Source of the DNA: Bacteroidales bacterium
GTDB lineage: Bacteria > Bacteroidota > Bacteroidia > Bacteroidales > F082
Length of the DNA: 64,000 nucleotides
Direction: 5' to 3'
Assembly: GCA_016284305.1 (NCBI GenBank)
Contig: JAEEON010000074.1
Location: forward strand, 1 to 64,000
Each line of letters starts with the position of its first letter. Position 1 is the stretch's first letter. A model generated the notes under the pieces. The model was not told the DNA's origin, ran no database searches, and saw nothing but the letters and a program-made list of their open reading frames with translations. Positions 1 to 64,000 of the stretch are shown here, one piece after another. The position numbers and the translations under genes are program-made.

Positions 1-1
1 A

Positions 2-1966
2 GGCGACAGAATTGGTACTTGGTACAACTACACCGTTGACCTGAGTGCTTATGCCGGACAGAATGTCTATATCGCATTCCGTCACTTCAACTGCTACGAC
101 CAGTACATCATGTGCATCGACGACGTCACCATCAATGCTGAAGGCGGCGACACTCCAGTTGATCCTCCGGTTAATCCGACCGAAACCATCGCTTGGGACT
201 TCGAAAGCAACTTGAGCGGATGGTCCACCATCGATGCTAACAATGACGGTTACACTTGGTGCGACCTCCCAGGCATCAACAACTACACTGATTACTATGT
301 TGGTATGACTCTCGACTGGTACCATGGCGGTTCCAACGCTGCCATCAGCGGCTCCTACATCAATGGTATTGGTGCCCTCAGCCCAGACGATTACCTGGTG
401 TCACCTCAAGTGACTATCGGCAATGGTGCTACCTTCTCATTCTGGACCGCTGCCTGCGACCCGAGCTATCCAGCCGATCACTTCGGCGTGTTCGTCTCCA
501 CCGGTAGCGCCACCAACCCGGCTGACTTCGTCTCTGTCCAAGAATGGACGCTGACTGGCAAGTCAACCAGAGCTGGCAAGGCTCCTGCCTCACGCGATGG
601 CAAGGGCAACAGAATCGGTACTTGGTATCACTACAGCGTTGACCTGAGCGCCTATGCAGGACAGCAGGCTTACATCGCCTTCCGTCACTTCAACTGCTAC
701 GACCAGTACATCATGTGCATCGACGATGCTGAACTGACTGGCAGCGGTGATCCTGTTCCTCCAACTCCAGGTGCTAACGTCCGTGGCGTTGAAATCTTCC
801 GCGATGGCGTTTGGATCGCTGAAGTTGCAGCTCCTGCTCAGACCTACACCGACATCAATCCTGGTGAGGTTGATGAGTATGAAATCCGCGTGGTCTATAA
901 CGGCAACATGGAAGACTACTCACACTACACCATGTCCTGCCCGCAGGTCTGCGTGCCTGAAGTCAATGAGTGCCTCGCTCCTGAAAACCTCACTGGTAGC
1001 TACGAATACTTCAACAATGAATACTTCGGCGCTATGATCAACTGGAACTACAGTGGTGAAGTCAATGCTGGTTGGTATCAGTATGATGATGGTGCTTACG
1101 GTACCAGCGTTGGTGCTGGAGCAGCGTTCAAGTGGGCCGTCATGTTCCCCGCTGGAAGCTACACAGGTACTTCAGTTACCAAGGTCAGCACTATGGATAT
1201 GTTGAGCTCTGGCGTGATGAATGGCTCGGTGACCATCTATTCAGGTGGTGCTAATGCTCCTCAAACTGAACTTGCAAGCATGCCTATCCAATTCACTGGA
1301 ACTGGTGAGGATGTTGAGTATGTGTTTGCTGAGCCTGTGGCTATTGATCCTACTCAAAACCTCTGGGTGGTCTTCAGCAATGATGACAACACTGGTTATC
1401 CGGCCACTGCAAGTGCTGATATCACTGGCGATCCTAACGGTCGTTGGGTGTCACTCGGCTCCTGGACAGATCTTGCCTCTGCTGGTCTCCCAGGTTATTG
1501 CTGGCTCATCCACACCTACATCACTGACGGTATTGCCTTCAACGTCTATCGTAACAATGAGCTCATCGCCACCGTTCCTTACAGCGGTGAAGTGAATACC
1601 TACTTCGATGAAGTCGCTATCGGCAACTATCAGTACCAAGTGACCGCTGTCACTGGCGACTGCGAATCCGACTTCGCTCTGACTCCTGACCTGAGCCAGA
1701 ACTACGTCGAGATTGCCGTCACCAGCGTGGCTGAAGTCACCGACACCCGCATCTATCCTAACCCGACCACTGGCAACGTGACCATCGAAGCCGCCGGCAT
1801 GAACCACATCACTGTGGTCAACACCCTCGGCCAAGTCCTCTACGATGCCAATGTCAATGGTGATCAAATGACCATGAACCTCGGCCAATTCAAGGCTGGT
1901 GTTTACATGCTCCGCATCACCACTGAAGAAGGTGTTAGCGTTAGCCGCGTGACCGTTACCAAATAA
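2..1966 (+). CDS. T9SS-secreted multi-module adhesin-like protein, 5'-truncated
   Basis: The reading frame is open to the left edge, so the N-terminus and signal peptide lie outside the window. The first ~45 residues and a stretch at about 600-740 nt are near copies (both contain YIAFRHFNCYDQYIMCIDD), so the protein carries tandem cleaved-adhesin / choice-of-anchor-J (MAM-like) jelly-roll modules, each opened by a W(D/S)FES-type strand and a GTWYxYxVDLSAYAG segment. A fibronectin-like stretch follows. The last ~75 residues form a T9SS type A sorting domain (IYPNPTTGNVTIE, then GVYMLRI near the end), which in this family directs export through the Por system and anchoring or release at the surface. 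Ligand unknown; it could be an adhesin or the non-catalytic tail of a gingipain-like protease whose catalytic part lies outside. Confidence 0.85.
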   Translation, partial: GDRIGTWYNYTVDLSAYAGQNVYIAFRHFNCYDQYIMCIDDVTINAEGGDTPVDPPVNPTETIAWDFESNLSGWSTIDANNDGYTWCDLPGINNYTDYYVGMTLDWYHGGSNAAISGSYINGIGALSPDDYLVSPQVTIGNGATFSFWTAACDPSYPADHFGVFVSTGSATNPADFVSVQEWTLTGKSTRAGKAPASRDGKGNRIGTWYHYSVDLSAYAGQQAYIAFRHFNCYDQYIMCIDDAELTGSGDPVPPTPGANVRGVEIFRDGVWIAEVAAPAQTYTDINPGEVDEYEIRVVYNGNMEDYSHYTMSCPQVCVPEVNECLAPENLTGSYEYFNNEYFGAMINWNYSGEVNAGWYQYDDGAYGTSVGAGAAFKWAVMFPAGSYTGTSVTKVSTMDMLSSGVMNGSVTIYSGGANAPQTELASMPIQFTGTGEDVEYVFAEPVAIDPTQNLWVVFSNDDNTGYPATASADITGDPNGRWVSLGSWTDLASAGLPGYCWLIHTYITDGIAFNVYRNNELIATVPYSGEVNTYFDEVAIGNYQYQVTAVTGDCESDFALTPDLSQNYVEIAVTSVAEVTDTRIYPNPTTGNVTIEAAGMNHITVVNTLGQVLYDANVNGDQMTMNLGQFKAGVYMLRITTEEGVSVSRVTVTK

Positions 1967-1990
1967 AGGTAAACGTCAATAAACAAGAAA

Positions 1991-2018
1991 GGGTGGTCAA
2001 TCGACCACCCTTTTTTTT
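1991..2018. terminator. Rho-independent terminator between convergent genes
   Basis: GGGTGGTC and GACCACCC form a perfect 8-bp stem around a 4-nt loop, followed by eight T. It lies 25 nt after the T9SS gene stop and 11 nt before the adenine deaminase stop, and flanking A- and T-runs would let it serve both strands. Confidence 0.85.
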
Positions 2019-2028
2019 GTCCTTGTTT

Positions 2029-3666
2029 TTAATCAACTGACAACGGGGTGAACTCGAATCGAGTCACATCAAACAAGCCCTGGTCGCTCATCTTCAACTC
2101 GGGAATCACCAACAGCGCCATGAATGAGAGCGTCATGAAGGGACTTGTCAAAGTGCATCCGAATTCATGGGCCAACCGGTCGGCTCGCTCATAATCCTCC
2201 GCTACACGAGTACCCTCCTCCAAACTCATCAACCCAGCGATGGGCAAAGGCAGCAAAGCAAACTCCGTCTCGCTGCATGCAACCATACCACCACGGGTAA
2301 GGACCAGCATGTTGATGGCTCGGGCAATATCCTCATCGGAGCAACCCACCGCAACGATATTATGACTGTCGTGGGAAACCGATGTGGCAATGGCCCCCCG
2401 TTTCAAACCAAAATGGTTGATGAACCCAATAGCTGGTTTCGATGGGGTATAACGGTTCAAGACCACGACTTTCAAGATGTCACGAGTGGTATCACTCACC
2501 ACGTTACCGTCAACAATCTTTGGGGCCGCATTGATGGTATTCGTAATCAGACTTCCTTCCATGCAGGAGATGACCTTTATTCTCGTTCCTTTAGGCATTA
2601 GCGCAAGGTCTTTGGCCGTGATAGGCGTGGCATGGAAACAGTTGCACGACTCTTCCTTGCGATAGGGCATGCACGAACGCCCACGCTCAGCCACCAAACG
2701 ACCTTTGACATAGGTTTGCAGCACATTGAAATCATGGATGCTGTCCACCACGATGAAGTCAGCGTCGTCGCCAGGTTGCAATAAACCCACATCCAGATGA
2801 TAATGTCTGACAGCATTCAAGGAGGCGACACGAAGCACATCCAACAGCTTGTAGCCTTTCTGCAAAGCTCGTTTCACAAGGAGGTTGATATGTCCTTTGA
2901 CCAAGTCGTTGGGGTGCATGTCGTCGGAACAAAACATCAGCATATCGGGATAGCTGGCCATCAGCGGTATCAAGGCATCGAAGTTTTTGGCAGCGCTACC
3001 CTCACGAATCAAGATATGCATTCCTTTTTTTATCTTCTCTTCAGCATCATCGATGGCATAACACTCATGGTCGGTACTGATGCCGGCACCGATGTACTTT
3101 TCCATATCGGCACCTTGCACCATAGGTGCATGTCCATCAATAGGTTTTCCCAGGTCATGGGCTGCTTTCAGTTTTTTCATCACTTCGGGGTCATCGGCCA
3201 GCACACCTGGATAGTTCATCATCTCTGAAAGATAATAGATGTCGTCGCGGGCCATCAGCTCAGCGATGGTATCCGCATCGATGGTGGCACCCGAGGTTTC
3301 GAACGGTGTAGCCGGGACACAGCTCGGAGCTCCGAAGAAGAACTTGAAATGGCAGCGTTTCCCGTTATTGATCATATAGTCAATCCCTTCAACCCCCATC
3401 ACATTGGCAATCTCATGGGGATCACTCACGGTAGCCACGGTTCCGTGACACACAGCCATCCTGGCGAATTCCGTGGGAGGCACCATGGAGCTCTCGATGT
3501 GGATATGGGCATCAATCAAGCCTGGAAGGATGAAATGGGGCTCAGCCGTGTCCAATTCTTTGATTTCAACGATTTTGCCATCATTGACGAAGACCTGGCC
3601 GGGGAAGATACGGGAATGGATCAGATCGACGATCTGTCCGTTCAGGGAAAAGGAATTGTCGTTCAT
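2029..3666 (-). CDS. ade: Adenine deaminase
   Basis: Adenine deaminase (amidohydrolase superfamily, AdeC type) converts adenine to hypoxanthine and ammonia for purine salvage in the cytoplasm. Metal-site signatures are visible in order: GLIDAHIHIESSM near residue 50, HGTVATVSDPHEIANV near 80, GHAPMV and STDHE in the middle, CSDDMHPNDL, and later SHDSHNIVAVG. The length of 545 residues is normal for bacterial AdeC. It is transcribed alone, convergent with the upstream T9SS gene and divergent from the rRNA methyltransferase gene, with a TATCTTTG -7 box 23 nt before the start codon. No anomalies seen. Confidence 0.95.
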   Translation of the reverse strand: MNDNSFSLNGQIVDLIHSRIFPGQVFVNDGKIVEIKELDTAEPHFILPGLIDAHIHIESSMVPPTEFARMAVCHGTVATVSDPHEIANVMGVEGIDYMINNGKRCHFKFFFGAPSCVPATPFETSGATIDADTIAELMARDDIYYLSEMMNYPGVLADDPEVMKKLKAAHDLGKPIDGHAPMVQGADMEKYIGAGISTDHECYAIDDAEEKIKKGMHILIREGSAAKNFDALIPLMASYPDMLMFCSDDMHPNDLVKGHINLLVKRALQKGYKLLDVLRVASLNAVRHYHLDVGLLQPGDDADFIVVDSIHDFNVLQTYVKGRLVAERGRSCMPYRKEESCNCFHATPITAKDLALMPKGTRIKVISCMEGSLITNTINAAPKIVDGNVVSDTTRDILKVVVLNRYTPSKPAIGFINHFGLKRGAIATSVSHDSHNIVAVGCSDEDIARAINMLVLTRGGMVACSETEFALLPLPIAGLMSLEEGTRVAEDYERADRLAHEFGCTLTSPFMTLSFMALLVIPELKMSDQGLFDVTRFEFTPLSVD

Positions 3667-3688
3667 GAGTCAGAATAATTTATCCTTG

Positions 3689-3696
3689 CAAAGATA
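3689..3696 (-). promoter_or_regulatory. -7 box for ade
   Basis: TATCTTTG on the minus strand matches the Bacteroidetes -7 consensus TAnnTTTG and lies just upstream of the ade start codon. No convincing -33 TTTG at ideal spacing was seen. Confidence 0.5.
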
Positions 3697-3716
3697 GCTA
3701 TTCTTGTTCAAATCCG

Positions 3717-3724
3717 TATTTTTG
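3717..3724 (+). promoter_or_regulatory. -7 box for rRNA methyltransferase gene
   Basis: TATTTTTG matches TAnnTTTG and ends 17 nt before the ATG at 3742, giving a very short leader. It is divergent from the ade -7 box about 20 nt away. Confidence 0.5.
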
Positions 3725-3741
3725 CAAAAAATAGAAATGCC

Positions 3742-4944
3742 ATGAACACTGAACCCCTCTACCCTGTCATCCGCCTCCGCAGAGGCAAAGACGATGCTGT
3801 GCGTCGTTTCCATCCTTGGATCTTCTCTGGCGCCATCGAAAATGGTCCTGAAGGACTCCAGGCAGGCGACACCGTGACGGTGACCGACTACGAAGGCGAG
3901 ATCCTCGGCACCGGTTTCTGTGAACCCGACAGCATCGCCGTCAAGATGCTGAGTTTTGAGAACCGAAAGATTGACGAATGGTTTTTCTTGGAAAAGATCA
4001 CCAAGGCCTTCGAGTTGCGTAAAGCCATGGGCTTGGTCGGTAACCCTCACACCAACGGTTACCGACTGATCCACTCCGAGGGCGACGGGCTTGCGGGTCT
4101 CATCATCGATGTGTATAACCACACCGCCGTAGTTCAGGCCCAGACCGAAGGGATGATCCTTCATCTGAAAGAGATTGTCCGCGCCTTGAAGTTGACCCCG
4201 GAACTGGGGCTGCAAGCTATCTATAACAAGAGTGCCGAGGCCATGCAACGGATGGGCAAGGACGATGTCATCGAAGATGGCTATCTCTTCGGAAGCAAAA
4301 CCGACGAGTATGTGCTAGAAAATGACAGCAAGTTCTTGGTTGACTGGGAAAACGGACAGAAGACCGGTTTCTTTTTAGACCAACGCGACAACAGAGAGTT
4401 AGTCCGTCAAATGGCCTCAGGTAAGAAGGTGCTCAACGCTTTTGGCTATACTGGAGGGTTCACCATCACCGCACTGAGAGGGGGAGCCAAAAGCGTGGTC
4501 ACCGTTGACACCTCGAAAAAGGCCTTGATGACCGCTGAAGCCAACATCGAATTGAACGGTTTCTCCAAAGAGGAAAACCCTTGCATCGCCGATGACATGA
4601 AAGACTATATTAATAAGGTGCAGGATGGGGAGTTCGACCTGATGATTCTCGACCCGCCCGCCTTCGCCAAGAGGCATCATGACCGGCATCGCGGATTACA
4701 GGGCTACCGTTTCATCAATGCCGAGGCCATCAAGAAGATTTCCAAAGGAGGGTTGCTGTTCACTTTCAGCTGCTCACAAGCCGTTGACAAGGCGACATTC
4801 CAAGGCATCGTCACCGCTGCAGCCATCGAAGCAGGACGCAATGTGAGAATCCTCCACCAGCTCTCACAGCCAGCGGATCATCCCATCAACATCTTCCATC
4901 CGGAAGGAGCCTATCTGAAAGGCTTAGTGCTGTTCGTTGAGTGA
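3742..4944 (+). CDS. rlmI: Class I SAM-dependent rRNA large-subunit methyltransferase (RlmI type)
   Basis: The protein has an N-terminal PUA-like RNA-binding domain (about residues 1-80, with HPWIFSGAI) and a C-terminal Rossmann methyltransferase. Visible motifs are DQRDNRELV, the SAM-binding FGYTGGFTITALRGG near residue 235, the LDPPAFAK catalytic signature near 310 and a late SCSQAVD. Family members methylate a cytosine C5 of 23S rRNA (m5C1962 in E. coli); exact site specificity is inferred. At 400 residues it is full length. Its last 21 nt overlap the tail of the convergent lipoprotein gene. Confidence 0.9.
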   Translation: MNTEPLYPVIRLRRGKDDAVRRFHPWIFSGAIENGPEGLQAGDTVTVTDYEGEILGTGFCEPDSIAVKMLSFENRKIDEWFFLEKITKAFELRKAMGLVGNPHTNGYRLIHSEGDGLAGLIIDVYNHTAVVQAQTEGMILHLKEIVRALKLTPELGLQAIYNKSAEAMQRMGKDDVIEDGYLFGSKTDEYVLENDSKFLVDWENGQKTGFFLDQRDNRELVRQMASGKKVLNAFGYTGGFTITALRGGAKSVVTVDTSKKALMTAEANIELNGFSKEENPCIADDMKDYINKVQDGEFDLMILDPPAFAKRHHDRHRGLQGYRFINAEAIKKISKGGLLFTFSCSQAVDKATFQGIVTAAAIEAGRNVRILHQLSQPADHPINIFHPEGAYLKGLVLFVE

Positions 4945-5526
4945 TTCGTGTGAAAAGAACGAACCCGGCCTACGTGACCGATAACCATTCTTTTTCGGTG
5001 AAGCTGATCTGGTGTTCTTCGATTTGCTATCATCAATACGCTTCAAGACACCACGTTCTTCCTCATTTAACTGATATTCGTTCGTGTAAATGAGGGTGGT
5101 CTCATCCAACCGTTCCAACTTAAGCATGAAGGTCTCGGCCACTGATGTGTTGACAAAAACGGCCGGGATGCTTTCCTCGTAGTAGTAAGTGAATGGTGTG
5201 ACGACCGTAGTGTCAGGATTGACAATGGTATCATAGGTCACAGGATTGGTGCTTACCTTGACAAAGAACGTATCTTGATCGTGGTCACGCCATTCCCCTT
5301 GTTTGTTTTCTTTAAAAATCAGCTCGATGCCGTTGTCAAAATCTCCAGGGGTATATTCCCAGGTAACAATCGTATTGTCGATGGGATTGCCATAATAGTC
5401 GATGTTATAATACTCGATGCGCTCGACACCCCACATGCCGATCAATTGTGATTCCTTGGATTTCTTACAGGAAGCCACACCGATGATCATCGCCATGGCT
5501 ACGATAATGAAAGAGATACGTTTCAT
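4924..5526 (-). CDS. Small exported lipoprotein, lipocalin-like
   Basis: The start is set at the Met opening MKRISFIIVAMAMIIG, five codons inside the longest frame, because it begins a lipoprotein signal peptide ending in the lipobox GVASC. The mature part opens with LIGMWGVERIEYY, like the lipocalin-like / DUF-type lipoproteins common in Bacteroidales that begin with a G-x-W strand; this assignment is tentative and function is unknown. The neighbouring gene encodes a similar protein, suggesting tandem duplication. The paralogue ends with a Leu-Arg-Lys-Ile motif, whereas this one continues for ~32 basic and Ser-rich residues after VLKRID and overlaps the convergent rlmI end, so an ancestral stop codon may have been lost. 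Confidence 0.7.
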   Translation of the reverse strand: MKRISFIIVAMAMIIGVASCKKSKESQLIGMWGVERIEYYNIDYYGNPIDNTIVTWEYTPGDFDNGIELIFKENKQGEWRDHDQDTFFVKVSTNPVTYDTIVNPDTTVVTPFTYYYEESIPAVFVNTSVAETFMLKLERLDETTLIYTNEYQLNEEERGVLKRIDDSKSKNTRSASPKKNGYRSRRPGSFFSHESLNEQH

Positions 5527-5543
5527 AATTCCGATATACATTA

Positions 5544-6029
5544 TTAATTGATGATTTTTCTCAAGTAAAAATTCTCATAGAAAGGCTTCGACTCCGAAAC
5601 CTCGTTGATCCACTCCACATTAAGCACTGAGTCGTTGAGGGTGAGAATGTCGAAACGGCCCTCGTTCTCGTCAAGGTAAAGGCTCCCATAGAGTGCGTAT
5701 AGCCAAGTACTGCCGTGAACTACGATCTGCTGTTGTTCTTGATCAAGTTCATAGGTGCATGAAAAATCCTTGATGAAGGCAGGGCTGTCGTTGAGTCGAA
5801 GCCTACCCGTACCATCCAAACGGAACCACAGCTCATAGCCGTGACCCTCTCCAACTTCATAACGAAGGGTGTCCCACTTCTCCGATCCGTCGTTGCGAGT
5901 ACGGCAGCTGATATACGTTTCACATCCCCAATGGCCACAGAGTATGGCGAGCTCATCCTTGTTTTTACGGCACGATGCGAAGGTTGCAATTACCGCCAAA
6001 GCAATAATAATCCAATGGAATTTTCTCAT
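5544..6029 (-). CDS. Small exported lipoprotein, paralogue of neighbour
   Basis: The start MRKFHWIIIALAVIA gives a clean lipoprotein signal with lipobox TFASC followed by RKNKDEL. The mature protein (about 140 residues) starts with GHWGCETYISC, contains a W/F-rich beta pattern and ends FYLRKIIN. It lies 17 nt upstream of a similar lipoprotein gene and is probably co-transcribed with it. No catalytic motif is visible; a ligand-binding lipocalin-like beta-barrel is plausible but unproven. A TATTTTTG box at 6046-6053 (minus strand) precedes the start. Confidence 0.7.
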   Translation of the reverse strand: MRKFHWIIIALAVIATFASCRKNKDELAILCGHWGCETYISCRTRNDGSEKWDTLRYEVGEGHGYELWFRLDGTGRLRLNDSPAFIKDFSCTYELDQEQQQIVVHGSTWLYALYGSLYLDENEGRFDILTLNDSVLNVEWINEVSESKPFYENFYLRKIIN

Positions 6030-6045
6030 AATCATTAATTCACGG

Positions 6046-6053
6046 CAAAAATA
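6046..6053 (-). promoter_or_regulatory. -7 box for the tandem lipoprotein genes
   Basis: TATTTTTG on the minus strand matches TAnnTTTG, 16 nt before the chosen start at 6029. It would place the transcription start downstream of the alternative Met at 6035, favouring the 6029 start. Confidence 0.4.
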
Positions 6054-6105
6054 GATAATATTTCAAATCCCGTGCCAGTTTTTTCACTCATTTTTAGAGA
6101 TTTGT

Positions 6106-6113
6106 TACATTTG
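6106..6113 (+). promoter_or_regulatory. -7 box for secreted EEP-family gene
   Basis: TACATTTG matches TAnnTTTG and ends 17 nt before the ATG at 6131. No clear -33 element was seen. Confidence 0.5.
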
Positions 6114-6130
6114 CATCAGAATTTAAGCTT

Positions 6131-7438
6131 ATGAAAACCCGCTACTCGCTTCTTTTTTTCCTATTATGGTTTGGTATTAACCTTCAGGCACAGGATACTC
6201 TCACCGTGATGCAATACAACTTGCTCTATTACGGCAACTACAACAGCGCTTATGCTGGGTGTAACGAATCGACCAATAACACCCAGATGAAGGATGAATG
6301 TATCCAAACCATCCTAAACCATGTGAAACCCGACATCTTGACGGTCAACGAGTTTGGTGCGACACAAACCATCTTGGATAATTTCATTCGCCATAACCTC
6401 AATATCAATGGCGCGACCTATTGGGAGTCAGACGACATCATCAACTACCACAACAGCGACATTATCAACCACATTTTTTTCGACTCCAGGAAAATGGGAC
6501 TGAAGCGTCACGCCGTCATCCGCACTGCTATTCGCGACATCGATGCTTATGAGATGTATTTCAAGACGGCGGGGCTGGCAGCCGGTGACACTACCAAACT
6601 GGTGTGTGTGGTGGCTCACCTAAAAGCCGGCAACACCAGCACGGACGAAGGCAAAAGAAGGGCCATGGTGCAAAATGCCATGGATTTTATCGATGAGAAC
6701 TATCCCAACGACAACGTGCTGATTATGGGTGACTTCAACATGTATTCGTCCTCCGAATCAGCATATCGGCTGATGACCCAGAACTATTACAACCACGATA
6801 TCTTGTTTGTCGATCCACTGTATCATGTTGGTGGTGTAGGCAACTGGCATAACAATAGTCAGTATGCCCCGTACCACACCCAGGCAACCGCAGCGTCAAC
6901 CAATAACCCATGTCGCACAGGTGGGGGATTGGACGACCGTTTCGACATGATCCTGATGTCGGATGAGATTTACATGGGTTTCAACCGCATTCGTTATCTG
7001 GACAACTCCTATATGGCCGTGGGAAATGACGGCAACCATCACAACCGGTCGGTCAATGAAGGATACAACAGCGCAGTTCCTGCAGAGGTGGCCGATGCCC
7101 TCTTTAACAGTTCCGATCACCTTCCCATCACAATGAAGATGCAGGTCTATCCTGGGTTTGGGGTAAATGAACTACCGTTGGAGTGTTTACAGGCAACCGT
7201 TTCTCCCAATCCAATTACCGACAAGGCCAGGATCAGCTTCTTTAACCCAAGGGAAAGCCAACTTCGCATGGAAATCCTTAACCTTCAGGGACAAACCGTC
7301 ATGCTGCAGGAAGTCCATGCTGAACAAGGCTCTCAGCAGATGGAATGGACACTTCAAGATCTTACTCCAGGCTTCTATCTGATTCGTCTCACCAGCAACG
7401 AAGGCTGGCAACAAACACTGAAGGTGGTTAAAAGATAG
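6131..7438 (+). CDS. Secreted endonuclease/exonuclease/phosphatase-family protein with T9SS signal
   Basis: A signal peptide (residues 1-20, ending LQAQ) precedes an EEP-fold domain with hallmark residues: VMQYNLLYYG, LTVNEFGA (metal-binding Glu), a CVVAHLKAG strand, LIMGDFNMY (Asp/Asn active site) and SSDHLPITM (Asp-His). These support a Mg-dependent phosphodiesterase or nuclease of the DNase I / endonuclease family. The last ~75 residues are a T9SS type A domain (ATVSPNPITDKARIS through GFYLIRL), so the enzyme should act outside the cell. The substrate (extracellular DNA, RNA or a phospho-compound) cannot be decided from sequence. It is monocistronic, ending 28 nt before the convergent map gene. 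Confidence 0.87.
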   Translation: MKTRYSLLFFLLWFGINLQAQDTLTVMQYNLLYYGNYNSAYAGCNESTNNTQMKDECIQTILNHVKPDILTVNEFGATQTILDNFIRHNLNINGATYWESDDIINYHNSDIINHIFFDSRKMGLKRHAVIRTAIRDIDAYEMYFKTAGLAAGDTTKLVCVVAHLKAGNTSTDEGKRRAMVQNAMDFIDENYPNDNVLIMGDFNMYSSSESAYRLMTQNYYNHDILFVDPLYHVGGVGNWHNNSQYAPYHTQATAASTNNPCRTGGGLDDRFDMILMSDEIYMGFNRIRYLDNSYMAVGNDGNHHNRSVNEGYNSAVPAEVADALFNSSDHLPITMKMQVYPGFGVNELPLECLQATVSPNPITDKARISFFNPRESQLRMEILNLQGQTVMLQEVHAEQGSQQMEWTLQDLTPGFYLIRLTSNEGWQQTLKVVKR

Positions 7439-7466
7439 TTTTAACAAAAACGCATTTTCCTCAATC

Positions 7467-8321
7467 TCAATGTGTTAAGATTTCCAAGCCGTTCTCGGTC
7501 ATAAGGAAAGTGTGTTCCCATTGGGCGGAAGGCAACTCATCTTCAGTGATCACGGTCCAGCCGTCAGCACTGTCGATAAACACCTTCCATGTACCCATGT
7601 TGATCATCGGCTCGATGGTAAACACCATACCGGGGACCAACAACATGCCTGTACCCTTCTTGCCAAAATGAAGCACTTCGGGATCGTCATGGAACTTCAA
7701 GCCCACACCATGTCCACAGAGGTCACGCACCACGCTGAAGCCATTTTTATGGGCATGTTTCTCGATGGCATTGCCAATGTCACCCACAAAGCCGAAAGGT
7801 TTGGCGGCCTCCATGCCCACATAAAGACACTCTTTGGCTACGTCAACCAGCTTTTGTTTACGCGGTGTGGTCTCGCCAATGACATACATTCGCGAGGCAT
7901 CGGCATAATACCCGTCAAGAATGGTGGTGCAGTCCACGTTGATGATGTCGCCTTCTTTCAGAATCTCCTTGGCTGAAGGGATGCCGTGGCACACCACCTC
8001 GTTGATGGAAGTGCATACGCTTTTGGGGTAGCCCTCATAGCCTAAGGTGGCTGGGATGGCTCCATGTTCTATGGTGTAGTTATGGACGAGCTCGTCGATC
8101 TCAAGCGTACTCATCCCTGCGTGGATCTTCTCACCCACCAAATCAAGGATGGCCGTGTTGATGACGCCACTGCGCTTGATGCCCTCAATCTCCTCTGGAG
8201 TTCGTATCAACGTCCGTTTCGGCACCAAGGCCCCACGAGCCTCTATCGCCATCACCCTACGATCCAATGCTGTAGGTTCCACACCTGCAGGAACACGCCA
8301 TCTTTTTCTTTTATTAAACAT
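7467..8321 (-). CDS. map: Type I methionine aminopeptidase
   Basis: Removes initiator Met from nascent proteins in the cytoplasm. All five metal ligands are visible: Asp and Asp in NVDCTTILDGYYADASRMY, His in GHGVG, Glu in TIEPMIN and Glu in QWEHTFL; the substrate His lies in NEVVCHGIP. The 284-residue protein has the short Arg/Lys-rich N-terminal extension (KRKRWRVPAGVEPT) that, from general knowledge, is common in Bacteroidetes MetAPs. It lies 33 nt downstream of dnaG on the same strand, so polA-dnaG-map may be co-expressed. Confidence 0.95.
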   Translation of the reverse strand: MFNKRKRWRVPAGVEPTALDRRVMAIEARGALVPKRTLIRTPEEIEGIKRSGVINTAILDLVGEKIHAGMSTLEIDELVHNYTIEHGAIPATLGYEGYPKSVCTSINEVVCHGIPSAKEILKEGDIINVDCTTILDGYYADASRMYVIGETTPRKQKLVDVAKECLYVGMEAAKPFGFVGDIGNAIEKHAHKNGFSVVRDLCGHGVGLKFHDDPEVLHFGKKGTGMLLVPGMVFTIEPMINMGTWKVFIDSADGWTVITEDELPSAQWEHTFLMTENGLEILTH

Positions 8322-8354
8322 CGTTCTTTTTATTTTTTGGTTAATCTAATTCGT

Positions 8355-10313
8355 TTATTTCGCAATCACAATGCCCAACTCACGGTTAATCTGCACTCGA
8401 AAGTCATCCCAATGCTTCTTCTTTTTTAGAAGAAGCATTTGATTGTCAATATCTCGTTCTTCTTTTAACTGATTTTCAATTTCCTTTAGTTGGCCATCAA
8501 TAATCAAGTCTTTGTAACGCAACACGGCATATTTGACTGCTTTCCGCAGCATGTCCTCTTCTTTTTTCACGAAGATTCCATGACGATCCCAGCAATCAAG
8601 TTTATAAGGAGTGGTCAGCAAGTCAATCGCCAACTTCGACACCTGTTCATCCTCGTTGGTGATAAAATACTGATCGTCAGGAAGATTACCTGAATCGATG
8701 GCCTTGTCATAGACATTGAAAATCTTACGGTTGACGGGGTCATTGAAGACAATCTCATCATTGATCAAGTCATCGATGATCAGCTGTGCCACCGAGACTT
8801 GTTCTTCCACTTCGTGCCCATCTTCGTCCACTCGGGTGTCGATCAGCTTGACTTGACCATAGACCAGCAGCAGTTTGACCAGTTCGCGTTCTTGGTAAAA
8901 GCCCGGAGGCAAGTTCTCATCTTCGGACTTGGTTTGAGGTTGAGTCACCACGGGTTCATCGGGGATCACCTCACCTTCCACACCGAGTGACTTCTTGAAC
9001 TTAGCTCGAAGCAGCTTGTTGAGTTCCATCATCAGCGTCTCCTCGGGCATGTCAAGCAGGAGGCTTGACTCCTTGACGTAGGCGATACGGAAGATCGAAT
9101 CGGGCACTACGGAGATGGTCTCGACGATAGTACGGACCACTTGGCCTTTCTTGATAGGGTCGTTAGCGGCATCTTTCAGCAACAGCTCCGTCTTGAATCG
9201 GATGAAGTCCTTGGCGTTGTCTTTCAGATAACGAGTCACCTCGTCGCTAGGATAGGCTTTGCCAAACGAGTCGGGGTCGTGTTCGGGAGGCAGCACCACC
9301 ACGCGTACATTCATCCCTTCGGCAAGGATCATGTCTGTCCCTCGGAGAGCGGCGTGGATGCCTGCGTCGTCACCATCATAGAGCATGGTGATGTTCTTTG
9401 TATAACGTTTGATCAGCCGTATCTGTTCGATGGTCAACGAGGTACCCGAGCTGGCGACCACATTGGTAACGCCAAGCTGGTGCATTCGGAGCACATCGAA
9501 ATAGCCCTCCACCAGGATGCATTCGTCTTGATTGACGATAGAGCTCTTAGCGAAGTAAATGCCATAGAGGGTTTCTTTCTTTTGGTAGATTTCCGACTCG
9601 GGTGAGTTTTGGTATTTGGCCAGTTTTTTTTCGGCATCCGATTTCAGGATACGTCCTCCAAAGCCGATGACCTTACCCGTCAGGTTATGTATGGGAAACA
9701 TCACCCGGCCATGGTAACGGTCGTAATAGTCTCCGTTTTGTCGTTTGATGGAGAAACCCACACGTTCAAGGAATTCCGGATCGTAGCCATTGTCCTTGGC
9801 GTAGTTGGTGAAGGCCTCCCACTGGGAGGGGCTGTAGCCAAGGTGGAATTTCTCGATGATAGGGTTGAGGAAGCCCCGTTCGTGGAAGTAGTCCAATCCC
9901 ACCGATTTCCCTTCGTCGGTATTCCACAAGGTGTCAACGAAATACTTATCGGCGAAGGCGTTGATGTTGAACATTTTCTCCCGTTCGGTCTGCGCCATCA
10001 TCTCTTCGGGACTCAGTTCTTTTTCCTCTATTTGGATGTTGTATTTCTTGGCAAGATAGCGGAGGGCTTCGGGATAGGTGAAATGTTCATGCTCCATCAG
10101 GAACTTTGCCGAGTCGCCGGCTTTGCCACAGCCGAAGCACTTGAAGATGTTGCGCGCTGGGTTGACGTTAAACGACCCAGTTTTTTCGTTGTGGAAAGGG
10201 CATAGGCCGATGTAGTTCGCACCACGTTTCTTCAACGTGACGAACTCTCCGACCACTTCTTCAATACGTGCGGTCGAAAGAATCTGCTCTACGGTTTCTC
10301 TTGGGATCGGCAT
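8355..10313 (-). CDS. dnaG: DNA primase
   Basis: Synthesises RNA primers at the replication fork. The N-terminal CHC2 zinc finger is visible (CPFHNEKTGSF, then FKCFGCGKAGD, about residues 39-65), then the primase core, then a TOPRIM domain with VEGYFDVLRMHQLG and MLYDGDDAG around residues 265-320. The ~200-residue C-terminal region would contact the replicative helicase. The length of 652 is normal. It is preceded by a TAATTTTG -7 box and lies 68 nt after polA. Confidence 0.96.
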   Translation of the reverse strand: MPIPRETVEQILSTARIEEVVGEFVTLKKRGANYIGLCPFHNEKTGSFNVNPARNIFKCFGCGKAGDSAKFLMEHEHFTYPEALRYLAKKYNIQIEEKELSPEEMMAQTEREKMFNINAFADKYFVDTLWNTDEGKSVGLDYFHERGFLNPIIEKFHLGYSPSQWEAFTNYAKDNGYDPEFLERVGFSIKRQNGDYYDRYHGRVMFPIHNLTGKVIGFGGRILKSDAEKKLAKYQNSPESEIYQKKETLYGIYFAKSSIVNQDECILVEGYFDVLRMHQLGVTNVVASSGTSLTIEQIRLIKRYTKNITMLYDGDDAGIHAALRGTDMILAEGMNVRVVVLPPEHDPDSFGKAYPSDEVTRYLKDNAKDFIRFKTELLLKDAANDPIKKGQVVRTIVETISVVPDSIFRIAYVKESSLLLDMPEETLMMELNKLLRAKFKKSLGVEGEVIPDEPVVTQPQTKSEDENLPPGFYQERELVKLLLVYGQVKLIDTRVDEDGHEVEEQVSVAQLIIDDLINDEIVFNDPVNRKIFNVYDKAIDSGNLPDDQYFITNEDEQVSKLAIDLLTTPYKLDCWDRHGIFVKKEEDMLRKAVKYAVLRYKDLIIDGQLKEIENQLKEERDIDNQMLLLKKKKHWDDFRVQINRELGIVIAK

Positions 10314-10331
10314 CGTTCATCTATGATGGCG

Positions 10332-10339
10332 CAAAATTA
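10332..10339 (-). promoter_or_regulatory. -7 box for dnaG
   Basis: TAATTTTG on the minus strand matches TAnnTTTG, 18 nt before the dnaG start. The sequence further upstream is a stuttering repeat (10342-10380), so a -33 element is uncertain. Confidence 0.4.
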
Positions 10340-10341
10340 AC

Positions 10342-10380
10342 AAATTCTTACTTCTTACTTCTAAATTCTTACCTCTAAAA
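10342..10380. repeat. Stuttering intergenic repeat downstream of polA
   Basis: Imperfect tandem units built on AATTCTTAC / TTCTTAC / CTTCT fill the polA-dnaG gap. It is the same style of low-complexity spacer seen at 24164-24250, 30873-30909 and 43362-43400. Confidence 0.5.
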
Positions 10381-10381
10381 A

Positions 10382-13078
10382 TCAATGTGCTTCCAGCCAA
10401 TTTTCACCCGTGTTGATTTCCACGATGATGGGCACCGAGAGCGGGAGTGCGTTAACCATCTTGTCATTCACGATGGTCTTCAGCTGTGAAAGTTCGTCGA
10501 GATGGGCATCGAACACCAATTCATCGTGGACTTGGAGGATCATCTTCGACTGCATTTTGAGTCGTTGCAATTCCCGATGGATGGCAATCATGGCGATTTT
10601 GATCATATCCGCAGAGCTTCCTTGGATGGGCGCGTTGATGGCGTTGCGTTCAGCGAAGTTGCGCACCGTGGCATTGGAGGCGTTAATGTCGCGCAGATAC
10701 CGTCGTCGTCCCAAGATGGTCTCAGCATAACCTTTTTCTTTGGCCATGGCGATGGAGCGGTTCATGTATTCCTTGATGCCGGCATATTCTTCAAAGTATT
10801 TTTTGATGATTTCGGCGGCCTCCCCTCTCGAGATCTCCATACGTTCAGCCAATCCGAAAGCCGACATCCCATAGATGATGCCGAAGTTGACGGCCTTTGC
10901 TCGGCTCCGTTGTTCTTTGCTGACCTGATCGATTGGCACATGGAACACTTTGGCAGCAGTGGCGGCGTGGATGTCATGGCCGAGGTTGAAGTCTTGGATC
11001 ATGGCCGGGTCACCGCTGAGATGGGCGATGATGCGCAGCTCTATCTGGGAGTAGTCGGCGGCCATCAGGGTATAGTCTTTGCTTCTCGGTACGAAGGCTC
11101 GACGGATCTCTCTGCCGTTGGCCGTCCGCACCGGAATGTTTTGAAGGTTGGGGTTGTTGGAACTCAGCCGTCCCGTAGCGGTCACCGCCTGGTTGAACGA
11201 AGTGTGGATGAGCCCATCGTTAGGGTTGATCAAGGCAGGAAGTGCATCGAGGTAAGTGGATTTCAGCTTGGTGTAGGAACGGTATTCGAGGATGGCATTG
11301 ATGATTGGATGCTTACCCGTCAGCTTCTGAAGCACATCTTCACCGGTGGCATATTGTCCTGTTTTGGTCTTCTTGGCCTTGACGTCGAGCATCAGTTTCT
11401 CAAAGAGGACTTCGCCGAGCTGTTTTGGGGAGGCGATGTTGAAATTCACGCCAGCCATGGTGTGGATTTCGCTTTCCAACTGGCGGATATGTTGGCCAAA
11501 CTCCTCGCTGATGGCATGCAGGTTGTCGCTATCGATCTTCACTCCATTCTCTTCCATGACGCTCAGCACGCTGACGAGGGGCATCTCGATGTCGTAGAAA
11601 AGCTTCTCCAGCCCGTTGTTCTTCAGCATGGGAAGGAAGCAATGATAGAGTTCTTGGATAACCTCTTCGTTTTCGTTGGGGTTCCAGAGATTGCCCATAG
11701 GCGAGATGGTCCGGTTGAGGTAGGTCTCAGAGAGGTTCTCCAGCTTATGAGGCTGTTCGGGTTCGATGAGGTAATGGGCTATCATCACGTCGAACAAAGT
11801 GCCTTGTAAACTGATTCCTCGTTTGCGCAAACCGGTAAGGACGGGTTTCAAGTTGTAGCCCACCTTCATGATGTCGGGGTTCCCGATACGAGCCTTTTGT
11901 TCTTCCCAGCGGGTTTCATCTGTGGTGATGACTAGGGTTTCTCTGGCATCAACGGGTTCGACGATGCTGGGAGCATTCTGGTTGGTTTTTCTCCCTTCGG
12001 TCGAAGAGCCTTCGGGGTGCTTCGCTTCGCTCGCAATGACGCTAAGCGTTGCCGGTGTTCCTCCAACCGGAGTAGGTGATCCCTCAGCATGAACGGCGTG
12101 GTCGTTAGCCGAAAACAAGGTAAGGGCGGGATCGTCATTGCGAGGAGCGGAGCGACGAAGCAATCCAACCTGAGCTGGATCAGGCTCTATAACCCCATAA
12201 TCAGCAATGAATCGACGTTTGAAGGTGCGAAACTCGAGCTCGTCGAATAGTTCCAACAATGCTTCAACATTGGGTTGATGTATCCTCAGCCCTTCCTCGT
12301 CAAGTTGTACAGGAGCGTCGAGCATGATCGTGGCCAGGTGTTTCGACATCAATCCCTGTTGTGCGAAGTTGATCACGTTCTCTTTCTGTTTTCCCTTGAG
12401 TTCATCAGCGTGGGCGATAAGGTTTTCCAGGCTGCCATATTTTCCGACCAAGAGAGAGGCGTTCTTTTCGCCGATGCCCGGGATGCCCGGGATGTTGTCG
12501 GAGGCATCGCCCCAAAGGCCAAGGATGTCGATGAGCTGGGTGGGGTGTTCGATGCCATAGCGTTCACACACTTCTTTCGGCCCCCACACCTGTGCGGGAG
12601 CGCCGAACTTGGCTGGTTTATAGATGAGCACCTTGTCGGTGACCAGTTGTCCGAAGTCCTTGTCGGGGGTCATCATATAGGTGACAAAGCCTTGCTGTTC
12701 CGCTTGATGCGAGAGTGTGCCTATGACATCGTCGGCTTCATAGCCTTCGGCGGCATAGATGGGGATGTTGAAGCCTTGGATGAGCCTTATTATATAAGGT
12801 ATGGAAGCCCTAAGGTCGTCGGGCATGGTTTCTCGGTTGGCTTTGTATTCTGTGTACTCTTGAGCGCGCACTGTTGGGGCCGCGAGATCGAAGGCCACGC
12901 CGAGATGTGTAGGTTTCTCATTACGAAGCACATCATAGAGGGTGTTAAGGAATCCCATGACTGCGGAGGTGTTCAAGCCTTTAGAATTGATGGCTGGGCG
13001 GCGGCTCAATGCAAAGAATGCTCTGTAAATCAATGCGTAAGCATCGAGAAGAAAAAGCTTTTTGGTGGGTTGTTCCAT
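10382..13078 (-). CDS. polA: DNA polymerase I with repeat-derived insert and eroded exonuclease domain
   Basis: Pol I for Okazaki-fragment processing and repair. The N-terminal 5'-nuclease/FEN domain covers about residues 1-295 (LDAYALIYRAF, YEADDVIG, TPDKDFGQLV, GIPGIGEKNA). The polymerase domain covers about 520-898 with motif A MAADYSQIELR, motif B RSRAKAVNFGIIYG and motif C LQVHDELVF. Between them, residues ~300-365 are translated from a dispersed palindromic repeat (LLRRSAPRND and SVIASEAKHPE read from it). The 3'-5' exonuclease region that follows lacks an FDTET-type motif I, has NLKPV where motif II normally has N-x3-D, and shows no motif III Tyr-x3-Asp, so proofreading is probably absent. 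898 residues in total, with an intact frame. Confidence 0.95.
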   Translation of the reverse strand: MEQPTKKLFLLDAYALIYRAFFALSRRPAINSKGLNTSAVMGFLNTLYDVLRNEKPTHLGVAFDLAAPTVRAQEYTEYKANRETMPDDLRASIPYIIRLIQGFNIPIYAAEGYEADDVIGTLSHQAEQQGFVTYMMTPDKDFGQLVTDKVLIYKPAKFGAPAQVWGPKEVCERYGIEHPTQLIDILGLWGDASDNIPGIPGIGEKNASLLVGKYGSLENLIAHADELKGKQKENVINFAQQGLMSKHLATIMLDAPVQLDEEGLRIHQPNVEALLELFDELEFRTFKRRFIADYGVIEPDPAQVGLLRRSAPRNDDPALTLFSANDHAVHAEGSPTPVGGTPATLSVIASEAKHPEGSSTEGRKTNQNAPSIVEPVDARETLVITTDETRWEEQKARIGNPDIMKVGYNLKPVLTGLRKRGISLQGTLFDVMIAHYLIEPEQPHKLENLSETYLNRTISPMGNLWNPNENEEVIQELYHCFLPMLKNNGLEKLFYDIEMPLVSVLSVMEENGVKIDSDNLHAISEEFGQHIRQLESEIHTMAGVNFNIASPKQLGEVLFEKLMLDVKAKKTKTGQYATGEDVLQKLTGKHPIINAILEYRSYTKLKSTYLDALPALINPNDGLIHTSFNQAVTATGRLSSNNPNLQNIPVRTANGREIRRAFVPRSKDYTLMAADYSQIELRIIAHLSGDPAMIQDFNLGHDIHAATAAKVFHVPIDQVSKEQRSRAKAVNFGIIYGMSAFGLAERMEISRGEAAEIIKKYFEEYAGIKEYMNRSIAMAKEKGYAETILGRRRYLRDINASNATVRNFAERNAINAPIQGSSADMIKIAMIAIHRELQRLKMQSKMILQVHDELVFDAHLDELSQLKTIVNDKMVNALPLSVPIIVEINTGENWLEAH
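12019..12180. repeat. Dispersed palindromic repeat inside polA
   Basis: 12019-12040 (GCTTCGCTTCGCTCGCAATG...) and 12134-12180 (GTCATTGCGAGGAGCGGAGC...) match the ends of the two intergenic elements at 40085-40180 and 40332-40427. The ends here are separated by ~93 nt of other sequence. The repeat is translated in frame in the linker between the 5'-nuclease and exonuclease regions of Pol I. Confidence 0.85.
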
Positions 13079-13119
13079 AGTATGATTTTTGGTGTAAAGA
13101 TAAGAAAAATCCGAAAAAG

Positions 13120-13151
13120 TTGCATGGTATGCGAAAAATGCCTTATCTTTG
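13120..13151 (+). promoter_or_regulatory. Promoter of the acpP-fabF-rnc operon
   Basis: TTG at 13120-13122 and TATCTTTG at 13144-13151, separated by 21 nt, fit the Bacteroidetes -33/-7 pattern. The leader to the acpP ATG is about 55 nt and AT-rich. Confidence 0.65.
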
Positions 13152-13210
13152 CAGGATATTTTGAAAACGAGAGAGAATTTTTTTATTTTTTAATCAAAAA
13201 TTAGAAAACT

Positions 13211-13459
13211 ATGTCAGAAATCGAAAAACAAATTGTGCCTATTATTGCTGAAAAGTTAGGTGTAAACGAATCAGAAGTCACTTTAGACGCCAGTTTTACC
13301 AATGACTTGGGAGCCGACTCATTAGACACTGTTGAACTCATGCTGGATTTTGAAAAGAAGTTCGGCATTGCCATTCCGGACGATCAACAAGAGAACATCG
13401 TCACCGTTGGTGATGTGGTCCGTTTGATTGAAGAAGAACAGAAGAAGAATCAGGCATAA
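13211..13459 (+). CDS. acpP: Acyl carrier protein
   Basis: Carries growing acyl chains on a 4'-phosphopantetheine arm during fatty-acid synthesis. The 82-residue acidic helical protein has the canonical attachment site [10 protein letters not shown] with the modified Ser at about residue 38. It is first in an operon with fabF starting 14 nt later, followed by rnc, an arrangement known in many bacteria. Confidence 0.97.
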
Positions 13460-13473
13460 TTCACAATTAAATC

Positions 13474-14727
13474 ATGGAATTGAAACGAGTAGTCATTACT
13501 GGCTTAGGGGCCATTACACCCATTGGCAACAATTTCAAGGAGTTTTGGAATGGGTTGGTCCAAGGGAAGAATGGTGTAGGTGAGATTACTCGTTTCGATT
13601 CCACCAAATACAAGACGCATTTTGCTGCGGAGGTCAAGGACTACGATCCGTTGAATTATTTCGATCGGAAGGATGTTCGCAAATATGACCTTTACGCTCA
13701 GTTTGCGCTTGTCGCGGCTGAAGAAGCCATCAGCAACTCCCACATCACACCGGTGAACACCGATTTCGATGAGGTGGGAGTGATTTTGACCGCAGGCATT
13801 GGCGGCGTCACCCATTTCTACAACGAGGTGATGGAACATTCCAAGGGGGACGGTGTCCCACGTTTCAGCCCCTATTACATTCCCAAGATGATCTTGAACA
13901 TCCCTGCTGGGGTGATCTCGATCCGTTATGGTTTCCGGGGGCCCAACTTTGCCACGGTTTCGGCTTGCGCCTCGTCGTCGCATGCCATCATCTCGGCTTT
14001 CGACCTGATCCGATACGGCAAAGTTTCGGTGGTGGTCGCTGGTGGTGCCGAAGCAGGCATCTGCGAGGCGGGCATTGGCGGGTTCAACGCCATGCATGCC
14101 TTATCGCTCCGCAACGATGACCCACTGACAGCTTCGAGGCCTTTCGACAAAAACCGTGACGGCTTCGTCATGGGCGAAGGTGGCGGCTGTGTCGTCCTCG
14201 AAGAGCTGGAACACGCCATCGGCAGAGGGGCCGACATCTACGCTGAGGTCGCTGGTGTCGGCATGTCGGGCGATGCTTATCACATCACCGCCCCGCATCC
14301 CGAAGGCTACGGCGCTTGCCTTAGCATGCAACGTGCCCTCACCGACGCTGGCATCGACAAGTCCGCGATCGAGCACATCAACACTCACGGCACCTCCACA
14401 CCGCAAGGCGACATCGCCGAGGTCATCGCCATCCAAAAACTCTTTGGCGAAAGTGCACACAATATCAGCCTCAACTCCACCAAGTCCATGACCGGACACC
14501 TCCTGGGTGGAGCCGGAGCCGTCGAGGCCATCGCCTCCATATTGGCCCTCCACGAAGGCATCATTCCTCCTACCATCAACCATTTCGAGGATGACCCACA
14601 GATCGACAGCAACCTCGACTTTACCTTCAACAAGGCCAAGAAACGCGACATCCACTTTGCCATGACCAACGCCTTTGGCTTCGGTGGACACAACACCTCC
14701 ATCCTTTTCAAGAAATACCCCGCTTAA
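13474..14727 (+). CDS. fabF: Beta-ketoacyl-ACP synthase II
   Basis: Condenses malonyl-ACP with acyl-ACP in fatty-acid elongation. The thiolase-fold catalytic triad is visible: the nucleophilic Cys in VSACASSSHAI (about residue 166), the His in NTHGTSTPQGD and the second His in the KSMTGHLLGGAGA region, followed by the Gly-rich NAFGFGGHNTS near the C-terminus. At 417 residues it is full length. It sits between acpP and rnc on the same strand with short gaps. Confidence 0.97.
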   Translation: MELKRVVITGLGAITPIGNNFKEFWNGLVQGKNGVGEITRFDSTKYKTHFAAEVKDYDPLNYFDRKDVRKYDLYAQFALVAAEEAISNSHITPVNTDFDEVGVILTAGIGGVTHFYNEVMEHSKGDGVPRFSPYYIPKMILNIPAGVISIRYGFRGPNFATVSACASSSHAIISAFDLIRYGKVSVVVAGGAEAGICEAGIGGFNAMHALSLRNDDPLTASRPFDKNRDGFVMGEGGGCVVLEELEHAIGRGADIYAEVAGVGMSGDAYHITAPHPEGYGACLSMQRALTDAGIDKSAIEHINTHGTSTPQGDIAEVIAIQKLFGESAHNISLNSTKSMTGHLLGGAGAVEAIASILALHEGIIPPTINHFEDDPQIDSNLDFTFNKAKKRDIHFAMTNAFGFGGHNTSILFKKYPA

Positions 14728-14739
14728 GTCGTTTGTGCA

Positions 14740-15507
14740 ATGAGTCTGAGAGATTATTTTGCACGCCCCAACTCCAAGGACAAAGCTTTGTCCGAATTCA
14801 CTCATAACAACTTCGGCTTCTACCCCAGAAACATCACGTTGTATCAACTCGCCTTTACCCACAAATCCGCCTCTGAAGGCAACGTGGGTGGCTATCGATT
14901 GAGCAACGAACGACTCGAATACCTTGGCGATGCCGTGCTCAGCGCCGTCGTGGCCGACTACCTCTTCCGCCTCTTCCCTACCAAACCCGAAGGATTCCTC
15001 ACTGAGATGCGCTCCCGCATCGTCAGCCGAGCCTCACTCAATAAACTCTCCCAAAAACTGGGTTTCGAACAAATGGTCCACTACACCCACGATGTCCATG
15101 CCAACTTTAAATCCTTGCTAGGCAATGCCTTCGAAGCTTTTGTGGGTGCCCTTTATCTCGACCGGGGCTACGAATTCACCAAGAAAATCCTCATCAACCG
15201 CATCATCAAGGTGCATATCGACCTCGAGCAGCTTGAGCAAACCGACGTCAACTTCAAGAGTAAGCTGCTTGAATGGTCGCAAAAAGAAAAACACCACGTG
15301 CTATTCAAAATCCTCAACGAGAAAAACAACAGCAAAGGGAAACTATATCACGTGGTCGTCATCATCGATGACAAAGAGTATGCCCAAGGATCCGACTACT
15401 CCATCAAAGGATCGGAACAACTGGCTGCCGAAAAAACCTGGAATATGCTTGTAGAACAACACATCATCAACCCCTCTAATCATGGCAGTCAAGAAAAACA
15501 AACTTAA
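14740..15507 (+). CDS. rnc: Ribonuclease III
   Basis: Double-strand-specific endoribonuclease for rRNA and mRNA processing. The RNase III signature NERLEYLGDAVL lies near residue 55, with the second acidic cluster in LLGNAFEAFVGALYLDRG. The C-terminal dsRNA-binding domain runs from about residue 175 (FKSKLLEWSQKEKH) to GSEQLAAEKTW. The last 26 nt overlap the next gene, suggesting translational coupling. Confidence 0.96.
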   Translation: MSLRDYFARPNSKDKALSEFTHNNFGFYPRNITLYQLAFTHKSASEGNVGGYRLSNERLEYLGDAVLSAVVADYLFRLFPTKPEGFLTEMRSRIVSRASLNKLSQKLGFEQMVHYTHDVHANFKSLLGNAFEAFVGALYLDRGYEFTKKILINRIIKVHIDLEQLEQTDVNFKSKLLEWSQKEKHHVLFKILNEKNNSKGKLYHVVVIIDDKEYAQGSDYSIKGSEQLAAEKTWNMLVEQHIINPSNHGSQEKQT

Positions 15508-15937
15508 AGTCGCCCCTTTCGACGACATCCATATCATCGGCATCAACAGCACACTCATCGACTATAAACTCGCCTACTATCTCAATGAGAAACAGAACTT
15601 TAACTTTGTGAGGCTCGATGACATCCTGCTCGATGAGCAGTTGCCTTATGCTTTTTTCTATTTCAACGCCGGCGAGAATCGTAACGCCTATAACCTAGTG
15701 TCGCTCAGGCACAAAGACCATCTCTGCATCAAACTCAACCCTCATATCGACTATCTGCTCGTCGTGCGCAATCACATCACCCCCGATCGTTTGGCCCTTT
15801 TGGTGCGCAACCTCCGCGAAATCAAAGAGGTAACCTACGCCTATACCATGGAACTCAGCCGCACCCCGGACATCGACGTCCTGCTGGAACGCATCGAGAT
15901 GCACGAACGCCATTGTCTTGAAGAACAAAACCACTAA
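15482..15937 (+). CDS. IPExxxVDY-family-like protein
   Basis: 151 residues with no signal peptide or membrane segment. Position directly after rnc and the pattern LNPHIDYLLVV near residue 85 resemble the Bacteroidetes IPExxxVDY family, although the eponymous motif is diverged here. Function of the family is not known to me. It overlaps rnc by 26 nt and is followed 3 nt later by the LytTR gene, so it belongs to the acpP operon. Confidence 0.7.
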   Translation: MAVKKNKLKVAPFDDIHIIGINSTLIDYKLAYYLNEKQNFNFVRLDDILLDEQLPYAFFYFNAGENRNAYNLVSLRHKDHLCIKLNPHIDYLLVVRNHITPDRLALLVRNLREIKEVTYAYTMELSRTPDIDVLLERIEMHERHCLEEQNH

Positions 15938-15940
15938 ACG

Positions 15941-16750
15941 ATGAACAACCGGTTTCCAAAAAACATACTATCGCTCAACAGCTTTTGGGGTCACGTCGTG
16001 GGACTTCCCCTATTTGTGCTTGGACTACTCCTACTCTTCTATCCTTTCGCCTTCAAAGACTACGAGATCACCTTCTCAAGGTATTCTTTCCATATCACCA
16101 TGGCCGCCAGTATCATCTTGGTAGTGATGCTGATTTCTCGTCTGACCTTGATGCTCATCAACAGAAAGAATCCCATTAAACCTCGACTGTATTTCATTGC
16201 CTGCTTCTTCGAAGTTGTGTTTTCTTCTGGGTTTACTGGACTTTATCTGTGGTTGTTTTCCCATAAAATCGCCGCTTTTTTCACCTATTTCGGCTACGCC
16301 ATGGTCTATCTTGCAGTGGCCATGATAATTCCTTATTTTATTCTATATCAACATTTTACAATAATAGAAAGAGATGAGGAACTAGAAAATGCAGGCAATC
16401 TCTCCTTGAACGAGAAAATCCGGTTCATGGACGAGCGCGGCAACGTGAAACTCATCGTGGCCCAAGCTTCCATCCTTTATATCCAATCTGATGAGAACTA
16501 CCTCCGCATCTATTATATGGATGAGGGCAAGATTAACAGTTACCTGCTTCGCAGTTCGATGAAGCGCGTAGAGGACATGTGTGCTAAAAATGGGCTCATA
16601 CGCTGCCACCGGTCTTATTTTGTAAATAAGAACCGGGTGCAGCTTTTACAGAAGGAAAAGGATTTCACCTACGCCATTCTCGACGTTCCGAATGCAGCTC
16701 ATATCCCTGTCAGCAAGAACTATTACGAACAGGTTGCCGCTATTCTCTAG
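15941..16750 (+). CDS. Membrane-anchored LytTR-family DNA-binding protein
   Basis: Four hydrophobic segments fill residues ~15-140 (for example VVGLPLFVLGLLLLFYPF and YLAVAMIIPYFILY). A LytTR DNA-binding domain follows at ~165-268, with ILYIQSDENYLRIYY, LIRCHRSYFVNKNRV and HIPVSKNYYEQV. Such proteins regulate transcription from the membrane, but no partner kinase is encoded nearby, so the signal and targets are unknown. It is the last gene of the acpP-rnc run, beginning 3 nt after the previous stop and ending 26 nt before the convergent glutamine synthetase gene. Confidence 0.88.
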   Translation: MNNRFPKNILSLNSFWGHVVGLPLFVLGLLLLFYPFAFKDYEITFSRYSFHITMAASIILVVMLISRLTLMLINRKNPIKPRLYFIACFFEVVFSSGFTGLYLWLFSHKIAAFFTYFGYAMVYLAVAMIIPYFILYQHFTIIERDEELENAGNLSLNEKIRFMDERGNVKLIVAQASILYIQSDENYLRIYYMDEGKINSYLLRSSMKRVEDMCAKNGLIRCHRSYFVNKNRVQLLQKEKDFTYAILDVPNAAHIPVSKNYYEQVAAIL

Positions 16751-16776
16751 GTGAAAAATTACCTTTCAATTTTCAA

Positions 16777-18288
16777 TTATCCTACGTGGATATTGTCTTT
16801 CACCAGTTTCATGATCTTCTCGGTGTCGTTACCTAATTCCTTACGGAGGTTGGCATCCTTGAAGTCACTGAGGAACTTGATCATATAATCGATGATGGCA
16901 TCGGAGAACACACCCTTGTCGGTATAGATCTTACGGTCTTTCTTGAGTTCCTTGGCGGCAGCCACGCAGCTATCGGGCAGTTGTTCGAGGGCTTCTTGCA
17001 CTTTCTTGTTCTTGGCGTCGTGGATGTTGACACCGAGACCGACGTAGGTCTTCTCAGCCACCTCAAGGGCGTTGGGCATTTCGAAGCCGTGACGGGCGGC
17101 GGCGCAAAGGGCGGCCATCAGCAGATACATGTCGGCGCAACCATCGGAAGCACGCCATTCAAAGGTCTGCTTGTCGCTGAAGTCGCGGTTCGACTTCTTC
17201 TCCATCGGGTTGCAGTCGGCCACCATGTCTTTGCCGTTGTTGATCCAGCCCAGCGGCACACGCACCAAGGCGCTACGGTTGCTGTACGACCAGCACAGTG
17301 AAGTCGGAGCTTCCTGATGGGGCACCAAGCGCATGAATGACAGCGGGTTCGGGTTGCCAAAGGCGGGCAGCGAGGTACCGGCATCCATATAACCGGCGAT
17401 GGCACGCTTGCCATAGTCGCTAAGTTCACCTTTTTCCACCATCACGCTCTTGCCGTTCTTCGTGAACTTGCAGTGGACGTGCATACCGGAACCGGCCTTG
17501 CCCACAGTGATCTTCGGAGCGAAGGTCAGCACCACGCCGTATTGGTAAGCCAGTTGGCGCATGATCCACTTGGCTACCACCAATTGGTCGGCAGCGTCCT
17601 CGATGTTGGTCGGCAGGAACTCGATCTCGTTCTGCTCGTAGATCTTACCATCATGGGTGAAGTTACCCACCTCGGAGTGACCGTATTTGATCAAACCACC
17701 GGCTTGGGCGATGAGGCGCATGGCTTCGACGCGGTATTCGGTGAACTTGTTGAACGGGGCACTCTCGTGATAGCCACGTTGATCTGGAACTTCATAGATT
17801 TCTTCATCATCGGCGATGATGTAATATTCCAACTCGCCCATGGTCTGCATTTCGAGACCAGTGGTCTTCTTGAAGACCTGGTGGGCTTTGCGGAGGATGT
17901 ACTCTGGGGAGCTTTCGAAAGGCTCGCCATCACGGTTATAGAACGAGCAGAGGATGTCGAGGGTAGGCACCTCTGAGAAGGGGTTGCGGAAAGCGGTCTT
18001 GTATTTCGGCACCACATAGAGGTCGCTCTTACCGGCCTCGATGAAGGGGAAGAGGCTGGAGCCATCGACACGCTCACCAGCGGAGAGGATGTTCTCCAGG
18101 TGCTCAGCGCTATGGATGACGAAGTTTAATGTTTTGAGTTTGCCGTCCCATCCACAGTAGTGGAAGTTGACGAATTCGATTTCATTTTCCTCGCAGTAGC
18201 GGATGATGTCGGCGCGGGTAAATTCAGCTGCCGGTTTCTGAAGATACTGAACCAGCAGGTTGGGGTTCATTGCAATGCGTTGATCCAT
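16777..18288 (-). CDS. glnA: Glutamine synthetase family protein (type I fold)
   Basis: Ligates ammonia to glutamate with ATP, the main nitrogen-assimilation step. Conserved elements in order: the beta-grasp domain (FVNFHYCGWDGKLKTLNF), the MGELEYYI metal strand, YEQNEIEF, the ATP-binding GSGMHVHCKF and SYSNRSALVRVP. The length of 503 residues fits GSI-like enzymes. Gamma-glutamyl-polyamine ligases share the fold, so substrate is inferred. It is monocistronic with a TATCTTTG -7 box upstream, divergent from the MntA-like gene. Confidence 0.88.
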   Translation of the reverse strand: MDQRIAMNPNLLVQYLQKPAAEFTRADIIRYCEENEIEFVNFHYCGWDGKLKTLNFVIHSAEHLENILSAGERVDGSSLFPFIEAGKSDLYVVPKYKTAFRNPFSEVPTLDILCSFYNRDGEPFESSPEYILRKAHQVFKKTTGLEMQTMGELEYYIIADDEEIYEVPDQRGYHESAPFNKFTEYRVEAMRLIAQAGGLIKYGHSEVGNFTHDGKIYEQNEIEFLPTNIEDAADQLVVAKWIMRQLAYQYGVVLTFAPKITVGKAGSGMHVHCKFTKNGKSVMVEKGELSDYGKRAIAGYMDAGTSLPAFGNPNPLSFMRLVPHQEAPTSLCWSYSNRSALVRVPLGWINNGKDMVADCNPMEKKSNRDFSDKQTFEWRASDGCADMYLLMAALCAAARHGFEMPNALEVAEKTYVGLGVNIHDAKNKKVQEALEQLPDSCVAAAKELKKDRKIYTDKGVFSDAIIDYMIKFLSDFKDANLRKELGNDTEKIMKLVKDNIHVG

Positions 18289-18334
18289 TACGATATAATT
18301 AAAAATTTAGAATTTAGAGGTTTTATTGGGGAGG

Positions 18335-18342
18335 CAAAGATA
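18335..18342 (-). promoter_or_regulatory. -7 box for glutamine synthetase gene
   Basis: TATCTTTG on the minus strand, 47 nt before the start codon, matches TAnnTTTG. No clear -33 partner was seen. Confidence 0.45.
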
Positions 18343-18374
18343 ATAAAAATAACAGGATGTTTCAGAAATATTTA

Positions 18375-18382
18375 TAAATTTG
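18375..18382 (+). promoter_or_regulatory. -7 box for the MntA/HepT pair
   Basis: TAAATTTG matches TAnnTTTG and ends 22 nt before the ATG at 18405. Confidence 0.45.
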
Positions 18383-18404
18383 CAAGGAAATCGGAAAAAG
18401 GACT

Positions 18405-18704
18405 ATGAGCAACCAAGCAATGATACAGATTATCGTTGAATACTTCAAAACCCAACCCGTTTTGAAAGCATGGCTGTTTGGTTCATACGCCCGTGGTGAG
18501 GAAACCCCCGAGAGCGATGTTGATCTTCTTGTTGAGTTTGACCATAGTTCGCCTATCGGATTATTTACCTACGCTCAAATATGGAGAGAATTACAAGAGC
18601 GTCTTGGCTGTGATGTTGACCTTGTTGAGGAAGGCACTTTAAAGCCCTTCGCCGTGGAATCGGCAAACCGTGATAAAAAATTGGTTTATGAGAGAGCAAG
18701 CTAA
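18405..18704 (+). CDS. MntA-type minimal nucleotidyltransferase (antitoxin)
   Basis: 99 residues forming a minimal nucleotidyltransferase. The family active-site motif GS-x10-D-x-D is fully present (GSYARGEETPESDVD, about residues 26-40), with a third acidic position in CDVDLVEE. In studied MntA/HepT systems this enzyme AMPylates a Tyr of the HEPN ribonuclease HepT and neutralises it. The next frame overlaps by 17 nt and encodes the HepT-like partner, as expected for a coupled pair. Confidence 0.85.
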   Translation: MSNQAMIQIIVEYFKTQPVLKAWLFGSYARGEETPESDVDLLVEFDHSSPIGLFTYAQIWRELQERLGCDVDLVEEGTLKPFAVESANRDKKLVYERAS

Positions 18705-19038
18705 GGATATTGACCGGTTATTTCATATTGAGGAGAGCATTGACCATGTAATGGATTTCCTTGAAGGGAAAACATTCGAGGAAATGAGTTCTAATGTAAT
18801 GTGCTTTCACGCAGTAGTTTAAAACATCATGATCATTGGCGAGGCAGCCAATATGCTGACTAAGGAGTTCCGAGACGAACACCCCGAGGTGCCGTGGCGA
18901 AACATTATTGACATGCGTAATGTGTTGGTTCATGGTTATTACATAGCCAGCCCATTATTTATTTGGGAGACTTACACCAAAGACCTAGGCCCTCTTTTAG
19001 AACAAGTAAAACGGTATATTGCCGAACTACAGAAATAG
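18688..19038 (+). pseudogene. HepT-like HEPN ribonuclease (toxin) with in-frame stop
   Basis: Frame from the ATG at 18688 reads 44 HepT-like residues, meets TAA at 18820-18822, and continues in the same frame with IIGEAANMLTKEF and the full HEPN signature R-x4-H-x-Y (RNVLVHGY, near the end of the protein) up to 19038. If the stop were a sense codon the product would be a normal ~116-residue HepT (DUF86). The overlap with the MntA gene supports this being its cognate partner. The downstream part alone (ATG at 18829, 69 residues) retains the catalytic motif but lacks helix 1. A sequencing or assembly error is the main alternative. Confidence 0.75.
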
Positions 19039-19099
19039 ATCTCAGCGTTCTTCAGGTTGATGGAAGAGGGTAGCCTTGGTCATCCCGTAATCAATCCCG

Positions 19100-20215
19100 T
19101 TACCGCTTCAGCATATTGAAATAAGCATCCAAGAGCTTTTGGGCACCGATGTAGGCGCTCATACGTTGGTTACGGACGTCATTTTCGATTAAGGGAAGGA
19201 GATCGTTGACCAGCTGGTTTTGATAGAAATCGGATTTCAAGGCAGATTCCATGGTGTCGATCATCATCTGGACATCTTGTTGGGAGCGTTTTTTCTGAAG
19301 GAAACCGTTCTCACGGATAGCTTGCACGTGATCATAGACCATTTGCCATACGGCATCGACGTTATAGCCTGTAAGGGAGGAGCAGGTAAGCACTTTGGTC
19401 TCTTGTCCCGACTCGGGCATGGGGAAGAGATGCAGGGCCGTGCGGCATTCGGCGGCGGCACGTTCGGCGCGCATCACATTATCACCATCGGCTTTGTTGA
19501 CAGCAATGCCATCGGCCATCTCCATGATGCCTCGTTTGATGCCCTGAAGCTCGTCGCCGGCGCCACTGATGAGGATGAGCAAGAAGAAATCGACCATGGA
19601 ATGCACGGCGGTCTCCGACTGTCCTACGCCTACAGTCTCGATGAAGATGGTATCGTAACCAGCAGCTTCACAGAGAATCACCGTCTCACGGGTTTTGCGC
19701 GCCACGCCGCCAAGGGTGCCTGCCGAGGCCGAGGGGCGGATGAAAGCATTGGGATGGACGGAAAGCTCCTCCATTCGGGTTTTATCACCCAAGATGGAAC
19801 CTTTGGAACGTTGGCTGGAAGGGTCAATGGCGAGCACGGCCAGCTTGTGGTCGTTGCGGCAGAGGTACATACCCAAGGCCTCGATGAAAGTACTCTTTCC
19901 GGCACCTGGGACACCGGTGATACCCAGACGAAGGGCCTTACCCGAATGGGGCAAACAGGCTGCGATGATCTGTTGGGCAAGCTCCTGATGCTGGGGAAGG
20001 GCGCTCTCCACCAACGTTATGGCCTTGCTCAAGGCCACACGGTCGCCTTTCAAGATGCCATTTACATACCATTCCAGAGGCTGGAGTTCCTGCTTATTCC
20101 TGCGCAAACGCTCAAGAGCCTGGGGGTTGACTTGGATCGGGCCATTGACACCTTCGGTGACTTTTAAGTTGGATTCCCATTCATGTTCCTGATTCTCAAA
20201 ATGTTCTATTTCCAT
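19100..20215 (-). CDS. meaB: MeaB-type GTPase, methylmalonyl-CoA mutase chaperone
   Basis: G3E-family GTPase that protects and reactivates adenosylcobalamin-dependent methylmalonyl-CoA mutase, part of the succinate-propionate route common in Bacteroidales. Walker A GITGVPGAGKST lies near residue 100, followed by AIDPSS, the switch-region IETVGVGQSE and the base-specificity motif VNKADGDN. 371 residues, slightly long at the N-terminus. No mutase gene lies within the window. A -7 box is present upstream, divergent from the glycogen-synthase-like gene. Confidence 0.93.
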   Translation of the reverse strand: MEIEHFENQEHEWESNLKVTEGVNGPIQVNPQALERLRRNKQELQPLEWYVNGILKGDRVALSKAITLVESALPQHQELAQQIIAACLPHSGKALRLGITGVPGAGKSTFIEALGMYLCRNDHKLAVLAIDPSSQRSKGSILGDKTRMEELSVHPNAFIRPSASAGTLGGVARKTRETVILCEAAGYDTIFIETVGVGQSETAVHSMVDFFLLILISGAGDELQGIKRGIMEMADGIAVNKADGDNVMRAERAAAECRTALHLFPMPESGQETKVLTCSSLTGYNVDAVWQMVYDHVQAIRENGFLQKKRSQQDVQMMIDTMESALKSDFYQNQLVNDLLPLIENDVRNQRMSAYIGAQKLLDAYFNMLKR

Positions 20216-20237
20216 ACCCTCGTGTTGTTTTGAAAGG

Positions 20238-20245
20238 CAAAGATA
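20238..20245 (-). promoter_or_regulatory. -7 box for meaB
   Basis: TATCTTTG on the minus strand, 23 nt before the meaB start, matches TAnnTTTG. Confidence 0.45.
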
Positions 20246-20287
20246 ATGTTTATAAAAGATTTTTTTTCGTGATTCGGTTTTTTTTTG

Positions 20288-20295
20288 TAACTTTG
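20288..20295 (+). promoter_or_regulatory. -7 box for glycogen-synthase-like gene
   Basis: TAACTTTG matches TAnnTTTG. It ends 23 nt before the ATG at 20319 and supports that start over the TTG at 20310. Confidence 0.5.
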
Positions 20296-20318
20296 CATTG
20301 AAACTCTAATTGCGCACT

Positions 20319-21134
20319 ATGACTAACAAGCATCGTGTACTATTTGTACACCAGGAAATCTTCCCCTATGTGCCGGAAACGCCGATGAGTGTGATCGGAA
20401 GAAACCTGCCACAACTGATACAGGAATTAGGAAAGGAGATCAGGATTTTCATGCCAAGATACGGCAACATCAACGAGCGGAGAAACCAGCTTCACGAAGT
20501 CATCCGTCTGTCGGGCATGAACCTCATCATCAACGACACGGACCACCCTCTTATCATTAAGGTGGCTTCGATACAGAAAGCGAGGATGCAGATTTATTTC
20601 ATTGACAACGACGATTTCTTCACCAAGAGAAAATACATGCTTTATGATCATGGCGGTCATTTTTGTGAAGATAACGACGACCGCACTGTCTTTTTCAACC
20701 GTGGGGTCATTGAAACGGTACGCAAACTGAACTGGTCGCCCGACGTGATCCATTGCAGTGGATGGATGACGGCCATCATGCCCATTTTCATCAAGAGAGG
20801 CTTCAAAGACAACCCCTTGTTCAATGAGTCGAAAGTCGTCTTTACCATCAATGATGACGATTTCAAGGGATCGCTGAAGAGTGGTTTTGACAAAAAAGTG
20901 AAGCTTCCGGGCATCACCGTCAAGGATCTCAAATACTATAAAGAACCTACTTACGTTAATCTCATCAAAGCGGCCATTGACTACTCCGACGGCATCATCC
21001 TCGGCAGCGAGAAAATCAACCCTGAGGTGGCCGAATACCTCAAGTCGAGCGGCAAACCCATGCTGGAGTACCAAGGACCCGAGAATTACGCGGCGGCTTA
21101 CAACGCCTTTTATGACACGATTTTAAGCAACTGA
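20319..21134 (+). CDS. Short glycogen/starch synthase-like protein (GT5 N-terminal half)
   Basis: 271 residues resembling only the N-terminal Rossmann half of GT5 glycogen synthases: VLFVHQEIFPYVPETPMS, LGKEIRIFMPRYGNINERR, a mid-protein RTVFFNRGVIETVRKLNW-type strand, DVIHCSGWMTAI and a later SDGIILGSEKI. The second GT-B domain that binds ADP-glucose is absent, so catalytic activity on its own is doubtful; short proteins of this type are commonly annotated as glycogen/starch synthase in Bacteroidetes. Start chosen at the first ATG. The DUF4270 lipoprotein gene follows after 8 nt and may be co-transcribed. Confidence 0.8.
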   Translation: MTNKHRVLFVHQEIFPYVPETPMSVIGRNLPQLIQELGKEIRIFMPRYGNINERRNQLHEVIRLSGMNLIINDTDHPLIIKVASIQKARMQIYFIDNDDFFTKRKYMLYDHGGHFCEDNDDRTVFFNRGVIETVRKLNWSPDVIHCSGWMTAIMPIFIKRGFKDNPLFNESKVVFTINDDDFKGSLKSGFDKKVKLPGITVKDLKYYKEPTYVNLIKAAIDYSDGIILGSEKINPEVAEYLKSSGKPMLEYQGPENYAAAYNAFYDTILSN

Positions 21135-21142
21135 CCTGTACA

Positions 21143-22498
21143 TTGAAAACACATCTTTTTACCAGAAAAAGCCTGAAAGTGGTCCTGTTGATCACTTTGG
21201 GAATCCTGAGTTTCTCCTGCAAGAAAACCACCGAGTCGATCGGTAACGGCTTGCTGTCGGAAGGAGACCTCATGGGAGTTTATTATACCGACACCATCAG
21301 CATCGACTGCTACTCCACAAGTATCGATTCCATGCTCACCAAAGGCATGACCTCGGTGTTGGTAGGCAGCATCATGGATCCCGTCATGGGCTTGACCAAC
21401 GCCAGCTTGCTGACCCAGCTGCATCTGTCATCCACCAACCAGCATTTTGGCGACAACCCCGTGGTGGACTCCGTGGTGCTTCAGTTGGCCTACAACGGCT
21501 ATTTTGGCGATACCACCACCCTGCAAACCATCCACGTCTATGAACTCGCCGACTCGCTCAGCACCGTGGACAACTACTATCAGTTCAGCGACGTGGAAGT
21601 GCTGCCCACTGACTTAGCCAACGGCTACCAGTTCTACCCGAAGCCAAAGACTACCGGAACCATCCTCGGAATCGACACTCTGACGAATCCCGTGCTCCGA
21701 ATCCCTCTGTCGAATAGCTTCGGAGAGAAACTCATCAGCGCCGACACCAGCGTGTATGCCACCCCTGAAGACTTCAAGCAATACGTCTATGGACTCAAGA
21801 TTTGCTGTGAGAGCGTCAGCGAGGACGGAGCCATCTTGTCCTTCTACCCCACCAGCAATACCATCACCGTGCTTCAACTCTATTACCATGAGAACCCGGA
21901 AGCAGAGACTCGAATGAGATTCAACTACTACATCACCGCCGATGATGTGTATTTCAACCAATACACCCACGACTATACCTTGGGTTCTCCAGAGTTTGTG
22001 CAACAAGTCGTTGAAGGCGACACGATGTTAGGCCAACAGCAGGTCTATCTCCAGTCGATGGGTGGTGTCAGGGCCATGATCCGGTTCCCGCATCTCACCG
22101 AATGGAAAGCTCCCTCCGAGAACAGCCATATCATCATCAACGAGGCCAAGCTCATCCTGCCTAACTCGTCGTTGCTTCCTGACTCAAGCGTCTATCAAAG
22201 CATCAGCTCCTTGGCTTTGCTCAACATCAACGGAGATGGAACCACTTCGGTGTTGCCCGATTACTTCGAAGGTGCCAATTATTACGGAGGCTCTTACTCA
22301 TCGACGAAAAAACAAGTGATGTTCCGCATCTCCGAGCACCTGCAAAAGATCGTGAAGGGCGAGCAGTCCAACCACGGCATGTACCTCTCCATCACCGGAG
22401 CCTCCTACAACGCCCTGCGTTGGATCATCAATGGCCCAGCATCGGAGGAGGACGAGAAGCTAAGATGCGAAATCAAATATTCCATCGTTGGAGAATAA
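21143..22498 (+). CDS. DUF4270 family lipoprotein
   Basis: A lipoprotein signal (KVVLLITLGILSFSC, Cys near residue 26) precedes ~425 residues typical of DUF4270: TESIGNGLLSEGDLMGVYYTDT at the start, repeated Thr/Ser-rich strands and a C-terminal ALRWIINGPAS segment. DUF4270 proteins are Bacteroidetes surface lipoproteins of unknown function, often encoded next to the short glycogen-synthase-like protein as here. The best start is a TTG at 21143, as no ATG fits the signal peptide. Confidence 0.85.
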   Translation: MKTHLFTRKSLKVVLLITLGILSFSCKKTTESIGNGLLSEGDLMGVYYTDTISIDCYSTSIDSMLTKGMTSVLVGSIMDPVMGLTNASLLTQLHLSSTNQHFGDNPVVDSVVLQLAYNGYFGDTTTLQTIHVYELADSLSTVDNYYQFSDVEVLPTDLANGYQFYPKPKTTGTILGIDTLTNPVLRIPLSNSFGEKLISADTSVYATPEDFKQYVYGLKICCESVSEDGAILSFYPTSNTITVLQLYYHENPEAETRMRFNYYITADDVYFNQYTHDYTLGSPEFVQQVVEGDTMLGQQQVYLQSMGGVRAMIRFPHLTEWKAPSENSHIIINEAKLILPNSSLLPDSSVYQSISSLALLNINGDGTTSVLPDYFEGANYYGGSYSSTKKQVMFRISEHLQKIVKGEQSNHGMYLSITGASYNALRWIINGPASEEDEKLRCEIKYSIVGE

Positions 22499-22517
22499 TG
22501 AATAAAACCATACTATC

Positions 22518-23144
22518 ATGAAAAAACTGATCCTTATGTCACTGATTTTTGCTGGTCTGATGTGCCAGGCCCAAGAGAAAGAAACCGTGGTGGTCATCGA
22601 GACCAACTACGGGACCATCAAAGCCAAGTTGTATAATGACACCCCGCTTCACCGCGACAACTTCATCAAGCTGGTCAACGAGGGTTGGTTCAACGGCTCG
22701 CCTTTCCATCGTGTCATCAACAAGTTCATGATCCAGGGTGGCCAAAACGCCGATGGCCGTCAGGACCCAGGTTACACCGTTCCCGCTGAGTTCCGTGCCA
22801 ACCATTTCCACAAGAAAGGCGCACTCTGTGCAGCACGTCAAGGCGACCAGGTAAACCCCAAGAAGGCCTCCAGCGGTTCACAGTTCTACATTGTCCAAGG
22901 ACAAGTGTATGACGACAAAACCCTCGACCTATATGAAAACCGCCTGGGTAAGGTCATCGGTCCCAAGCAACGCCAAGCTTACAAGAGCGTCGGTGGCACC
23001 CCGCACCTCGACGGAGACTACACGGTATTCGGAGAAGTCACCGAGGGGCTCGACATCGTTGACAAGATCGCCGGCGTCGAGACTGGTTACATGGATGTGC
23101 CCGTGAAACCTGTCACCATCAAAACCATCACCATTGAGAAATAA
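22518..23144 (+). CDS. Exported cyclophilin-type peptidyl-prolyl isomerase
   Basis: A signal peptide (residues 1-18, ending MCQAQ) precedes a cyclophilin fold. Conserved features are VVIETNYGTIKAKLYND, SPFHRVINKFMIQGG (containing the catalytic Arg), a SGSQFYIVQG strand and FGEVTEGLDIVDKIA. It catalyses proline cis-trans isomerisation, here in the periplasm. 208 residues. pheS begins 5 nt after its stop codon. Confidence 0.93.
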   Translation: MKKLILMSLIFAGLMCQAQEKETVVVIETNYGTIKAKLYNDTPLHRDNFIKLVNEGWFNGSPFHRVINKFMIQGGQNADGRQDPGYTVPAEFRANHFHKKGALCAARQGDQVNPKKASSGSQFYIVQGQVYDDKTLDLYENRLGKVIGPKQRQAYKSVGGTPHLDGDYTVFGEVTEGLDIVDKIAGVETGYMDVPVKPVTIKTITIEK

Positions 23145-23149
23145 GCATC

Positions 23150-24163
23150 ATGAAAGAGAAGATTGAACAGATATTAAACGAGGTCAAGAACTTCCAAGCC
23201 GAGAACAAAGAGGCCTTGGAGAACTTCCGTATCACTTACTTGAGCAAGAAAGGCATCATCCCGAACTTGTTCGCTGATTTCAAGACGGTGGCACCCGAGC
23301 TTCGCAAGGAGATGGGCATGCGCCTCAACGAGCTGAAGAACACGGTGAGTGCCAAGGTCGAAGAACAGCTGCAACGCTTCGAGACCCAGAGCAGCTCCGA
23401 TGCCGGATTCGACATGACCATGCCTGCCGACGAGATGAAAGGCTCACGTCACCCTTTGTCAATCGTGCGTCGCGACATCAACGAAATCTTTGAACATCTG
23501 GGCTTCACCATCGCCGAGGGCCCGGAAATCGAGGACGACTTCCACGTGTTCTCCGCATTGAACTTCCCACCCGACCATCCTGCACGCGACATGCAAGACA
23601 CCTTCTTCATCACGAAGAACCCCGACGTGCTGCTGCGCACCCACACCTCGAGCATCCAAGTCCGCACCATGGAGAAACAACAGCCTCCGATCCGCATCAT
23701 CGCCCCCGGACGAGTGTTTCGTAACGAGGCCATCTCTGCCCGCGCCCACTGCATCTTCCACCAGATCGAAGGCTTGTATATCGACGAGAACGTTTCGTTC
23801 GCTGACCTGAAACAGACTTTATATCATTTCGTACAGGAGTTCTTCGGCGAAGGCACCAAGGTGCGCTTCCGTCCCTCCTACTTCCCCTTCACCGAGACCT
23901 CGGCGGAGATGGATATCTCATGCAACATCTGCGGTGGCAAGGGATGCAACATCTGCAAACATACAGGTTGGGTGGAAATCCTTGGCTGTGGCATGTGTGA
24001 CCCCAACATCCTCATCGCCAGTGGCATCGACCCGGAAAAATACACTGGATTCGCCTTCGGCATGGGTGTGGAACGTATCGCCATGCTGAAATACGGCATC
24101 AACGACCTGAGACTCTTCTTCGAGAACGACCTCAAGTTCCTTGAACAATTCGAGTTGAGTTGA
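23150..24163 (+). CDS. pheS: Phenylalanyl-tRNA synthetase alpha subunit
   Basis: Class II synthetase catalytic subunit; charges tRNA-Phe together with PheT, which is not in the window. It has an N-terminal coiled-coil (residues 1-85), motif 1 around HPLSIVRRDINEIFEHLGF, the LLRTHTSSIQVRTM region, motif 2 APGRVFRNEAISARAH and motif 3 near GFAFGMGVERIAMLKYG. Unusually visible is a Cys-rich segment CNICGGKGCNICKHTGW that is shared by many PheS proteins. 337 residues, full length. Confidence 0.96.
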   Translation: MKEKIEQILNEVKNFQAENKEALENFRITYLSKKGIIPNLFADFKTVAPELRKEMGMRLNELKNTVSAKVEEQLQRFETQSSSDAGFDMTMPADEMKGSRHPLSIVRRDINEIFEHLGFTIAEGPEIEDDFHVFSALNFPPDHPARDMQDTFFITKNPDVLLRTHTSSIQVRTMEKQQPPIRIIAPGRVFRNEAISARAHCIFHQIEGLYIDENVSFADLKQTLYHFVQEFFGEGTKVRFRPSYFPFTETSAEMDISCNICGGKGCNICKHTGWVEILGCGMCDPNILIASGIDPEKYTGFAFGMGVERIAMLKYGINDLRLFFENDLKFLEQFELS

Positions 24164-24240
24164 AAGGTAAAAGATGAAAAAAGATGAAAGGTGAAAGGTC
24201 ATGGTTGAAAAAGTACCTTTCACCTTTCAATTTTCACCTC
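24164..24240. terminator. Inverted stuttering repeat between convergent pheS and tatA
   Basis: 24185-24199 and 24215-24229 are perfect 15-nt inverted arms (TGAAAGGTGAAAGGT and its complement) around a 15-nt loop. They are embedded in GAAAGGTGAAA / TTTCACCTTTC stutter sequence. There is no long T-run, so terminator function is inferred from position and stem strength. Confidence 0.5.
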
Positions 24241-24414
24241 TCAATTCTCACCTTTCTCCTCCTCATCATCCTTTCCATTCACTCCATCTTTGAAGCTTTT
24301 GACGCCTTTTCCCAAACCGCGCATCAGTTCGGGTATTTTGCGACCGCCAAAGATTAACAGGATGACCAAGGCGATGATGAGAATTTCTTGAGTGCCAATT
24401 GCTAACAGTGTCAT
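24241..24414 (-). CDS. tatA: Sec-independent translocase protein TatA/E
   Basis: A 57-residue protein read by hand. It has one N-terminal membrane helix (IGTQEILIIALVILLIFGG), the hinge FGGRKIPELMRGLGKGVKSF of the TatA amphipathic helix, and an acidic tail rich in Asp/Glu/Lys. This is the pore-forming or adaptor subunit of the twin-arginine translocase. Its stop codon and last residues are formed by the stuttering repeat CACCTCTCAATTCTCA (24235-24250, plus strand). No tatC lies nearby. A TATTTTTG box sits 27 nt upstream. Confidence 0.9.
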   Translation of the reverse strand: MTLLAIGTQEILIIALVILLIFGGRKIPELMRGLGKGVKSFKDGVNGKDDEEEKGEN

Positions 24415-24428
24415 GACTATCGTTTCTA

Positions 24429-24473
24429 TAATGAATGATGCAAAAATAATAATATTTTCCGCATCATTTCATT
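24429..24473. repeat. Near-palindrome between the small PID-CTERM-like gene and tatA
   Basis: AATGAATGATGC and GCATCATTTCATT are complementary apart from a one-base bulge, around an AT-rich loop. It covers the 3' end of the small gene at 24464 and the tatA -7 box (TATTTTTG, 24441-24448, minus strand). It could be a weak terminator or a processing hairpin. Confidence 0.35.
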
Positions 24474-24703
24474 TTTCGCTTTTTTTTCAGCAGATAAACC
24501 GCACCAAGACAACATAATAAGGATACCCCTTCCGATATCGGGGCATATTGGTCGTAGGTCACACCCAAGACAGGGATGAAGGGGGGCGTACCCTCCACTT
24601 CGACACGCGACCGATTCTCGTCAGATTCCAACAGGATAACTTGGGCTTCGGCTTTATACACTAAAGCCAACAATAGGATCATGGATGATAGTATTCGTTT
24701 CAT
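24464..24703 (-). CDS. Small exported protein with PID-CTERM-like membrane tail
   Basis: 79 residues. An N-terminal signal peptide (MILLLALVYKAEAQ) is followed by a short Glu/Asp-containing mature region, then PISEGVSLLCCLGAVYLLKK: a Pro-Ile-x2-Gly motif, a hydrophobic helix and a Lys/Arg tail. This tripartite end resembles the PID-CTERM small-protein tails of T9SS-bearing Bacteroidetes. It starts 9 nt after the stop of the large GLUG-repeat T9SS gene and is surely co-transcribed with it. Function unknown. Confidence 0.65.
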   Translation of the reverse strand: MKRILSSMILLLALVYKAEAQVILLESDENRSRVEVEGTPPFIPVLGVTYDQYAPISEGVSLLCCLGAVYLLKKKRKMK

Positions 24704-24712
24704 GGCAATAAA

Positions 24713-27700
24713 TTACGGGATGATGATTTTTTGAACGTTCGTTTGATGTTGATGGGTTAAGCGGAGCAGATATACCCCTGAAGCGAGATCCTGTACCGGA
24801 ATACGGGCAATGTCTCCTGTCCCGACACAAGACTTCAGCTGCCGGCCTTGAAGGTCAAGAAGGGTCACTTGACCCGGACCCTCAACCACGATGGTTTGAT
24901 TGGAGAGATAGGCTACGGGAAGACCTTGACCTTCGTCCTCTTCCACCGACAAAGGGGCAAACACCAGCTTAAATCTTGAAGGATAATCCTTAGTGGTGCC
25001 AGCAAACACATAACTCTCCGAGGCAAGGCAATCCACATCGGTTCCAGTGAGGTTATCCAACAGATGCAGATAGCCAAAATCGGCATTGCGCAAGTCCCAA
25101 TGCATGGTATAACTCCCATCGGAAAGGGCACGGCATCGGACAGGCACACTCTTGGGATGACCCTCTACGAAAGCAATGCTGTACTCTTCGCCGGCATGGC
25201 TGATGGACAGTGAGGCCTCACAAGCATGAAGGCCCTTCATCTTGAGAGCACCACCTGCCACGGGTCGATCCAATTCAACAGTGGCATAGTCGCTGCAGCC
25301 TTTTGTGTCCGTGACAATCAGGTTCACTAAAGGATAGGCGGGAGTCTCCTCACGAAAGTGAGTCTCAGCGTTGACCACCGCTTGGTTGGTATTGAACGCG
25401 ACAGTGCCATCCGAGACGACTTGGATGAAGAAACCTTGATGAGGGTTTAGGTAACGGGAGGCATAGACAGGGTTGTCAGATGCTCCAGGGCAGTAACTGA
25501 CATAGCCTTGCTTGTCGGCATCCAAGATGCAATAGGCATTTTGAGCCAACATCGAGCTGTTCTGTTCGGCAAAGATATCGAAGTCCAAGGCGGCATGATA
25601 GGGGTTGCCCACAAGGTTATAACCCGAATAGATCCCACCCTGATTGGTAACGGTACGGTTGACGGTGCCATTGTTCAGTTTTCCGTATGCCTGAAGTCCA
25701 GTCTTCTTGCCAATGGCCCAAAGATAGCCCTTCCCAGGAATCAAGTTGGCCTCATTGGTGTAGTTGATGGGTTCACCAGTGTCGTGATGGTAATGATCGT
25801 TCACCCTGCGTTTGAAATTAGGCCATCCATCGTTGGGTTCGTCATAACAGTAGAAGTCCCATTTGGCATACGGCGTATTCAACGGGAAATAGCCATTCTC
25901 GTTGTTAAACTTGACTTGGGAAGGATTGCCAAAAGGACCTCCGTTAGTATAGATGCTATAGTAAATCCCCACCGGTGCATTTGTCAACGGCGTGCTGATG
26001 AAATGCCAGTCGTAGTTGGCTCCAGCAAAACTCGAAGCGTCGCTATTATCCATGGTGACACATACGTTGGCGTTCAGTTGATAACTGCCTTTCAGACGAG
26101 CATCTTCGGTAACATACAACGATCCACTCCAGGGCTGAGTCACGTTGTCGGCCTGGACCTCATCATCATTGCCATAATAAGCGAGTGTGGTCTTAAATCC
26201 TTTCTGTTCAGAGGTAAGAAGATTGACATTGGCATAACGCAGCGCTGTGTTCTGCATGGTTTTTCCAAGATCAATAGAGGTGTTAACCGTTGCCGTGCCG
26301 TCAGAGAACGAGTATTTATGGATGGGAGCGTTATCGTTGATGGCACTCGTTCCAGCCACCGACCATGAAACAAACCTTTCGTCGCCTGAAGCCTTCACCC
26401 AAGCGTTGAGTGAATCCACCATGGCCAGCTCCGTTGCTGTGTTATTTTTATAAAGGAAAGGACCGAACTGTCCATAGTCGTATGGGGTTGTACTTGTTGA
26501 ATAACGGGTACATTGGGTGCTGCCTCCTGTTTTAGTCAAACCGTAGGCACTAGTAGCCAAAGGATAGAAACACTGCTTGATCACTCCTTGGTTATGGTAA
26601 GCCAACTGTTTTGCCAAGGTATTCGACTCGCTACTGCCATGTGCGGGTTTTATCGCATTGACCACCGTATTGGTTCTGTTGTCATTCTCACGCAGCACCG
26701 TCGTGAAGAACCGACCTGGGTTATAGTCATAGCTTTCTGGAATCACATTGACCACATCACCCTTGACGGTCACTCCATCATGCCATTGTGCATAATCGTA
26801 ATCCAAGGTCTCCGAATTCGTATAGTTGTTGAAGTCCACATAATAACCATCCGTGGCATCGTTGTCGGATTGGGTAAATTCCGCTCTTATCACAGTATCC
26901 AAACAGGCCGTCACCCAACCACCATCCCCTGCATCGTTGATATAAAACACGAACGACCGGATGCCGTTGATATAGATGATATCCCCGATGTTATGGCCAA
27001 CGCCGTGAAAGTCATGCACAAAACGAACATTGTGAAAATAGTTGGAAAGGGTAAACATACGGTAACCCCCTTGTCGGATCACCCCATCTTCGTCAATATA
27101 GAGGAGGTAACCTGGTTTGGTAAGGGAGCTGCTCAGGCTATGACCGGTGGTCCAGCTGACCATCATATGGTTGACATGGTAAAAAATGGGTTGGGTACTA
27201 TATAGCAAGGCCAGTTGGCCAATGGAAGGTATATACCATCCATTGTCGCTGGTCTTGGCATAATTGTTCTCGAGCAGGCCACCGTTGGTATGAACCAAGA
27301 AGCCGACTTGATACTTGTCTGGGTCGGAGGCATAGATGAAAGTGGTGTTCGAATAGCAATTCTTGATGTTGGTACCACTGGTAGTCATTCCTGCCAGACC
27401 GCCCATCTTTGCACCTTCGAGGGTAGCATTGCTGGAACTATTGAGCATCATACCGCCGTCCATCTTGCCAACAAGCCCACCAAGAAAGGCATTGTCGTTA
27501 TCGGATCGCACGACAGCTTCAGTTTCACAGCAGTCGATGGTGGTGTTGATGGCGACACCGACAAGACCACCACCAAAGGTATTGGCACTCAAGAAATTAC
27601 CACCAACTATAAGGTTGCTGATTACCGCCCCATTGGTGGAGGAGAACAACCCGCCATAGCCATTGGAATCCGCTTGGCATTGTTTGATGGTGATACAATG

Positions 27701-27895
27701 TCCGCGACCGTCAAAGGTACCGGTGAACACACCGACCGGACTCCAATGATCTACGACAAGGTCGGCAGTCAGGTAATAGCTGCCGTTCATGTTTATGGCA
27801 GCCAGCTGCTCGCTGTTGCCAATAGCTGTTTGGGACCTTGCGGAGGTGATTAAGGCCAACAGCGACAGAAATAGAAGGAAAGTGTTTTTATTCAT
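24713..27895 (-). CDS. Large GLUG-repeat T9SS-secreted protein
   Basis: 1,060 residues. A signal peptide (residues 1-22, ending ARSQ) is followed by several GLUG-motif repeats within residues ~40-210 (GGLFSSTNGAVISNLIVGG, FGGGLVGVAI, FLGGLVGKMDGG, MGGLAGMTTSG), a beta-helical adhesin-type fold. A long central region contains GYLWAIGKKTGLQAYGKL and SGYNLVGNPYHAALDF, a pattern also seen in the 33581-37594 protein. It ends with a T9SS type A signal (VTLLDLQGRQLKS, SGVYLLRLT). Probably a surface adhesin or glycan-binding protein; ligand unknown. It lies between an upstream secreted protein gene (12-nt gap) and a small membrane-tailed protein gene. Confidence 0.85.
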   Translation of the reverse strand: MNKNTFLLFLSLLALITSARSQTAIGNSEQLAAINMNGSYYLTADLVVDHWSPVGVFTGTFDGRGHCITIKQCQADSNGYGGLFSSTNGAVISNLIVGGNFLSANTFGGGLVGVAINTTIDCCETEAVVRSDNDNAFLGGLVGKMDGGMMLNSSSNATLEGAKMGGLAGMTTSGTNIKNCYSNTTFIYASDPDKYQVGFLVHTNGGLLENNYAKTSDNGWYIPSIGQLALLYSTQPIFYHVNHMMVSWTTGHSLSSSLTKPGYLLYIDEDGVIRQGGYRMFTLSNYFHNVRFVHDFHGVGHNIGDIIYINGIRSFVFYINDAGDGGWVTACLDTVIRAEFTQSDNDATDGYYVDFNNYTNSETLDYDYAQWHDGVTVKGDVVNVIPESYDYNPGRFFTTVLRENDNRTNTVVNAIKPAHGSSESNTLAKQLAYHNQGVIKQCFYPLATSAYGLTKTGGSTQCTRYSTSTTPYDYGQFGPFLYKNNTATELAMVDSLNAWVKASGDERFVSWSVAGTSAINDNAPIHKYSFSDGTATVNTSIDLGKTMQNTALRYANVNLLTSEQKGFKTTLAYYGNDDEVQADNVTQPWSGSLYVTEDARLKGSYQLNANVCVTMDNSDASSFAGANYDWHFISTPLTNAPVGIYYSIYTNGGPFGNPSQVKFNNENGYFPLNTPYAKWDFYCYDEPNDGWPNFKRRVNDHYHHDTGEPINYTNEANLIPGKGYLWAIGKKTGLQAYGKLNNGTVNRTVTNQGGIYSGYNLVGNPYHAALDFDIFAEQNSSMLAQNAYCILDADKQGYVSYCPGASDNPVYASRYLNPHQGFFIQVVSDGTVAFNTNQAVVNAETHFREETPAYPLVNLIVTDTKGCSDYATVELDRPVAGGALKMKGLHACEASLSISHAGEEYSIAFVEGHPKSVPVRCRALSDGSYTMHWDLRNADFGYLHLLDNLTGTDVDCLASESYVFAGTTKDYPSRFKLVFAPLSVEEDEGQGLPVAYLSNQTIVVEGPGQVTLLDLQGRQLKSCVGTGDIARIPVQDLASGVYLLRLTHQHQTNVQKIIIP

Positions 27896-27906
27896 GGTAA
27901 TAGAGT

Positions 27907-28731
27907 TTAAAAGTTACGTACCGCCCTGACATTCAATGCATATTTTTTCAGAATACCAGTACTTAGGACATTATCATCATAGCCGAAGAAACCCCAAATG
28001 CCTTTCAGGTTATAGGACCCTACCTCGGTCGATGATTGCCACCGATTTGCCGCGTAAAGTCTCGTGCCCCCACATGCCTCAATAGCCGCATTGATGAACC
28101 CCCAATGCCCGTAGAGGTATCGAATCTGTCCAAAGGACGGAAAATACCACGACGACCCTGTCATCACAGGCTTTTCCGAAAAATCTGACACGCCATTATA
28201 TTCGCTAAAGACATAAAATAAGGGCGGAGAAGTCTGATCCGACAAGGTCGTATGATGCTTTGTGTAGATAAATTCAAGGAGGCGGTAGGTGTTCTGCCAT
28301 CCACAAGTGTCGCGCTGAGCATATTCTCCTGGCATGTGATTAGGATTAAAAGGAGTACTGATCCCTTCGACGGCATACATCGCCACACAGGTGTCGTTAC
28401 AAATGGTGTTCTCAGGAGCCCAGCAGATTTGGTCCGACTCGTCCAACGAAACAATCCAGCCATGCCATGCCGGAGGCTCTCCTTCGGCACCATAAGGCAC
28501 CGTTCCATAATAGGAATAATACACCACCCCTTGTGCCACACCTGGAGGATTGTCCTTGTCCCACTGCCGATAGTCGATGAAACACTCCTTACCTGTAGCG
28601 TCAAGATAAAAAATGTCACCCGCCTTGATTCGATGATCCAAATAACCACGGTCCTGAGCAGAAGCCACAACCACCGCAACCAATAAGATTAAGAATACAT
28701 ACCATTGTTTTGTTTGTTTTTTTGTTTTCAT
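27907..28731 (-). CDS. Secreted protein of unknown function, first gene of GLUG operon
   Basis: The start is set at MKTKKQTKQWYVFLIL because the longer frame would overlap the -7 box. The signal peptide ends VVASAQ. The 274-residue protein has Trp/Tyr-rich text such as IKAGDIFYLDATGKE, GWIVSLDESDQICWA and a C-terminal YALNVRAVRNF that resembles the ends of DUF1566-like / Fibrobacter-type repeat proteins. No catalytic motif recognised. It precedes the GLUG-repeat gene by 12 nt on the same strand. Confidence 0.65.
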   Translation of the reverse strand: MKTKKQTKQWYVFLILLVAVVVASAQDRGYLDHRIKAGDIFYLDATGKECFIDYRQWDKDNPPGVAQGVVYYSYYGTVPYGAEGEPPAWHGWIVSLDESDQICWAPENTICNDTCVAMYAVEGISTPFNPNHMPGEYAQRDTCGWQNTYRLLEFIYTKHHTTLSDQTSPPLFYVFSEYNGVSDFSEKPVMTGSSWYFPSFGQIRYLYGHWGFINAAIEACGGTRLYAANRWQSSTEVGSYNLKGIWGFFGYDDNVLSTGILKKYALNVRAVRNF

Positions 28732-28767
28732 AGCTAAACTTATTTTCTTTTTGTATATTTTTCGATG

Positions 28768-28800
28768 CAAAAGTATGTATATTTTTTATATACAAAACAA
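28768..28800 (-). promoter_or_regulatory. Promoter of the GLUG operon
   Basis: Minus-strand TACTTTTG at 28768-28775 fits TAnnTTTG. TTTG at 28793-28796 (17 nt away) or TTG at 28798-28800 (22 nt away) can serve as -33. It is divergent from the GH97 promoter. Confidence 0.55.
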
Positions 28801-28837
28801 TTATGGAAAAAAATTCTAATCTTTTTTAAAAAAGTTG

Positions 28838-28845
28838 TATCTTTG
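28838..28845 (+). promoter_or_regulatory. -7 box for GH97 gene
   Basis: TATCTTTG matches TAnnTTTG. It ends 35 nt before the chosen ATG at 28881 and would place the alternative TTG start at 28848 before or at the transcription start, arguing against that start. Confidence 0.55.
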
Positions 28846-28880
28846 TTTTGGAAAAAAAGAGTATCAAAAATTATAAAAAT

Positions 28881-30872
28881 ATGAATATCAGACATTTACT
28901 TCTTATTACCATACTTTTTCTTGGTCTTACGGCCGTAGCACAAAAAACATATACCCTAAGCTCACCCGATCAAAAAACCATCTTGACCGTGAACACTGGG
29001 GCTCAGCTCAGCTACTCCGTGATGCACCAAAACACGGTGGTTCTCACCGATTCACCAATCGCTATGACACTGGAAACAGGCTTCGTGTTAGGTGCGCCAG
29101 CCAAGGTCAAATCGACCAAGAAAACATCCGTTGATCAAGAGCTCAAGTCACCTTTTTATAAAAGGAGCACCGTCCACGACCACTACAACGAACTGACGTT
29201 GAGTTTCAAAGGCAACTATAAGGTAATCTTCAGGGCTTACGATGATGGGGTAGCCTATCGTTTTGTGACGGACATGGCCAAGCCTCTGACGGTGGTATCG
29301 GAGCAGGCCGACTTCAATTTCAGCGCTGATCATCAGGCCCTTATCCCTTATGTGAATCGCAGGGCGGGAGTCGAAGGCGACATCATTTACCAGCAGTTCT
29401 ACAACTCATTTGAGAACATCTATACTCCCACCCCGTTGAGCAAGATGGACCCTGACAAGCTGGCCTTCCTGCCTGTGCTTGTCGAACTCGCCGATGGCAA
29501 GAAAGCCGTCATCACCGAGGCTGACCTCGAAGACTATCCTGGCCTTTATCTGCGTAATGAGAAGGGAAGAAACGGATTCACCGCGGTTCATGCGGGCTAT
29601 CCCAAGACCCGGGAGCAAGGAGGACACAACAATTTGCAATTCATCGTGAAGGAACGTGAAGACTACATCGCCAAAGTGGAAGGCAAGAGATCGTTCCCTT
29701 GGCGTTGTATCGTGATTTCAGAAAACGATGGTGAGTTGGCTGACAGCGACATGGTTTATAAACTCGCTTCACCTTGCCGTGTCGATGACACAAGCTGGAT
29801 CAAGCCTGGCAAAGTGGCTTGGGACTGGTGGAACGCTTGGAACATTTATGGCGTGCCCTTCAAGGCTGGCATCAACAACGACACCTATAAATACTATATC
29901 GATTTTGCCAGCCAGTACGGCATCGAATACGTTATCCTGGACGAAGGCTGGGCTGTCAACAAGAAAGCTGACCTCTTCCAAATAGTGCCTGAGATCGACA
30001 TCAAGGAGCTGGTGGACTACGGTGCACAACGCAACGTGGGTATCGTGCTTTGGGTGGGTTATGCCGCCATCGACAAGGACATGGAGCATGTCTGCCAGCA
30101 TTATTCCGACATGGGTGTGAAAGGCTTCAAGGTGGATTTCATGGACGGTGACGACCAGATGATCGTCGATTTCTATTACCGAATGGCTGAGGCGGCAGCA
30201 CGACATCATCTGTTTATCGACTTCCACGGGGCCTACAAGACCACGGGACTTAACCGCACCTATCCCAACGTGCTGAATCATGAAGGTGTCTATGGCCTGG
30301 AACAAGCCAAATGGGACAATGAGACCGATATGGTCACTTATGAAGTCACCATCCCCTTCATCCGCATGGTGGCTGGACCGTTCGACTTCACCCAAGGTGC
30401 CATGAACAACGCCAACAAGTACAACTTCAGGGCCATCTATACCGAACCGATGAGTCAAGGTACAAGATGCAGACAACTTGCTGAATACGTGATCTTTGAG
30501 TCACCTTTCAACATGCTTTGCGATAGTCCGAGCAACTACCTCAAGGAGGATGAATGCACCAAGTTTATCGCCAGTGTTCCCACCACTTGGGACGAGACCG
30601 TGGTGCTCGATGGCAAAGTTGGGGAATACCTGGTCATTGCGCGCAAGAAAGGATTCCGTTGGTATATCGGTGCCATCACCAACTGGGAAGAACGCGACCT
30701 GGAGCTCGACCTTAGCGTGCTCAACGGTGGTGCCAAGTCGGGACACATCTTCCGCGATGGCCCGAATGCCAATCGTGTGGGCAAGGACTACGTCTCAGAA
30801 CAGATCCAGGTGATGGGGAACAAAGTCAAAATCCATCTCGCCCAAGGCGGTGGAGCAGTCATGGTTTGGTAG
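28881..30872 (+). CDS. Glycoside hydrolase family 97
   Basis: The signal peptide MNIRHLLLITILFLGLTAVA is followed by the N-terminal beta-sandwich (to about residue 280) and a (beta/alpha)8 barrel containing DEGWAV, GIVLWVGYA, KGFKVDFMDGDDQ, LFIDFHGAYKTTG and NHEGVYGLEQAKW, then a C-terminal beta domain. The Asp in KVDFMD fits the retaining GH97 subgroup (alpha-galactosidase-like) rather than the inverting SusB-like alpha-glucosidases; this subgroup call is inferred. 663 residues from the chosen start. It likely trims alpha-linked galactose or glucose from dietary or host glycans in the periplasm. Confidence 0.9.
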   Translation: MNIRHLLLITILFLGLTAVAQKTYTLSSPDQKTILTVNTGAQLSYSVMHQNTVVLTDSPIAMTLETGFVLGAPAKVKSTKKTSVDQELKSPFYKRSTVHDHYNELTLSFKGNYKVIFRAYDDGVAYRFVTDMAKPLTVVSEQADFNFSADHQALIPYVNRRAGVEGDIIYQQFYNSFENIYTPTPLSKMDPDKLAFLPVLVELADGKKAVITEADLEDYPGLYLRNEKGRNGFTAVHAGYPKTREQGGHNNLQFIVKEREDYIAKVEGKRSFPWRCIVISENDGELADSDMVYKLASPCRVDDTSWIKPGKVAWDWWNAWNIYGVPFKAGINNDTYKYYIDFASQYGIEYVILDEGWAVNKKADLFQIVPEIDIKELVDYGAQRNVGIVLWVGYAAIDKDMEHVCQHYSDMGVKGFKVDFMDGDDQMIVDFYYRMAEAAARHHLFIDFHGAYKTTGLNRTYPNVLNHEGVYGLEQAKWDNETDMVTYEVTIPFIRMVAGPFDFTQGAMNNANKYNFRAIYTEPMSQGTRCRQLAEYVIFESPFNMLCDSPSNYLKEDECTKFIASVPTTWDETVVLDGKVGEYLVIARKKGFRWYIGAITNWEERDLELDLSVLNGGAKSGHIFRDGPNANRVGKDYVSEQIQVMGNKVKIHLAQGGGAVMVW

Positions 30873-30909
30873 GTGAAAGGTGAAAATTGAAAGGTGAAAG
30901 GTGAAAATT
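30873..30909. repeat. Stuttering GGTGAAAG repeat before the RluA-type gene
   Basis: AGGTGAAAGGTGAAAATTGAAAGG... units fill the GH97-RluA gap and run into the GTG start codon of the next gene. This is the same family as the repeat after pheS. Confidence 0.55.
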
Positions 30910-31587
30910 AAAGATAGAATATTATATGAGGATAACCACCTTATTGTGGTGAATAAGTTGCCTTCGGAGATTGTTCAAGGTGACAAGACGGGCGACAAGT
31001 GTTTACTTGACGACGTGAAGGATTACATCAAAGAGGAATACGATAAGCCTGGAAATGTTTTTGCAGGTCTCGTCCATCGTATCGACCGACCGGTGAGTGG
31101 GGCCGTGGTTTTCGCCAAGACGAGCAAGGCCTTGTCAAGGATGACCGTCAAGGTGAAGGATCGTGATTTCCAGAAGACCTATCTCGCCATCGTAAAGAAT
31201 CATCCGCCTAAAGAGGCAGATGTGCTGGAAGATTATCTTGTGAAGAACGAGAAACAAAACAAGTCGTATGTTGTTCCCGAGGGCACCAAAGAGGCCAAGC
31301 TAGCGCGACTCAGTTATCGGGTCGTAGGCAGGTCGGATCATTATTATCTACTTGAGGTAGAGCTTTTTACAGGAAGACACCATCAGATTCGTTGTCAACT
31401 GGCGCATATTGGATGTCCTATCAAGGGCGATTTAAAATACGGTTATCCGAGGAGCAATCCCGATGCTTCCATCAGTCTCCATGCCTATAGGATCACGTTT
31501 GAGCATCCTGTCCAGAAGATTCCCTTGGAGGTCATCGCCCCTCTACCTTCAACTGAACCGTGGCCTTCTTTCAAATACCCAAAATAA
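30901..31587 (+). CDS. RluA-family pseudouridine synthase
   Basis: 228 residues. It isomerises uridine to pseudouridine in rRNA or tRNA. The active-site motif HRIDRPVSGAVVFAKT (catalytic Asp) lies near residue 60, and later conserved segments are LLEVELFTGRHHQIRCQLAH and ISLHAYRITFEHP. No S4 domain is present. The start is a GTG in a stuttering repeat; no better start fits the N-terminal DRILYEDNHLIVVNK strand. It is convergent with mnmA, with 3 nt between stops. Confidence 0.9.
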   Translation: MKIKDRILYEDNHLIVVNKLPSEIVQGDKTGDKCLLDDVKDYIKEEYDKPGNVFAGLVHRIDRPVSGAVVFAKTSKALSRMTVKVKDRDFQKTYLAIVKNHPPKEADVLEDYLVKNEKQNKSYVVPEGTKEAKLARLSYRVVGRSDHYYLLEVELFTGRHHQIRCQLAHIGCPIKGDLKYGYPRSNPDASISLHAYRITFEHPVQKIPLEVIAPLPSTEPWPSFKYPK

Positions 31588-31590
31588 TTC

Positions 31591-32658
31591 TCAACTCTCA
31601 ACTATCACTCCGCTCCCGACCACATAAGGTTCCGTTTCGTGATAGATGACGCCGAACTGCCCCGGAGCCACGCCTGAGATTGCCACATCGGAGATGATGG
31701 CGATGCCATAGTCGGTAAAGTGAATGGTTCCGAGAGTAAACTCCGGTTGGTGTCGTATTTTGTAGCGCACCCGCATTCCTTCGGTGAGATGGAGGGAGGG
31801 GTTCATCATCTGGAGGTCGGACAGAGGCACGATATTGGTGTATTGTGCCACGGGGTCGTAGCCTTGCGACACATATACGATGTTGTTAGGGATGTCTTTA
31901 CGCACCACGAACCAGGGGCCTCCACCCAAGCCGAGGCCTTTGCGTTGGCCGATGGTGTGAAACCAGAAGCCCTTATGGCGGCCCAGCACCTTGCCGGTCT
32001 CTTGTTCCACGATGTCGCCAGGCATCTCGCCGAGGTATTCACGGATATAGTCGTTGTAATTGATCTTGCCCAAGAAACAGATGCCTTGGCTGTCGTGTCG
32101 TTCGGCGGAAGGCAGTTTGTATTGTGCAGCCAGCCGTCTCACTTCAGGTTTGGGAAGGTCACCGATGGGGAAGATCACTTTGCTCAACTGTTGGTAGGTG
32201 ATCCGTCCCAAGAAGTAGGTTTGGTCTTTAAAGGTATCGGCGGCGGTGCCCAGCCAGAAGATGCCGTGGTCATCTTCCCATGAGCGGGCATAGTGTCCGG
32301 TAGCGATTTTATCGAAGTGATGACCTTCTTTTTCTTCGAAGGCTCCAAGTTTGATCCAGCGGTTGCACATCACGTCGGGGTTAGGGGTAAGGCCTTTGCG
32401 GACCATCTCCATAGTATAGCGGCCAACGGTCTCAAAGTATTCGTGTTGCAGATCGATGATGTCGAATGGGCAGCCATATTTCTTGGCGATATAGGTGGTG
32501 ATTTCGATATCTTCTTCGGAGGGGCAACTTGAGAGGTCTTCTTTGCCTTCCATCCCAATTTTGATATAGAAGATATGGGGGGTATAACCTTGTTCTTTGA
32601 GCAAGGGGACGACAACGGAGCTATCGACTCCACCCGAGACTAGTGCGGCGATGTTCAT
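31591..32658 (-). CDS. mnmA: tRNA 2-thiouridylase MnmA
   Basis: Adds sulfur to U34 of tRNA-Glu/Gln/Lys. The PP-loop ATP-binding site ALVSGGVDSSVVVPLL lies at the N-terminus, followed by the two catalytic Cys residues in DVMCNRWIK (about residue 95) and SQGICFLGKI (about 195), then the C-terminal barrel with GLGLGGGPWFVV. 355 residues, normal length. A TATTTTTG -7 box lies 17 nt upstream. Confidence 0.95.
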   Translation of the reverse strand: MNIAALVSGGVDSSVVVPLLKEQGYTPHIFYIKIGMEGKEDLSSCPSEEDIEITTYIAKKYGCPFDIIDLQHEYFETVGRYTMEMVRKGLTPNPDVMCNRWIKLGAFEEKEGHHFDKIATGHYARSWEDDHGIFWLGTAADTFKDQTYFLGRITYQQLSKVIFPIGDLPKPEVRRLAAQYKLPSAERHDSQGICFLGKINYNDYIREYLGEMPGDIVEQETGKVLGRHKGFWFHTIGQRKGLGLGGGPWFVVRKDIPNNIVYVSQGYDPVAQYTNIVPLSDLQMMNPSLHLTEGMRVRYKIRHQPEFTLGTIHFTDYGIAIISDVAISGVAPGQFGVIYHETEPYVVGSGVIVES

Positions 32659-32674
32659 GACTGATTATTTTCAG

Positions 32675-32682
32675 CAAAAATA
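32675..32682 (-). promoter_or_regulatory. -7 box for mnmA
   Basis: TATTTTTG on the minus strand matches TAnnTTTG just upstream of the mnmA start. Confidence 0.4.
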
Positions 32683-32704
32683 AACAATTTTAAAATAATA
32701 GTAT

Positions 32705-32712
32705 TATCTTTG
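32705..32712 (+). promoter_or_regulatory. -7 box for DUF4160/DUF2442 pair
   Basis: TATCTTTG matches TAnnTTTG and ends 19 nt before the ATG at 32732. Confidence 0.5.
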
Positions 32713-32731
32713 CTGCATAAACTACTATATC

Positions 32732-32983
32732 ATGCCAGAAATTAGTCGCTTTTACGGTATAATTATCAAAATGTTCTTCAAGCCCAAAGAACATGAACCA
32801 GCTCATATTCACGCCCTTTATAATGAGTTTGTCGGTATCTTTGACATCAAGACTTTCGAAATGACCGAAGGAGACTTGCCAATTAAAGCTCAACAATTAG
32901 TTAAAGAGTGGCTTGAGTTGCATTACGAAGAATTATTAATAATGTGGAACTCTCAAAAATTAGGAAAGATCAACCCTTTATGA
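32732..32983 (+). CDS. DUF4160 domain protein
   Basis: 83 residues, no signal or membrane segment. The N-terminal MPEISRFYGIIIKMFFKPKE and EPAHIHALYNEF are the recognisable DUF4160 core (F-x-D/P-HxPpHfHv-type strand). The family is typically encoded next to DUF2442 proteins and has been suggested to form toxin-antitoxin-like pairs; no activity is established to my knowledge. Its stop codon overlaps the next start as ATGA. Confidence 0.85.
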   Translation: MPEISRFYGIIIKMFFKPKEHEPAHIHALYNEFVGIFDIKTFEMTEGDLPIKAQQLVKEWLELHYEELLIMWNSQKLGKINPL

Positions 32984-33231
32984 TACCAAGAATTAAAAGT
33001 TTTGAAACCTGTGACGATTGGAAGTTGTTTGTAACTTTCGATGATGGATTTCGTGTGTCATACGATGTGAAGGATGATATCGACACCCATGACGAATTTA
33101 AAAGCTTAACTACAGAGATTGGTCTTTGGTCCGCAGCTCAATTGGATACCAGTCGCACTTGTATTTATTGGAATGATCGCATTGATTTACCAAGTGATAT
33201 CATATATGAATATGGTGAGCCCTTAGTATAA
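32980..33231 (+). CDS. DUF2442 domain protein
   Basis: 83 residues from the ATG that overlaps the upstream stop (ATGA), which is preferred over the ATG at 32944 because of coupling and because the DUF2442 fold starts at IPRIKSFE. The core contains WKLFVTFDDGFRVSYDVKDD and a C-terminal IYWNDRIDLPSDIIYEYG. The family is short and is usually paired with DUF4160. Role unknown; a toxin-antitoxin-like function is inference only. Confidence 0.85.
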   Translation: MIPRIKSFETCDDWKLFVTFDDGFRVSYDVKDDIDTHDEFKSLTTEIGLWSAAQLDTSRTCIYWNDRIDLPSDIIYEYGEPLV

Positions 33232-33252
33232 ATCATTTTTCAAATGCTGTAA

Positions 33253-33381
33253 TTATTCATTTCCTAACGTTGACACTATTTGAGCATATTTCTCTAAGTG
33301 CTTACGATGTTCATAATCATTTCCACGCATTACATCATCTCGTTGTTTTATCAAGGAACAACTAAATATTTGAATAAATTT
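33253..33381 (-). pseudogene. Possible remnant of a small protein gene
   Basis: Between two stops, 42 codons read on the minus strand include the protein-like string RGNDYEHRKHLEKYAQIVST, with an internal ATG. There is no ribosome-binding context and no recognised family. It may be the C-terminal end of a decayed gene; chance is possible. Confidence 0.3.
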
Positions 33382-33392
33382 TTATAATAATG

Positions 33393-33423
33393 TTGTATTG
33401 TATAAAAATTGTTTTTATCTTTG
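33393..33423 (+). promoter_or_regulatory. Upstream promoter of BACON T9SS gene
   Basis: TTG at 33393-33395 and TATCTTTG at 33416-33423 are separated by 20 nt, a good -33/-7 match. Confidence 0.55.
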
Positions 33424-33447
33424 CGGCATTATAATAAAAAAAGAAAG

Positions 33448-33481
33448 TTGTTGCGTGATACCTCTTTTATTTATAAATTTG
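33448..33481 (+). promoter_or_regulatory. Second promoter of BACON T9SS gene
   Basis: TTGTTG at 33448-33453 and TAAATTTG at 33474-33481 are separated by 20 nt. It lies 58 nt downstream of the first -7 box, so the gene appears to have tandem promoters. Confidence 0.5.
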
Positions 33482-33580
33482 CAGTCCGATTTGGAGAAGC
33501 ATTTTTTAAAGACAATTTTGATTTAAAATATTGATATTTAAATGTTTAACAAAGATAACAACAAATCAAAAAAGAAAAAA

Positions 33581-36500
33581 ATGAAAAGAAAAATTACATT
33601 TTTGATGGCAGCGTTTTTGCTGCTATGCGGTTTTGGTTGGGCACAAAGCTCTTCCTCAGAAGTTACCGATGAATTAAACAACGAACTCATTGGTGTTACT
33701 GGTACCAGCTATTCCGACTGGACTGGAATTACAAGCGAATCCGATGCAGTTTATGCTGGAAATAGCGCAGGAGGCAACACTTCCATTCAATTGAGAAGTA
33801 ACAACAGCAATTCTGGTATTGTCACCACAGCTTCGGGCGGTACGGCAACCAAAGTCACTGTGACATGGAACACCAATACCGCAGCAGGCAGAACCCTAAA
33901 TGTGTATGGAAAGAGCTCAGCTTATTCAGCCGCTACTGACCTATACAATTCGTCAAACCAAGGCACCCTTATTGGCACAATTGTAAATGGCACAAGCACT
34001 GAATTAACCATTAACGGCTCTTATCCATTTATTGGCATGCGTTCAAATAGCGGAGCCATGTACCTTGACAAAATTGAAATTGTTTGGGAAGATGGCACTT
34101 CGACAGATGCTCCAAGTATTACGGCTTCAAATATGGAAATCGCATACGATGCCACTTCTGGAAGTATTGAATACGAAATCGCCAACCCTGTGACTGGAGG
34201 TCAGATGACTGCCTCCACCGATAGCGAATGGCTCACCTTAGGCACCGTTGGCGAAACTGTTCCTTTCACTTGCACTGCCAATGAGGCCGCTACCGAACGC
34301 ACTGCTACGGTCACCCTTACCTATAATTATAATAACGAAAACATCTCAAAGAGTGTTACCGTCACCCAAGCTGGCAACCCAAACATCACCAACACCATCT
34401 CCGAGATTACCGCCGCAGGCAACTATATCGTTGAAGGCACCATCGTGGCCAAGAGCACACGCGGTTTCATCGTCGGCGACGGCACCGGATACGTCTATTA
34501 TTACAACACAAGCTACAACCAATCCGACTATGCCATTGGCGACATGATCAAACTCGACGGCCCCGTGGTGATTTATGGTGGAGTCTTTGAGTTCAACAAC
34601 ACCACTGAGGTCACCGCAGCCGAGAGCTCCAACTACACCACCGAGGAACCCACTGTGATCACCGGCCAAGACATGGACACACGCGTGGCCTCTACCACAC
34701 CCGCCCAGCTGTCGAACTACGTGCAATACGAAGGAACCCTCTCCGTCAGCGGCACCCACTACAATATCACTAACATAGAAGGAGCCACCACTGCCATAGG
34801 TAGTATCTCCTACCCTATTGATACGGAATTCACATCCTTACAAAACAAAAAAGTTATTGTTACTGGCTATTTTGTAGGAATTTCCAGCAGCCAATACTAC
34901 AACACCATGATTGGTAGCATTGAAGAAGTAATTACCACCGAGCCTACTATCAATGTCACCAACAACAACATCGAACTCGCTTACGATGCCACCTCTGGCG
35001 AAATCGCCTACACCATCGACAACCCTGTGACTGGCACGTCACTAACCGCCACAACCGATGCCGAATGGATTAGCAACATCGTTGTCGGTGCTAGCAGCAT
35101 CACCTTCGATGTCACCGAAAATGATGGCAATGCTGACCGTAGCGCTACCATCACCCTCTCATACACTGGAGCACAAGATGTCGTAGTTACAGTGAATCAA
35201 GACCACTATGTCGCCGATTATGCCACCTTACCATTTGCATTCGATGGTGGCCTCAATGCCATTGCCGAAACGGCCGGATTAACCCAAAATGGTCTTGGCT
35301 CTGATTACACTGGTTCACCCCGTTTGAAATTTGATGGCACCGGCGATTGGGTCATTCTGAAATTCAACGAACGTCCTGGAAAACTCACCTTTGACATCAA
35401 GAATAACGGTTTCAGTGGTGGCACCTTCACCGTACAGACTTCCGAAGACGGTATTACTTATACTGATTTAGAATCCTATACTACCATTACAGGCACTCAA
35501 TCTGAAGAATTCAACAATTTAAGTGAAAACGTCCGCTATATCAAGTGGATCTATACCCAAAAGGTCTCCGGTAATGTTGGTTTGGGCAACATTGTTCTTG
35601 AAGCATACGATGCTCCTGTTCTCGAACCTTCCCTCACCATCACTCCTGACATACTCAATGTGGATTATGATTGGCATATGACCGAACAACTTTCTATTTC
35701 TTATAATGACCTTGTCATCGAAAACTACCAAAGTTTCACCGTTCAGTTCTGTGACACTGAAGGCCAAGAGATAGAACAACCTGCCGAGGAGGATATGTGG
35801 TTAATTATCGGTGTAATTCAACCAGATCCAGATCAAAATGATTATCTAGTGAATTGCTTTGTTTCTTTCAACGAAGGCGAGGCTCGCACCCGTTGCTTCA
35901 AGCTTTTTGCTTATGATGCAAACAACAACAAGGTCTATTCCAACCTCGTCACCGTTAACCAGGGTGCCTTTGTGGCTCCTCTCTCAGGTGATAAATACGT
36001 CAAAGTAACCTCTACTGCTGATCTTACTGATGGTCAATATCTCATTGTTTATGAAGAAGGGTCTGTAGCGTTTGATGGTGGTTTGGAGACTTTGGATGCA
36101 GTTGGCAATACTATTGCTGTTGAAGTCACTGAAAATAACGAAATTGCAGTTACTGATGAAACTACTGCAGCGGAATTCACAATCGACATGACTGCAGGTT
36201 CTATCAAGAGTGCAAGTGGATATTATATCGGCCAAACGGAAAATGCAAACGGATTGGCTACTTCAGAGGATGAGCCAATAATAAACACCATTTCAATTGA
36301 GGACGATGAAAATGCTAGTATTGTTTCAGCAAATACCCATCTTCGCTACAACAGTGCCTCCAACCAAACACGTTTCCGCTACTTCAAGAGCTCGTCATAC
36401 ACGAATCAGAAAGCCATTCAACTCTACAAGAAATTTGAAGCAGCTACCGAAACCCACACCCTCGAAATCGTTGGTTATGACGATAATGATGGCGGTTACT

Positions 36501-37594
36501 ACTTGATTGCTTCACCTGTCACTGTGGATCCCACCACCGCTGTTGACCCTGACACCCAAGAACATATGATTCTTACGGGCGAAGATGCCGTCAATTACGA
36601 CCTTTATTACTTCGATGAAGCACAAACGGAAGAATGGCGCAACTATAAACAAGCCGCATTCAACCTCGAACCTGGCAAAGGTTATCTCTATGCCCACAAG
36701 AGAGGTGGTAACTTCACCCTCACCGGCATTCCTTATGTAGGCGATGGCACTATCCGCCTTAACAAGAAGGGCAACGGCACCTTCGCTGGATGGAACCTCG
36801 TGGGTAACCCCTTCAACACTTTTGCCACCATCGACCGCAATGAGTTCTATGTCATGAGATCCGACGGCGGCGAAATCATCACTAGTGAAACTAACAGAAT
36901 TGAGGCCATGCAAGGCATCTTCGTCATTGCTGAAAATGATCAAGAAACCGTGACCTTCACCGGCTATGCTCCACTCGACGAAGGAGCCAAGATCGTCATC
37001 AATGTCATGAAGAACCGTAACACCGTCGTTGACCGTGCCATCGTCAACCTCAACAACCACGGTCGCCTGCCGAAGTTCATGCTCAACCCCGACAACACCA
37101 AGGTCTATATCCCGCAAGACAACATCGAATACGCCGTGGCTAAGAGCGAGGATGTCCAAGGCGAAATGCCAATCAACTTCCACGCCGCTGAAAATGGCAC
37201 TTACACCTTCAGTGTCAACGCCAAGAACACCGAGATGGATTACCTCCACCTCATCGACAACAAGACGGGCGAAGAGATCGACCTGAAGGCCAACCCGAAC
37301 TATAGCTTCGACGCTAACGTCAGCGATATCGAGGCCCGCTTCACCTTGATCTTTAATGCCAACACCGGTGTCAACGAGAACGACATCAACACATTCGCCT
37401 ACTTCAACGGCAGCGAATGGATCATCAACAACACCGACAACGCCACTGTGGAAGTCGTTGATATGCTTGGCCGCGTGGTCTTGAGCCAAAACGCCGCAAA
37501 ACACATCTCCACTTCAACGATGGCCTCCGGCGTCTATACACTCCGCCTCACCAATGGCAATGAAGTGAAAACTCAAAAGATCGTGGTTAAATAA
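33581..37594 (+). CDS. Large T9SS-secreted protein with two BACON-like domains
   Basis: Start chosen at MKRKITFLMAAFLLLCGFGWA, a clear signal peptide, 13 codons inside the longest frame. Of 1,337 residues, an N-terminal beta-sandwich is followed by a BACON-like repeat (MEIAYDATSGSIEYEI with AEW/SEWL and a VTVTQAG end), an OB-fold/DUF5689-like stretch (TNTISEITAAGNYIVEGTIV), a second BACON-like repeat (IELAYDATSGEIAYTI), a galactose-binding-like jelly roll, then YLYAHKRGGNFTLTGIPYVG and FAGWNLVGNPFNTF. It ends with a T9SS type A signal (VVDMLGRVVLSQ, SGVYTLRLT). BACON domains usually bind carbohydrate or mucin, so a surface glycan-binding role is inferred. It ends at a strong terminator. Confidence 0.85.
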   Translation: MKRKITFLMAAFLLLCGFGWAQSSSSEVTDELNNELIGVTGTSYSDWTGITSESDAVYAGNSAGGNTSIQLRSNNSNSGIVTTASGGTATKVTVTWNTNTAAGRTLNVYGKSSAYSAATDLYNSSNQGTLIGTIVNGTSTELTINGSYPFIGMRSNSGAMYLDKIEIVWEDGTSTDAPSITASNMEIAYDATSGSIEYEIANPVTGGQMTASTDSEWLTLGTVGETVPFTCTANEAATERTATVTLTYNYNNENISKSVTVTQAGNPNITNTISEITAAGNYIVEGTIVAKSTRGFIVGDGTGYVYYYNTSYNQSDYAIGDMIKLDGPVVIYGGVFEFNNTTEVTAAESSNYTTEEPTVITGQDMDTRVASTTPAQLSNYVQYEGTLSVSGTHYNITNIEGATTAIGSISYPIDTEFTSLQNKKVIVTGYFVGISSSQYYNTMIGSIEEVITTEPTINVTNNNIELAYDATSGEIAYTIDNPVTGTSLTATTDAEWISNIVVGASSITFDVTENDGNADRSATITLSYTGAQDVVVTVNQDHYVADYATLPFAFDGGLNAIAETAGLTQNGLGSDYTGSPRLKFDGTGDWVILKFNERPGKLTFDIKNNGFSGGTFTVQTSEDGITYTDLESYTTITGTQSEEFNNLSENVRYIKWIYTQKVSGNVGLGNIVLEAYDAPVLEPSLTITPDILNVDYDWHMTEQLSISYNDLVIENYQSFTVQFCDTEGQEIEQPAEEDMWLIIGVIQPDPDQNDYLVNCFVSFNEGEARTRCFKLFAYDANNNKVYSNLVTVNQGAFVAPLSGDKYVKVTSTADLTDGQYLIVYEEGSVAFDGGLETLDAVGNTIAVEVTENNEIAVTDETTAAEFTIDMTAGSIKSASGYYIGQTENANGLATSEDEPIINTISIEDDENASIVSANTHLRYNSASNQTRFRYFKSSSYTNQKAIQLYKKFEAATETHTLEIVGYDDNDGGYYLIASPVTVDPTTAVDPDTQEHMILTGEDAVNYDLYYFDEAQTEEWRNYKQAAFNLEPGKGYLYAHKRGGNFTLTGIPYVGDGTIRLNKKGNGTFAGWNLVGNPFNTFATIDRNEFYVMRSDGGEIITSETNRIEAMQGIFVIAENDQETVTFTGYAPLDEGAKIVINVMKNRNTVVDRAIVNLNNHGRLPKFMLNPDNTKVYIPQDNIEYAVAKSEDVQGEMPINFHAAENGTYTFSVNAKNTEMDYLHLIDNKTGEEIDLKANPNYSFDANVSDIEARFTLIFNANTGVNENDINTFAYFNGSEWIINNTDNATVEVVDMLGRVVLSQNAAKHISTSTMASGVYTLRLTNGNEVKTQKIVVK

Positions 37595-37610
37595 ACAAAC
37601 CCGATTGCAT

Positions 37611-37648
37611 AAAAAATCCGGCACCGCTGACGATGCCGGATTTTTTTT
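37611..37648. terminator. Bidirectional Rho-independent terminator
   Basis: AATCCGGCA and TGCCGGATT form a GC-rich stem flanked by A6 on the left and T8 on the right. It lies between the convergent BACON T9SS gene and GH92 gene, and its T-run overlaps the GH92 stop codon. Confidence 0.88.
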
Positions 37649-39995
37649 AATGTGTCATCGAATAAGGCTTATCCTCAGTAGCAAGACCTCTCGACACATT
37701 CGGCGTGCTTCCCATCTCGAAACACAACTCGCCACCATGCATTAACTGCTCGTGAGTAAAGTAAAGCTTGGTGATTTCCTCTCCATTTAAAGTTACTCGC
37801 TGAACATAACGATTCTCGTCACTGACCCCAGGAGCCTTGATCTCCAACATCTTGCCATTACCTAACCGCACCTTCATATAGGGCAAGTATGGCGCCCCAA
37901 GCACATATTGGTCGCTGCCCGGACAAACAGGATAGAAGCCCATGGCAGAAAAGAGATACCAAGCCGACATCTGGCCACAGTCGTCGTTGCCGCATAAACC
38001 ATCGATGTTGTTCTTGTAAAACCGATTCATGATCTCGCGCAACCAATACTGGGTCTTGTAGGGCTGTGAAGTCCAGTTGTATAGATAAACGATATGATGG
38101 GCGGGCTCGTTGCCATGGTTGTAACAGCCCATCAAGCCTTCCTCGGTAACGTCCTCGGTGTTCTCGAAAAACTCTGGGGGCAAAGGCATTACAAACAAAG
38201 TGTCGAGGTTACGGATGAATTGGGCATCACCTCCCATCGCCTCCATGAGGCCATTCACGTCATGTGGCACATAGAACGAATACACCCATGAATTACCTTC
38301 CACAAAGCCTTCGCCTTCCGTGTCAAAGAGACTGAACGGCTCTTTCCAGCGACCATCGGAATAACGTGGTCGGGCAAAGCCAAGACTCATGTCAAAGGTG
38401 TTGCGCCAATTGGATGCCCGCTGACGATAACGCTCCGCCATCACCTCATCGCCAGCCTTCAACGCAGCCTGATAGATGGCCCAGTCGTCGTAGGCATACT
38501 CCAAAGTGATGGAGACACAGCCGTTATTACGGTCAAAAGGAACATAACCCAGACGTTGATAGTCCACCAAGTTGACATAATATGGACAGGTGGAACTGCG
38601 CTCCAAGGCTTTCAACATGGTATTTTCTTGTCTCACAACGTCTTTGACATAGGCATCGGACACCACAGAGGCCCCATGATAGCCAATCATGCACCAATTC
38701 TCATTGGCATTGTGCGACCACACGGGCAGCAACCCATGGACACTCTGTTCGCTATGCTTGAGCATAGAGGTCACCATGTCGGCATTACGTTGCGGCTGAA
38801 GCAAGTTGAACAAAGGATGAAGAGCCCGATAGGTATCCCATAGTGAGAACACCGTGTAGTTGGTGAAATCCTTCGCCTGGTGGACGTTGTGGTCAAGGCC
38901 ACGGTATTGTCCATCGACATCCATATACACCGAAGGGTTGATCATGGTATGGTACAGCGAAGTATAAAGCATGGCTTTTTGGTCGTCGTTGCCTTCAGCA
39001 TCGACGATGGCGAGTTCATGGTTCCACTTAGCCTGGGTCTCGACAAGCAGTTGGTCGAAGTCGCGATGGTCGGTCTCAGCATGGAGATTACGCAGGGCTC
39101 CTTCCGTGCTGGTGGCAGAGAGGGCTACTTTCATCTCGAGACGCTCAGGGTGGTCGAAATGGAAATAGGCGACAATCTTACGACCAGTCATCTCTGGGAA
39201 GTTGTGGTTGACGGCGAACTTGCCCCACATGCCGTTATATTTAGGTTGTTGCAGGTCGCGGTAGCCATAATCGGTGATTGGCTGGTTGAAGCTGATGGCG
39301 AAGTAGGTGTAGTTGGTCCGAGCCCATCCGTTGGTGATACGATAACCGGTCAGGAGGGTGTCGTTTTCAACGCGCAGGTTGGCCCAAAGGGTCTTGCCGT
39401 CGTAGTTATAGATGCCATGTTGCAGGTCGAGAATGATGGAGCCGTCCTGTCCCTCAGGGAAGGTATAGCGGTGGATGCCGACATGTTCCGTAGCGGTGAG
39501 TTGGACTTTCACGCCATAGTCTTGCAACATCACCTCATAGTAGCCTGGTGTCGCTTTCTCGGTATCGTGAGAGAAACGCGATCGGTAGCCAGTGTCGGGA
39601 TCGGTTTGTGTCCCGGGGTGATATTTGACGGGACCTGTGATTGGCATGACGAGGATATCGCCCAAGTCGGAGTGGCCGGTGCCACTGAAATGGGTGTGGC
39701 TGAAGCCGACGATGGTGCTATCTTTATGTTGGTATCCGGCACAGTACTCATAGACGCGAGGCTGGTATTTGCCATCGATATTATGAGGCACGGTGTCGGT
39801 GTCGGGACTCAGTTGCACAATGCCGAAAGGAGCGCAGGCACCAGGAAAGGTATGGCCCATACCGTTAGTGCCGATGATTGGGTCAACATAATGCAGGTAA
39901 TCCTTCTCATTGTCAATACTTGTTTGATTGTGGTCAGCACAGCCAAAAGCCAGCAAACCGCTAACTAGGATCAGTAGTTTGTAGTAGTTTTTCAT
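37647..39995 (-). CDS. Glycoside hydrolase family 92 alpha-mannosidase, lipoprotein
   Basis: Start set at MKNYYKLLILVSGLLAFGC, giving a lipobox LAFGC. The mature enzyme shows GH92 signatures: YVDPIIGTNGMGHTFPGACA at the N-terminus, QLSPDTDT, FSHTHFSGTGHSDLGDI, a central FSLWDTYRALHPLFNLLQP, GNEPAHHIVYLYNW and the catalytic-region GNDDCGQMSAWYLFSAMGF. GH92 enzymes are calcium-dependent inverting exo-alpha-mannosidases acting on N-glycans or yeast mannan; linkage preference cannot be read. 782 residues, lipid-anchored and probably periplasmic or surface. Paralogue at 51834-54065. Confidence 0.93.
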   Translation of the reverse strand: MKNYYKLLILVSGLLAFGCADHNQTSIDNEKDYLHYVDPIIGTNGMGHTFPGACAPFGIVQLSPDTDTVPHNIDGKYQPRVYEYCAGYQHKDSTIVGFSHTHFSGTGHSDLGDILVMPITGPVKYHPGTQTDPDTGYRSRFSHDTEKATPGYYEVMLQDYGVKVQLTATEHVGIHRYTFPEGQDGSIILDLQHGIYNYDGKTLWANLRVENDTLLTGYRITNGWARTNYTYFAISFNQPITDYGYRDLQQPKYNGMWGKFAVNHNFPEMTGRKIVAYFHFDHPERLEMKVALSATSTEGALRNLHAETDHRDFDQLLVETQAKWNHELAIVDAEGNDDQKAMLYTSLYHTMINPSVYMDVDGQYRGLDHNVHQAKDFTNYTVFSLWDTYRALHPLFNLLQPQRNADMVTSMLKHSEQSVHGLLPVWSHNANENWCMIGYHGASVVSDAYVKDVVRQENTMLKALERSSTCPYYVNLVDYQRLGYVPFDRNNGCVSITLEYAYDDWAIYQAALKAGDEVMAERYRQRASNWRNTFDMSLGFARPRYSDGRWKEPFSLFDTEGEGFVEGNSWVYSFYVPHDVNGLMEAMGGDAQFIRNLDTLFVMPLPPEFFENTEDVTEEGLMGCYNHGNEPAHHIVYLYNWTSQPYKTQYWLREIMNRFYKNNIDGLCGNDDCGQMSAWYLFSAMGFYPVCPGSDQYVLGAPYLPYMKVRLGNGKMLEIKAPGVSDENRYVQRVTLNGEEITKLYFTHEQLMHGGELCFEMGSTPNVSRGLATEDKPYSMTH

Positions 39996-40084
39996 GGGTA
40001 TGGTATTATGATACAAAACTACAAAAAGATATTATTCTAACAAAACAGTAGTAGATCGTCGTTACCCAAACCAGTGACGACACT

Positions 40085-40180
40085 GTCATTGCGAGGAGCG
40101 TAGCGACGAAGCAACCCAACCTGAACTGGAAAAAGCCTTGGAGAGTTCTGGTTGGGTTGCTTCGCTTCGCTCGCAATGAC
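40085..40180. repeat. Palindromic element, copy A
   Basis: Begins GTCATTGCGAGGAGCGTAGC and ends with the complement GCTTCGCTTCGCTCGCAATG-AC. CAACCCAACCTGAACTGG pairs with the later CTGGTTGGGTTG. The ends match the insert within polA. Confidence 0.85.
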
Positions 40181-40331
40181 GCAATGCGTGGCAGCACATT
40201 GACAACGCAATGCGTGAAAACTCATTGACAACGCAAAGCGTGACAGCAACATATTGAGTAGCCACGGGCACGACAGCAATTTGATTGATAGCAGCGGGCA
40301 CGGCAGCAACATGTTGAGTAGCCACGGGCAC
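40181..40331. repeat. Degenerate tandem repeats between palindromes
   Basis: About five imperfect units of 26-32 nt with the theme ACGCAATGCGTGGCAGCACA-TTGA, drifting to ACGGGCACGGCAGCAACATG-TTGAGTAGCC. A further partial unit follows copy B (40428-40460). Confidence 0.7.
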
Positions 40332-40427
40332 GTCATTGCGAGCGCAGCGAAGCAAACCAACTTGAATCGGCTATGGCTAATGATAGTTCAGGTTGGTTTG
40401 CTTCGCTCGTTCCTCGCTCGCAATGAC
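40332..40427. repeat. Palindromic element, copy B
   Basis: Begins GTCATTGCGAGCGCAGCGAA and ends CTCGTTCCTCGCTCGCAATG-AC. The inner arms AAGCAAACCAACTTGAA and TTCAGGTTGGTTTGCTT pair almost fully. Confidence 0.85.
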
Positions 40428-40570
40428 GCAATGCGTGGCAGCACACTAACAACGCAATGCATTGAATCACAAAACATGATTGTTTATCATAATAAATCAA
40501 TAATAATATTTTTAATTAATATTATTGTTAGTATTTTTATATATTTGCATAATTTTAAAATAGTAAATCT

Positions 40571-40852
40571 ATGAACTTCGTTTATATTTTATTTAACAAA
40601 CCACATGGTACACTTTATACAGGAGTTACATCCAATTTGAAAAAGAGAATGCTTGAGCATAAAACAAAAATACATCCACATTCATTTACCGCTACATACA
40701 ATGTCACTAAACTTGGTTACTTCGAAGAGATCCCGTCTATTAAAGATGCTATAGATCGCGAAAAACAGTTAAAAGCAGGTTCCAGATCGAAAAAAATACG
40801 ATTAATTCAAAGTATGAATCCTACTTGGGAAGATTTATCTGATGATCTCTAA
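40571..40852 (+). CDS. GIY-YIG family nuclease-like protein
   Basis: 93 residues, the single-domain GIY-YIG (UPF0213/YhbQ-like) type. The signature pair is visible as FVYILFNKPHGTLYTGVT near the N-terminus, followed by LKKRMLEHK (Arg/His region) and a conserved Glu in IDREKQLKAG. Members of this small-protein group are abundant in Bacteroidetes and their role is unclear (possible repair nuclease). Its end overlaps the YraN frame slightly. Confidence 0.9.
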   Translation: MNFVYILFNKPHGTLYTGVTSNLKKRMLEHKTKIHPHSFTATYNVTKLGYFEEIPSIKDAIDREKQLKAGSRSKKIRLIQSMNPTWEDLSDDL

Positions 40853-41216
40853 CACTATGTATGACAGCCACGAATTAGGAAAGAGGGGCGAAGATCTTGC
40901 CGTGGAATACCTTATTAAATTAGGTTACCAGATTTTGGAACGCAACTGGCGTTCAGGACATAAGGAGATTGACATTATCGCGATGAAAGGCGACACCTTG
41001 GTGGCTGTCGAGGTAAAGACCCGTAAGTCGAACACTTTTGGTGAGCCCGACATCGCGGTGGGGGTGATGAAACAACGGATGCTCGCTTGGGCCGCCGATG
41101 CCTATGTCAGGTACCGAAACCTCGATGTGGAGGTGCGTTTTGATGTTATCTCCATTATCATCAACGAGCAAGGAGAGCATCTCGAGCACATCGAAGATGC
41201 GTTTATCACCACATGA
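40842..41216 (+). CDS. YraN/UPF0102 family nuclease-like protein
   Basis: 124 residues; the PD-(D/E)xK-type core is visible in GHKEIDIIAMKGDTLVAVEV plus K (E-x-D-x14-E-V-K). The N-terminal LGKRGEDLAVEYLIKLGYQI is typical of YraN. The family is thought to resolve or process DNA, but its role is not firmly established. The Met at 40842 overlaps the upstream gene by 11 nt; the Met at 40857 is an alternative start. Convergent with metG, 7 nt apart. Confidence 0.9.
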   Translation: MISNTMYDSHELGKRGEDLAVEYLIKLGYQILERNWRSGHKEIDIIAMKGDTLVAVEVKTRKSNTFGEPDIAVGVMKQRMLAWAADAYVRYRNLDVEVRFDVISIIINEQGEHLEHIEDAFITT

Positions 41217-41223
41217 TAGTCAA

Positions 41224-43284
41224 TTACCCGACGCTGCACCCTGGAGCGACCAAATCGCTGGGGGTGAGGAGGACGAGACGTCCATCCTTGTCCTCGGCGG
41301 AAAGGATCATGCCCTCGCTGACCACACCCTTCAGCTTACGAGGTTCGAAGTTGGCGATGAAGCATACCTGTTTGCCCACCAGCTTCTCCGGCTCGGTGTA
41401 GTACTTGGCGATGCCACTCACGATGGTACGCTTGTTCATGCCATCGTCGATGAGGAACTGCAACAGCTTGTCTGCCTTCGGCACCTTGCAGCATTCGAGG
41501 ATGGTGCCCACGCGGATATCGACCTTCATGAAATCGTCGAAGCTTACGTTCTGCTTCACCTCGGCAGGCTTCCAGGCATTGAGGGCATTGGCCTTCTTGG
41601 TCTCCTCAAGTTTCTGCAGCTGGGCAGCCACCACGCTGTCTTCCACCTTCTCGAAGAGTAGTTCCGGCTGGCCAATGACATGACCTTCAGGCAGCAACAC
41701 CGAAGCTTCTGCATCGTTCCAGCTCTTCACTTCGAGGCCAATCATCTGTTGGAGCTTCTTCGCGCTGAAAGGCAAGAAAGGCTCACTCAAGATGGCAAGA
41801 TGCGCCACAATCTGCAGCGACACGGCCATCACGGTTTTCACTCGCTCGGGGTCCGTCTTGATTTGTTTCCAAGGCTCGTTGTCGGTAAGGTATTTGTTGC
41901 CCAGACGAGCCAGATTCATCAGTTCAGCCAAACCTTCGCGGAACTTGTAGTTCTCGATGAGATTTCCTATCTTCTTCGGGTAGGCATTCATCTCGGCGAT
42001 GGCGTTTTGGTCGGCCTCATTGAGGTTGTCCAAAGCGGGCACAGCACCTTCGTAATACTTATGGGTCAGCACCAACGTGCGGTTGACAAAGTTGCCGAAG
42101 ATAGCCAGCAATTCGTTGTTGTTGCGATCTTGATAGTCCTTCCAGGTGAAGTTATTGTCTTTGGTCTCAGGGGCGTTAGCGGTCAGCACATAACGCAGAA
42201 CATCCTGTTTTCCAGGGAATTCCTGCAAATATTCATGCAGCCACACGGCCCAATTGCGCGAGGTAGAGATCTTGTCGTTTTCGAGGTTGAGGAACTCGTT
42301 GGCGGGCACGTTTTCCGGGACGATATAATCACCGTAGGCTTTCAGCATGCAAGGGAAGATGATGCAGTGGAACACGATATTGTCTTTGCCGATGAAGTGC
42401 ACCAGCTTGGTCTCGGGATCTTTCCACCATTTCTCCCAGTTCTCACCGCGTTGTTCGCAGATCTCTTTGGTGTTGGAGATATAACCGATGGGGGCGTCGA
42501 ACCACACATAGAGCACCTTGCCGTCGGCACCTTCAAGCGGGACGGGCACGCCCCAGTCGAGGTCACGGGTGACGGCACGGGGCTGCAAGCCACCGTCGAG
42601 CCAACTCTTGACCTGGCCATACACGTTGGTCTTCCATTCCTTATGGCCTTCAAGAATCCATTCGCGAAGCCAAGGCTCATATTGATCCAAAGGCAAGTAC
42701 CAGTGTTTGGTAGGCTTCTTCACCAAAGCGGCACCGCTAAGTTGCGAATGCGGGTTGATGAGTTCATCGGGGCTGAGCGAGCTGCCGCACTTCTCGCACT
42801 GGTCGCCGTAGGCACCCTCAGCGCCACATTTAGGACAGGTTCCCACGATGTAACGGTCCGAGAGGAATTTCTGTCGCTCAGGGTCGAAATACTGTTCGGT
42901 CTCCTTCTCGATGAACTTGCCTTCGTCGTAAAGTTTCTTGAAGAATTCCTGTGCCGTGGCACGATGCATCTTCGAAGAGGTGCGTGAGTAGATGTCGTAG
43001 CTGATGCCAAGCTCTTCAAATGAATTCTTGATGATGGCATGGTAGCGGTCCACGATATCTTGAGGGGTGACGCCTTCTTTCTCTGCCTTGATGGTGATCG
43101 GCACACCGTGCTCGTCGGAACCACCGACAAACAGCACCTCTTCACCACGCATCCGCAGGTAACGCACGTAGGTGTCGGCAGGGATATAAACGCCAGCCAG
43201 ATGGCCGATATGCACTGGACCGTTGGCATAAGGAAGAGCTGTGGTTACTGTGTAACGCTTGAAATGTTTGTTCGATGATTCCAT
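41224..43284 (-). CDS. metG: Methionyl-tRNA synthetase with C-terminal tRNA-binding domain
   Basis: Charges initiator and elongator tRNA-Met. Start set at [20 protein letters not shown], since the longer frame covers the -7 box and lacks family resemblance. Motifs: class I HIGH as [11 protein letters not shown], zinc ligands [18 protein letters not shown] near residue 150, KMSKS equivalent [11 protein letters not shown] near 345, and a fused EMAP-II/Trbp111-type domain in the last ~110 residues ([14 protein letters not shown]). 686 residues. Confidence 0.95.
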
Positions 43285-43311
43285 AGTGATGATAGGTTTT
43301 GAAACAGGATG

Positions 43312-43319
43312 CAAAAATA
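43312..43319 (-). promoter_or_regulatory. -7 box for metG
   Basis: TATTTTTG on the minus strand, 27 nt before the chosen metG start, matches TAnnTTTG and helps decide that start. Confidence 0.45.
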
Positions 43320-43330
43320 CGAAAATAATC

Positions 43331-43361
43331 TTGTTGTTTTTTGATTTAAAATTTATCTTTG
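43331..43361 (+). promoter_or_regulatory. Promoter of DUF937 gene
   Basis: TTG at 43331-43333 and TATCTTTG at 43354-43361 are separated by 20 nt. The leader is the stuttering repeat at 43362-43400. Confidence 0.6.
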
Positions 43362-43400
43362 CAACTGAATAACTGAACAACTATTAACTTTTTAACTTAA
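43362..43400. repeat. Stuttering AACTGA repeat in the DUF937 leader
   Basis: AACTGAATAACTGAACAACT followed by TTAACTTTTTAACTTAAA. A close relative occupies 43961-43990, immediately downstream of the same gene. Confidence 0.5.
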
Positions 43401-43405
43401 ATCTG

Positions 43406-43960
43406 ATGGATCTTAACAGTATTATTGGTGCGTTGACTGCTGGTAGCGCCGTCAACGACATGAGCAAACAATTCAATATGAACGCCAACCAGGTGTCTTC
43501 AGTCATCAACAATGCCTTGCCGACTTTGATTGGTGCCATGCAGAAGAACGCAGCGACTGAAACCGGAGCCAACTCCCTTTCGAAGGCATTGAGCGATCAC
43601 CTTGGCGACACTTCCATCAACTTGGGTAGCGCCAGCCTGATGGATGGTGGCAAAATCTTGAACAAGATCTTAGGCGGCAGCTCCGCTTCTGTGTTCTCCG
43701 CTTTGTCGCAGAAGACCGGTGCCTCCACCAGCCAGGTGAGCAACATCCTTGCCTCCATAGCTCCCGTTTTGCTGGGTATGCTTGGCCAGGGACAGAAGAA
43801 GACCAACACCAGTGCCAGTGGCTTAGGCGGCCTCCTCGGTGGACTTCTCGGCGGTGGCGGAGCTTCCTCATCATCAGGACTCGGCAGCCTCTTGGGTGGT
43901 GCCATGGGTGACAAAAACAAAAACGGCATCCCGGACATCATCGAAGGCTTCATGAAATAA
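43406..43960 (+). CDS. DUF937 family protein
   Basis: 184 residues, no signal peptide. Helical N-terminal region typical of DUF937 (MSKQFNMNANQVSSVINNAL, IGAMQKNA, LSQKTGASTSQVSNILASIA). The C-terminus is a Gly/Ser/Leu-rich tract and then DKNKNGIPDIIEGFMK, which has the spacing of a thrombospondin-type-3 or EF-hand-like calcium loop. Function unknown. It precedes trkA on the same strand by 34 nt, the gap being filled by a stuttering repeat. Confidence 0.85.
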   Translation: MDLNSIIGALTAGSAVNDMSKQFNMNANQVSSVINNALPTLIGAMQKNAATETGANSLSKALSDHLGDTSINLGSASLMDGGKILNKILGGSSASVFSALSQKTGASTSQVSNILASIAPVLLGMLGQGQKKTNTSASGLGGLLGGLLGGGGASSSSGLGSLLGGAMGDKNKNGIPDIIEGFMK

Positions 43961-43990
43961 CTGATTAATTGAACAACTGATTAACTGATA
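43961..43990. repeat. Stuttering AACTGA repeat before trkA
   Basis: CTGATTAATTGAACAACTGA-TTAACTGATAA. It resembles the leader repeat of the preceding gene, and both end just before an ATG start. Confidence 0.5.
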
Positions 43991-43994
43991 ACTG

Positions 43995-45335
43995 ATGGAC
44001 ATTGTCATTGCTGGAGACGGTGAGGTGGGTTTGCATCTCGCTGAGGCCTTGGTGCGCGACAATCACAACATCACCATCGTCGATCCCCATGAGGAGCTGC
44101 TCAAGATGGTGGAGTCGCATGCTGACTTGATGACCATCACGGGGGACTCGACCAGCACCTCGGTGCTACGTCGGGCCAACGTGTCACGAGCCGACTTGGT
44201 CATTGCCGTGGTGCATGATGAGCATATCAACCTGCTCACCGGCATCATCGCCAAAAAAATGGGCGCCAAAAAAGTCATCGCCCGTGTCAACACCATGGAG
44301 AACCTGAGCCCCGAGGTTTGGCGTATGTACCAAGACCTCGGCATCGATGGCTTGCTCTCGCCCGAAGACATCGCCGCACAGGAAATCATCTCGCTGCTCA
44401 AGCAGAATGCCTCATTGGAGACTTATGACTTCTCAGGTGGCAAGCTGCAGCTGTTCATGGTGAAACTCGAAGAAGGAGCCGAGATCATCGGAAAGACCGT
44501 CAGCGAAGTCACCGAACAGTACCAGCACATCGACTTCCGCGTCGCCGCCTTCCATCGCCGACAAAACACCTTCATCCCGCAAGACGACACCATGTTTCAG
44601 CTGGGCGACATGGTGTATGTGGTCACCAAGCCACATGCCATCAAGGACATCATCAGATTGAGCGGCAAAAAACAGATTCATATCCACAAGGTGATGATCG
44701 TGGGTGGTGGCCGTGTAGGCCGTATCACCGCCAAACGACTGGAGAACGACCTCGACATCAAGATCTTGGAGAAGAGCAAGGAGCGTTGCATGGACCTTAC
44801 CAACTACTTGTCAAAAGCCTTGGTCGTCAACGCCGACTCTCGCAACCTCGACATGCTCGAGGAGGAGGGCATCGCCGATATGGATGCCTTCATCGCTGTC
44901 ACCGACAACACCGAGACCAACATCCTCACCTGTTTGCAAGCCAAGGCCTTCGGCGTGAAGAAGACCATCGCCTTGGTGGAGAACATCGACTACATCGATA
45001 TCTCGCAAAACATCGGCATTGACTCCATCATCAACAAGAAACTCATCGCAGCCTCTTACATGGTGCGCTACACTTTGGGTGCCAAGGTGTCGTCGATGAA
45101 GTGCCTCAGCGGCATCGATGCCGATATTGTGGAGTTCGAGGTGCGACAAGGCTCTGCGGTGACCCGCAAGATGATTGGCAAGTTGCCCATGCCCTCTGAC
45201 GCCATCATCTGCGGCATCGTCCGCGATGGCGAGAGCTATATCGCTACCGAGGAATTCGAAATCCAGACCGACGACCGCGTGGTGGTGCTGGCCTTGCCCA
45301 ACGCCATCCCGGCCGTCGAACGTCTGTTCCATTAA
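43995..45335 (+). CDS. trkA: Trk potassium uptake system NAD-binding subunit TrkA
   Basis: Cytoplasmic gating subunit of the K+ channel-like transporter encoded next. It has two RCK modules, each with a Rossmann glycine motif (IAGDGEVGLHLAEAL at the N-terminus and VGGGRVGRITAKRL near residue 236), each followed by an RCK_C region. The N-terminal module ends with the acidic ribose-binding VDPHEE. 446 residues, full length. trkH follows after 12 nt. Confidence 0.95.
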   Translation: MDIVIAGDGEVGLHLAEALVRDNHNITIVDPHEELLKMVESHADLMTITGDSTSTSVLRRANVSRADLVIAVVHDEHINLLTGIIAKKMGAKKVIARVNTMENLSPEVWRMYQDLGIDGLLSPEDIAAQEIISLLKQNASLETYDFSGGKLQLFMVKLEEGAEIIGKTVSEVTEQYQHIDFRVAAFHRRQNTFIPQDDTMFQLGDMVYVVTKPHAIKDIIRLSGKKQIHIHKVMIVGGGRVGRITAKRLENDLDIKILEKSKERCMDLTNYLSKALVVNADSRNLDMLEEEGIADMDAFIAVTDNTETNILTCLQAKAFGVKKTIALVENIDYIDISQNIGIDSIINKKLIAASYMVRYTLGAKVSSMKCLSGIDADIVEFEVRQGSAVTRKMIGKLPMPSDAIICGIVRDGESYIATEEFEIQTDDRVVVLALPNAIPAVERLFH

Positions 45336-45347
45336 CTCTTTCAGGCC

Positions 45348-46808
45348 ATGAGCGCAAACCGTAAGATAAGCATCCCCATGTTGCTTCGGGTGCAAGGCTA
45401 CCTGCTGCTCATCGAAGGCTTTTTTATGATGACTGTGATGCCGGTGACCTACATGCACCATGGCATCAACGCTTTCAGCATCCCTTTCTCAGCCCTCATC
45501 ACTGTACTGACTGGTTTCATCTTATGTTTCTCCACTCGTCGGCAAAAAGGGCAGCGTCTGAACCCTCACGAAGGTGTCATCACCATCTCGCTGTCGTGGG
45601 TCATGCTTTCCGTGTTTGGAGGCCTGCCTTTCCTGCTCAGCAAGAGTGTCCCTAACTTCACCGATGCCTTTTTCGAGGCCCTCTCGGGGTTCACCACCAC
45701 AGGAGCCACCATCCTCACCAACGTCGAAGTGGTTCCAAAAGACATCTTGCTGTGGCGCAGCATGACGCAATGGCTCGGTGGTTTGGCCATCATCGTTTTT
45801 GCTGTCGCCCTTCTCCCCTTCCTCAGCGTCGGTGGCATGCAGCTGTTCATGGCTGAAATGAACGGCATCAACTACGACAAGTTGCATCCCCGAACCATGC
45901 ATACCGCCAAACGTCTTTGGGGTCTTTATCTCTTTTTCACCTTGTTGGAGATCTTCTTGTTGCACCTGGGCGACATGGACTGGTTCGACGCCGTATGCCA
46001 TTCCATGACCACCATCTCCTCTGGCGGCTTCTCCACTCACAACACCAGTCTCGCAGGGTTCTCCAATTACTCGCAGATCGTGGTGCTCTTCTTCATGATC
46101 CTTTCCGGATGCAACTTCACGCTGTTGCTCATCGCCATGGTGCGCAACCCGATGGCTCTACTGAAAAACGAGGAATTCAGGCATTTCGTGATTCTTCTCC
46201 TCAGCGTCAGTACGGGGCTGGCTTTGGCTTTGATTTTCGGTATCAAGATGAATGTGGGCAATGCGTTGAGATCCTCCTTCTTCAACGTCGCCTCCATGCT
46301 CACCACCACAGGTTTCTTCGTGAGCGACTATACGCTGTGGCCTGTGGGTTATTGGACCGTTCTGTTGCTCCTCATGTTCATCGGTGCTTGCTCTGGATCC
46401 ACCGCTGGAGGCATCAAGATCATCCGACACCTGATTTTCATCAAGAACGCCTTCCTTGAGATGAAACGCATCATCCATCCCAATGCGGTCGTTCCCGTGA
46501 AAATCAATAAGAAATCCGTATCTAAAAGCGTGATTTTCAAGACGATGACATTCATCTTCGTCTATTTCTTGTTTTTCGTCGGTGGATCAGTCATACTACT
46601 CAGCTTAGGCGTTGACTTCAACACCTCCATTGGTGCTTCCGTGGCTACCCTAAGCAATTTGGGTACAGGTCTGGGCCAGGTAGGTCCCTTTGGAACCTAC
46701 GCTTTCTTGCCTCAGACCGCTAAATGGGTATTGTCGTTATTTATGCTTTTGGGCCGTGTAGAGTTGTTCACTCTAATCACCCTTTTCTCGAGAAACTTCT
46801 GGAAATAA
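45348..46808 (+). CDS. trkH: Trk potassium uptake membrane subunit TrkH
   Basis: 486-residue polytopic inner-membrane protein with about ten hydrophobic segments. Selectivity-filter-like loops are visible as LSGFTTTGATILTN, TTISSGGFSTHNTS, SMLTTTGFF and TLSNLGTGLGQVG, the four pore repeats of the Trk/Ktr superfamily. Imports K+ together with TrkA, encoded immediately upstream. It is convergent with the next gene, 3 nt between stops. Confidence 0.95.
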   Translation: MSANRKISIPMLLRVQGYLLLIEGFFMMTVMPVTYMHHGINAFSIPFSALITVLTGFILCFSTRRQKGQRLNPHEGVITISLSWVMLSVFGGLPFLLSKSVPNFTDAFFEALSGFTTTGATILTNVEVVPKDILLWRSMTQWLGGLAIIVFAVALLPFLSVGGMQLFMAEMNGINYDKLHPRTMHTAKRLWGLYLFFTLLEIFLLHLGDMDWFDAVCHSMTTISSGGFSTHNTSLAGFSNYSQIVVLFFMILSGCNFTLLLIAMVRNPMALLKNEEFRHFVILLLSVSTGLALALIFGIKMNVGNALRSSFFNVASMLTTTGFFVSDYTLWPVGYWTVLLLLMFIGACSGSTAGGIKIIRHLIFIKNAFLEMKRIIHPNAVVPVKINKKSVSKSVIFKTMTFIFVYFLFFVGGSVILLSLGVDFNTSIGASVATLSNLGTGLGQVGPFGTYAFLPQTAKWVLSLFMLLGRVELFTLITLFSRNFWK

Positions 46809-46811
46809 CCT

Positions 46812-48938
46812 TTATTTCACGATTTTAAAGATGATCGGCAATGCCTCTTCGCCATTTGCAAAGTGGTAATAGGTATCGCTTTCTCCATCGACACTGGTGC
46901 TCAGCGTCATCAGGTAAGTCTTCTCAGGACGGAACACCTTGAAGAAATCCGTATCCGTTTCAGCAATTTTATTGTCATCGGTCACCGTACGGGAAGCCAG
47001 CACTTTGTTATAATTGATAGCTTCTTCTATGGTTTGACCTGATTTCAGCTCATACACCGTCACTTCATACTGCACCACATCGCCTTCGGTCACATCTTCG
47101 ACAGGAGTCCAGGAGACGGGGAAAGTTTCGACTTTCTGCACAGAAGGTATGGAGGCAGGAAGTTTGTGGTTAGCCGGATCATAGATGTCGTCGTCAGTAC
47201 GATTCACGGGTGACTTCCATTGCGGTGCGGTGAAGTCCGGATAATCAGGGTCGTCGCCCCATTGGAAGAGGACTCCATTAGCAAGGGACAGATCTTGCTC
47301 GACGAATTCACGAGAGACGGTATCATAGACATGTTCAGCCAGCATTTCGTTCACGTAGAAGTTGGTGTCGGCGATCACGTAATCCCAGTAACCCACCGTG
47401 AAATAGCTTTCAAGTTGTAGATAGTAAAGGCTGCCTTGCAGCAGTTCGGAGCCCCATCCAGCGAGGGTACGGTTGATCAACTCATGGCTATCCATCTTGC
47501 TATAACTCTCTGGAAGCTCTTCAATTTCCTCGCGTAACAGAGGTTCATAGGCAGTGATGCTGTCAACACCGCCTTGGACATAATCGTACAACTCGATGGC
47601 ATAGGAGACATTTTTCAGTGCTCCATGACGAGTGGGCATGAAGCCGACTTCCAAGTCATCAGTCATGGGAACGGTATAGTAACCACCGCTCTCCACATAG
47701 TAGCGTTCGGGTGTTGGCACATATTTACGTTCTTCGGGATAGGTTGCGACGAGGTTGGCCACCGCATCTGCATCTTGGATGAAACCAGTGAGATATTGTG
47801 TTTTCAGCTCTTCGGCGATGGTCTCCAGCTCTGATACCTCTTCAACTCCGCCTTCCCATACCGTCAGTCCCTCTACGTCTTCACTCTCTTCTCCTTCTAC
47901 ACTTTCATCATCCACAACATAACCAAACGATCTGGAAGAGTTCACCGATGAGTTCATTCCGATACCGCCCAAGTTTCCGTTGGGGAAGTTTTCCATTCCT
48001 GGAAGGGTGCCATTTGCGTCATAGCCCCAATAGAAGGGTAGCGGTTGGCTATTTCCTTCATTGGCGATGATAAAGGTCTCACCCGAACGGGAGTTGTTGA
48101 TTTGTTCAGCCTGCACTTGAGCCACATAGAGAGCACCTTGCTCCATCTGAACTTTAATGTCGCGCAAGGTATCGAAGACTGCATAGTTACTGTTTCGCAC
48201 CTCGGTGGAGAAAATGGTGGGGTTGAACCTAATGGCGTCATTATAGTTCTGGCCGTCGAGCACCTTCACCACTTTCAACTTATATTTGAAGCGTGTTCCC
48301 CTTCCTGTACAGTTGGAGATGACAGGCGTCCAGAAGAAGTTGAGTTTACGGTTTGGTGTCACCACCATGGCACCATTCAAGGCCATCTGTGCACCTGCCA
48401 TAGGAGCCACCAATTCGGGTGCAGAGCCCGAATAGCAGATAATGAACTCAGGGCAATCTCCGATACTGATTGGAACTCTATTGGGATTCTCTCGATCACT
48501 CCAGAGGTAAATGTCCAAGCAGAGCGAATAAGTCCCTTCGGGCAACTGTTGTGCACCGACAGGGTTACTGTAATCGACATTGGTTTCTGTACGGTTTATC
48601 AATTGGGTCTGCAACTCCATTGACCTCATTATGTTGGGACCATTGACGACATGGAGTGGGGCGAAAGGAGTCGTACCCGGTCGTGTACGCACATAGAATG
48701 GAGAGGTATTGACCGTGAAATTCATGTCAACGAAGATATCCAATCCCTCGCTACCAGCACCAGTCACGAAAAACTGAACGTTAAAGTAACGTAAAGGGTC
48801 GTCGAGATAGCTGGTCACTGTCACAGGCAGGGTGGGAACTCTTGGGGTCACATCCACCCGCACATTTTGTGCTGTTACGGCCGTTATCCCAGCAAGAAGC
48901 GTAACCGCCAAAACTAAAGTTCGAATAATGCGTTTCAT
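46812..48938 (-). CDS. Secreted TANFOR-like protein
   Basis: 708 residues with a signal peptide ending AVTAQ. The first ~160 mature residues (NVRVDVTPRVPTLPVTVTSY, YFNVQFFVTGAG, QLPEGTYSLCLDIYLWSDRE, CPEFIICYSG) resemble the Bacteroidetes TANFOR domain; this is a tentative call. The rest looks like several beta-rich fibronectin-like modules with FFWTPVISNC and FQWGDDPDYPD, separated by an acidic linker near residue 350. No T9SS C-terminal signal seen. It lies 33 nt downstream of an outer-membrane barrel gene on the same strand and probably works with it. Confidence 0.6.
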   Translation of the reverse strand: MKRIIRTLVLAVTLLAGITAVTAQNVRVDVTPRVPTLPVTVTSYLDDPLRYFNVQFFVTGAGSEGLDIFVDMNFTVNTSPFYVRTRPGTTPFAPLHVVNGPNIMRSMELQTQLINRTETNVDYSNPVGAQQLPEGTYSLCLDIYLWSDRENPNRVPISIGDCPEFIICYSGSAPELVAPMAGAQMALNGAMVVTPNRKLNFFWTPVISNCTGRGTRFKYKLKVVKVLDGQNYNDAIRFNPTIFSTEVRNSNYAVFDTLRDIKVQMEQGALYVAQVQAEQINNSRSGETFIIANEGNSQPLPFYWGYDANGTLPGMENFPNGNLGGIGMNSSVNSSRSFGYVVDDESVEGEESEDVEGLTVWEGGVEEVSELETIAEELKTQYLTGFIQDADAVANLVATYPEERKYVPTPERYYVESGGYYTVPMTDDLEVGFMPTRHGALKNVSYAIELYDYVQGGVDSITAYEPLLREEIEELPESYSKMDSHELINRTLAGWGSELLQGSLYYLQLESYFTVGYWDYVIADTNFYVNEMLAEHVYDTVSREFVEQDLSLANGVLFQWGDDPDYPDFTAPQWKSPVNRTDDDIYDPANHKLPASIPSVQKVETFPVSWTPVEDVTEGDVVQYEVTVYELKSGQTIEEAINYNKVLASRTVTDDNKIAETDTDFFKVFRPEKTYLMTLSTSVDGESDTYYHFANGEEALPIIFKIVK

Positions 48939-48971
48939 ATCAAGATTTGTTTTTGTGATTCAAAATTGTTG

Positions 48972-50933
48972 TTATCTTTTTTTTGATTTCACCAGACGTG
49001 ATGCGAAGCTATAGCTATACTCCACCATGAATCGCACGTCGGTATTGATAGCCACATGCTGGCCGATGATGATGTTATCGCTATAGTTACTGATGGAGAA
49101 GTACACGGATGCGTTGTGACGATCCTTATAGTTCAATGCGGCACCCAGACGTGCCGAGATGGAAAAGTCATTGGTCACTTCGGAACCGACTTCTGCTCCG
49201 ATGCGACGGGCGAGGTTGTTCAACACATGCCGCTCCGAATAGGTTAGGTCCTCACCTTCCGACTTCATGATGTTATAAGCCATCATCAGTCGGGCATTTC
49301 CTGAAAGAATCATGTCGTCCTTCTGGATGAAGTTATAGGTGGTGCCTCCCGAGAGACAGTGCGAGTTGTAGTTGTTGCCAGGGGAGCGCGACAAGGAGTA
49401 TTCGTAGTTGCCATCAATGGAGACACGACTGCTGGTAAGCTCGACTTCATAGCCGAGTCCGAAGCTTGTCGTGGTGACGTTGAAATAAGGAGCATCCATC
49501 AGCTTGTTACGGTTCTTGTTCTGCAAGAGGTTGAAATCGAAGCTGAATGTATGGTCATGCTCCAGCGACAAGATGTAACTGGGTGAGATGTCCAAGGAAT
49601 GGGTGATTTGGTTCATGCGAATCTCTTCAGGGACGGCCATTTGACCATCAAACTGTTTCTGTGTCACACCATTGTACATGACAGACAGGCCTATATTCTC
49701 ACCGAAGAAGTTGGTCCAGTTGATGGTATAGGAACCCACCTGGTTGGTGAAAAACTGTTTCTTGTCGAAATTGTCACGTTGCAGGTAGCCGTTTAAGCTC
49801 AAGTAAGCGGTGTTGTTAAACAGACGCGTGGACACGTTGGCTCCGTAGGTCTCTGCGTTTTGGTTGAATCCGTTGGCACCCAACGAGGTATAGTCGGGTT
49901 GCACAAAGCGGTAAGTAAAGGTGGCATTGACGGGCCTGAAATTCAGATTCAACAGAGCGTCGCCAGCAAAACGAATCTCGCTACCATAACGGATATTGTA
50001 CAAGCCCGAACTCCGCAATCCATCCATGAGCCTATTGGCTATGGCGACATCTTCGCCTCCTTCGAGCACCACCTCATCACGGGTGATATCGGGAGTAAAC
50101 AAGCTGGCACCCAAGTTGCCCTCAAACATCACATGTTTGCCAAAGGTGAAATGTCCTCTCACACCCAAAGCCAAGTTCTCTTTTCCTTTGATCGTGGAAT
50201 CGCGCACAATGAGCGTAGTGTCAACCACTTGGGAAGACAACACATTGAACATATACCACTGTGATGGCAAACTATTCAAGTCGTCAGCAGCATGGAGAAG
50301 GCTGAAATCCAAATAGTTTTTCAAACTACCGACAGCAATATGGGCGGCATAGGCCTTGCGCTTGAACTGTGGGAACGTGGTATAAGCCACATTGTTCATA
50401 CCCAACAAGGAGTCGGAGAGGTATTGGATGGCGTCACGGTCATCGAGTCCGATGCGGAAGGTAGTGGCATGGTTGAAATTGCCGTAGAAGCCTCCGAAAC
50501 GGAACATGTCGCCCTTATACTCCATACCAACACCATCGAAAGAGATACCATTATAAGTATAGTTGGAGAAATTCATGCAGGCAGTACCAAAATAAAAGGT
50601 GAATTTTCTCCAGGTGGGTCTGATGTTAAACGTAAAAGTAGGATCGGAGAAAGAGAATTGTTTATCACTAACATTGATGAAATTAAGACTCATCGGGACA
50701 CTGACGCCATAGACGTTAAAGGTCAAATTAGCATACCCCACGGCCGAGAACGGGGAATTGTAATGCAAATCGGCATTATTCCACGACGAGGTAATCTGAG
50801 TTCCCACTGATCCAGAGACCGTCAGCGGGTCAACCAAGGTTTGACGTTCTGAATTCTGTGCCATTGTGGTTAATGGAAGCCCGAACAACAACGAAAAACA
50901 AAGGAGATTTAATAAGAGTAAACTACGTTTCAT
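48972..50933 (-). CDS. Outer-membrane beta-barrel protein
   Basis: 653 residues. The signal peptide (MKRSLLLLNLLCFSLLFGLP ending TMAQ) is followed by alternating aromatic/polar strands throughout, such as FTFNIRPTWRKFTFYFGTAC, GVGMEYKGDMFRFGGFYGNF and YSFASRLVKSKKR at the end, consistent with a large outer-membrane barrel. No plug or TonB box seen. Gene pairs of a barrel plus a TANFOR-like secreted protein suggest export or anchoring of the partner, but the function is unproven. It is the first gene of the two-gene unit. Confidence 0.7.
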   Translation of the reverse strand: MKRSLLLLNLLCFSLLFGLPLTTMAQNSERQTLVDPLTVSGSVGTQITSSWNNADLHYNSPFSAVGYANLTFNVYGVSVPMSLNFINVSDKQFSFSDPTFTFNIRPTWRKFTFYFGTACMNFSNYTYNGISFDGVGMEYKGDMFRFGGFYGNFNHATTFRIGLDDRDAIQYLSDSLLGMNNVAYTTFPQFKRKAYAAHIAVGSLKNYLDFSLLHAADDLNSLPSQWYMFNVLSSQVVDTTLIVRDSTIKGKENLALGVRGHFTFGKHVMFEGNLGASLFTPDITRDEVVLEGGEDVAIANRLMDGLRSSGLYNIRYGSEIRFAGDALLNLNFRPVNATFTYRFVQPDYTSLGANGFNQNAETYGANVSTRLFNNTAYLSLNGYLQRDNFDKKQFFTNQVGSYTINWTNFFGENIGLSVMYNGVTQKQFDGQMAVPEEIRMNQITHSLDISPSYILSLEHDHTFSFDFNLLQNKNRNKLMDAPYFNVTTTSFGLGYEVELTSSRVSIDGNYEYSLSRSPGNNYNSHCLSGGTTYNFIQKDDMILSGNARLMMAYNIMKSEGEDLTYSERHVLNNLARRIGAEVGSEVTNDFSISARLGAALNYKDRHNASVYFSISNYSDNIIIGQHVAINTDVRFMVEYSYSFASRLVKSKKR

Positions 50934-51015
50934 GGCAAGGATTTTCGTTATTATTGATTTTATTTTGCAATATTACAAAATAATTCATAAAAACCCTCTC
51001 TTTTCTAAAAAAATG

Positions 51016-51023
51016 TAATTTTG
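51016..51023 (+). promoter_or_regulatory. -7 box for EFR1 ferredoxin gene
   Basis: TAATTTTG matches TAnnTTTG and ends 26 nt before the ATG at 51050. Confidence 0.45.
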
Positions 51024-51049
51024 TATTCAGTATCCTTAAAAAACAACCC

Positions 51050-51814
51050 ATGATATTCTATTTCTCTGGCTGCGGCAACAGCCGTCATGTGGCCGAGACC
51101 CTTGCCACAGGGCTCAACGACCAGCTGGTTTTCATTCCTGAAGCGGAACGTGAAAATCGTTATGAATACACTTTGGCAGAAGAGGAGCGACTAGGCTTCG
51201 TGTTTCCTATTTATTCGTGGGCACCGCCAAAGTTAGTCCTCGACTTTATAGGGAAGATGAACCTCAACGCAAAGCCCAGTTATGTGTATTTTGTTTGCAC
51301 CTGCGGCGACAATTGTGGTCAAACGGAAAAAGTATTCCGCCAATCTTTGGAGCCCAAAGGCTGGGAACTGGCTGCCTGTTGTAGCTTGCAGATGCCTGAG
51401 ACCTATATCGGGATGCCCGGCTTCAAACTCGACACGAAAGAGAATGCCCAACGTAAGATTGCCAATGCTGACGCAAAGATAGAGACCCTCCTTCCCCGTC
51501 TTTTGGACAAGGGGCATTTCTCCGACATGATCGTGGGCGGTATGGCTTGGCTGAAGAGCAAGCTGATCAACCCAGGATTCAACCATTTTGCTACCGACGA
51601 CAGCAAGTATCGTAGCACCGAACAATGCATCCACTGCGGACGTTGCGTGGAAGTCTGTCCGTTGAAAAACATCACTTTGGAAGAGGGACGACCCCTATGG
51701 CACGGCCACTGCACCATCTGCATGGCCTGCTATCATCATTGCCCCGTCAATGCCATCCAATATGGCAAGAGCACCGAGGGAAAAGGACAATACTATTTTG
51801 GAATTGAAAGTTGA
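51050..51814 (+). CDS. EFR1-family ferredoxin (flavodoxin plus two 4Fe-4S)
   Basis: 254 residues, cytoplasmic. The flavodoxin-like N-terminus has the FMN phosphate loop MIFYFSGCGNSRHVAETLA and FVFPIYSWAPP. The C-terminus has two ferredoxin cluster motifs, CIHCGRCVEVCP and CTICMACYHHCP. The EFR1 family is widespread in anaerobes as a redox protein whose partner is unknown. It is followed 19 nt later by a GH92 gene in the same direction. Confidence 0.92.
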   Translation: MIFYFSGCGNSRHVAETLATGLNDQLVFIPEAERENRYEYTLAEEERLGFVFPIYSWAPPKLVLDFIGKMNLNAKPSYVYFVCTCGDNCGQTEKVFRQSLEPKGWELAACCSLQMPETYIGMPGFKLDTKENAQRKIANADAKIETLLPRLLDKGHFSDMIVGGMAWLKSKLINPGFNHFATDDSKYRSTEQCIHCGRCVEVCPLKNITLEEGRPLWHGHCTICMACYHHCPVNAIQYGKSTEGKGQYYFGIES

Positions 51815-51833
51815 AAAGTGAACATTGAAACGT

Positions 51834-54065
51834 ATGAGACGAGTTGGTGTTATTATAATGATGATGATGTCGTTGATGCTGAAAGCACAGACGACAGACA
51901 ACGACTACACAAGATTTGTGAATCCTTTCATCGGAACGCAAACTGATGAGACTGGAGCACTTAGTGGAAGCACTTTCCCGGGAGCCACGATGCCGCAAGG
52001 CATGGTCCAACTGAGTCCAGAGACGGAGCTGATGGTCACTTGGGATCCTTGCTCGGGCTATGACTATAACAAAGACGTCATCTACGGATTCACGCACACT
52101 CATCTCAGCGGAACTGGCTGCACCGACCTCATCGACGTGAGCTTGATGCCAGTAGTCACTTCGGTGACCCCCGAACAACTGAAAGCCGCTGACTTTGGAC
52201 AACATTACAGCCACGATAAAGAATCGGCTTGTCCGGGTTATTATCAGGTGCTGCTGCAGGAGAGTGGGGTCAATGTGGAGCTTTCGGCCACCACACGCAC
52301 TGGCATCCACCGCTACACCTTTCCCGAAGGGAAGCCGCAGACCATCGTTTTAGACCTAGATAGAGGCACCTATCGCGGAGAGGCTTATTACTCTGGCCGT
52401 CGCACCTATGACATCATCCAGGCTCAGCTGCGCATCGTTGACGACCACACCGTCGAAGGCTATCGTGTTGTCACTGGTTGGGCTAAGCTGCGTAAGGTGT
52501 ATTTCCGTGCTGAGTTCTCAAAACCCATCATCGGCCACCAGCTGATGAATGGAGGGCTCAGTGTCGGCAACAGCGATGTGGTCAACGGACGCACCCTTCG
52601 AGCCACGCTGAACTTTGACCCTGCTGAAGGCCAGGAGCTGATGGTGAAAGTGGCCATCTCACCCGTCGATGGTGACGGAGCGCGAAAGAACCTGAAAGCC
52701 GAAGCCGTCAGCTGGAACTTCAACGACTATGTGCAAGCTGCTCACGACATCTGGCAACAGGAGCTCAGCCGGATCGACATCGAAGGTACCGAAGAGCAGA
52801 AGACCATCTTTTACACCGGACTATATCATGTCTTGATGCAACCCAACACCATGAGCGACGTCGATGGGCGTTATATGGACACCAACTTCGAAATCAAGCA
52901 GATGCCTGAAGGACAGACTTACCACAGCACTTTCAGCCTTTGGGATACCTTCCGCTCTGCCCATCCACTCTACACCCTCATTGCCCCAGACCTTGCCGCG
53001 CAGTTTGTTAACGACATGGTCCTTCACCATGAGACCTATGGCTATCTGCCCATCTGGGATCTGTGGGGGCAGGACAACTACTGCATGATCGGCAACCATG
53101 CCATCCCCGTCCTTGCCGACGCCATCCTCGCGGAGCTGCCTGGCATCGATGTCGAGAAGACCTATCAAGCCATGGTCGAGAGTAGTACCCGTAGCCATTT
53201 CAACTCTCCTTTCGAGGTCTGGGAACACTACGGATACATGCCTCAGACTTTGCAGGACGAGAGCGTCAGCATCAGCATGGAGCAGAGTTTCGACGATGCT
53301 TGTGTGGCTGCCGTTGCCCAGAAGCTCGGACATATGGACGACTATGAGAGGTTCCATCGCCGCAGCCTGTTTTACCGCAATCTCTTCGATCCCACCACAG
53401 GTTTCTTCCGTCCCAAAGACGAGAAGGGCCGTTGGATTGAAGACTTCGACCCGCTTTCGTACGAGCAGCCATGCTTCGTCGAAGGCAACGCTTGGCAGTA
53501 TATGTGGTTTGTGCCACACGATCCTCAGGGCCTCATCGACCTCTTTGGCGGCACGAAGGCTTTCTTGAGAAAACTCGACGAGAACTTCAGCCTCACCGCT
53601 ACCAGCGGCGAAGTCAATGGCAACGCCAGCGGCTTCATCGGTCAGTATGCCCACGGCAACGAGCCAAGTCATCACACGGTATATCTTTACACCTTCGCTG
53701 GCAAGCCTGAACGCACTCAAGAGCTAGTGGAACAGGTGCGCAACGAGTTCTATCGCGCCACTCCCTGTGGCTATGCTGGCAACGACGACTGCGGTCAGAT
53801 GTCGGCCTGGTATATCTTCTCAGCCCTTGGTTTTTATCCTTTCCACGCCGGTTCTGCGGAATATGTCATCGGCACTCCTCTGTTCACTAAAGCCACCCTG
53901 CACCTCGAAAACGGCAAGGACTTTGTCATTAGCGCACCCAATAAGACCGCAGGGCGCATCCATGTTAAAAGTGTGAAATTGAACGGAAAAACGGTAAAAG
54001 ACTATCGAATTACCAATCAACAGATTACTGAAGGAGGTTTTTTGGAGTTTGTATTGAAAAAATAA
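51834..54065 (+). CDS. Glycoside hydrolase family 92 alpha-mannosidase
   Basis: 743 residues from the ATG opening MRRVGVIIMMMMSLMLKAQ (signal peptide); a TTG three codons upstream is possible. GH92 features: FVNPFIGTQTDETGALSGST, QLSPETEL, FTHTHLSGTGCTDL, SLWDTFRSAHPLYTLIAP, GNEPSHHTVYLYTF and the catalytic region GNDDCGQMSAWYIFSALGF. A calcium-dependent exo-alpha-mannosidase acting in the periplasm. It is a paralogue of the GH92 gene at 37647-39995 but secreted rather than lipidated. It overlaps the -33 region of the next gene's promoter. Confidence 0.93.
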   Translation: MRRVGVIIMMMMSLMLKAQTTDNDYTRFVNPFIGTQTDETGALSGSTFPGATMPQGMVQLSPETELMVTWDPCSGYDYNKDVIYGFTHTHLSGTGCTDLIDVSLMPVVTSVTPEQLKAADFGQHYSHDKESACPGYYQVLLQESGVNVELSATTRTGIHRYTFPEGKPQTIVLDLDRGTYRGEAYYSGRRTYDIIQAQLRIVDDHTVEGYRVVTGWAKLRKVYFRAEFSKPIIGHQLMNGGLSVGNSDVVNGRTLRATLNFDPAEGQELMVKVAISPVDGDGARKNLKAEAVSWNFNDYVQAAHDIWQQELSRIDIEGTEEQKTIFYTGLYHVLMQPNTMSDVDGRYMDTNFEIKQMPEGQTYHSTFSLWDTFRSAHPLYTLIAPDLAAQFVNDMVLHHETYGYLPIWDLWGQDNYCMIGNHAIPVLADAILAELPGIDVEKTYQAMVESSTRSHFNSPFEVWEHYGYMPQTLQDESVSISMEQSFDDACVAAVAQKLGHMDDYERFHRRSLFYRNLFDPTTGFFRPKDEKGRWIEDFDPLSYEQPCFVEGNAWQYMWFVPHDPQGLIDLFGGTKAFLRKLDENFSLTATSGEVNGNASGFIGQYAHGNEPSHHTVYLYTFAGKPERTQELVEQVRNEFYRATPCGYAGNDDCGQMSAWYIFSALGFYPFHAGSAEYVIGTPLFTKATLHLENGKDFVISAPNKTAGRIHVKSVKLNGKTVKDYRITNQQITEGGFLEFVLKK

Positions 54066-54073
54066 TATCTTTG
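54041..54073 (+). promoter_or_regulatory. Promoter of the 54107 T9SS gene
   Basis: TTTG at 54041-54044 and TATCTTTG at 54066-54073, separated by 21 nt, are an excellent -33/-7 match. The -33 element lies within the end of the upstream GH92 gene. Confidence 0.75.
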
Positions 54074-54106
54074 CAGCCTTTATAACATTATAAAATTCAA
54101 AAATCT

Positions 54107-55624
54107 ATGAAAAACAAAAACAACTTTACGCACTTGCTTTTTGCAACCGCACTACTCTTTTTACTGACTTCAGCTCATGTTTTCGGACAATGCTCATTTA
54201 CGGTGACCGAAGGCCAACCTTTTATTGAGAATTTTGACAGTGAGGAGGACTTTGCTTGTTGGACGATTGAAGATAACACGGGTGGTACTTGGGACTATTT
54301 CCAAAGTAGCGAGAACTCAGCACTTGCTTCATTCACACACAAAAACGATGGAGACATGGCCCGCCTCGTCTCGCCTGTTCTCGACTTGTCAGGAGTTTCA
54401 GAAGCCACCTTTAGATACAGTTACGCCATGATGGGGCTTTACAATACCGATGAACTCATCATCAGTTATCGTTCTTCTGAAAACGACTCATGGCATGATT
54501 TGGCCAACCATAGCATCAGCGATTATGTCAATTATTATGAGGATGTGTTCACGCTGACCGATTTGTCTTCAACGTATCAGGTGTCGTTTTTGGGAATTGG
54601 TCATGGCGGCCTCTACATCTTTGTTGACAATATCGAGATTGCCTCAACATCGAACTGTGCTCGTCCCGTCAATCTTCAGGCTACTGAAATCACTTCTTAC
54701 TCAGCACTCCTCAGTTGGTCAACCAATGGCAACGAGGAAAGCTGGATTGTCGATTTGAATGGCGAAGAAAGAGTCATTAATGAACAACCTTATTATATTG
54801 ACAAGCTGATTCCAGAAACGCAATACACTTTCAAAGTTAAGGCTAACTGTGGTGATGGCGAGGAATCCGAATGGTCCGTTCCGATTTCTTTCACCACGAG
54901 ATGCGATGTGATCCTCGTCACTGACGACATGCCATATACTGACGACTTCGAGGCGTCTGAGGAATTTATTTGCTGGACCAGCGAGATTGTCTCCGGAACG
55001 GATAACTGGATCTTAGACCTTGGCTATGTGATTCACAATCACACGGCCTTTTTCATTTGGCTTGGTGGTCAAGCCCGTCTTGTCTCTGCTCCTCTGGACA
55101 TCAGCACCGTCACTGAGCCCACCCTTTCTTTCAAGCGCCGTCAGCGTCTGAATTCTGCTGGTGTCTTCGATGATCTATCGGTTTGGTACCGTGTCGCAGA
55201 AACCGAGGAGTGGCATCTGCTTGCCAACTTCCCCTTCGCCTCACAAGACTGGGAAGAAATCGTCGTCCCATTGCCCCATCCCACCGAGACCTACCAGATC
55301 TCGTTTTTGGCTGAGGCAAACAATGCCGAAGGCGTTTATGTCGATGACGTAGAGGTGGGTGACGTCCATTCCGTTGGCCTCAGCGAGAGCCATGGCCTCA
55401 AGGCCTCTGTCAGCCCTAACCCAACTACCGGCAAAGTCACAGTTGTAGCCGACGTCACCGAGGGTACTGCTACCGTGTTCGATATCTTCGGCAAACAAGT
55501 GGCTTCTGCCTTCATGCTGGATGGTCGTGCCAACATCGACATGAGCGGTCTCGCCCGTGGCGTCTATATGGTTCGCATCACCGATGCCACTGGAACCACC
55601 ACCATCAAGTTGGTGAAGGAGTAA
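54107..55624 (+). CDS. T9SS-secreted protein with two choice-of-anchor-J modules and an FnIII domain
   Basis: 505 residues. A signal peptide (residues 1-27, ending HVFG) is followed by a cleaved-adhesin/MAM-like module (FIENFDSEEDFACWTIED, ARLVSPVLDLSG, VDNIEIAS), a fibronectin type III module (CARPVNLQATEITSYSALLS), a second anchor-J module (FEASEEFICWTSEI, ARLVSAPLDIS, VDDVEVGD) and a T9SS type A signal (VSPNPTTGKVTVVADV, GVYMVRI). Surface adhesin or matrix protein; ligand unknown. Its last 20 nt overlap the end of the convergent vsr gene. Confidence 0.87.
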   Translation: MKNKNNFTHLLFATALLFLLTSAHVFGQCSFTVTEGQPFIENFDSEEDFACWTIEDNTGGTWDYFQSSENSALASFTHKNDGDMARLVSPVLDLSGVSEATFRYSYAMMGLYNTDELIISYRSSENDSWHDLANHSISDYVNYYEDVFTLTDLSSTYQVSFLGIGHGGLYIFVDNIEIASTSNCARPVNLQATEITSYSALLSWSTNGNEESWIVDLNGEERVINEQPYYIDKLIPETQYTFKVKANCGDGEESEWSVPISFTTRCDVILVTDDMPYTDDFEASEEFICWTSEIVSGTDNWILDLGYVIHNHTAFFIWLGGQARLVSAPLDISTVTEPTLSFKRRQRLNSAGVFDDLSVWYRVAETEEWHLLANFPFASQDWEEIVVPLPHPTETYQISFLAEANNAEGVYVDDVEVGDVHSVGLSESHGLKASVSPNPTTGKVTVVADVTEGTATVFDIFGKQVASAFMLDGRANIDMSGLARGVYMVRITDATGTTTIKLVKE

Positions 55625-56162
55625 ATGTGATATCTGTTTCTTGATCTTGATGATACGCGAAAGGTTGGCGTTGATGTTGGTGGAGTTGAAGGAAGTTTTC
55701 GTTGAGTTGAAGTTCCACCTGGAGCATGGTGTTTTCAAGGGTTTTGGGTTTAAGTTGGCATTCCCAAATGGTGATGACATGCCATCCATTATTGCTTAGC
55801 AGTTGGATGTTTTGTTGGTCGCGTTCTTGATTGCGACGTATCTTGTTCACCCAGAACTCCCGATTCGTCTCTGGAATCTTACAACATTTTGAACCCTTCT
55901 GTTGGTTTTTTCTCCCCTCTCCTTCGGGAGAGGGGTCGGGGGTGAGGCTATGTCCATGCCAAAAACAACCGTTGATGAAGATGGCGGTATGGTAGCGTCG
56001 CATCACGATGTCAGGTTTTCCCGGGACGCTTTTCACGTTGAGTCGATAACGATAGCCATGATGCCACAGCCATTGCCGCACTTTCAGTTCCGGCTTGGTG
56101 TTGCGGCTGCGAATGTGCGACATCACGAGGTGACGTTGTTCGGGAGTGAGGCGGTCGGTCAT
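55605..56162 (-). CDS. vsr: Very short patch repair endonuclease with in-frame repeat insert
   Basis: 185 residues. Vsr nicks beside T:G mismatches arising from 5-methylcytosine deamination. The conserved RSRNTKPELKVRQWLWHHGY, VPGKPDIVM (catalytic Asp) and FINGCFWHGH are intact, and NNGWHVITIWECQL closes the fold. Between HGH and KCCKIPETNREFW there is an extra ~18-residue segment (LTPDPSPEGEG...) read from a hairpin repeat, in the loop where E. coli Vsr holds zinc ligands. After the usual C-terminus ~28 Gln/His-rich residues overlap the neighbour. No cytosine methyltransferase gene is visible nearby. Its start is 4 nt after the upstream gene. Confidence 0.9.
   Translation of the reverse strand: MTDRLTPEQRHLVMSHIRSRNTKPELKVRQWLWHHGYRYRLNVKSVPGKPDIVMRRYHTAIFINGCFWHGHSLTPDPSPEGEGRKNQQKGSKCCKIPETNREFWVNKIRRNQERDQQNIQLLSNNGWHVITIWECQLKPKTLENTMLQVELQLNENFLQLHQHQRQPFAYHQDQETDITFTPSPT
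55911..55948. repeat. GC-rich hairpin repeat inside vsr
   Basis: CCCCTCTCC (55914-55922), TTCG loop and GGAGAGGGG (55927-55935) make a perfect 9-bp stem, followed by TCGGGGGTGAGGC. It is read in frame as LTPDPSPEGEG within Vsr. The sequence resembles a dispersed palindromic element known in many bacterial genomes. Confidence 0.85.
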
Positions 56163-56166
56163 AGCA

Positions 56167-56838
56167 TTACCAGATAAAAGGCAAAACTTTGTATTTCACG
56201 CGTTGTTTGTATTCGCTGTAGCCCTCTAGGCCTTGTTCCAAGACTGCTTCTTCGTTGCGGATGCGTTTGGCTATCAATGGGATATAGAGCAGCATGATGG
56301 CGAAAGAGATAGGCGAAGCCAACACCAAGGGCATCATCAGGAAGAGGATGGTGGTAGCCATATACATCGGGTGCCGGACCACTCCATAGAGGCCCGTGTC
56401 GATCACTTTCTGGTGTTCCTGCACCTCGATGGTTCGTGAGAGGTAGGTGTTTTCGCGCAGCACTTCGGCATAAAGGCCATAGCACACCAAAAAGAGTGCA
56501 GCGGCCACCCATACCGCCCAGTCGGGCAGCACCAGCCATTGGAAGCGCCAATTGAGGCCTGCCACGACGAAGGCTACGACGAACAGCAAGCCGCTCAACG
56601 CCACAACCGTTTTTTGTTCTTTTTCCTGTTCTTTGGCGTTCAACCGTTTCTGGAGCAGTTCCGGGTTCTTGACCATCATGACGAGTCCAGCGATGAACAT
56701 CGGCACGAAGAGGATGCCCATCAGCAGCCAGCCCTGCCAATAGTGAAGCGAGCCCGCGGGTAGGAAGATGAGCAGACCTAGAAGGATGACACCTAAAAAA
56801 AACTTGGTTAGCGATTGAAACAGTAAGTTTGATTTCAT
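56167..56838 (-). CDS. Isoprenylcysteine carboxyl methyltransferase-like membrane protein
   Basis: Start set at MKSNLLFQSLTKFFLGVILL. About 223 residues with five hydrophobic segments, ending with the ICMT/PEMT signature VIDTGLYGVVRHPMYMAT (SAM-binding RHP-x-Y) and RNEEAVLEQGLEGYSEYKQR. The family methylates small membrane or prenylated substrates; the substrate here is unknown. It ends 4 nt before vsr on the same strand, so vsr is probably coupled to it. Confidence 0.85.
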   Translation of the reverse strand: MKSNLLFQSLTKFFLGVILLGLLIFLPAGSLHYWQGWLLMGILFVPMFIAGLVMMVKNPELLQKRLNAKEQEKEQKTVVALSGLLFVVAFVVAGLNWRFQWLVLPDWAVWVAAALFLVCYGLYAEVLRENTYLSRTIEVQEHQKVIDTGLYGVVRHPMYMATTILFLMMPLVLASPISFAIMLLYIPLIAKRIRNEEAVLEQGLEGYSEYKQRVKYKVLPFIW

Positions 56839-56932
56839 GTGGATGAAGATTGATGACACAAATTTACAAAAATAACCATCATCGACACTCCATTGCCATA
56901 CAATAAAGTATTACAATCCTCGTTATCTCCCT

Positions 56933-57775
56933 ATGAAACAATTCGTTACTTCTTTATTTTTGGCCCTGTTAGGAGGGATGTTCCTGATGGGTTGCCAATC
57001 ACAAAAAGCCATTATTCGTGGTCCTGAGGGCAAGATTGCCTACAAGATCACTTTACCCGATGGGTTCGACCCAACCAAAGACCATTGTCCGATGGTGATA
57101 TTGATGCACGGCATCTTTTCCAGCAAGGACTACGGCCCGATGCCACAGCTTGCCAAAGGGCTAGCCGAAACGGGCATTGCTTCCATTCGTTTCGACTTCA
57201 ACGGACATGGCAAAAGCGATGGTCGCAAGCAGAACATGACCATTGAGAAGGAGATTGCCGATGCACGAGCCATCTGGGACTATGTGCAGGGGCTGCCGTA
57301 TGTAAATGGCGTTGGGTTGTTGGGGCATTCGCAAGGCGGTGTCATCGCCTCGATGACCGCTGGACGGCTAGCCACGGAAAGCAAAATGCCTGCTGGCGTG
57401 GTGCTCATCGCTCCAGGTTCGGTGATCAAAGAAGCTTGCCAAGGCGGAAAGTTTTTCAATGCGACCTTCGACCCCAAGAATCCGCCGGAATACATTCGCT
57501 GTTGGGGCATTTATAAGTTAGGGCGCGAATATCTGGTCACCACGCAGCAGCTCGACATCTTTGGTACTTCAGCCGCCTACAAGGGCCCCGTGCTTCTCCT
57601 CCATGGCGACCGTGACGGCATCGTTCCGATGTGGTGCAGTGAGCAATACCTCAAGACCTATGGTTCGCATGCCACTTTAAAGGTGGTGGAGGGCGAGAAT
57701 CACACCATCACTCGACGTCGAAAAGAGGTCATTGGGGAGACGGTGGCGTTTTTCAAGAAAGTGTTGGGGGATTAA
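56933..57775 (+). CDS. Alpha/beta hydrolase, lipoprotein
   Basis: 280 residues. A signal peptide with the lipobox FLMGC is followed by an alpha/beta hydrolase core: oxyanion ILMHGIFSS, nucleophile elbow GLLGHSQGGVIAS (Ser near residue 135), acid GDRDGIVP and catalytic His in GENHTI. Similar to esterases/acyl hydrolases of the Hydrolase_4 type that act on ester substrates such as feruloyl- or acetyl-esters; substrate inferred only. It is divergent from the ICMT-like gene. Confidence 0.88.
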   Translation: MKQFVTSLFLALLGGMFLMGCQSQKAIIRGPEGKIAYKITLPDGFDPTKDHCPMVILMHGIFSSKDYGPMPQLAKGLAETGIASIRFDFNGHGKSDGRKQNMTIEKEIADARAIWDYVQGLPYVNGVGLLGHSQGGVIASMTAGRLATESKMPAGVVLIAPGSVIKEACQGGKFFNATFDPKNPPEYIRCWGIYKLGREYLVTTQQLDIFGTSAAYKGPVLLLHGDRDGIVPMWCSEQYLKTYGSHATLKVVEGENHTITRRRKEVIGETVAFFKKVLGD

Positions 57776-57820
57776 TACTTGTTCTAGGCTGAAAACACTG
57801 GTTACTAGACAGCTTGACTG

Positions 57821-58318
57821 TTACAAGCCAGATTCTTCGAGATAGGCATTCAAGAACCGTTCAGCGAGGCTGTTGGGGCGGATGTTTTGTTGTGCCGCTT
57901 CCGGCGAGAACCATTGGTAGGAGTCAATCTCCCTGTTGGGTGAAAGCTCACTGGCGTCTTTCACGAAGGCCGTGAAGTTACACATAAGCGTGTTCGACGG
58001 CTCGAAGAAGCTCGTGCGGTTGAACCTGACGCGACTCACCGTCATCCCCGTCTCTTCCTTGATCTCGCGACCCACGGCGTGTTCCAGTGGTTCGCCACGG
58101 TTCACGTAACCTGCGACGAGGATGAAGAAGGGGCGGCCATACTGTTTGATCAGCAGGATCTCCCCTGTCTGTTCGTTGATGACGATCATGCTCACCGCCA
58201 CGTTGTACATGGGGAAGCGGAATTCCTCACATTGAGGGCAGTAAGGCACGATGCCCTCGTCTTCCAGTTCCTTCTCAATAAGCGGGGCGCCGCATTCGAA
58301 GCAATGTTTTTGGATCAT
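57821..58318 (-). CDS. Nudix hydrolase with zinc ribbon
   Basis: 165 residues. The N-terminal zinc ribbon (CFECGAPL, then YCPQCEEF) is followed by a Nudix box in GYVNRGEPLEHAVGREIKEE-TGM. This arrangement resembles NADH pyrophosphatase (NudC)-like proteins but is shorter. It hydrolyses a nucleoside diphosphate linked to another moiety; substrate not readable. Monocistronic, minus strand. Confidence 0.88.
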   Translation of the reverse strand: MIQKHCFECGAPLIEKELEDEGIVPYCPQCEEFRFPMYNVAVSMIVINEQTGEILLIKQYGRPFFILVAGYVNRGEPLEHAVGREIKEETGMTVSRVRFNRTSFFEPSNTLMCNFTAFVKDASELSPNREIDSYQWFSPEAAQQNIRPNSLAERFLNAYLEESGL

Positions 58319-58372
58319 AGTGTCGGTTTATTCATTGATGTTGAGGGAGTGTACTTCTTCTTATCATGGCTC

Positions 58373-58417
58373 ATACTCTGCGGAAACCATAAAAATAACA
58401 CAGATTCCGCCGAGTAT
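58373..58417. repeat. Hairpin repeat, copy 1, just after the ATPase/nuclease gene
   Basis: ATACTCTGCGGAA (58373-58385) and TTCCGCCGAGTAT (58405-58417) are inverted arms (12/13 complementary) around a 19-nt A-rich loop ending AACACAGA. Similarity to copy 2 extends to about 58432 and includes the stop codon of the gene. Confidence 0.85.
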
Positions 58418-58422
58418 AAAGG

Positions 58423-59841
58423 TTATTTTTCAAAAAGAGCATCAGCAGTAATGATAGCATGAAACTCATCGGAGTAAGCATTTCGTTTTACACCGCTAGC
58501 CGAGACGAGAATTAATTGGACGGCTTTGTCGGTGCCTGTTTCAGCAATGAAACGGTCACGTCGGTTCTGTATTCTCACTTCCTCCTCGTATTTCATTTCA
58601 TAGGGCTGTTTGGTATATTTCATTTCACAAATATCTATAACAGAATCGTCGCGGTCGATGATAAGGTCGATCTGAGCGCCGTTTTTGTCGGCAGTTTTAG
58701 GGAGATACCATGAGCAGATTCGGCTTATGGTGCCAAAAATGCTTAGGGCTTTACGGATTTGATCAACATGCAGCAAGCAGACGCGTTCGAAAGCATGACC
58801 GCACCAATTGAAGTAGAGAGGTGAACCCGTTTGACGCGACCAGAAAGAACTGTCGGCCGAAGTATTTCCTGCTATAAAGTCGTAATAAAAAAGCGTGTAG
58901 GAGTCAATAAGCTGGAAGATGGCGTTCTTGGTGTTGAACCCAAAGTTGGTGTAGCGACGGATGAAGCCGCAGGCCTCAAGATCCTTCAGTATCTCTGAGA
59001 GGCGGCCGTTGTCTTCAAGACCGGCCTGCTCAATCAGTTCTTCACGGGTTAGACCGACACGTTTGGTGCCGAGTGTTTGAACAACGGTGAGGTAGGGCTG
59101 GGGGTTCTTGAAAAGCGAGGCATAAAGTGCATCGAATTCATCATAGAGTTCCCCATCTGGATTAAAGAACAGGTTGTCAATATTTTGTGCAAGGCTAAGC
59201 CCACGTTCAAGTTTCGACCAATAGTATGGGATGCCGCCCATGATCATGTAACACTCCATAAGCTGCCGGCGAGTCATGACGAGTTTTCGGTGACGGGCAT
59301 AGCGCTCACACTCATTGAGGGTAAATGGATGAAGGTGTATTTTGGTGTTGACGCGATTGTGAAGGCCGCCTTTGTTTTTTAGTATTTTTTTGATGATCCA
59401 CGAGGTGGCACTACCGCATACTATGAGCACCACGTCCTTGCGCGCTGAAGCCCAGCCATTCCAAAAACGTTCAAGGGCGGAAACAAAACCCGAGCGCTGA
59501 GTGTCCAACCAAGGAAGTTCGTCAATAAAAACTAGCTTTTTCGACTCGTCAGACATGACGACAATTTCCTTGAGGGCTTCAAATGCGTCAAGCCATGAAG
59601 TTGGCAGTGGGGCTTTCTTAAGACCATATTCACGCAGTGATAGACGCCAGGCTGCAAGTTGTTTTTTCATTGACGATTTGGCCAACCCGGTGTGATAGAA
59701 AGTGAACTTGTTGTTGAACGTTTCGCGTACAAGATAGGTCTTACCCACACGGCGGCGACCGTAAAGGGCTACGAACATAGAGTCTTCTTCAAGCGTTGCC
59801 TGCAGGAGACGTTGTTTTTCCGTTTCTCTTCCGATAAGCAT
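58423..59841 (-). CDS. AAA+ ATPase with PD-(D/E)xK (DUF234-like) domain
   Basis: 472 residues. Walker A ALYGRRRVGKTYLVRE lies near residue 30 and the Walker B-like KLVFIDELPWLD near 125, typical of the archaeal/Bacteroidetes ATPase family. A winged-helix region (TREELIEQAGLEDNGRLSEI) is followed by a C-terminal nuclease-like domain with GAQIDLIIDRDDSVIDICEM-K (D-x(n)-E-x-K). The gene is bracketed by two near-identical hairpin repeats, one 5 nt after its stop and one ~50 nt before its start. Function is unknown; such genes multiply in genomes and may be mobile or defence-related. A TATCTTTG -7 box lies 26 nt upstream. Confidence 0.85.
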   Translation of the reverse strand: MLIGRETEKQRLLQATLEEDSMFVALYGRRRVGKTYLVRETFNNKFTFYHTGLAKSSMKKQLAAWRLSLREYGLKKAPLPTSWLDAFEALKEIVVMSDESKKLVFIDELPWLDTQRSGFVSALERFWNGWASARKDVVLIVCGSATSWIIKKILKNKGGLHNRVNTKIHLHPFTLNECERYARHRKLVMTRRQLMECYMIMGGIPYYWSKLERGLSLAQNIDNLFFNPDGELYDEFDALYASLFKNPQPYLTVVQTLGTKRVGLTREELIEQAGLEDNGRLSEILKDLEACGFIRRYTNFGFNTKNAIFQLIDSYTLFYYDFIAGNTSADSSFWSRQTGSPLYFNWCGHAFERVCLLHVDQIRKALSIFGTISRICSWYLPKTADKNGAQIDLIIDRDDSVIDICEMKYTKQPYEMKYEEEVRIQNRRDRFIAETGTDKAVQLILVSASGVKRNAYSDEFHAIITADALFEK

Positions 59842-59867
59842 GACAAAGTGATGTTTAAACCCGGGTA

Positions 59868-59875
59868 CAAAGATA
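59868..59875 (-). promoter_or_regulatory. -7 box for the ATPase/nuclease gene
   Basis: TATCTTTG on the minus strand matches TAnnTTTG. The expected -33 region falls in hairpin repeat copy 2, which could therefore influence expression. Confidence 0.5.
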
Positions 59876-59892
59876 CGAAAAAAAAAACTATT

Positions 59893-59937
59893 ATATTCAG
59901 CGGAAACTACAAAAAAAACACAGATTCCGCTGAGTAT
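59893..59937. repeat. Hairpin repeat, copy 2, upstream of the ATPase/nuclease gene
   Basis: ATATTCAGCGGAA (59893-59905) and TTCCGCTGAGTAT (59925-59937) are inverted arms (12/13 complementary) around a 19-nt A-rich loop ending AACACAGA. Same geometry and orientation as copy 1; similarity continues to about 59952. Confidence 0.85.
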
Positions 59938-59960
59938 ATTGGTGGTTTTTTATATTGTTA

Positions 59961-60863
59961 TCATTTATGAATGGATGCGACCAACGCGTCGCTGATGTTA
60001 TTACCTAACTGGCGGCAGACGTCTTGGCTCCAACGTTGGGCCATCGCTATTAGTTGAGAATTGAGAGGTGAGAGATGAGAGGTTGAGGCAATGATTTTGG
60101 CGTAGATATAGCCGGCGTTGAAGTTGTCACCCGCACCTACCGTGCTGACGGTCTCGATGGGTTGCACAGGATACGTCTCACAGCCCTCGGGGGTATAGAC
60201 CCGGATGGGGTGTGCGCCATCCGTAAGTATCAACGTGGTACAATAGCGACTCACTTGTGCGTAGATGGCATCACCGTCATTCAGTCCGTACAGATAGTTG
60301 AAATCTTCCATCGACCCCCGCACCACATCCGCCAGGCTCATGTTCTCTTCGATGTTGGGCATCACGTCGGGCAGGTCGGCGATATGGTTTTTACGGAAGT
60401 TGATGTCATAATAGAGCCAGGCACCCGCTTTGTGCGCCTTACGCAGCAGTTCACCCACCACGGGTCGTATGGCAGGGTTGATGGCGAAGAACGAGCCGAA
60501 GAGCACCACGTCATCCTTCTTGAACTCGGGCAACGGACCATCCAGCGACACCGAGGCGTGATCCTTATAGAACACATAGTGCGCATCGTTGTGTTCATCC
60601 AGGAACGCCAGCGACAGATGCGACTTGACCTGCTCATGGCGGCAGACATAGTCTGAAGACACGCCGTTTTCTTTCAGGTAGTTACAGATCAGATCGCCCA
60701 CATGGTCGCCGCCCACTTCCGTCACCATGGCACAGGGTATGCCCGCCCTTCCGAGTGAGACGATGCTGTTAAATGTGGAGCCGCCAGGGACCGCTTTTAG
60801 GGGTTGGTCGTCCTTGAACAGGATGTCGAGGACGGTTTCTCCGATGCCGAGGACGCGAGTCAT
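59961..60863 (-). CDS. PfkB-family carbohydrate kinase (fructokinase-like)
   Basis: About 300 residues; start at MTRVLGIGETVLDILF. PfkB signatures are VPGGSTFNSIVSLGRAG near residue 30 and the C-terminal TVGAGDNFNAGYIYA with the catalytic Asp. It phosphorylates a sugar such as fructose or a ribose-like substrate; exact substrate not decidable. Residues ~257-271 (STSHLSPLNSQ) are read from a stuttering repeat shared with intergenic regions, placed between two C-terminal helices. It begins 22 nt after the upstream STAND-type gene ends. Confidence 0.9.
   Translation of the reverse strand: MTRVLGIGETVLDILFKDDQPLKAVPGGSTFNSIVSLGRAGIPCAMVTEVGGDHVGDLICNYLKENGVSSDYVCRHEQVKSHLSLAFLDEHNDAHYVFYKDHASVSLDGPLPEFKKDDVVLFGSFFAINPAIRPVVGELLRKAHKAGAWLYYDINFRKNHIADLPDVMPNIEENMSLADVVRGSMEDFNYLYGLNDGDAIYAQVSRYCTTLILTDGAHPIRVYTPEGCETYPVQPIETVSTVGAGDNFNAGYIYAKIIASTSHLSPLNSQLIAMAQRWSQDVCRQLGNNISDALVASIHK
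60049..60090. repeat. Stuttering repeat within the PfkB kinase gene
   Basis: On the minus strand CTCATCTCTCACCTCTCAAT-TCTCAACTA shares the 16-mer CACCTCTCAATTCTCA with 24235-24250 and resembles 31587-31605. It is translated in frame. Confidence 0.65.
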
Positions 60864-60884
60864 GCACATAAGAGTTGAAATGCC

Positions 60885-63800
60885 TTAATTATTGTCAATG
60901 CCACTAATAACTTTTAACACACTCGGTGTATATGATTCCAATATCATAGCATCAACGATATCCATAACCTCATCTGCCTTTTCTGTTTCTTCATCATCCA
61001 TAAAAACACGATAGCAGGACAAAAGGATTTTGAACAACTTTTCTTCATCATAATAGTTTATTGGGTTTTTGCTATCTATGAGCAACTTTATACACTGATA
61101 ACTTTCATACGGATATTTATAAATAGCTTTTTCAAGATATTGGATAATGTCATGGAACCCTCTTTTTATGGGAGTATCTAACCATTGTTTAAGCAAATCA
61201 TTAAATAAATGTATTTGATTATCAGGCATATCATCACACCAATCCAAAAAAGAATCTCTCACCTCTTGCCGACGGTCACTAGCATATCTTCTTAGGAACA
61301 TTTCACTCTGCTTTCCATAAAGATCATCTGAAAGATGTTGATATGCTAACGGTATTACTTTTTTTATTACTACCTCTTCGTTTTGAGAAAGCAAAAACTC
61401 AAACATCTCTTTTGACGCATCTTTGGATTTCTCATACTGAAGACCGAAAAACATTAGTTGAACCAAGATGGTTTTTGCTCTATTATTGCCCACAATCATT
61501 CTGAAATACGGTAATATTTTTTCTGGATCGTTGTACCAAAACCAATGCATTCTATCAGCATTCAAAAACAAATAGTCAGAAATTGGCTTCGTGGAATATT
61601 TGAACATTATCTCATTATAAAACTCATTGTCATAGCATTCCATATTAAGATAATACATAGCCGCCAATTGATGTTCGAGGCTCAATTTGTCAGCAATTTC
61701 CATGAAAAACCCATATACCATTGCTTTTCTTTGAGGCAGTTTTCCGATTTTAGCCAACGAATGTATAGCATATCCCTGATAATTATTGACTCCGGTTGTC
61801 AACATATCATTGATTCCTGATTCTCTATTAAATTCGTCTTCTATGCTTGGATTGTATTTTGACTTATATTCAGATAGTATGATTCCTTCCAAATATTCAA
61901 TAGTTTTATTTATATATTCACCATCTACTATAGCAATATTATCTATTACATCAAAAAGTCTGTAGCTATATCCATCTTCGAACAAGTTCCCAACAATTTC
62001 TATACTCTTCCATAGATAAGGCAGTATCTTATCCAAGGAATAGTGTGCTGATGCCAATCCCTCAAGACCAGACAATTTATAGAGAATTGGGACCTTATCA
62101 TCGTCAAACAAACCAAAGACAAAGTCGTCAAAACGGTCTGGTTGCTCACTGACACATTGTTTAAAAGTATCAGCATGTACTCTTTCATCAAAATGGCGGA
62201 ACTTCCCTTTTGCATACCGTTGTACACCATAAAATGAATTTAACCAACTATTAAATGTTACCGTTTTGTATTGTTCAATCGGCATAAGGCCACCACAGAC
62301 AAAAGCTGCGGTTGCCTCATGATCAGGCTTTGTGTTATTCCATTCATCGTCAAACCTCCTATTTAATTCTAATAATCTGTTTTTATTCTGTTGGTTGCGA
62401 AGATGTTCCGGTATGGCACAAATTAGTTCTCTTTGATGATAACCTAAATGAGGATAATACAACATTGAGTTTTTTTTCTCTTTATTAGAGAAACTATCTG
62501 ACGCTGCTTTAAAATTATAGATGTATTCCTGTACTTTTGCCAAGATTTCGCCATCAACTGTCAACAACCATTTCCTTAACATTTCCAAGAAATAGTATCT
62601 TGCGTCACTGGTTGTCAGCAGATCATCCACCAATTGAGGATTTTCAAGTATGATAATCATCTCCTTTGAGAAATAAGCAGGATTCTCCGCCATTGCCATA
62701 AAAGCAAAAACATAACAACTAACTTCTCTTTGATCCAATAAACGCCTAATATCTTCAATTTTGGAATCCGGATGAGTCTTCACTTCGTGTTTCAACATTT
62801 CGCCAAACCACTTTTCCAAAGAAGAAGAACCTTGATGGCGCCCAAGATAATGAGCGAACACTTTGTCATAATCAATCTCATTTTTCCACTCAGAAATCCG
62901 ATTTGCATTTATGGCGCCTATGATCGCGTCTCTCAAAATAGGATAAAAGTCATTTGCATGCTTTTTCATCATGGGTTTACAAATATCTTCAACAATATTC
63001 CTCATAACATGTTCTTTGTCACCGTCTTCCTCTTTTTTAGGATTTAGCACATATAATAATAAATCCATTATTTTATCAAGTACAAATTTGGGATTGGTTG
63101 CCAAAGCGCTCTCTAAGAAATCTGCCTTTTTTTCGAATGTGTCACATAAAGATTGATACCATTTTGTAACAATGCTTAACGAAAAGTCAGGAGTGAAATA
63201 CAGTAATCTCTGAACTACATTGTTTCTTGTTTTCTCGTCCTTAATTTGATCTATTAACTTATATACTTCTTCTGTGCTAACTTGAACATGGTTCCATAAA
63301 AACCCATAAACATTCAAGTATTTGGTATCACCGACAAGCATTTCTGTAATGTCTTTGGCAAGCAATGGGCATATTACATCATACCATTCCTTATTTCTTG
63401 TCTGTTTTATGAATGAATAAAACAATGATGGAGTTTGTACGCACAATTCTTTTATACATTTTTTCTCAAAAGGTAAAATGTTTGTTCGGTTTGCCATTCC
63501 CCAAAGAAACATCAGTTGGATATGCACTCTTACTTTTTTAGAAAACAATATGGTCTTGACATCTTCCTGATATTGTTTTGCGTTTTTTGCTCTTTCGTAA
63601 TCAATCACCATATTAACAGTGGATCGTAAAAACAAACCTTGATGCTTTTTTTCTGCCACTATTTTTTGAATGAATGGCTGTTCTCCTTTTGTATGATACC
63701 GCGCAAATACATAGTCATACATGCTCTGATGGAAGAAGGTCGCCCTATTGCCCACTTGTTCAATAACACCTTTACTAATAAGATAGTTTGATTCTCTAAA

Positions 63801-64000
63801 ACTCTCAGTATCAGATTCCCATTGTGGAGTTAAAGTTTCGTCATCATATATTTTTTGAGCCAAACCATATAAAACATTTTCGGCTGATTTCTTATTGATT
63901 GTGACTTCTGAAAGGTTTATTGTTTGTCGCCATAATTCATCATACAAATCCGTTATGGAAAGATAGTTTGTTTTGGGGTTTTTTACAAACACTTGACAAA
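60885..64000 (-). CDS. C-terminal part of a very large STAND/NACHT-type protein, 5'-truncated
   Basis: The frame is open to the right edge, so the start and the expected NTPase module lie outside; 1,037 residues are visible. The N-terminal visible part (YLSITDLYDELWRQTINLSE, then ATFFHQSMYDYVFARYHTKG and KKHQGLFLRSTVNMVIDYER) resembles the helical/winged-helix segment following NACHT-type ATPase domains. The remainder is a long helical, HEAT- or TPR-like solenoid with no recognised repeat family. STAND proteins of this layout commonly act in anti-phage defence, which is inference here. Base composition is much more AT-rich than the neighbouring genes, suggesting horizontal acquisition. Confidence 0.65.
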   Translation of the reverse strand, partial: CQVFVKNPKTNYLSITDLYDELWRQTINLSEVTINKKSAENVLYGLAQKIYDDETLTPQWESDTESFRESNYLISKGVIEQVGNRATFFHQSMYDYVFARYHTKGEQPFIQKIVAEKKHQGLFLRSTVNMVIDYERAKNAKQYQEDVKTILFSKKVRVHIQLMFLWGMANRTNILPFEKKCIKELCVQTPSLFYSFIKQTRNKEWYDVICPLLAKDITEMLVGDTKYLNVYGFLWNHVQVSTEEVYKLIDQIKDEKTRNNVVQRLLYFTPDFSLSIVTKWYQSLCDTFEKKADFLESALATNPKFVLDKIMDLLLYVLNPKKEEDGDKEHVMRNIVEDICKPMMKKHANDFYPILRDAIIGAINANRISEWKNEIDYDKVFAHYLGRHQGSSSLEKWFGEMLKHEVKTHPDSKIEDIRRLLDQREVSCYVFAFMAMAENPAYFSKEMIIILENPQLVDDLLTTSDARYYFLEMLRKWLLTVDGEILAKVQEYIYNFKAASDSFSNKEKKNSMLYYPHLGYHQRELICAIPEHLRNQQNKNRLLELNRRFDDEWNNTKPDHEATAAFVCGGLMPIEQYKTVTFNSWLNSFYGVQRYAKGKFRHFDERVHADTFKQCVSEQPDRFDDFVFGLFDDDKVPILYKLSGLEGLASAHYSLDKILPYLWKSIEIVGNLFEDGYSYRLFDVIDNIAIVDGEYINKTIEYLEGIILSEYKSKYNPSIEDEFNRESGINDMLTTGVNNYQGYAIHSLAKIGKLPQRKAMVYGFFMEIADKLSLEHQLAAMYYLNMECYDNEFYNEIMFKYSTKPISDYLFLNADRMHWFWYNDPEKILPYFRMIVGNNRAKTILVQLMFFGLQYEKSKDASKEMFEFLLSQNEEVVIKKVIPLAYQHLSDDLYGKQSEMFLRRYASDRRQEVRDSFLDWCDDMPDNQIHLFNDLLKQWLDTPIKRGFHDIIQYLEKAIYKYPYESYQCIKLLIDSKNPINYYDEEKLFKILLSCYRVFMDDEETEKADEVMDIVDAMILESYTPSVLKVISGIDNN

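What the first reader, a model, noticed from the sequence alone, without database searches (positions are those of the whole stretch)
58373..59952. ATPase/nuclease gene bracketed by identical-geometry hairpins: candidate mobile cassette
Two copies of a ~58-nt repeat in the same orientation flank the AAA+ - PD-(D/E)xK gene. Each has 13-nt inverted arms with one mismatch and a 19-nt loop ending AACACAGA, 1.52 kb apart. The downstream copy supplies the stop codon and the upstream copy covers the promoter's -33 region. The two arms differ from each other but stay complementary (GCAG/C versus CAGC), i.e. compensatory change, which suggests the hairpin itself matters. A unit of this form could be mobilised by structure-specific recognition, with the encoded ATPase/nuclease as the possible agent, or could regulate it.
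Basis: partly seen in the sequence, partly recalled or inferred. Interest (0 to 1): 0.78.

Follow-up and report, generated by a model that had tools for sequence, protein, structure and literature searches.

The report
Hairpin-bracketed ATPase-nuclease gene cassettes
In this bacterium and its relatives, a single gene for a protein that looks like an ATP-driven DNA cutter sits between two matching DNA hairpins, and comparisons between genomes suggest that the gene and its own private hairpins come and go as one package.

Summary
The repeat is real: 58 nt at 58373-58430 and 59893-59950 (83% identical, same orientation, each a hairpin) bracket a 472-aa gene. The protein is ATPase_2 with a PD-(D/E)XK-like end and matches PADLOC's candidate defence family PDC-S27. 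The pattern is general: matched direct repeats flank 41 of 106 copies against 4 of 788 neighbouring genes and 29 of 40 census copies. Hairpins differ between subfamilies; across loci with unlike flanks they resemble each other in 81 of 92 pairs at >=60% protein identity and 47 of 2239 below. Sites exist with no hairpin and no gene, with hairpin-gene-hairpin, and with one hairpin alone; five relatives lack both at the window site. On a tree the lone hairpins of two genomes lie inside an occupied clade, suggesting loss. No two sampled copies of one genome exceed 60% identity, so this is not plain copy-and-paste. Best reading: a mobile one-gene cassette with cognate terminal hairpins; the protein as its mover is inferred.

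The parts
59893..59950 (-). 5' terminal hairpin repeat (upstream of the gene); arms 59893-59905 and 59925-59937
   Evidence: repeat D1; fold
59868..59875 (-). TAnnTTTG box between the 5' hairpin and the start codon (Bacteroidetes -7 consensus, recalled)
   Evidence: read; such a box lies 25-41 nt before the start in 40 of 49 copies
58423..59841 (-). 472-aa ATPase with C-terminal PD-(D/E)XK-like domain (PF01637; PADLOC PDC-S27)
   Evidence: models; fold matches
59737..59760 (-). Walker A (GRRRVGKT)
   Evidence: conserved columns of the 17-member alignment; motif name recalled
59509..59535 (-). Walker B (LVFIDELPW)
   Evidence: motif name recalled
58618..58626 (-). ExK of the nuclease-like motif (E406, K408); D392 at 58666-58668, E352 at 58786-58788
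   Evidence: all four residues invariant in 17 of 17; motif name recalled; fold neighbours
58373..58430 (-). 3' terminal hairpin repeat, holds the stop codon (58423-58425); arms 58373-58385 and 58405-58417
58320..59950 (-). approximate inserted unit; right edge uncertain within about 50 nt
   Evidence: 5 of 15 relatives with a strong NUDIX match join the pfkB-like stop to the NUDIX start with no hairpin and no gene (L036, L037, L039, L040, L041); the other 10 have other neighbours there
59961..60869 (-). left neighbour, pfkB-family kinase
57821..58318 (-). right neighbour, NUDIX hydrolase

Best explanation
The finding is one member of a large family of mobile single-gene cassettes: hairpin, promoter, ATPase-nuclease gene, hairpin. 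Each subfamily has its own hairpin, present at both ends, usually in the same orientation. Supported by comparison: whole units are present at sites where relatives have neither gene nor cassette hairpin; a gene can be lost leaving one hairpin; hairpin and protein sequences change together even when flanks differ. Inferred: the protein binds its cognate hairpin as folded or cruciform DNA and its nuclease domain cuts there; recombination between the two repeats leaves one hairpin behind and could release a circle with the gene and one hairpin; spread is mainly between cells, and a second copy of the same subfamily is excluded or does not persist. The protein may also, or mainly, serve in defence.
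For: Matched repeats: 41 of 106 copies vs 4 of 788 control genes (L020 dropped); 29 of 40 census copies; 14 of 21 S27-like genes among 30 fetched of 44 ATPase_2 matches in G065. Of 70 copies with matched repeats, the 5' repeat folds better than 20 shuffles in 65. Co-variation of hairpin and protein over loci with unlike flanks. Sites with neither: window site, 5 genomes; L026 site, 6 of 10 genomes fetched; elbB/hydratase-like site (gene names recalled), 16 of 19 genomes fetched; L249 site, 5 of 5 compared; L244 site, 5 of 6; L006 site, G013, which has only another element's lone hairpin. One-hairpin sites: G065, G089, G020, G007, G088, G004, G087 at the L025 site, G088 at the L244 site. Tree: G065 and G089 nest in the occupied clade. 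One hairpin type searched in 15 genomes: two copies flanking one gene in 6, single copies or partial matches in 6, nothing in 3. 5' stems show no G.T over A.C excess (28 vs 21), fitting a DNA-level role.
Against: No copy was seen moving and no reads were examined for circles. No two copies of one genome exceed 60% identity, unlike a replicating transposon. No consistent target-site duplication; at L249 the unit replaces about 62 nt. At the L023 site G091 has a different palindromic stretch of 112 nt in place of the unit. 65 of 106 copies lack a matched repeat. Spread by host homologous recombination is not excluded. 3' stems show G.T over A.C 35 vs 17 (p 0.018), 23 vs 17 (p 0.43) after thinning, so an RNA role of the 3' hairpin is not excluded.
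Confidence: 0.58

Rival explanations
1. The gene is an anti-phage defence gene (PDC-S27). Hairpins are its regulatory or sensing sites, and genes are swapped between relatives by host recombination; the protein does not move itself.
For: [quoted passage not shown]
Against: Does not by itself explain the same private hairpin at both ends, sites with neither gene nor hairpin, or lone hairpins left behind.
Confidence: 0.25
2. The hairpins are ordinary bidirectional terminators or insulators framing a horizontally acquired gene.
For: A T-run (>=5 in 8) follows the 5' hairpin in 39 of 70 and the 3' hairpin in 26 of 70; an A-run precedes in 25 and 36 of 70.
Against: Median loops of 14 and 16 nt and no T-run after 44 of 70 3' hairpins; close 5'/3' match (median score 55) that tracks the protein.
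Confidence: 0.08
3. REP/RAYT-like system: the hairpins are dispersed repeats and the gene is their mobiliser.
For: Gene flanked by cognate hairpins; local hairpin arrays at L032, L076, L083, L092.
Against: The hairpin type tested occurs once or twice per genome, not in hundreds; local searches of 29 loci found further matches in 3, one of them 25 nt long; no HUH/Y1 transposase family among Pfam matches.
Confidence: 0.05
4. Type III toxin-antitoxin-like pair (kind recalled): hairpin repeats act as an RNA partner of the nuclease.
For: Cognate co-variation; double hairpins in several subfamilies; 3' stems with more G.T than A.C before thinning.
Against: In 22 of the 31 matched copies with a box the 5' repeat ends upstream of the promoter box; no G.T excess in 5' stems.
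Confidence: 0.04

Closest known systems
PDC-S27 (PADLOC phage-defence candidate)
   Same: Same protein family, single gene; counted 2865 times in rumen genomes in PMC13356809 (passages)
   Different: The passages seen in the two papers that name it speak of defence and distribution; they mention no flanking hairpins, lone hairpins or self-mobility
Archaeal ATPases SSO1545 and PABY2304 (PDB 2fna, 2qen)
   Different: Here a nuclease-like C-terminal domain follows, and the gene has cognate hairpins
IS200/IS605 elements
   Same: Small mobile unit whose ends carry secondary structures (PMC6006769, start of abstract in search listings)
   Different: No HUH transposase family found here; hairpins are direct repeats; no near-duplicates in a genome
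REP/RAYT systems
   Same: Hairpins associated with a nuclease gene (PMC2817692, PMC3116915: search listings only; cognate flanking recalled)
   Different: Hairpins of the type tested are private to one gene, not dispersed
Integron cassettes and solo LTRs (both recalled)
   Same: Structured cassette-end site; a lone terminal repeat left after loss
   Different: The single gene is an ATPase-nuclease; the same hairpin stands at both ends

Membership tests
PDC-S27 (PADLOC) | profile match over the whole protein | tested here: met
   E=9.1e-194, residues 2-470 of 472
PDC-S27 (PADLOC) | antiviral activity | not testable with these tools
   needs phage assays; validation pending for most PDCs according to passages of PMC12988326
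ATPase_2 (PF01637) | match above curated cut-off | tested here: met
   47.8 bits vs 33.2
DUF234 (PF03008) | C-terminal domain above cut-off | tested here: not met
   16.7 bits vs 22.5; listed for 4 of 17 members at E<=5
PD-(D/E)XK nuclease | conserved acidic residues and ExK | tested here: met
   E352, D392, E406, K408 invariant in 17 of 17
PD-(D/E)XK nuclease | nuclease fold | tested here: inconclusive
   Foldseek matches to McrBC, R2 protein, EndoMS and a P. abyssi repair endonuclease at E 5e-3 to 2e-2, TM 0.38-0.47; only one hit, of unknown function, under 0.001; that these are PD-(D/E)XK folds is recalled
IS200/IS605 | HUH (Y1) transposase | tested here: not met
   no such family among Pfam matches of the window protein or of 17 members
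IS200/IS605 | hairpins near element ends | tested here: met
REP/RAYT | hairpins in many dispersed copies | tested here: not met
   one hairpin type in 15 genomes: at most two copies at one gene; other types not counted genome-wide
Autonomous transposon | several near-identical copies at different loci of one genome | tested here: not met
   top within-genome identity 0.60 among 48 copies of 8 genomes and 21 of G065; not every copy of each genome was fetched
Autonomous transposon | fixed-length target-site duplication | tested here: inconclusive
   at most 2 nt at the L026 and L006 sites, others unresolved
Integron cassette | movement by a tyrosine integrase at attC/attI | not tested
   no integrase search was made

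The most novel reading that the evidence does not exclude
A new class of transposable element: one gene for a STAND-like ATPase fused to a PD-(D/E)XK nuclease that recognises its own terminal hairpins as DNA structures, excises and inserts the unit without a classical transposase or recombinase, and excludes a second copy of the same specificity from the cell, so that genomes collect many mutually different elements which are now filed as defence candidates.
Probability: 0.38. Interest if true: 0.92.

Novelty: new variant of a known kind. Interest (0 to 1): 0.74.

Why it matters
[quoted passage not shown] Cognate hairpins at both ends, with empty, occupied and one-hairpin sites, give a direct handle on what the protein does: bind it to its own hairpin and look for excision. 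If it moves the unit, this is a new type of mobile element; if not, it is a defence-type family with a structured regulatory or self tag. In the open library searched (titles, abstract starts and a few passages seen) I found no description of these flanks.

Tried and rejected
Terminators: T-runs are too irregular. REP-like dispersal: one hairpin type found only at its own gene or alone. RNA partner: see rivals. Solved-structure search by sequence found nothing at E<=0.01. Plasmid and phage records: 132 and 8 records with relatives, all under 60% identity; the two short phage scaffolds opened were unannotated linear records, not circles. R-M-like genes in L092 first looked like cargo; they sit between decayed ATPase pieces, so cargo is not claimed. 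DUF4143 genes as a second hairpin family: 5 of 29 had a repeat of score >=25, three of them one subfamily and one looking like a terminator match. NCBIfam gave nothing above cut-off.

Cautions on counts. One search prints 42 of 107; I dropped L020 (gene cut by the contig end, false match). In one search the 'unlike flank' pairs among L014-L019 are probably one rearranged locus. Hairpins for one search were picked by requiring 12 of 17 complementary positions, which inflates pairing; its shuffle does not keep relatedness. Copies were chosen by similarity to the window protein. Empty-site searches: of nine loci, sites with both flanks were followed for four (L006, L023, L025, L026), one was partial (L013: a hairpin in G059 without a matching left flank) and four gave none (L010, L011, L021, L022); of six loci, two were followed (L244, L249). 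In one search G059 is represented by one neighbour gene and G058, G069, G087 by the other; G087's unit lies on a contig without either neighbour, so its coding as occupied at that site is uncertain; the tree is midpoint-rooted and no formal test of loss was made. That the 14 repeats differ was judged by eye.

Full report
What is in the window. Two 58-nt copies, 83% identical and in the same orientation, lie at 58373-58430 and 59893-59950. Each folds better than shuffled sequence. Between them, on the minus strand, is a 472-aa gene (58423-59841). The stop codon falls inside the downstream copy, and a TAnnTTTG box (59868-59875) lies between the other copy and the start.

How common it is. The own genome has this copy, one at 43% and one weak match. 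A scan of named genomes kept the best 80 loci, by title mostly Bacteroidales, some in bins titled Kiritimatiellae, Lentisphaerae and Firmicutes groups.

The flanks. I scored the best direct repeat between about 160 nt upstream and 200 nt downstream. Score >=25: 41 of 106 copies (26 of 30 genus loci, 15 of 76 named loci) against 4 of 788 other genes in the named loci (L020 dropped). In a census of 40 further copies from eight genomes 29 had it, or 37 of 49 with nine earlier loci. In G065 (listed as 100% complete) 30 of 44 ATPase_2 matches were fetched; 21 are S27-like and 14 of these have matched repeats, all different by eye. Of 70 copies with matched repeats, 65 have a 5' hairpin scoring above 20 shuffles, so a few repeats may not be hairpins. 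A TAnnTTTG box lies 25-41 nt before the start in 40 of 49 copies, at 58 in 3, and was not seen in 6; in 22 of the 31 matched copies with a box within 60 nt the repeat ends upstream of it, in 9 the matched stretch reaches it.

Hairpin and protein belong together. Among 70 copies with matched repeats (of 146), pairs with unlike flanks and protein identity >=0.60 have similar 5' repeats (score >=20) in 81 of 92 cases; below 0.60, in 47 of 2239. The two repeats of one copy have a median score of 55. In 32 non-redundant hairpins sharing a GCGGAA-like core, the outer 11 positions pair in 270 of 352 cells, against a mean of 158 and a maximum of 191 in 2000 shuffles (selection caveat under Tried and rejected). 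5' stems show no G.T over A.C excess (28 vs 21); 3' stems show 35 vs 17 before and 23 vs 17 after thinning.

Empty and half-empty sites. At the window site 5 of 15 relatives with a strong NUDIX match join the pfkB-like stop to the NUDIX start with neither gene nor hairpin. At the L026 site 6 of 10 fetched genomes lack both; the unit lies directly behind a stop codon and before a terminator-like hairpin, while G086 has a hairpin with an ATPase remnant there and three have other inserts. At a site between genes I call elbB- or DJ-1-like and hydratase-like (names recalled), 16 of 19 fetched genomes have neither; G055, G059, G060 and G075 have the unit between both genes, G058 and G069 have it with the hydratase side only, and G087 has the same unit on a contig without either gene. 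G065, G089, G020, G007, G088 and G004 have a single hairpin there; in G004 the second gene is several kb away. On a tree of the two genes G065 and G089 fall inside the occupied clade (support 95 for the five-genome clade, 70-76 for their own nodes), so their single hairpin is most simply a loss. One-hairpin sites also occur at L025 (G087) and L244 (G088). Sites without gene and cassette hairpin also occur at L249 (5 of 5 genomes) and L244 (5 of 6). At L006, G013 has only another element's lone hairpin, and G051 and G052 carry another ATPase copy bracketed by that same hairpin. At L023, G091 has a different palindromic stretch. A single related hairpin without a gene within 1.5 kb also occurs in G093.

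Details that hint at mechanism. In at least six loci the left repeat, or a remnant, carries a copy of the last 14-50 nt of the coding region before the hairpin (L006, L007, L011, L231, L232, L092), as if a tail-plus-hairpin block were the real repeat. In L028 and in G020's lone hairpin the hairpin core is inverted, as could happen if the structure is opened and rejoined. Junctions give at most a 2-nt duplication at two sites and a replacement of about 62 nt at L249.

What speaks against a plain transposon. In 48 copies from eight genomes, and in the 21 of G065, no two proteins of one genome exceed 60% identity, while 61 of 985 between-genome pairs reach 75%. Either units move mainly between cells, or a second copy of one specificity is excluded.

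Comparison with the known. Two papers in the searched library name PDC-S27; the passages I read treat it as a candidate defence system (PMC12988326; PMC13356809). The architecture resembles IS200/IS605 and RAYT units in having hairpins at the ends of one nuclease gene, but I found no transposase family and, for the type tested, no dispersed hairpins. I therefore call it a new variant of a known kind, a mobile one-gene cassette, and keep the new-transposon-class reading as the open novel case.

Noticed in passing
L178 (G060:C8) 7850-9200: A 390-aa ORF that looks like an ATPase of another type (by eye, no family search) is inserted beside the cassette with an apparent repeat of about 42 nt of the neighbouring hydratase-like gene's 3' end.
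   Followed up: partly
G065, G089, G059, G060, G055: DUF4143 matches number 49-58 per genome; 5 of 29 scored had a flanking repeat of score >=25.
   Followed up: partly
L377, L391, L404 (G065): Three ATPase_2 genes outside S27 (23-24% identical to the window protein) also show flanking repeats with scores 30-42, two of them hairpin-like by eye.
   Followed up: no
L092 5880-10000: A methyltransferase-like ORF and a second ORF that may be its partner (by eye, not searched) lie between decayed ATPase pieces and hairpin arrays.
   Followed up: partly
L219 (G086:C15): A lone hairpin next to what reads as the last ~25 codons of an ATPase gene (by eye), at the site where G020 carries a cassette: a possible fossil of another element.
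   Followed up: no
L006, L244 and L026 insertion points: Units sit next to an existing hairpin or terminator-like hairpin, which may mark preferred targets.
   Followed up: no
window 60885-63992: A 1035-aa open reading frame on the minus strand without any Pfam match at E<=0.001.
   Followed up: no
window 55605-56162: An ORF that looks like a Vsr-type mismatch endonuclease; recalled from its sequence, not searched.
   Followed up: no
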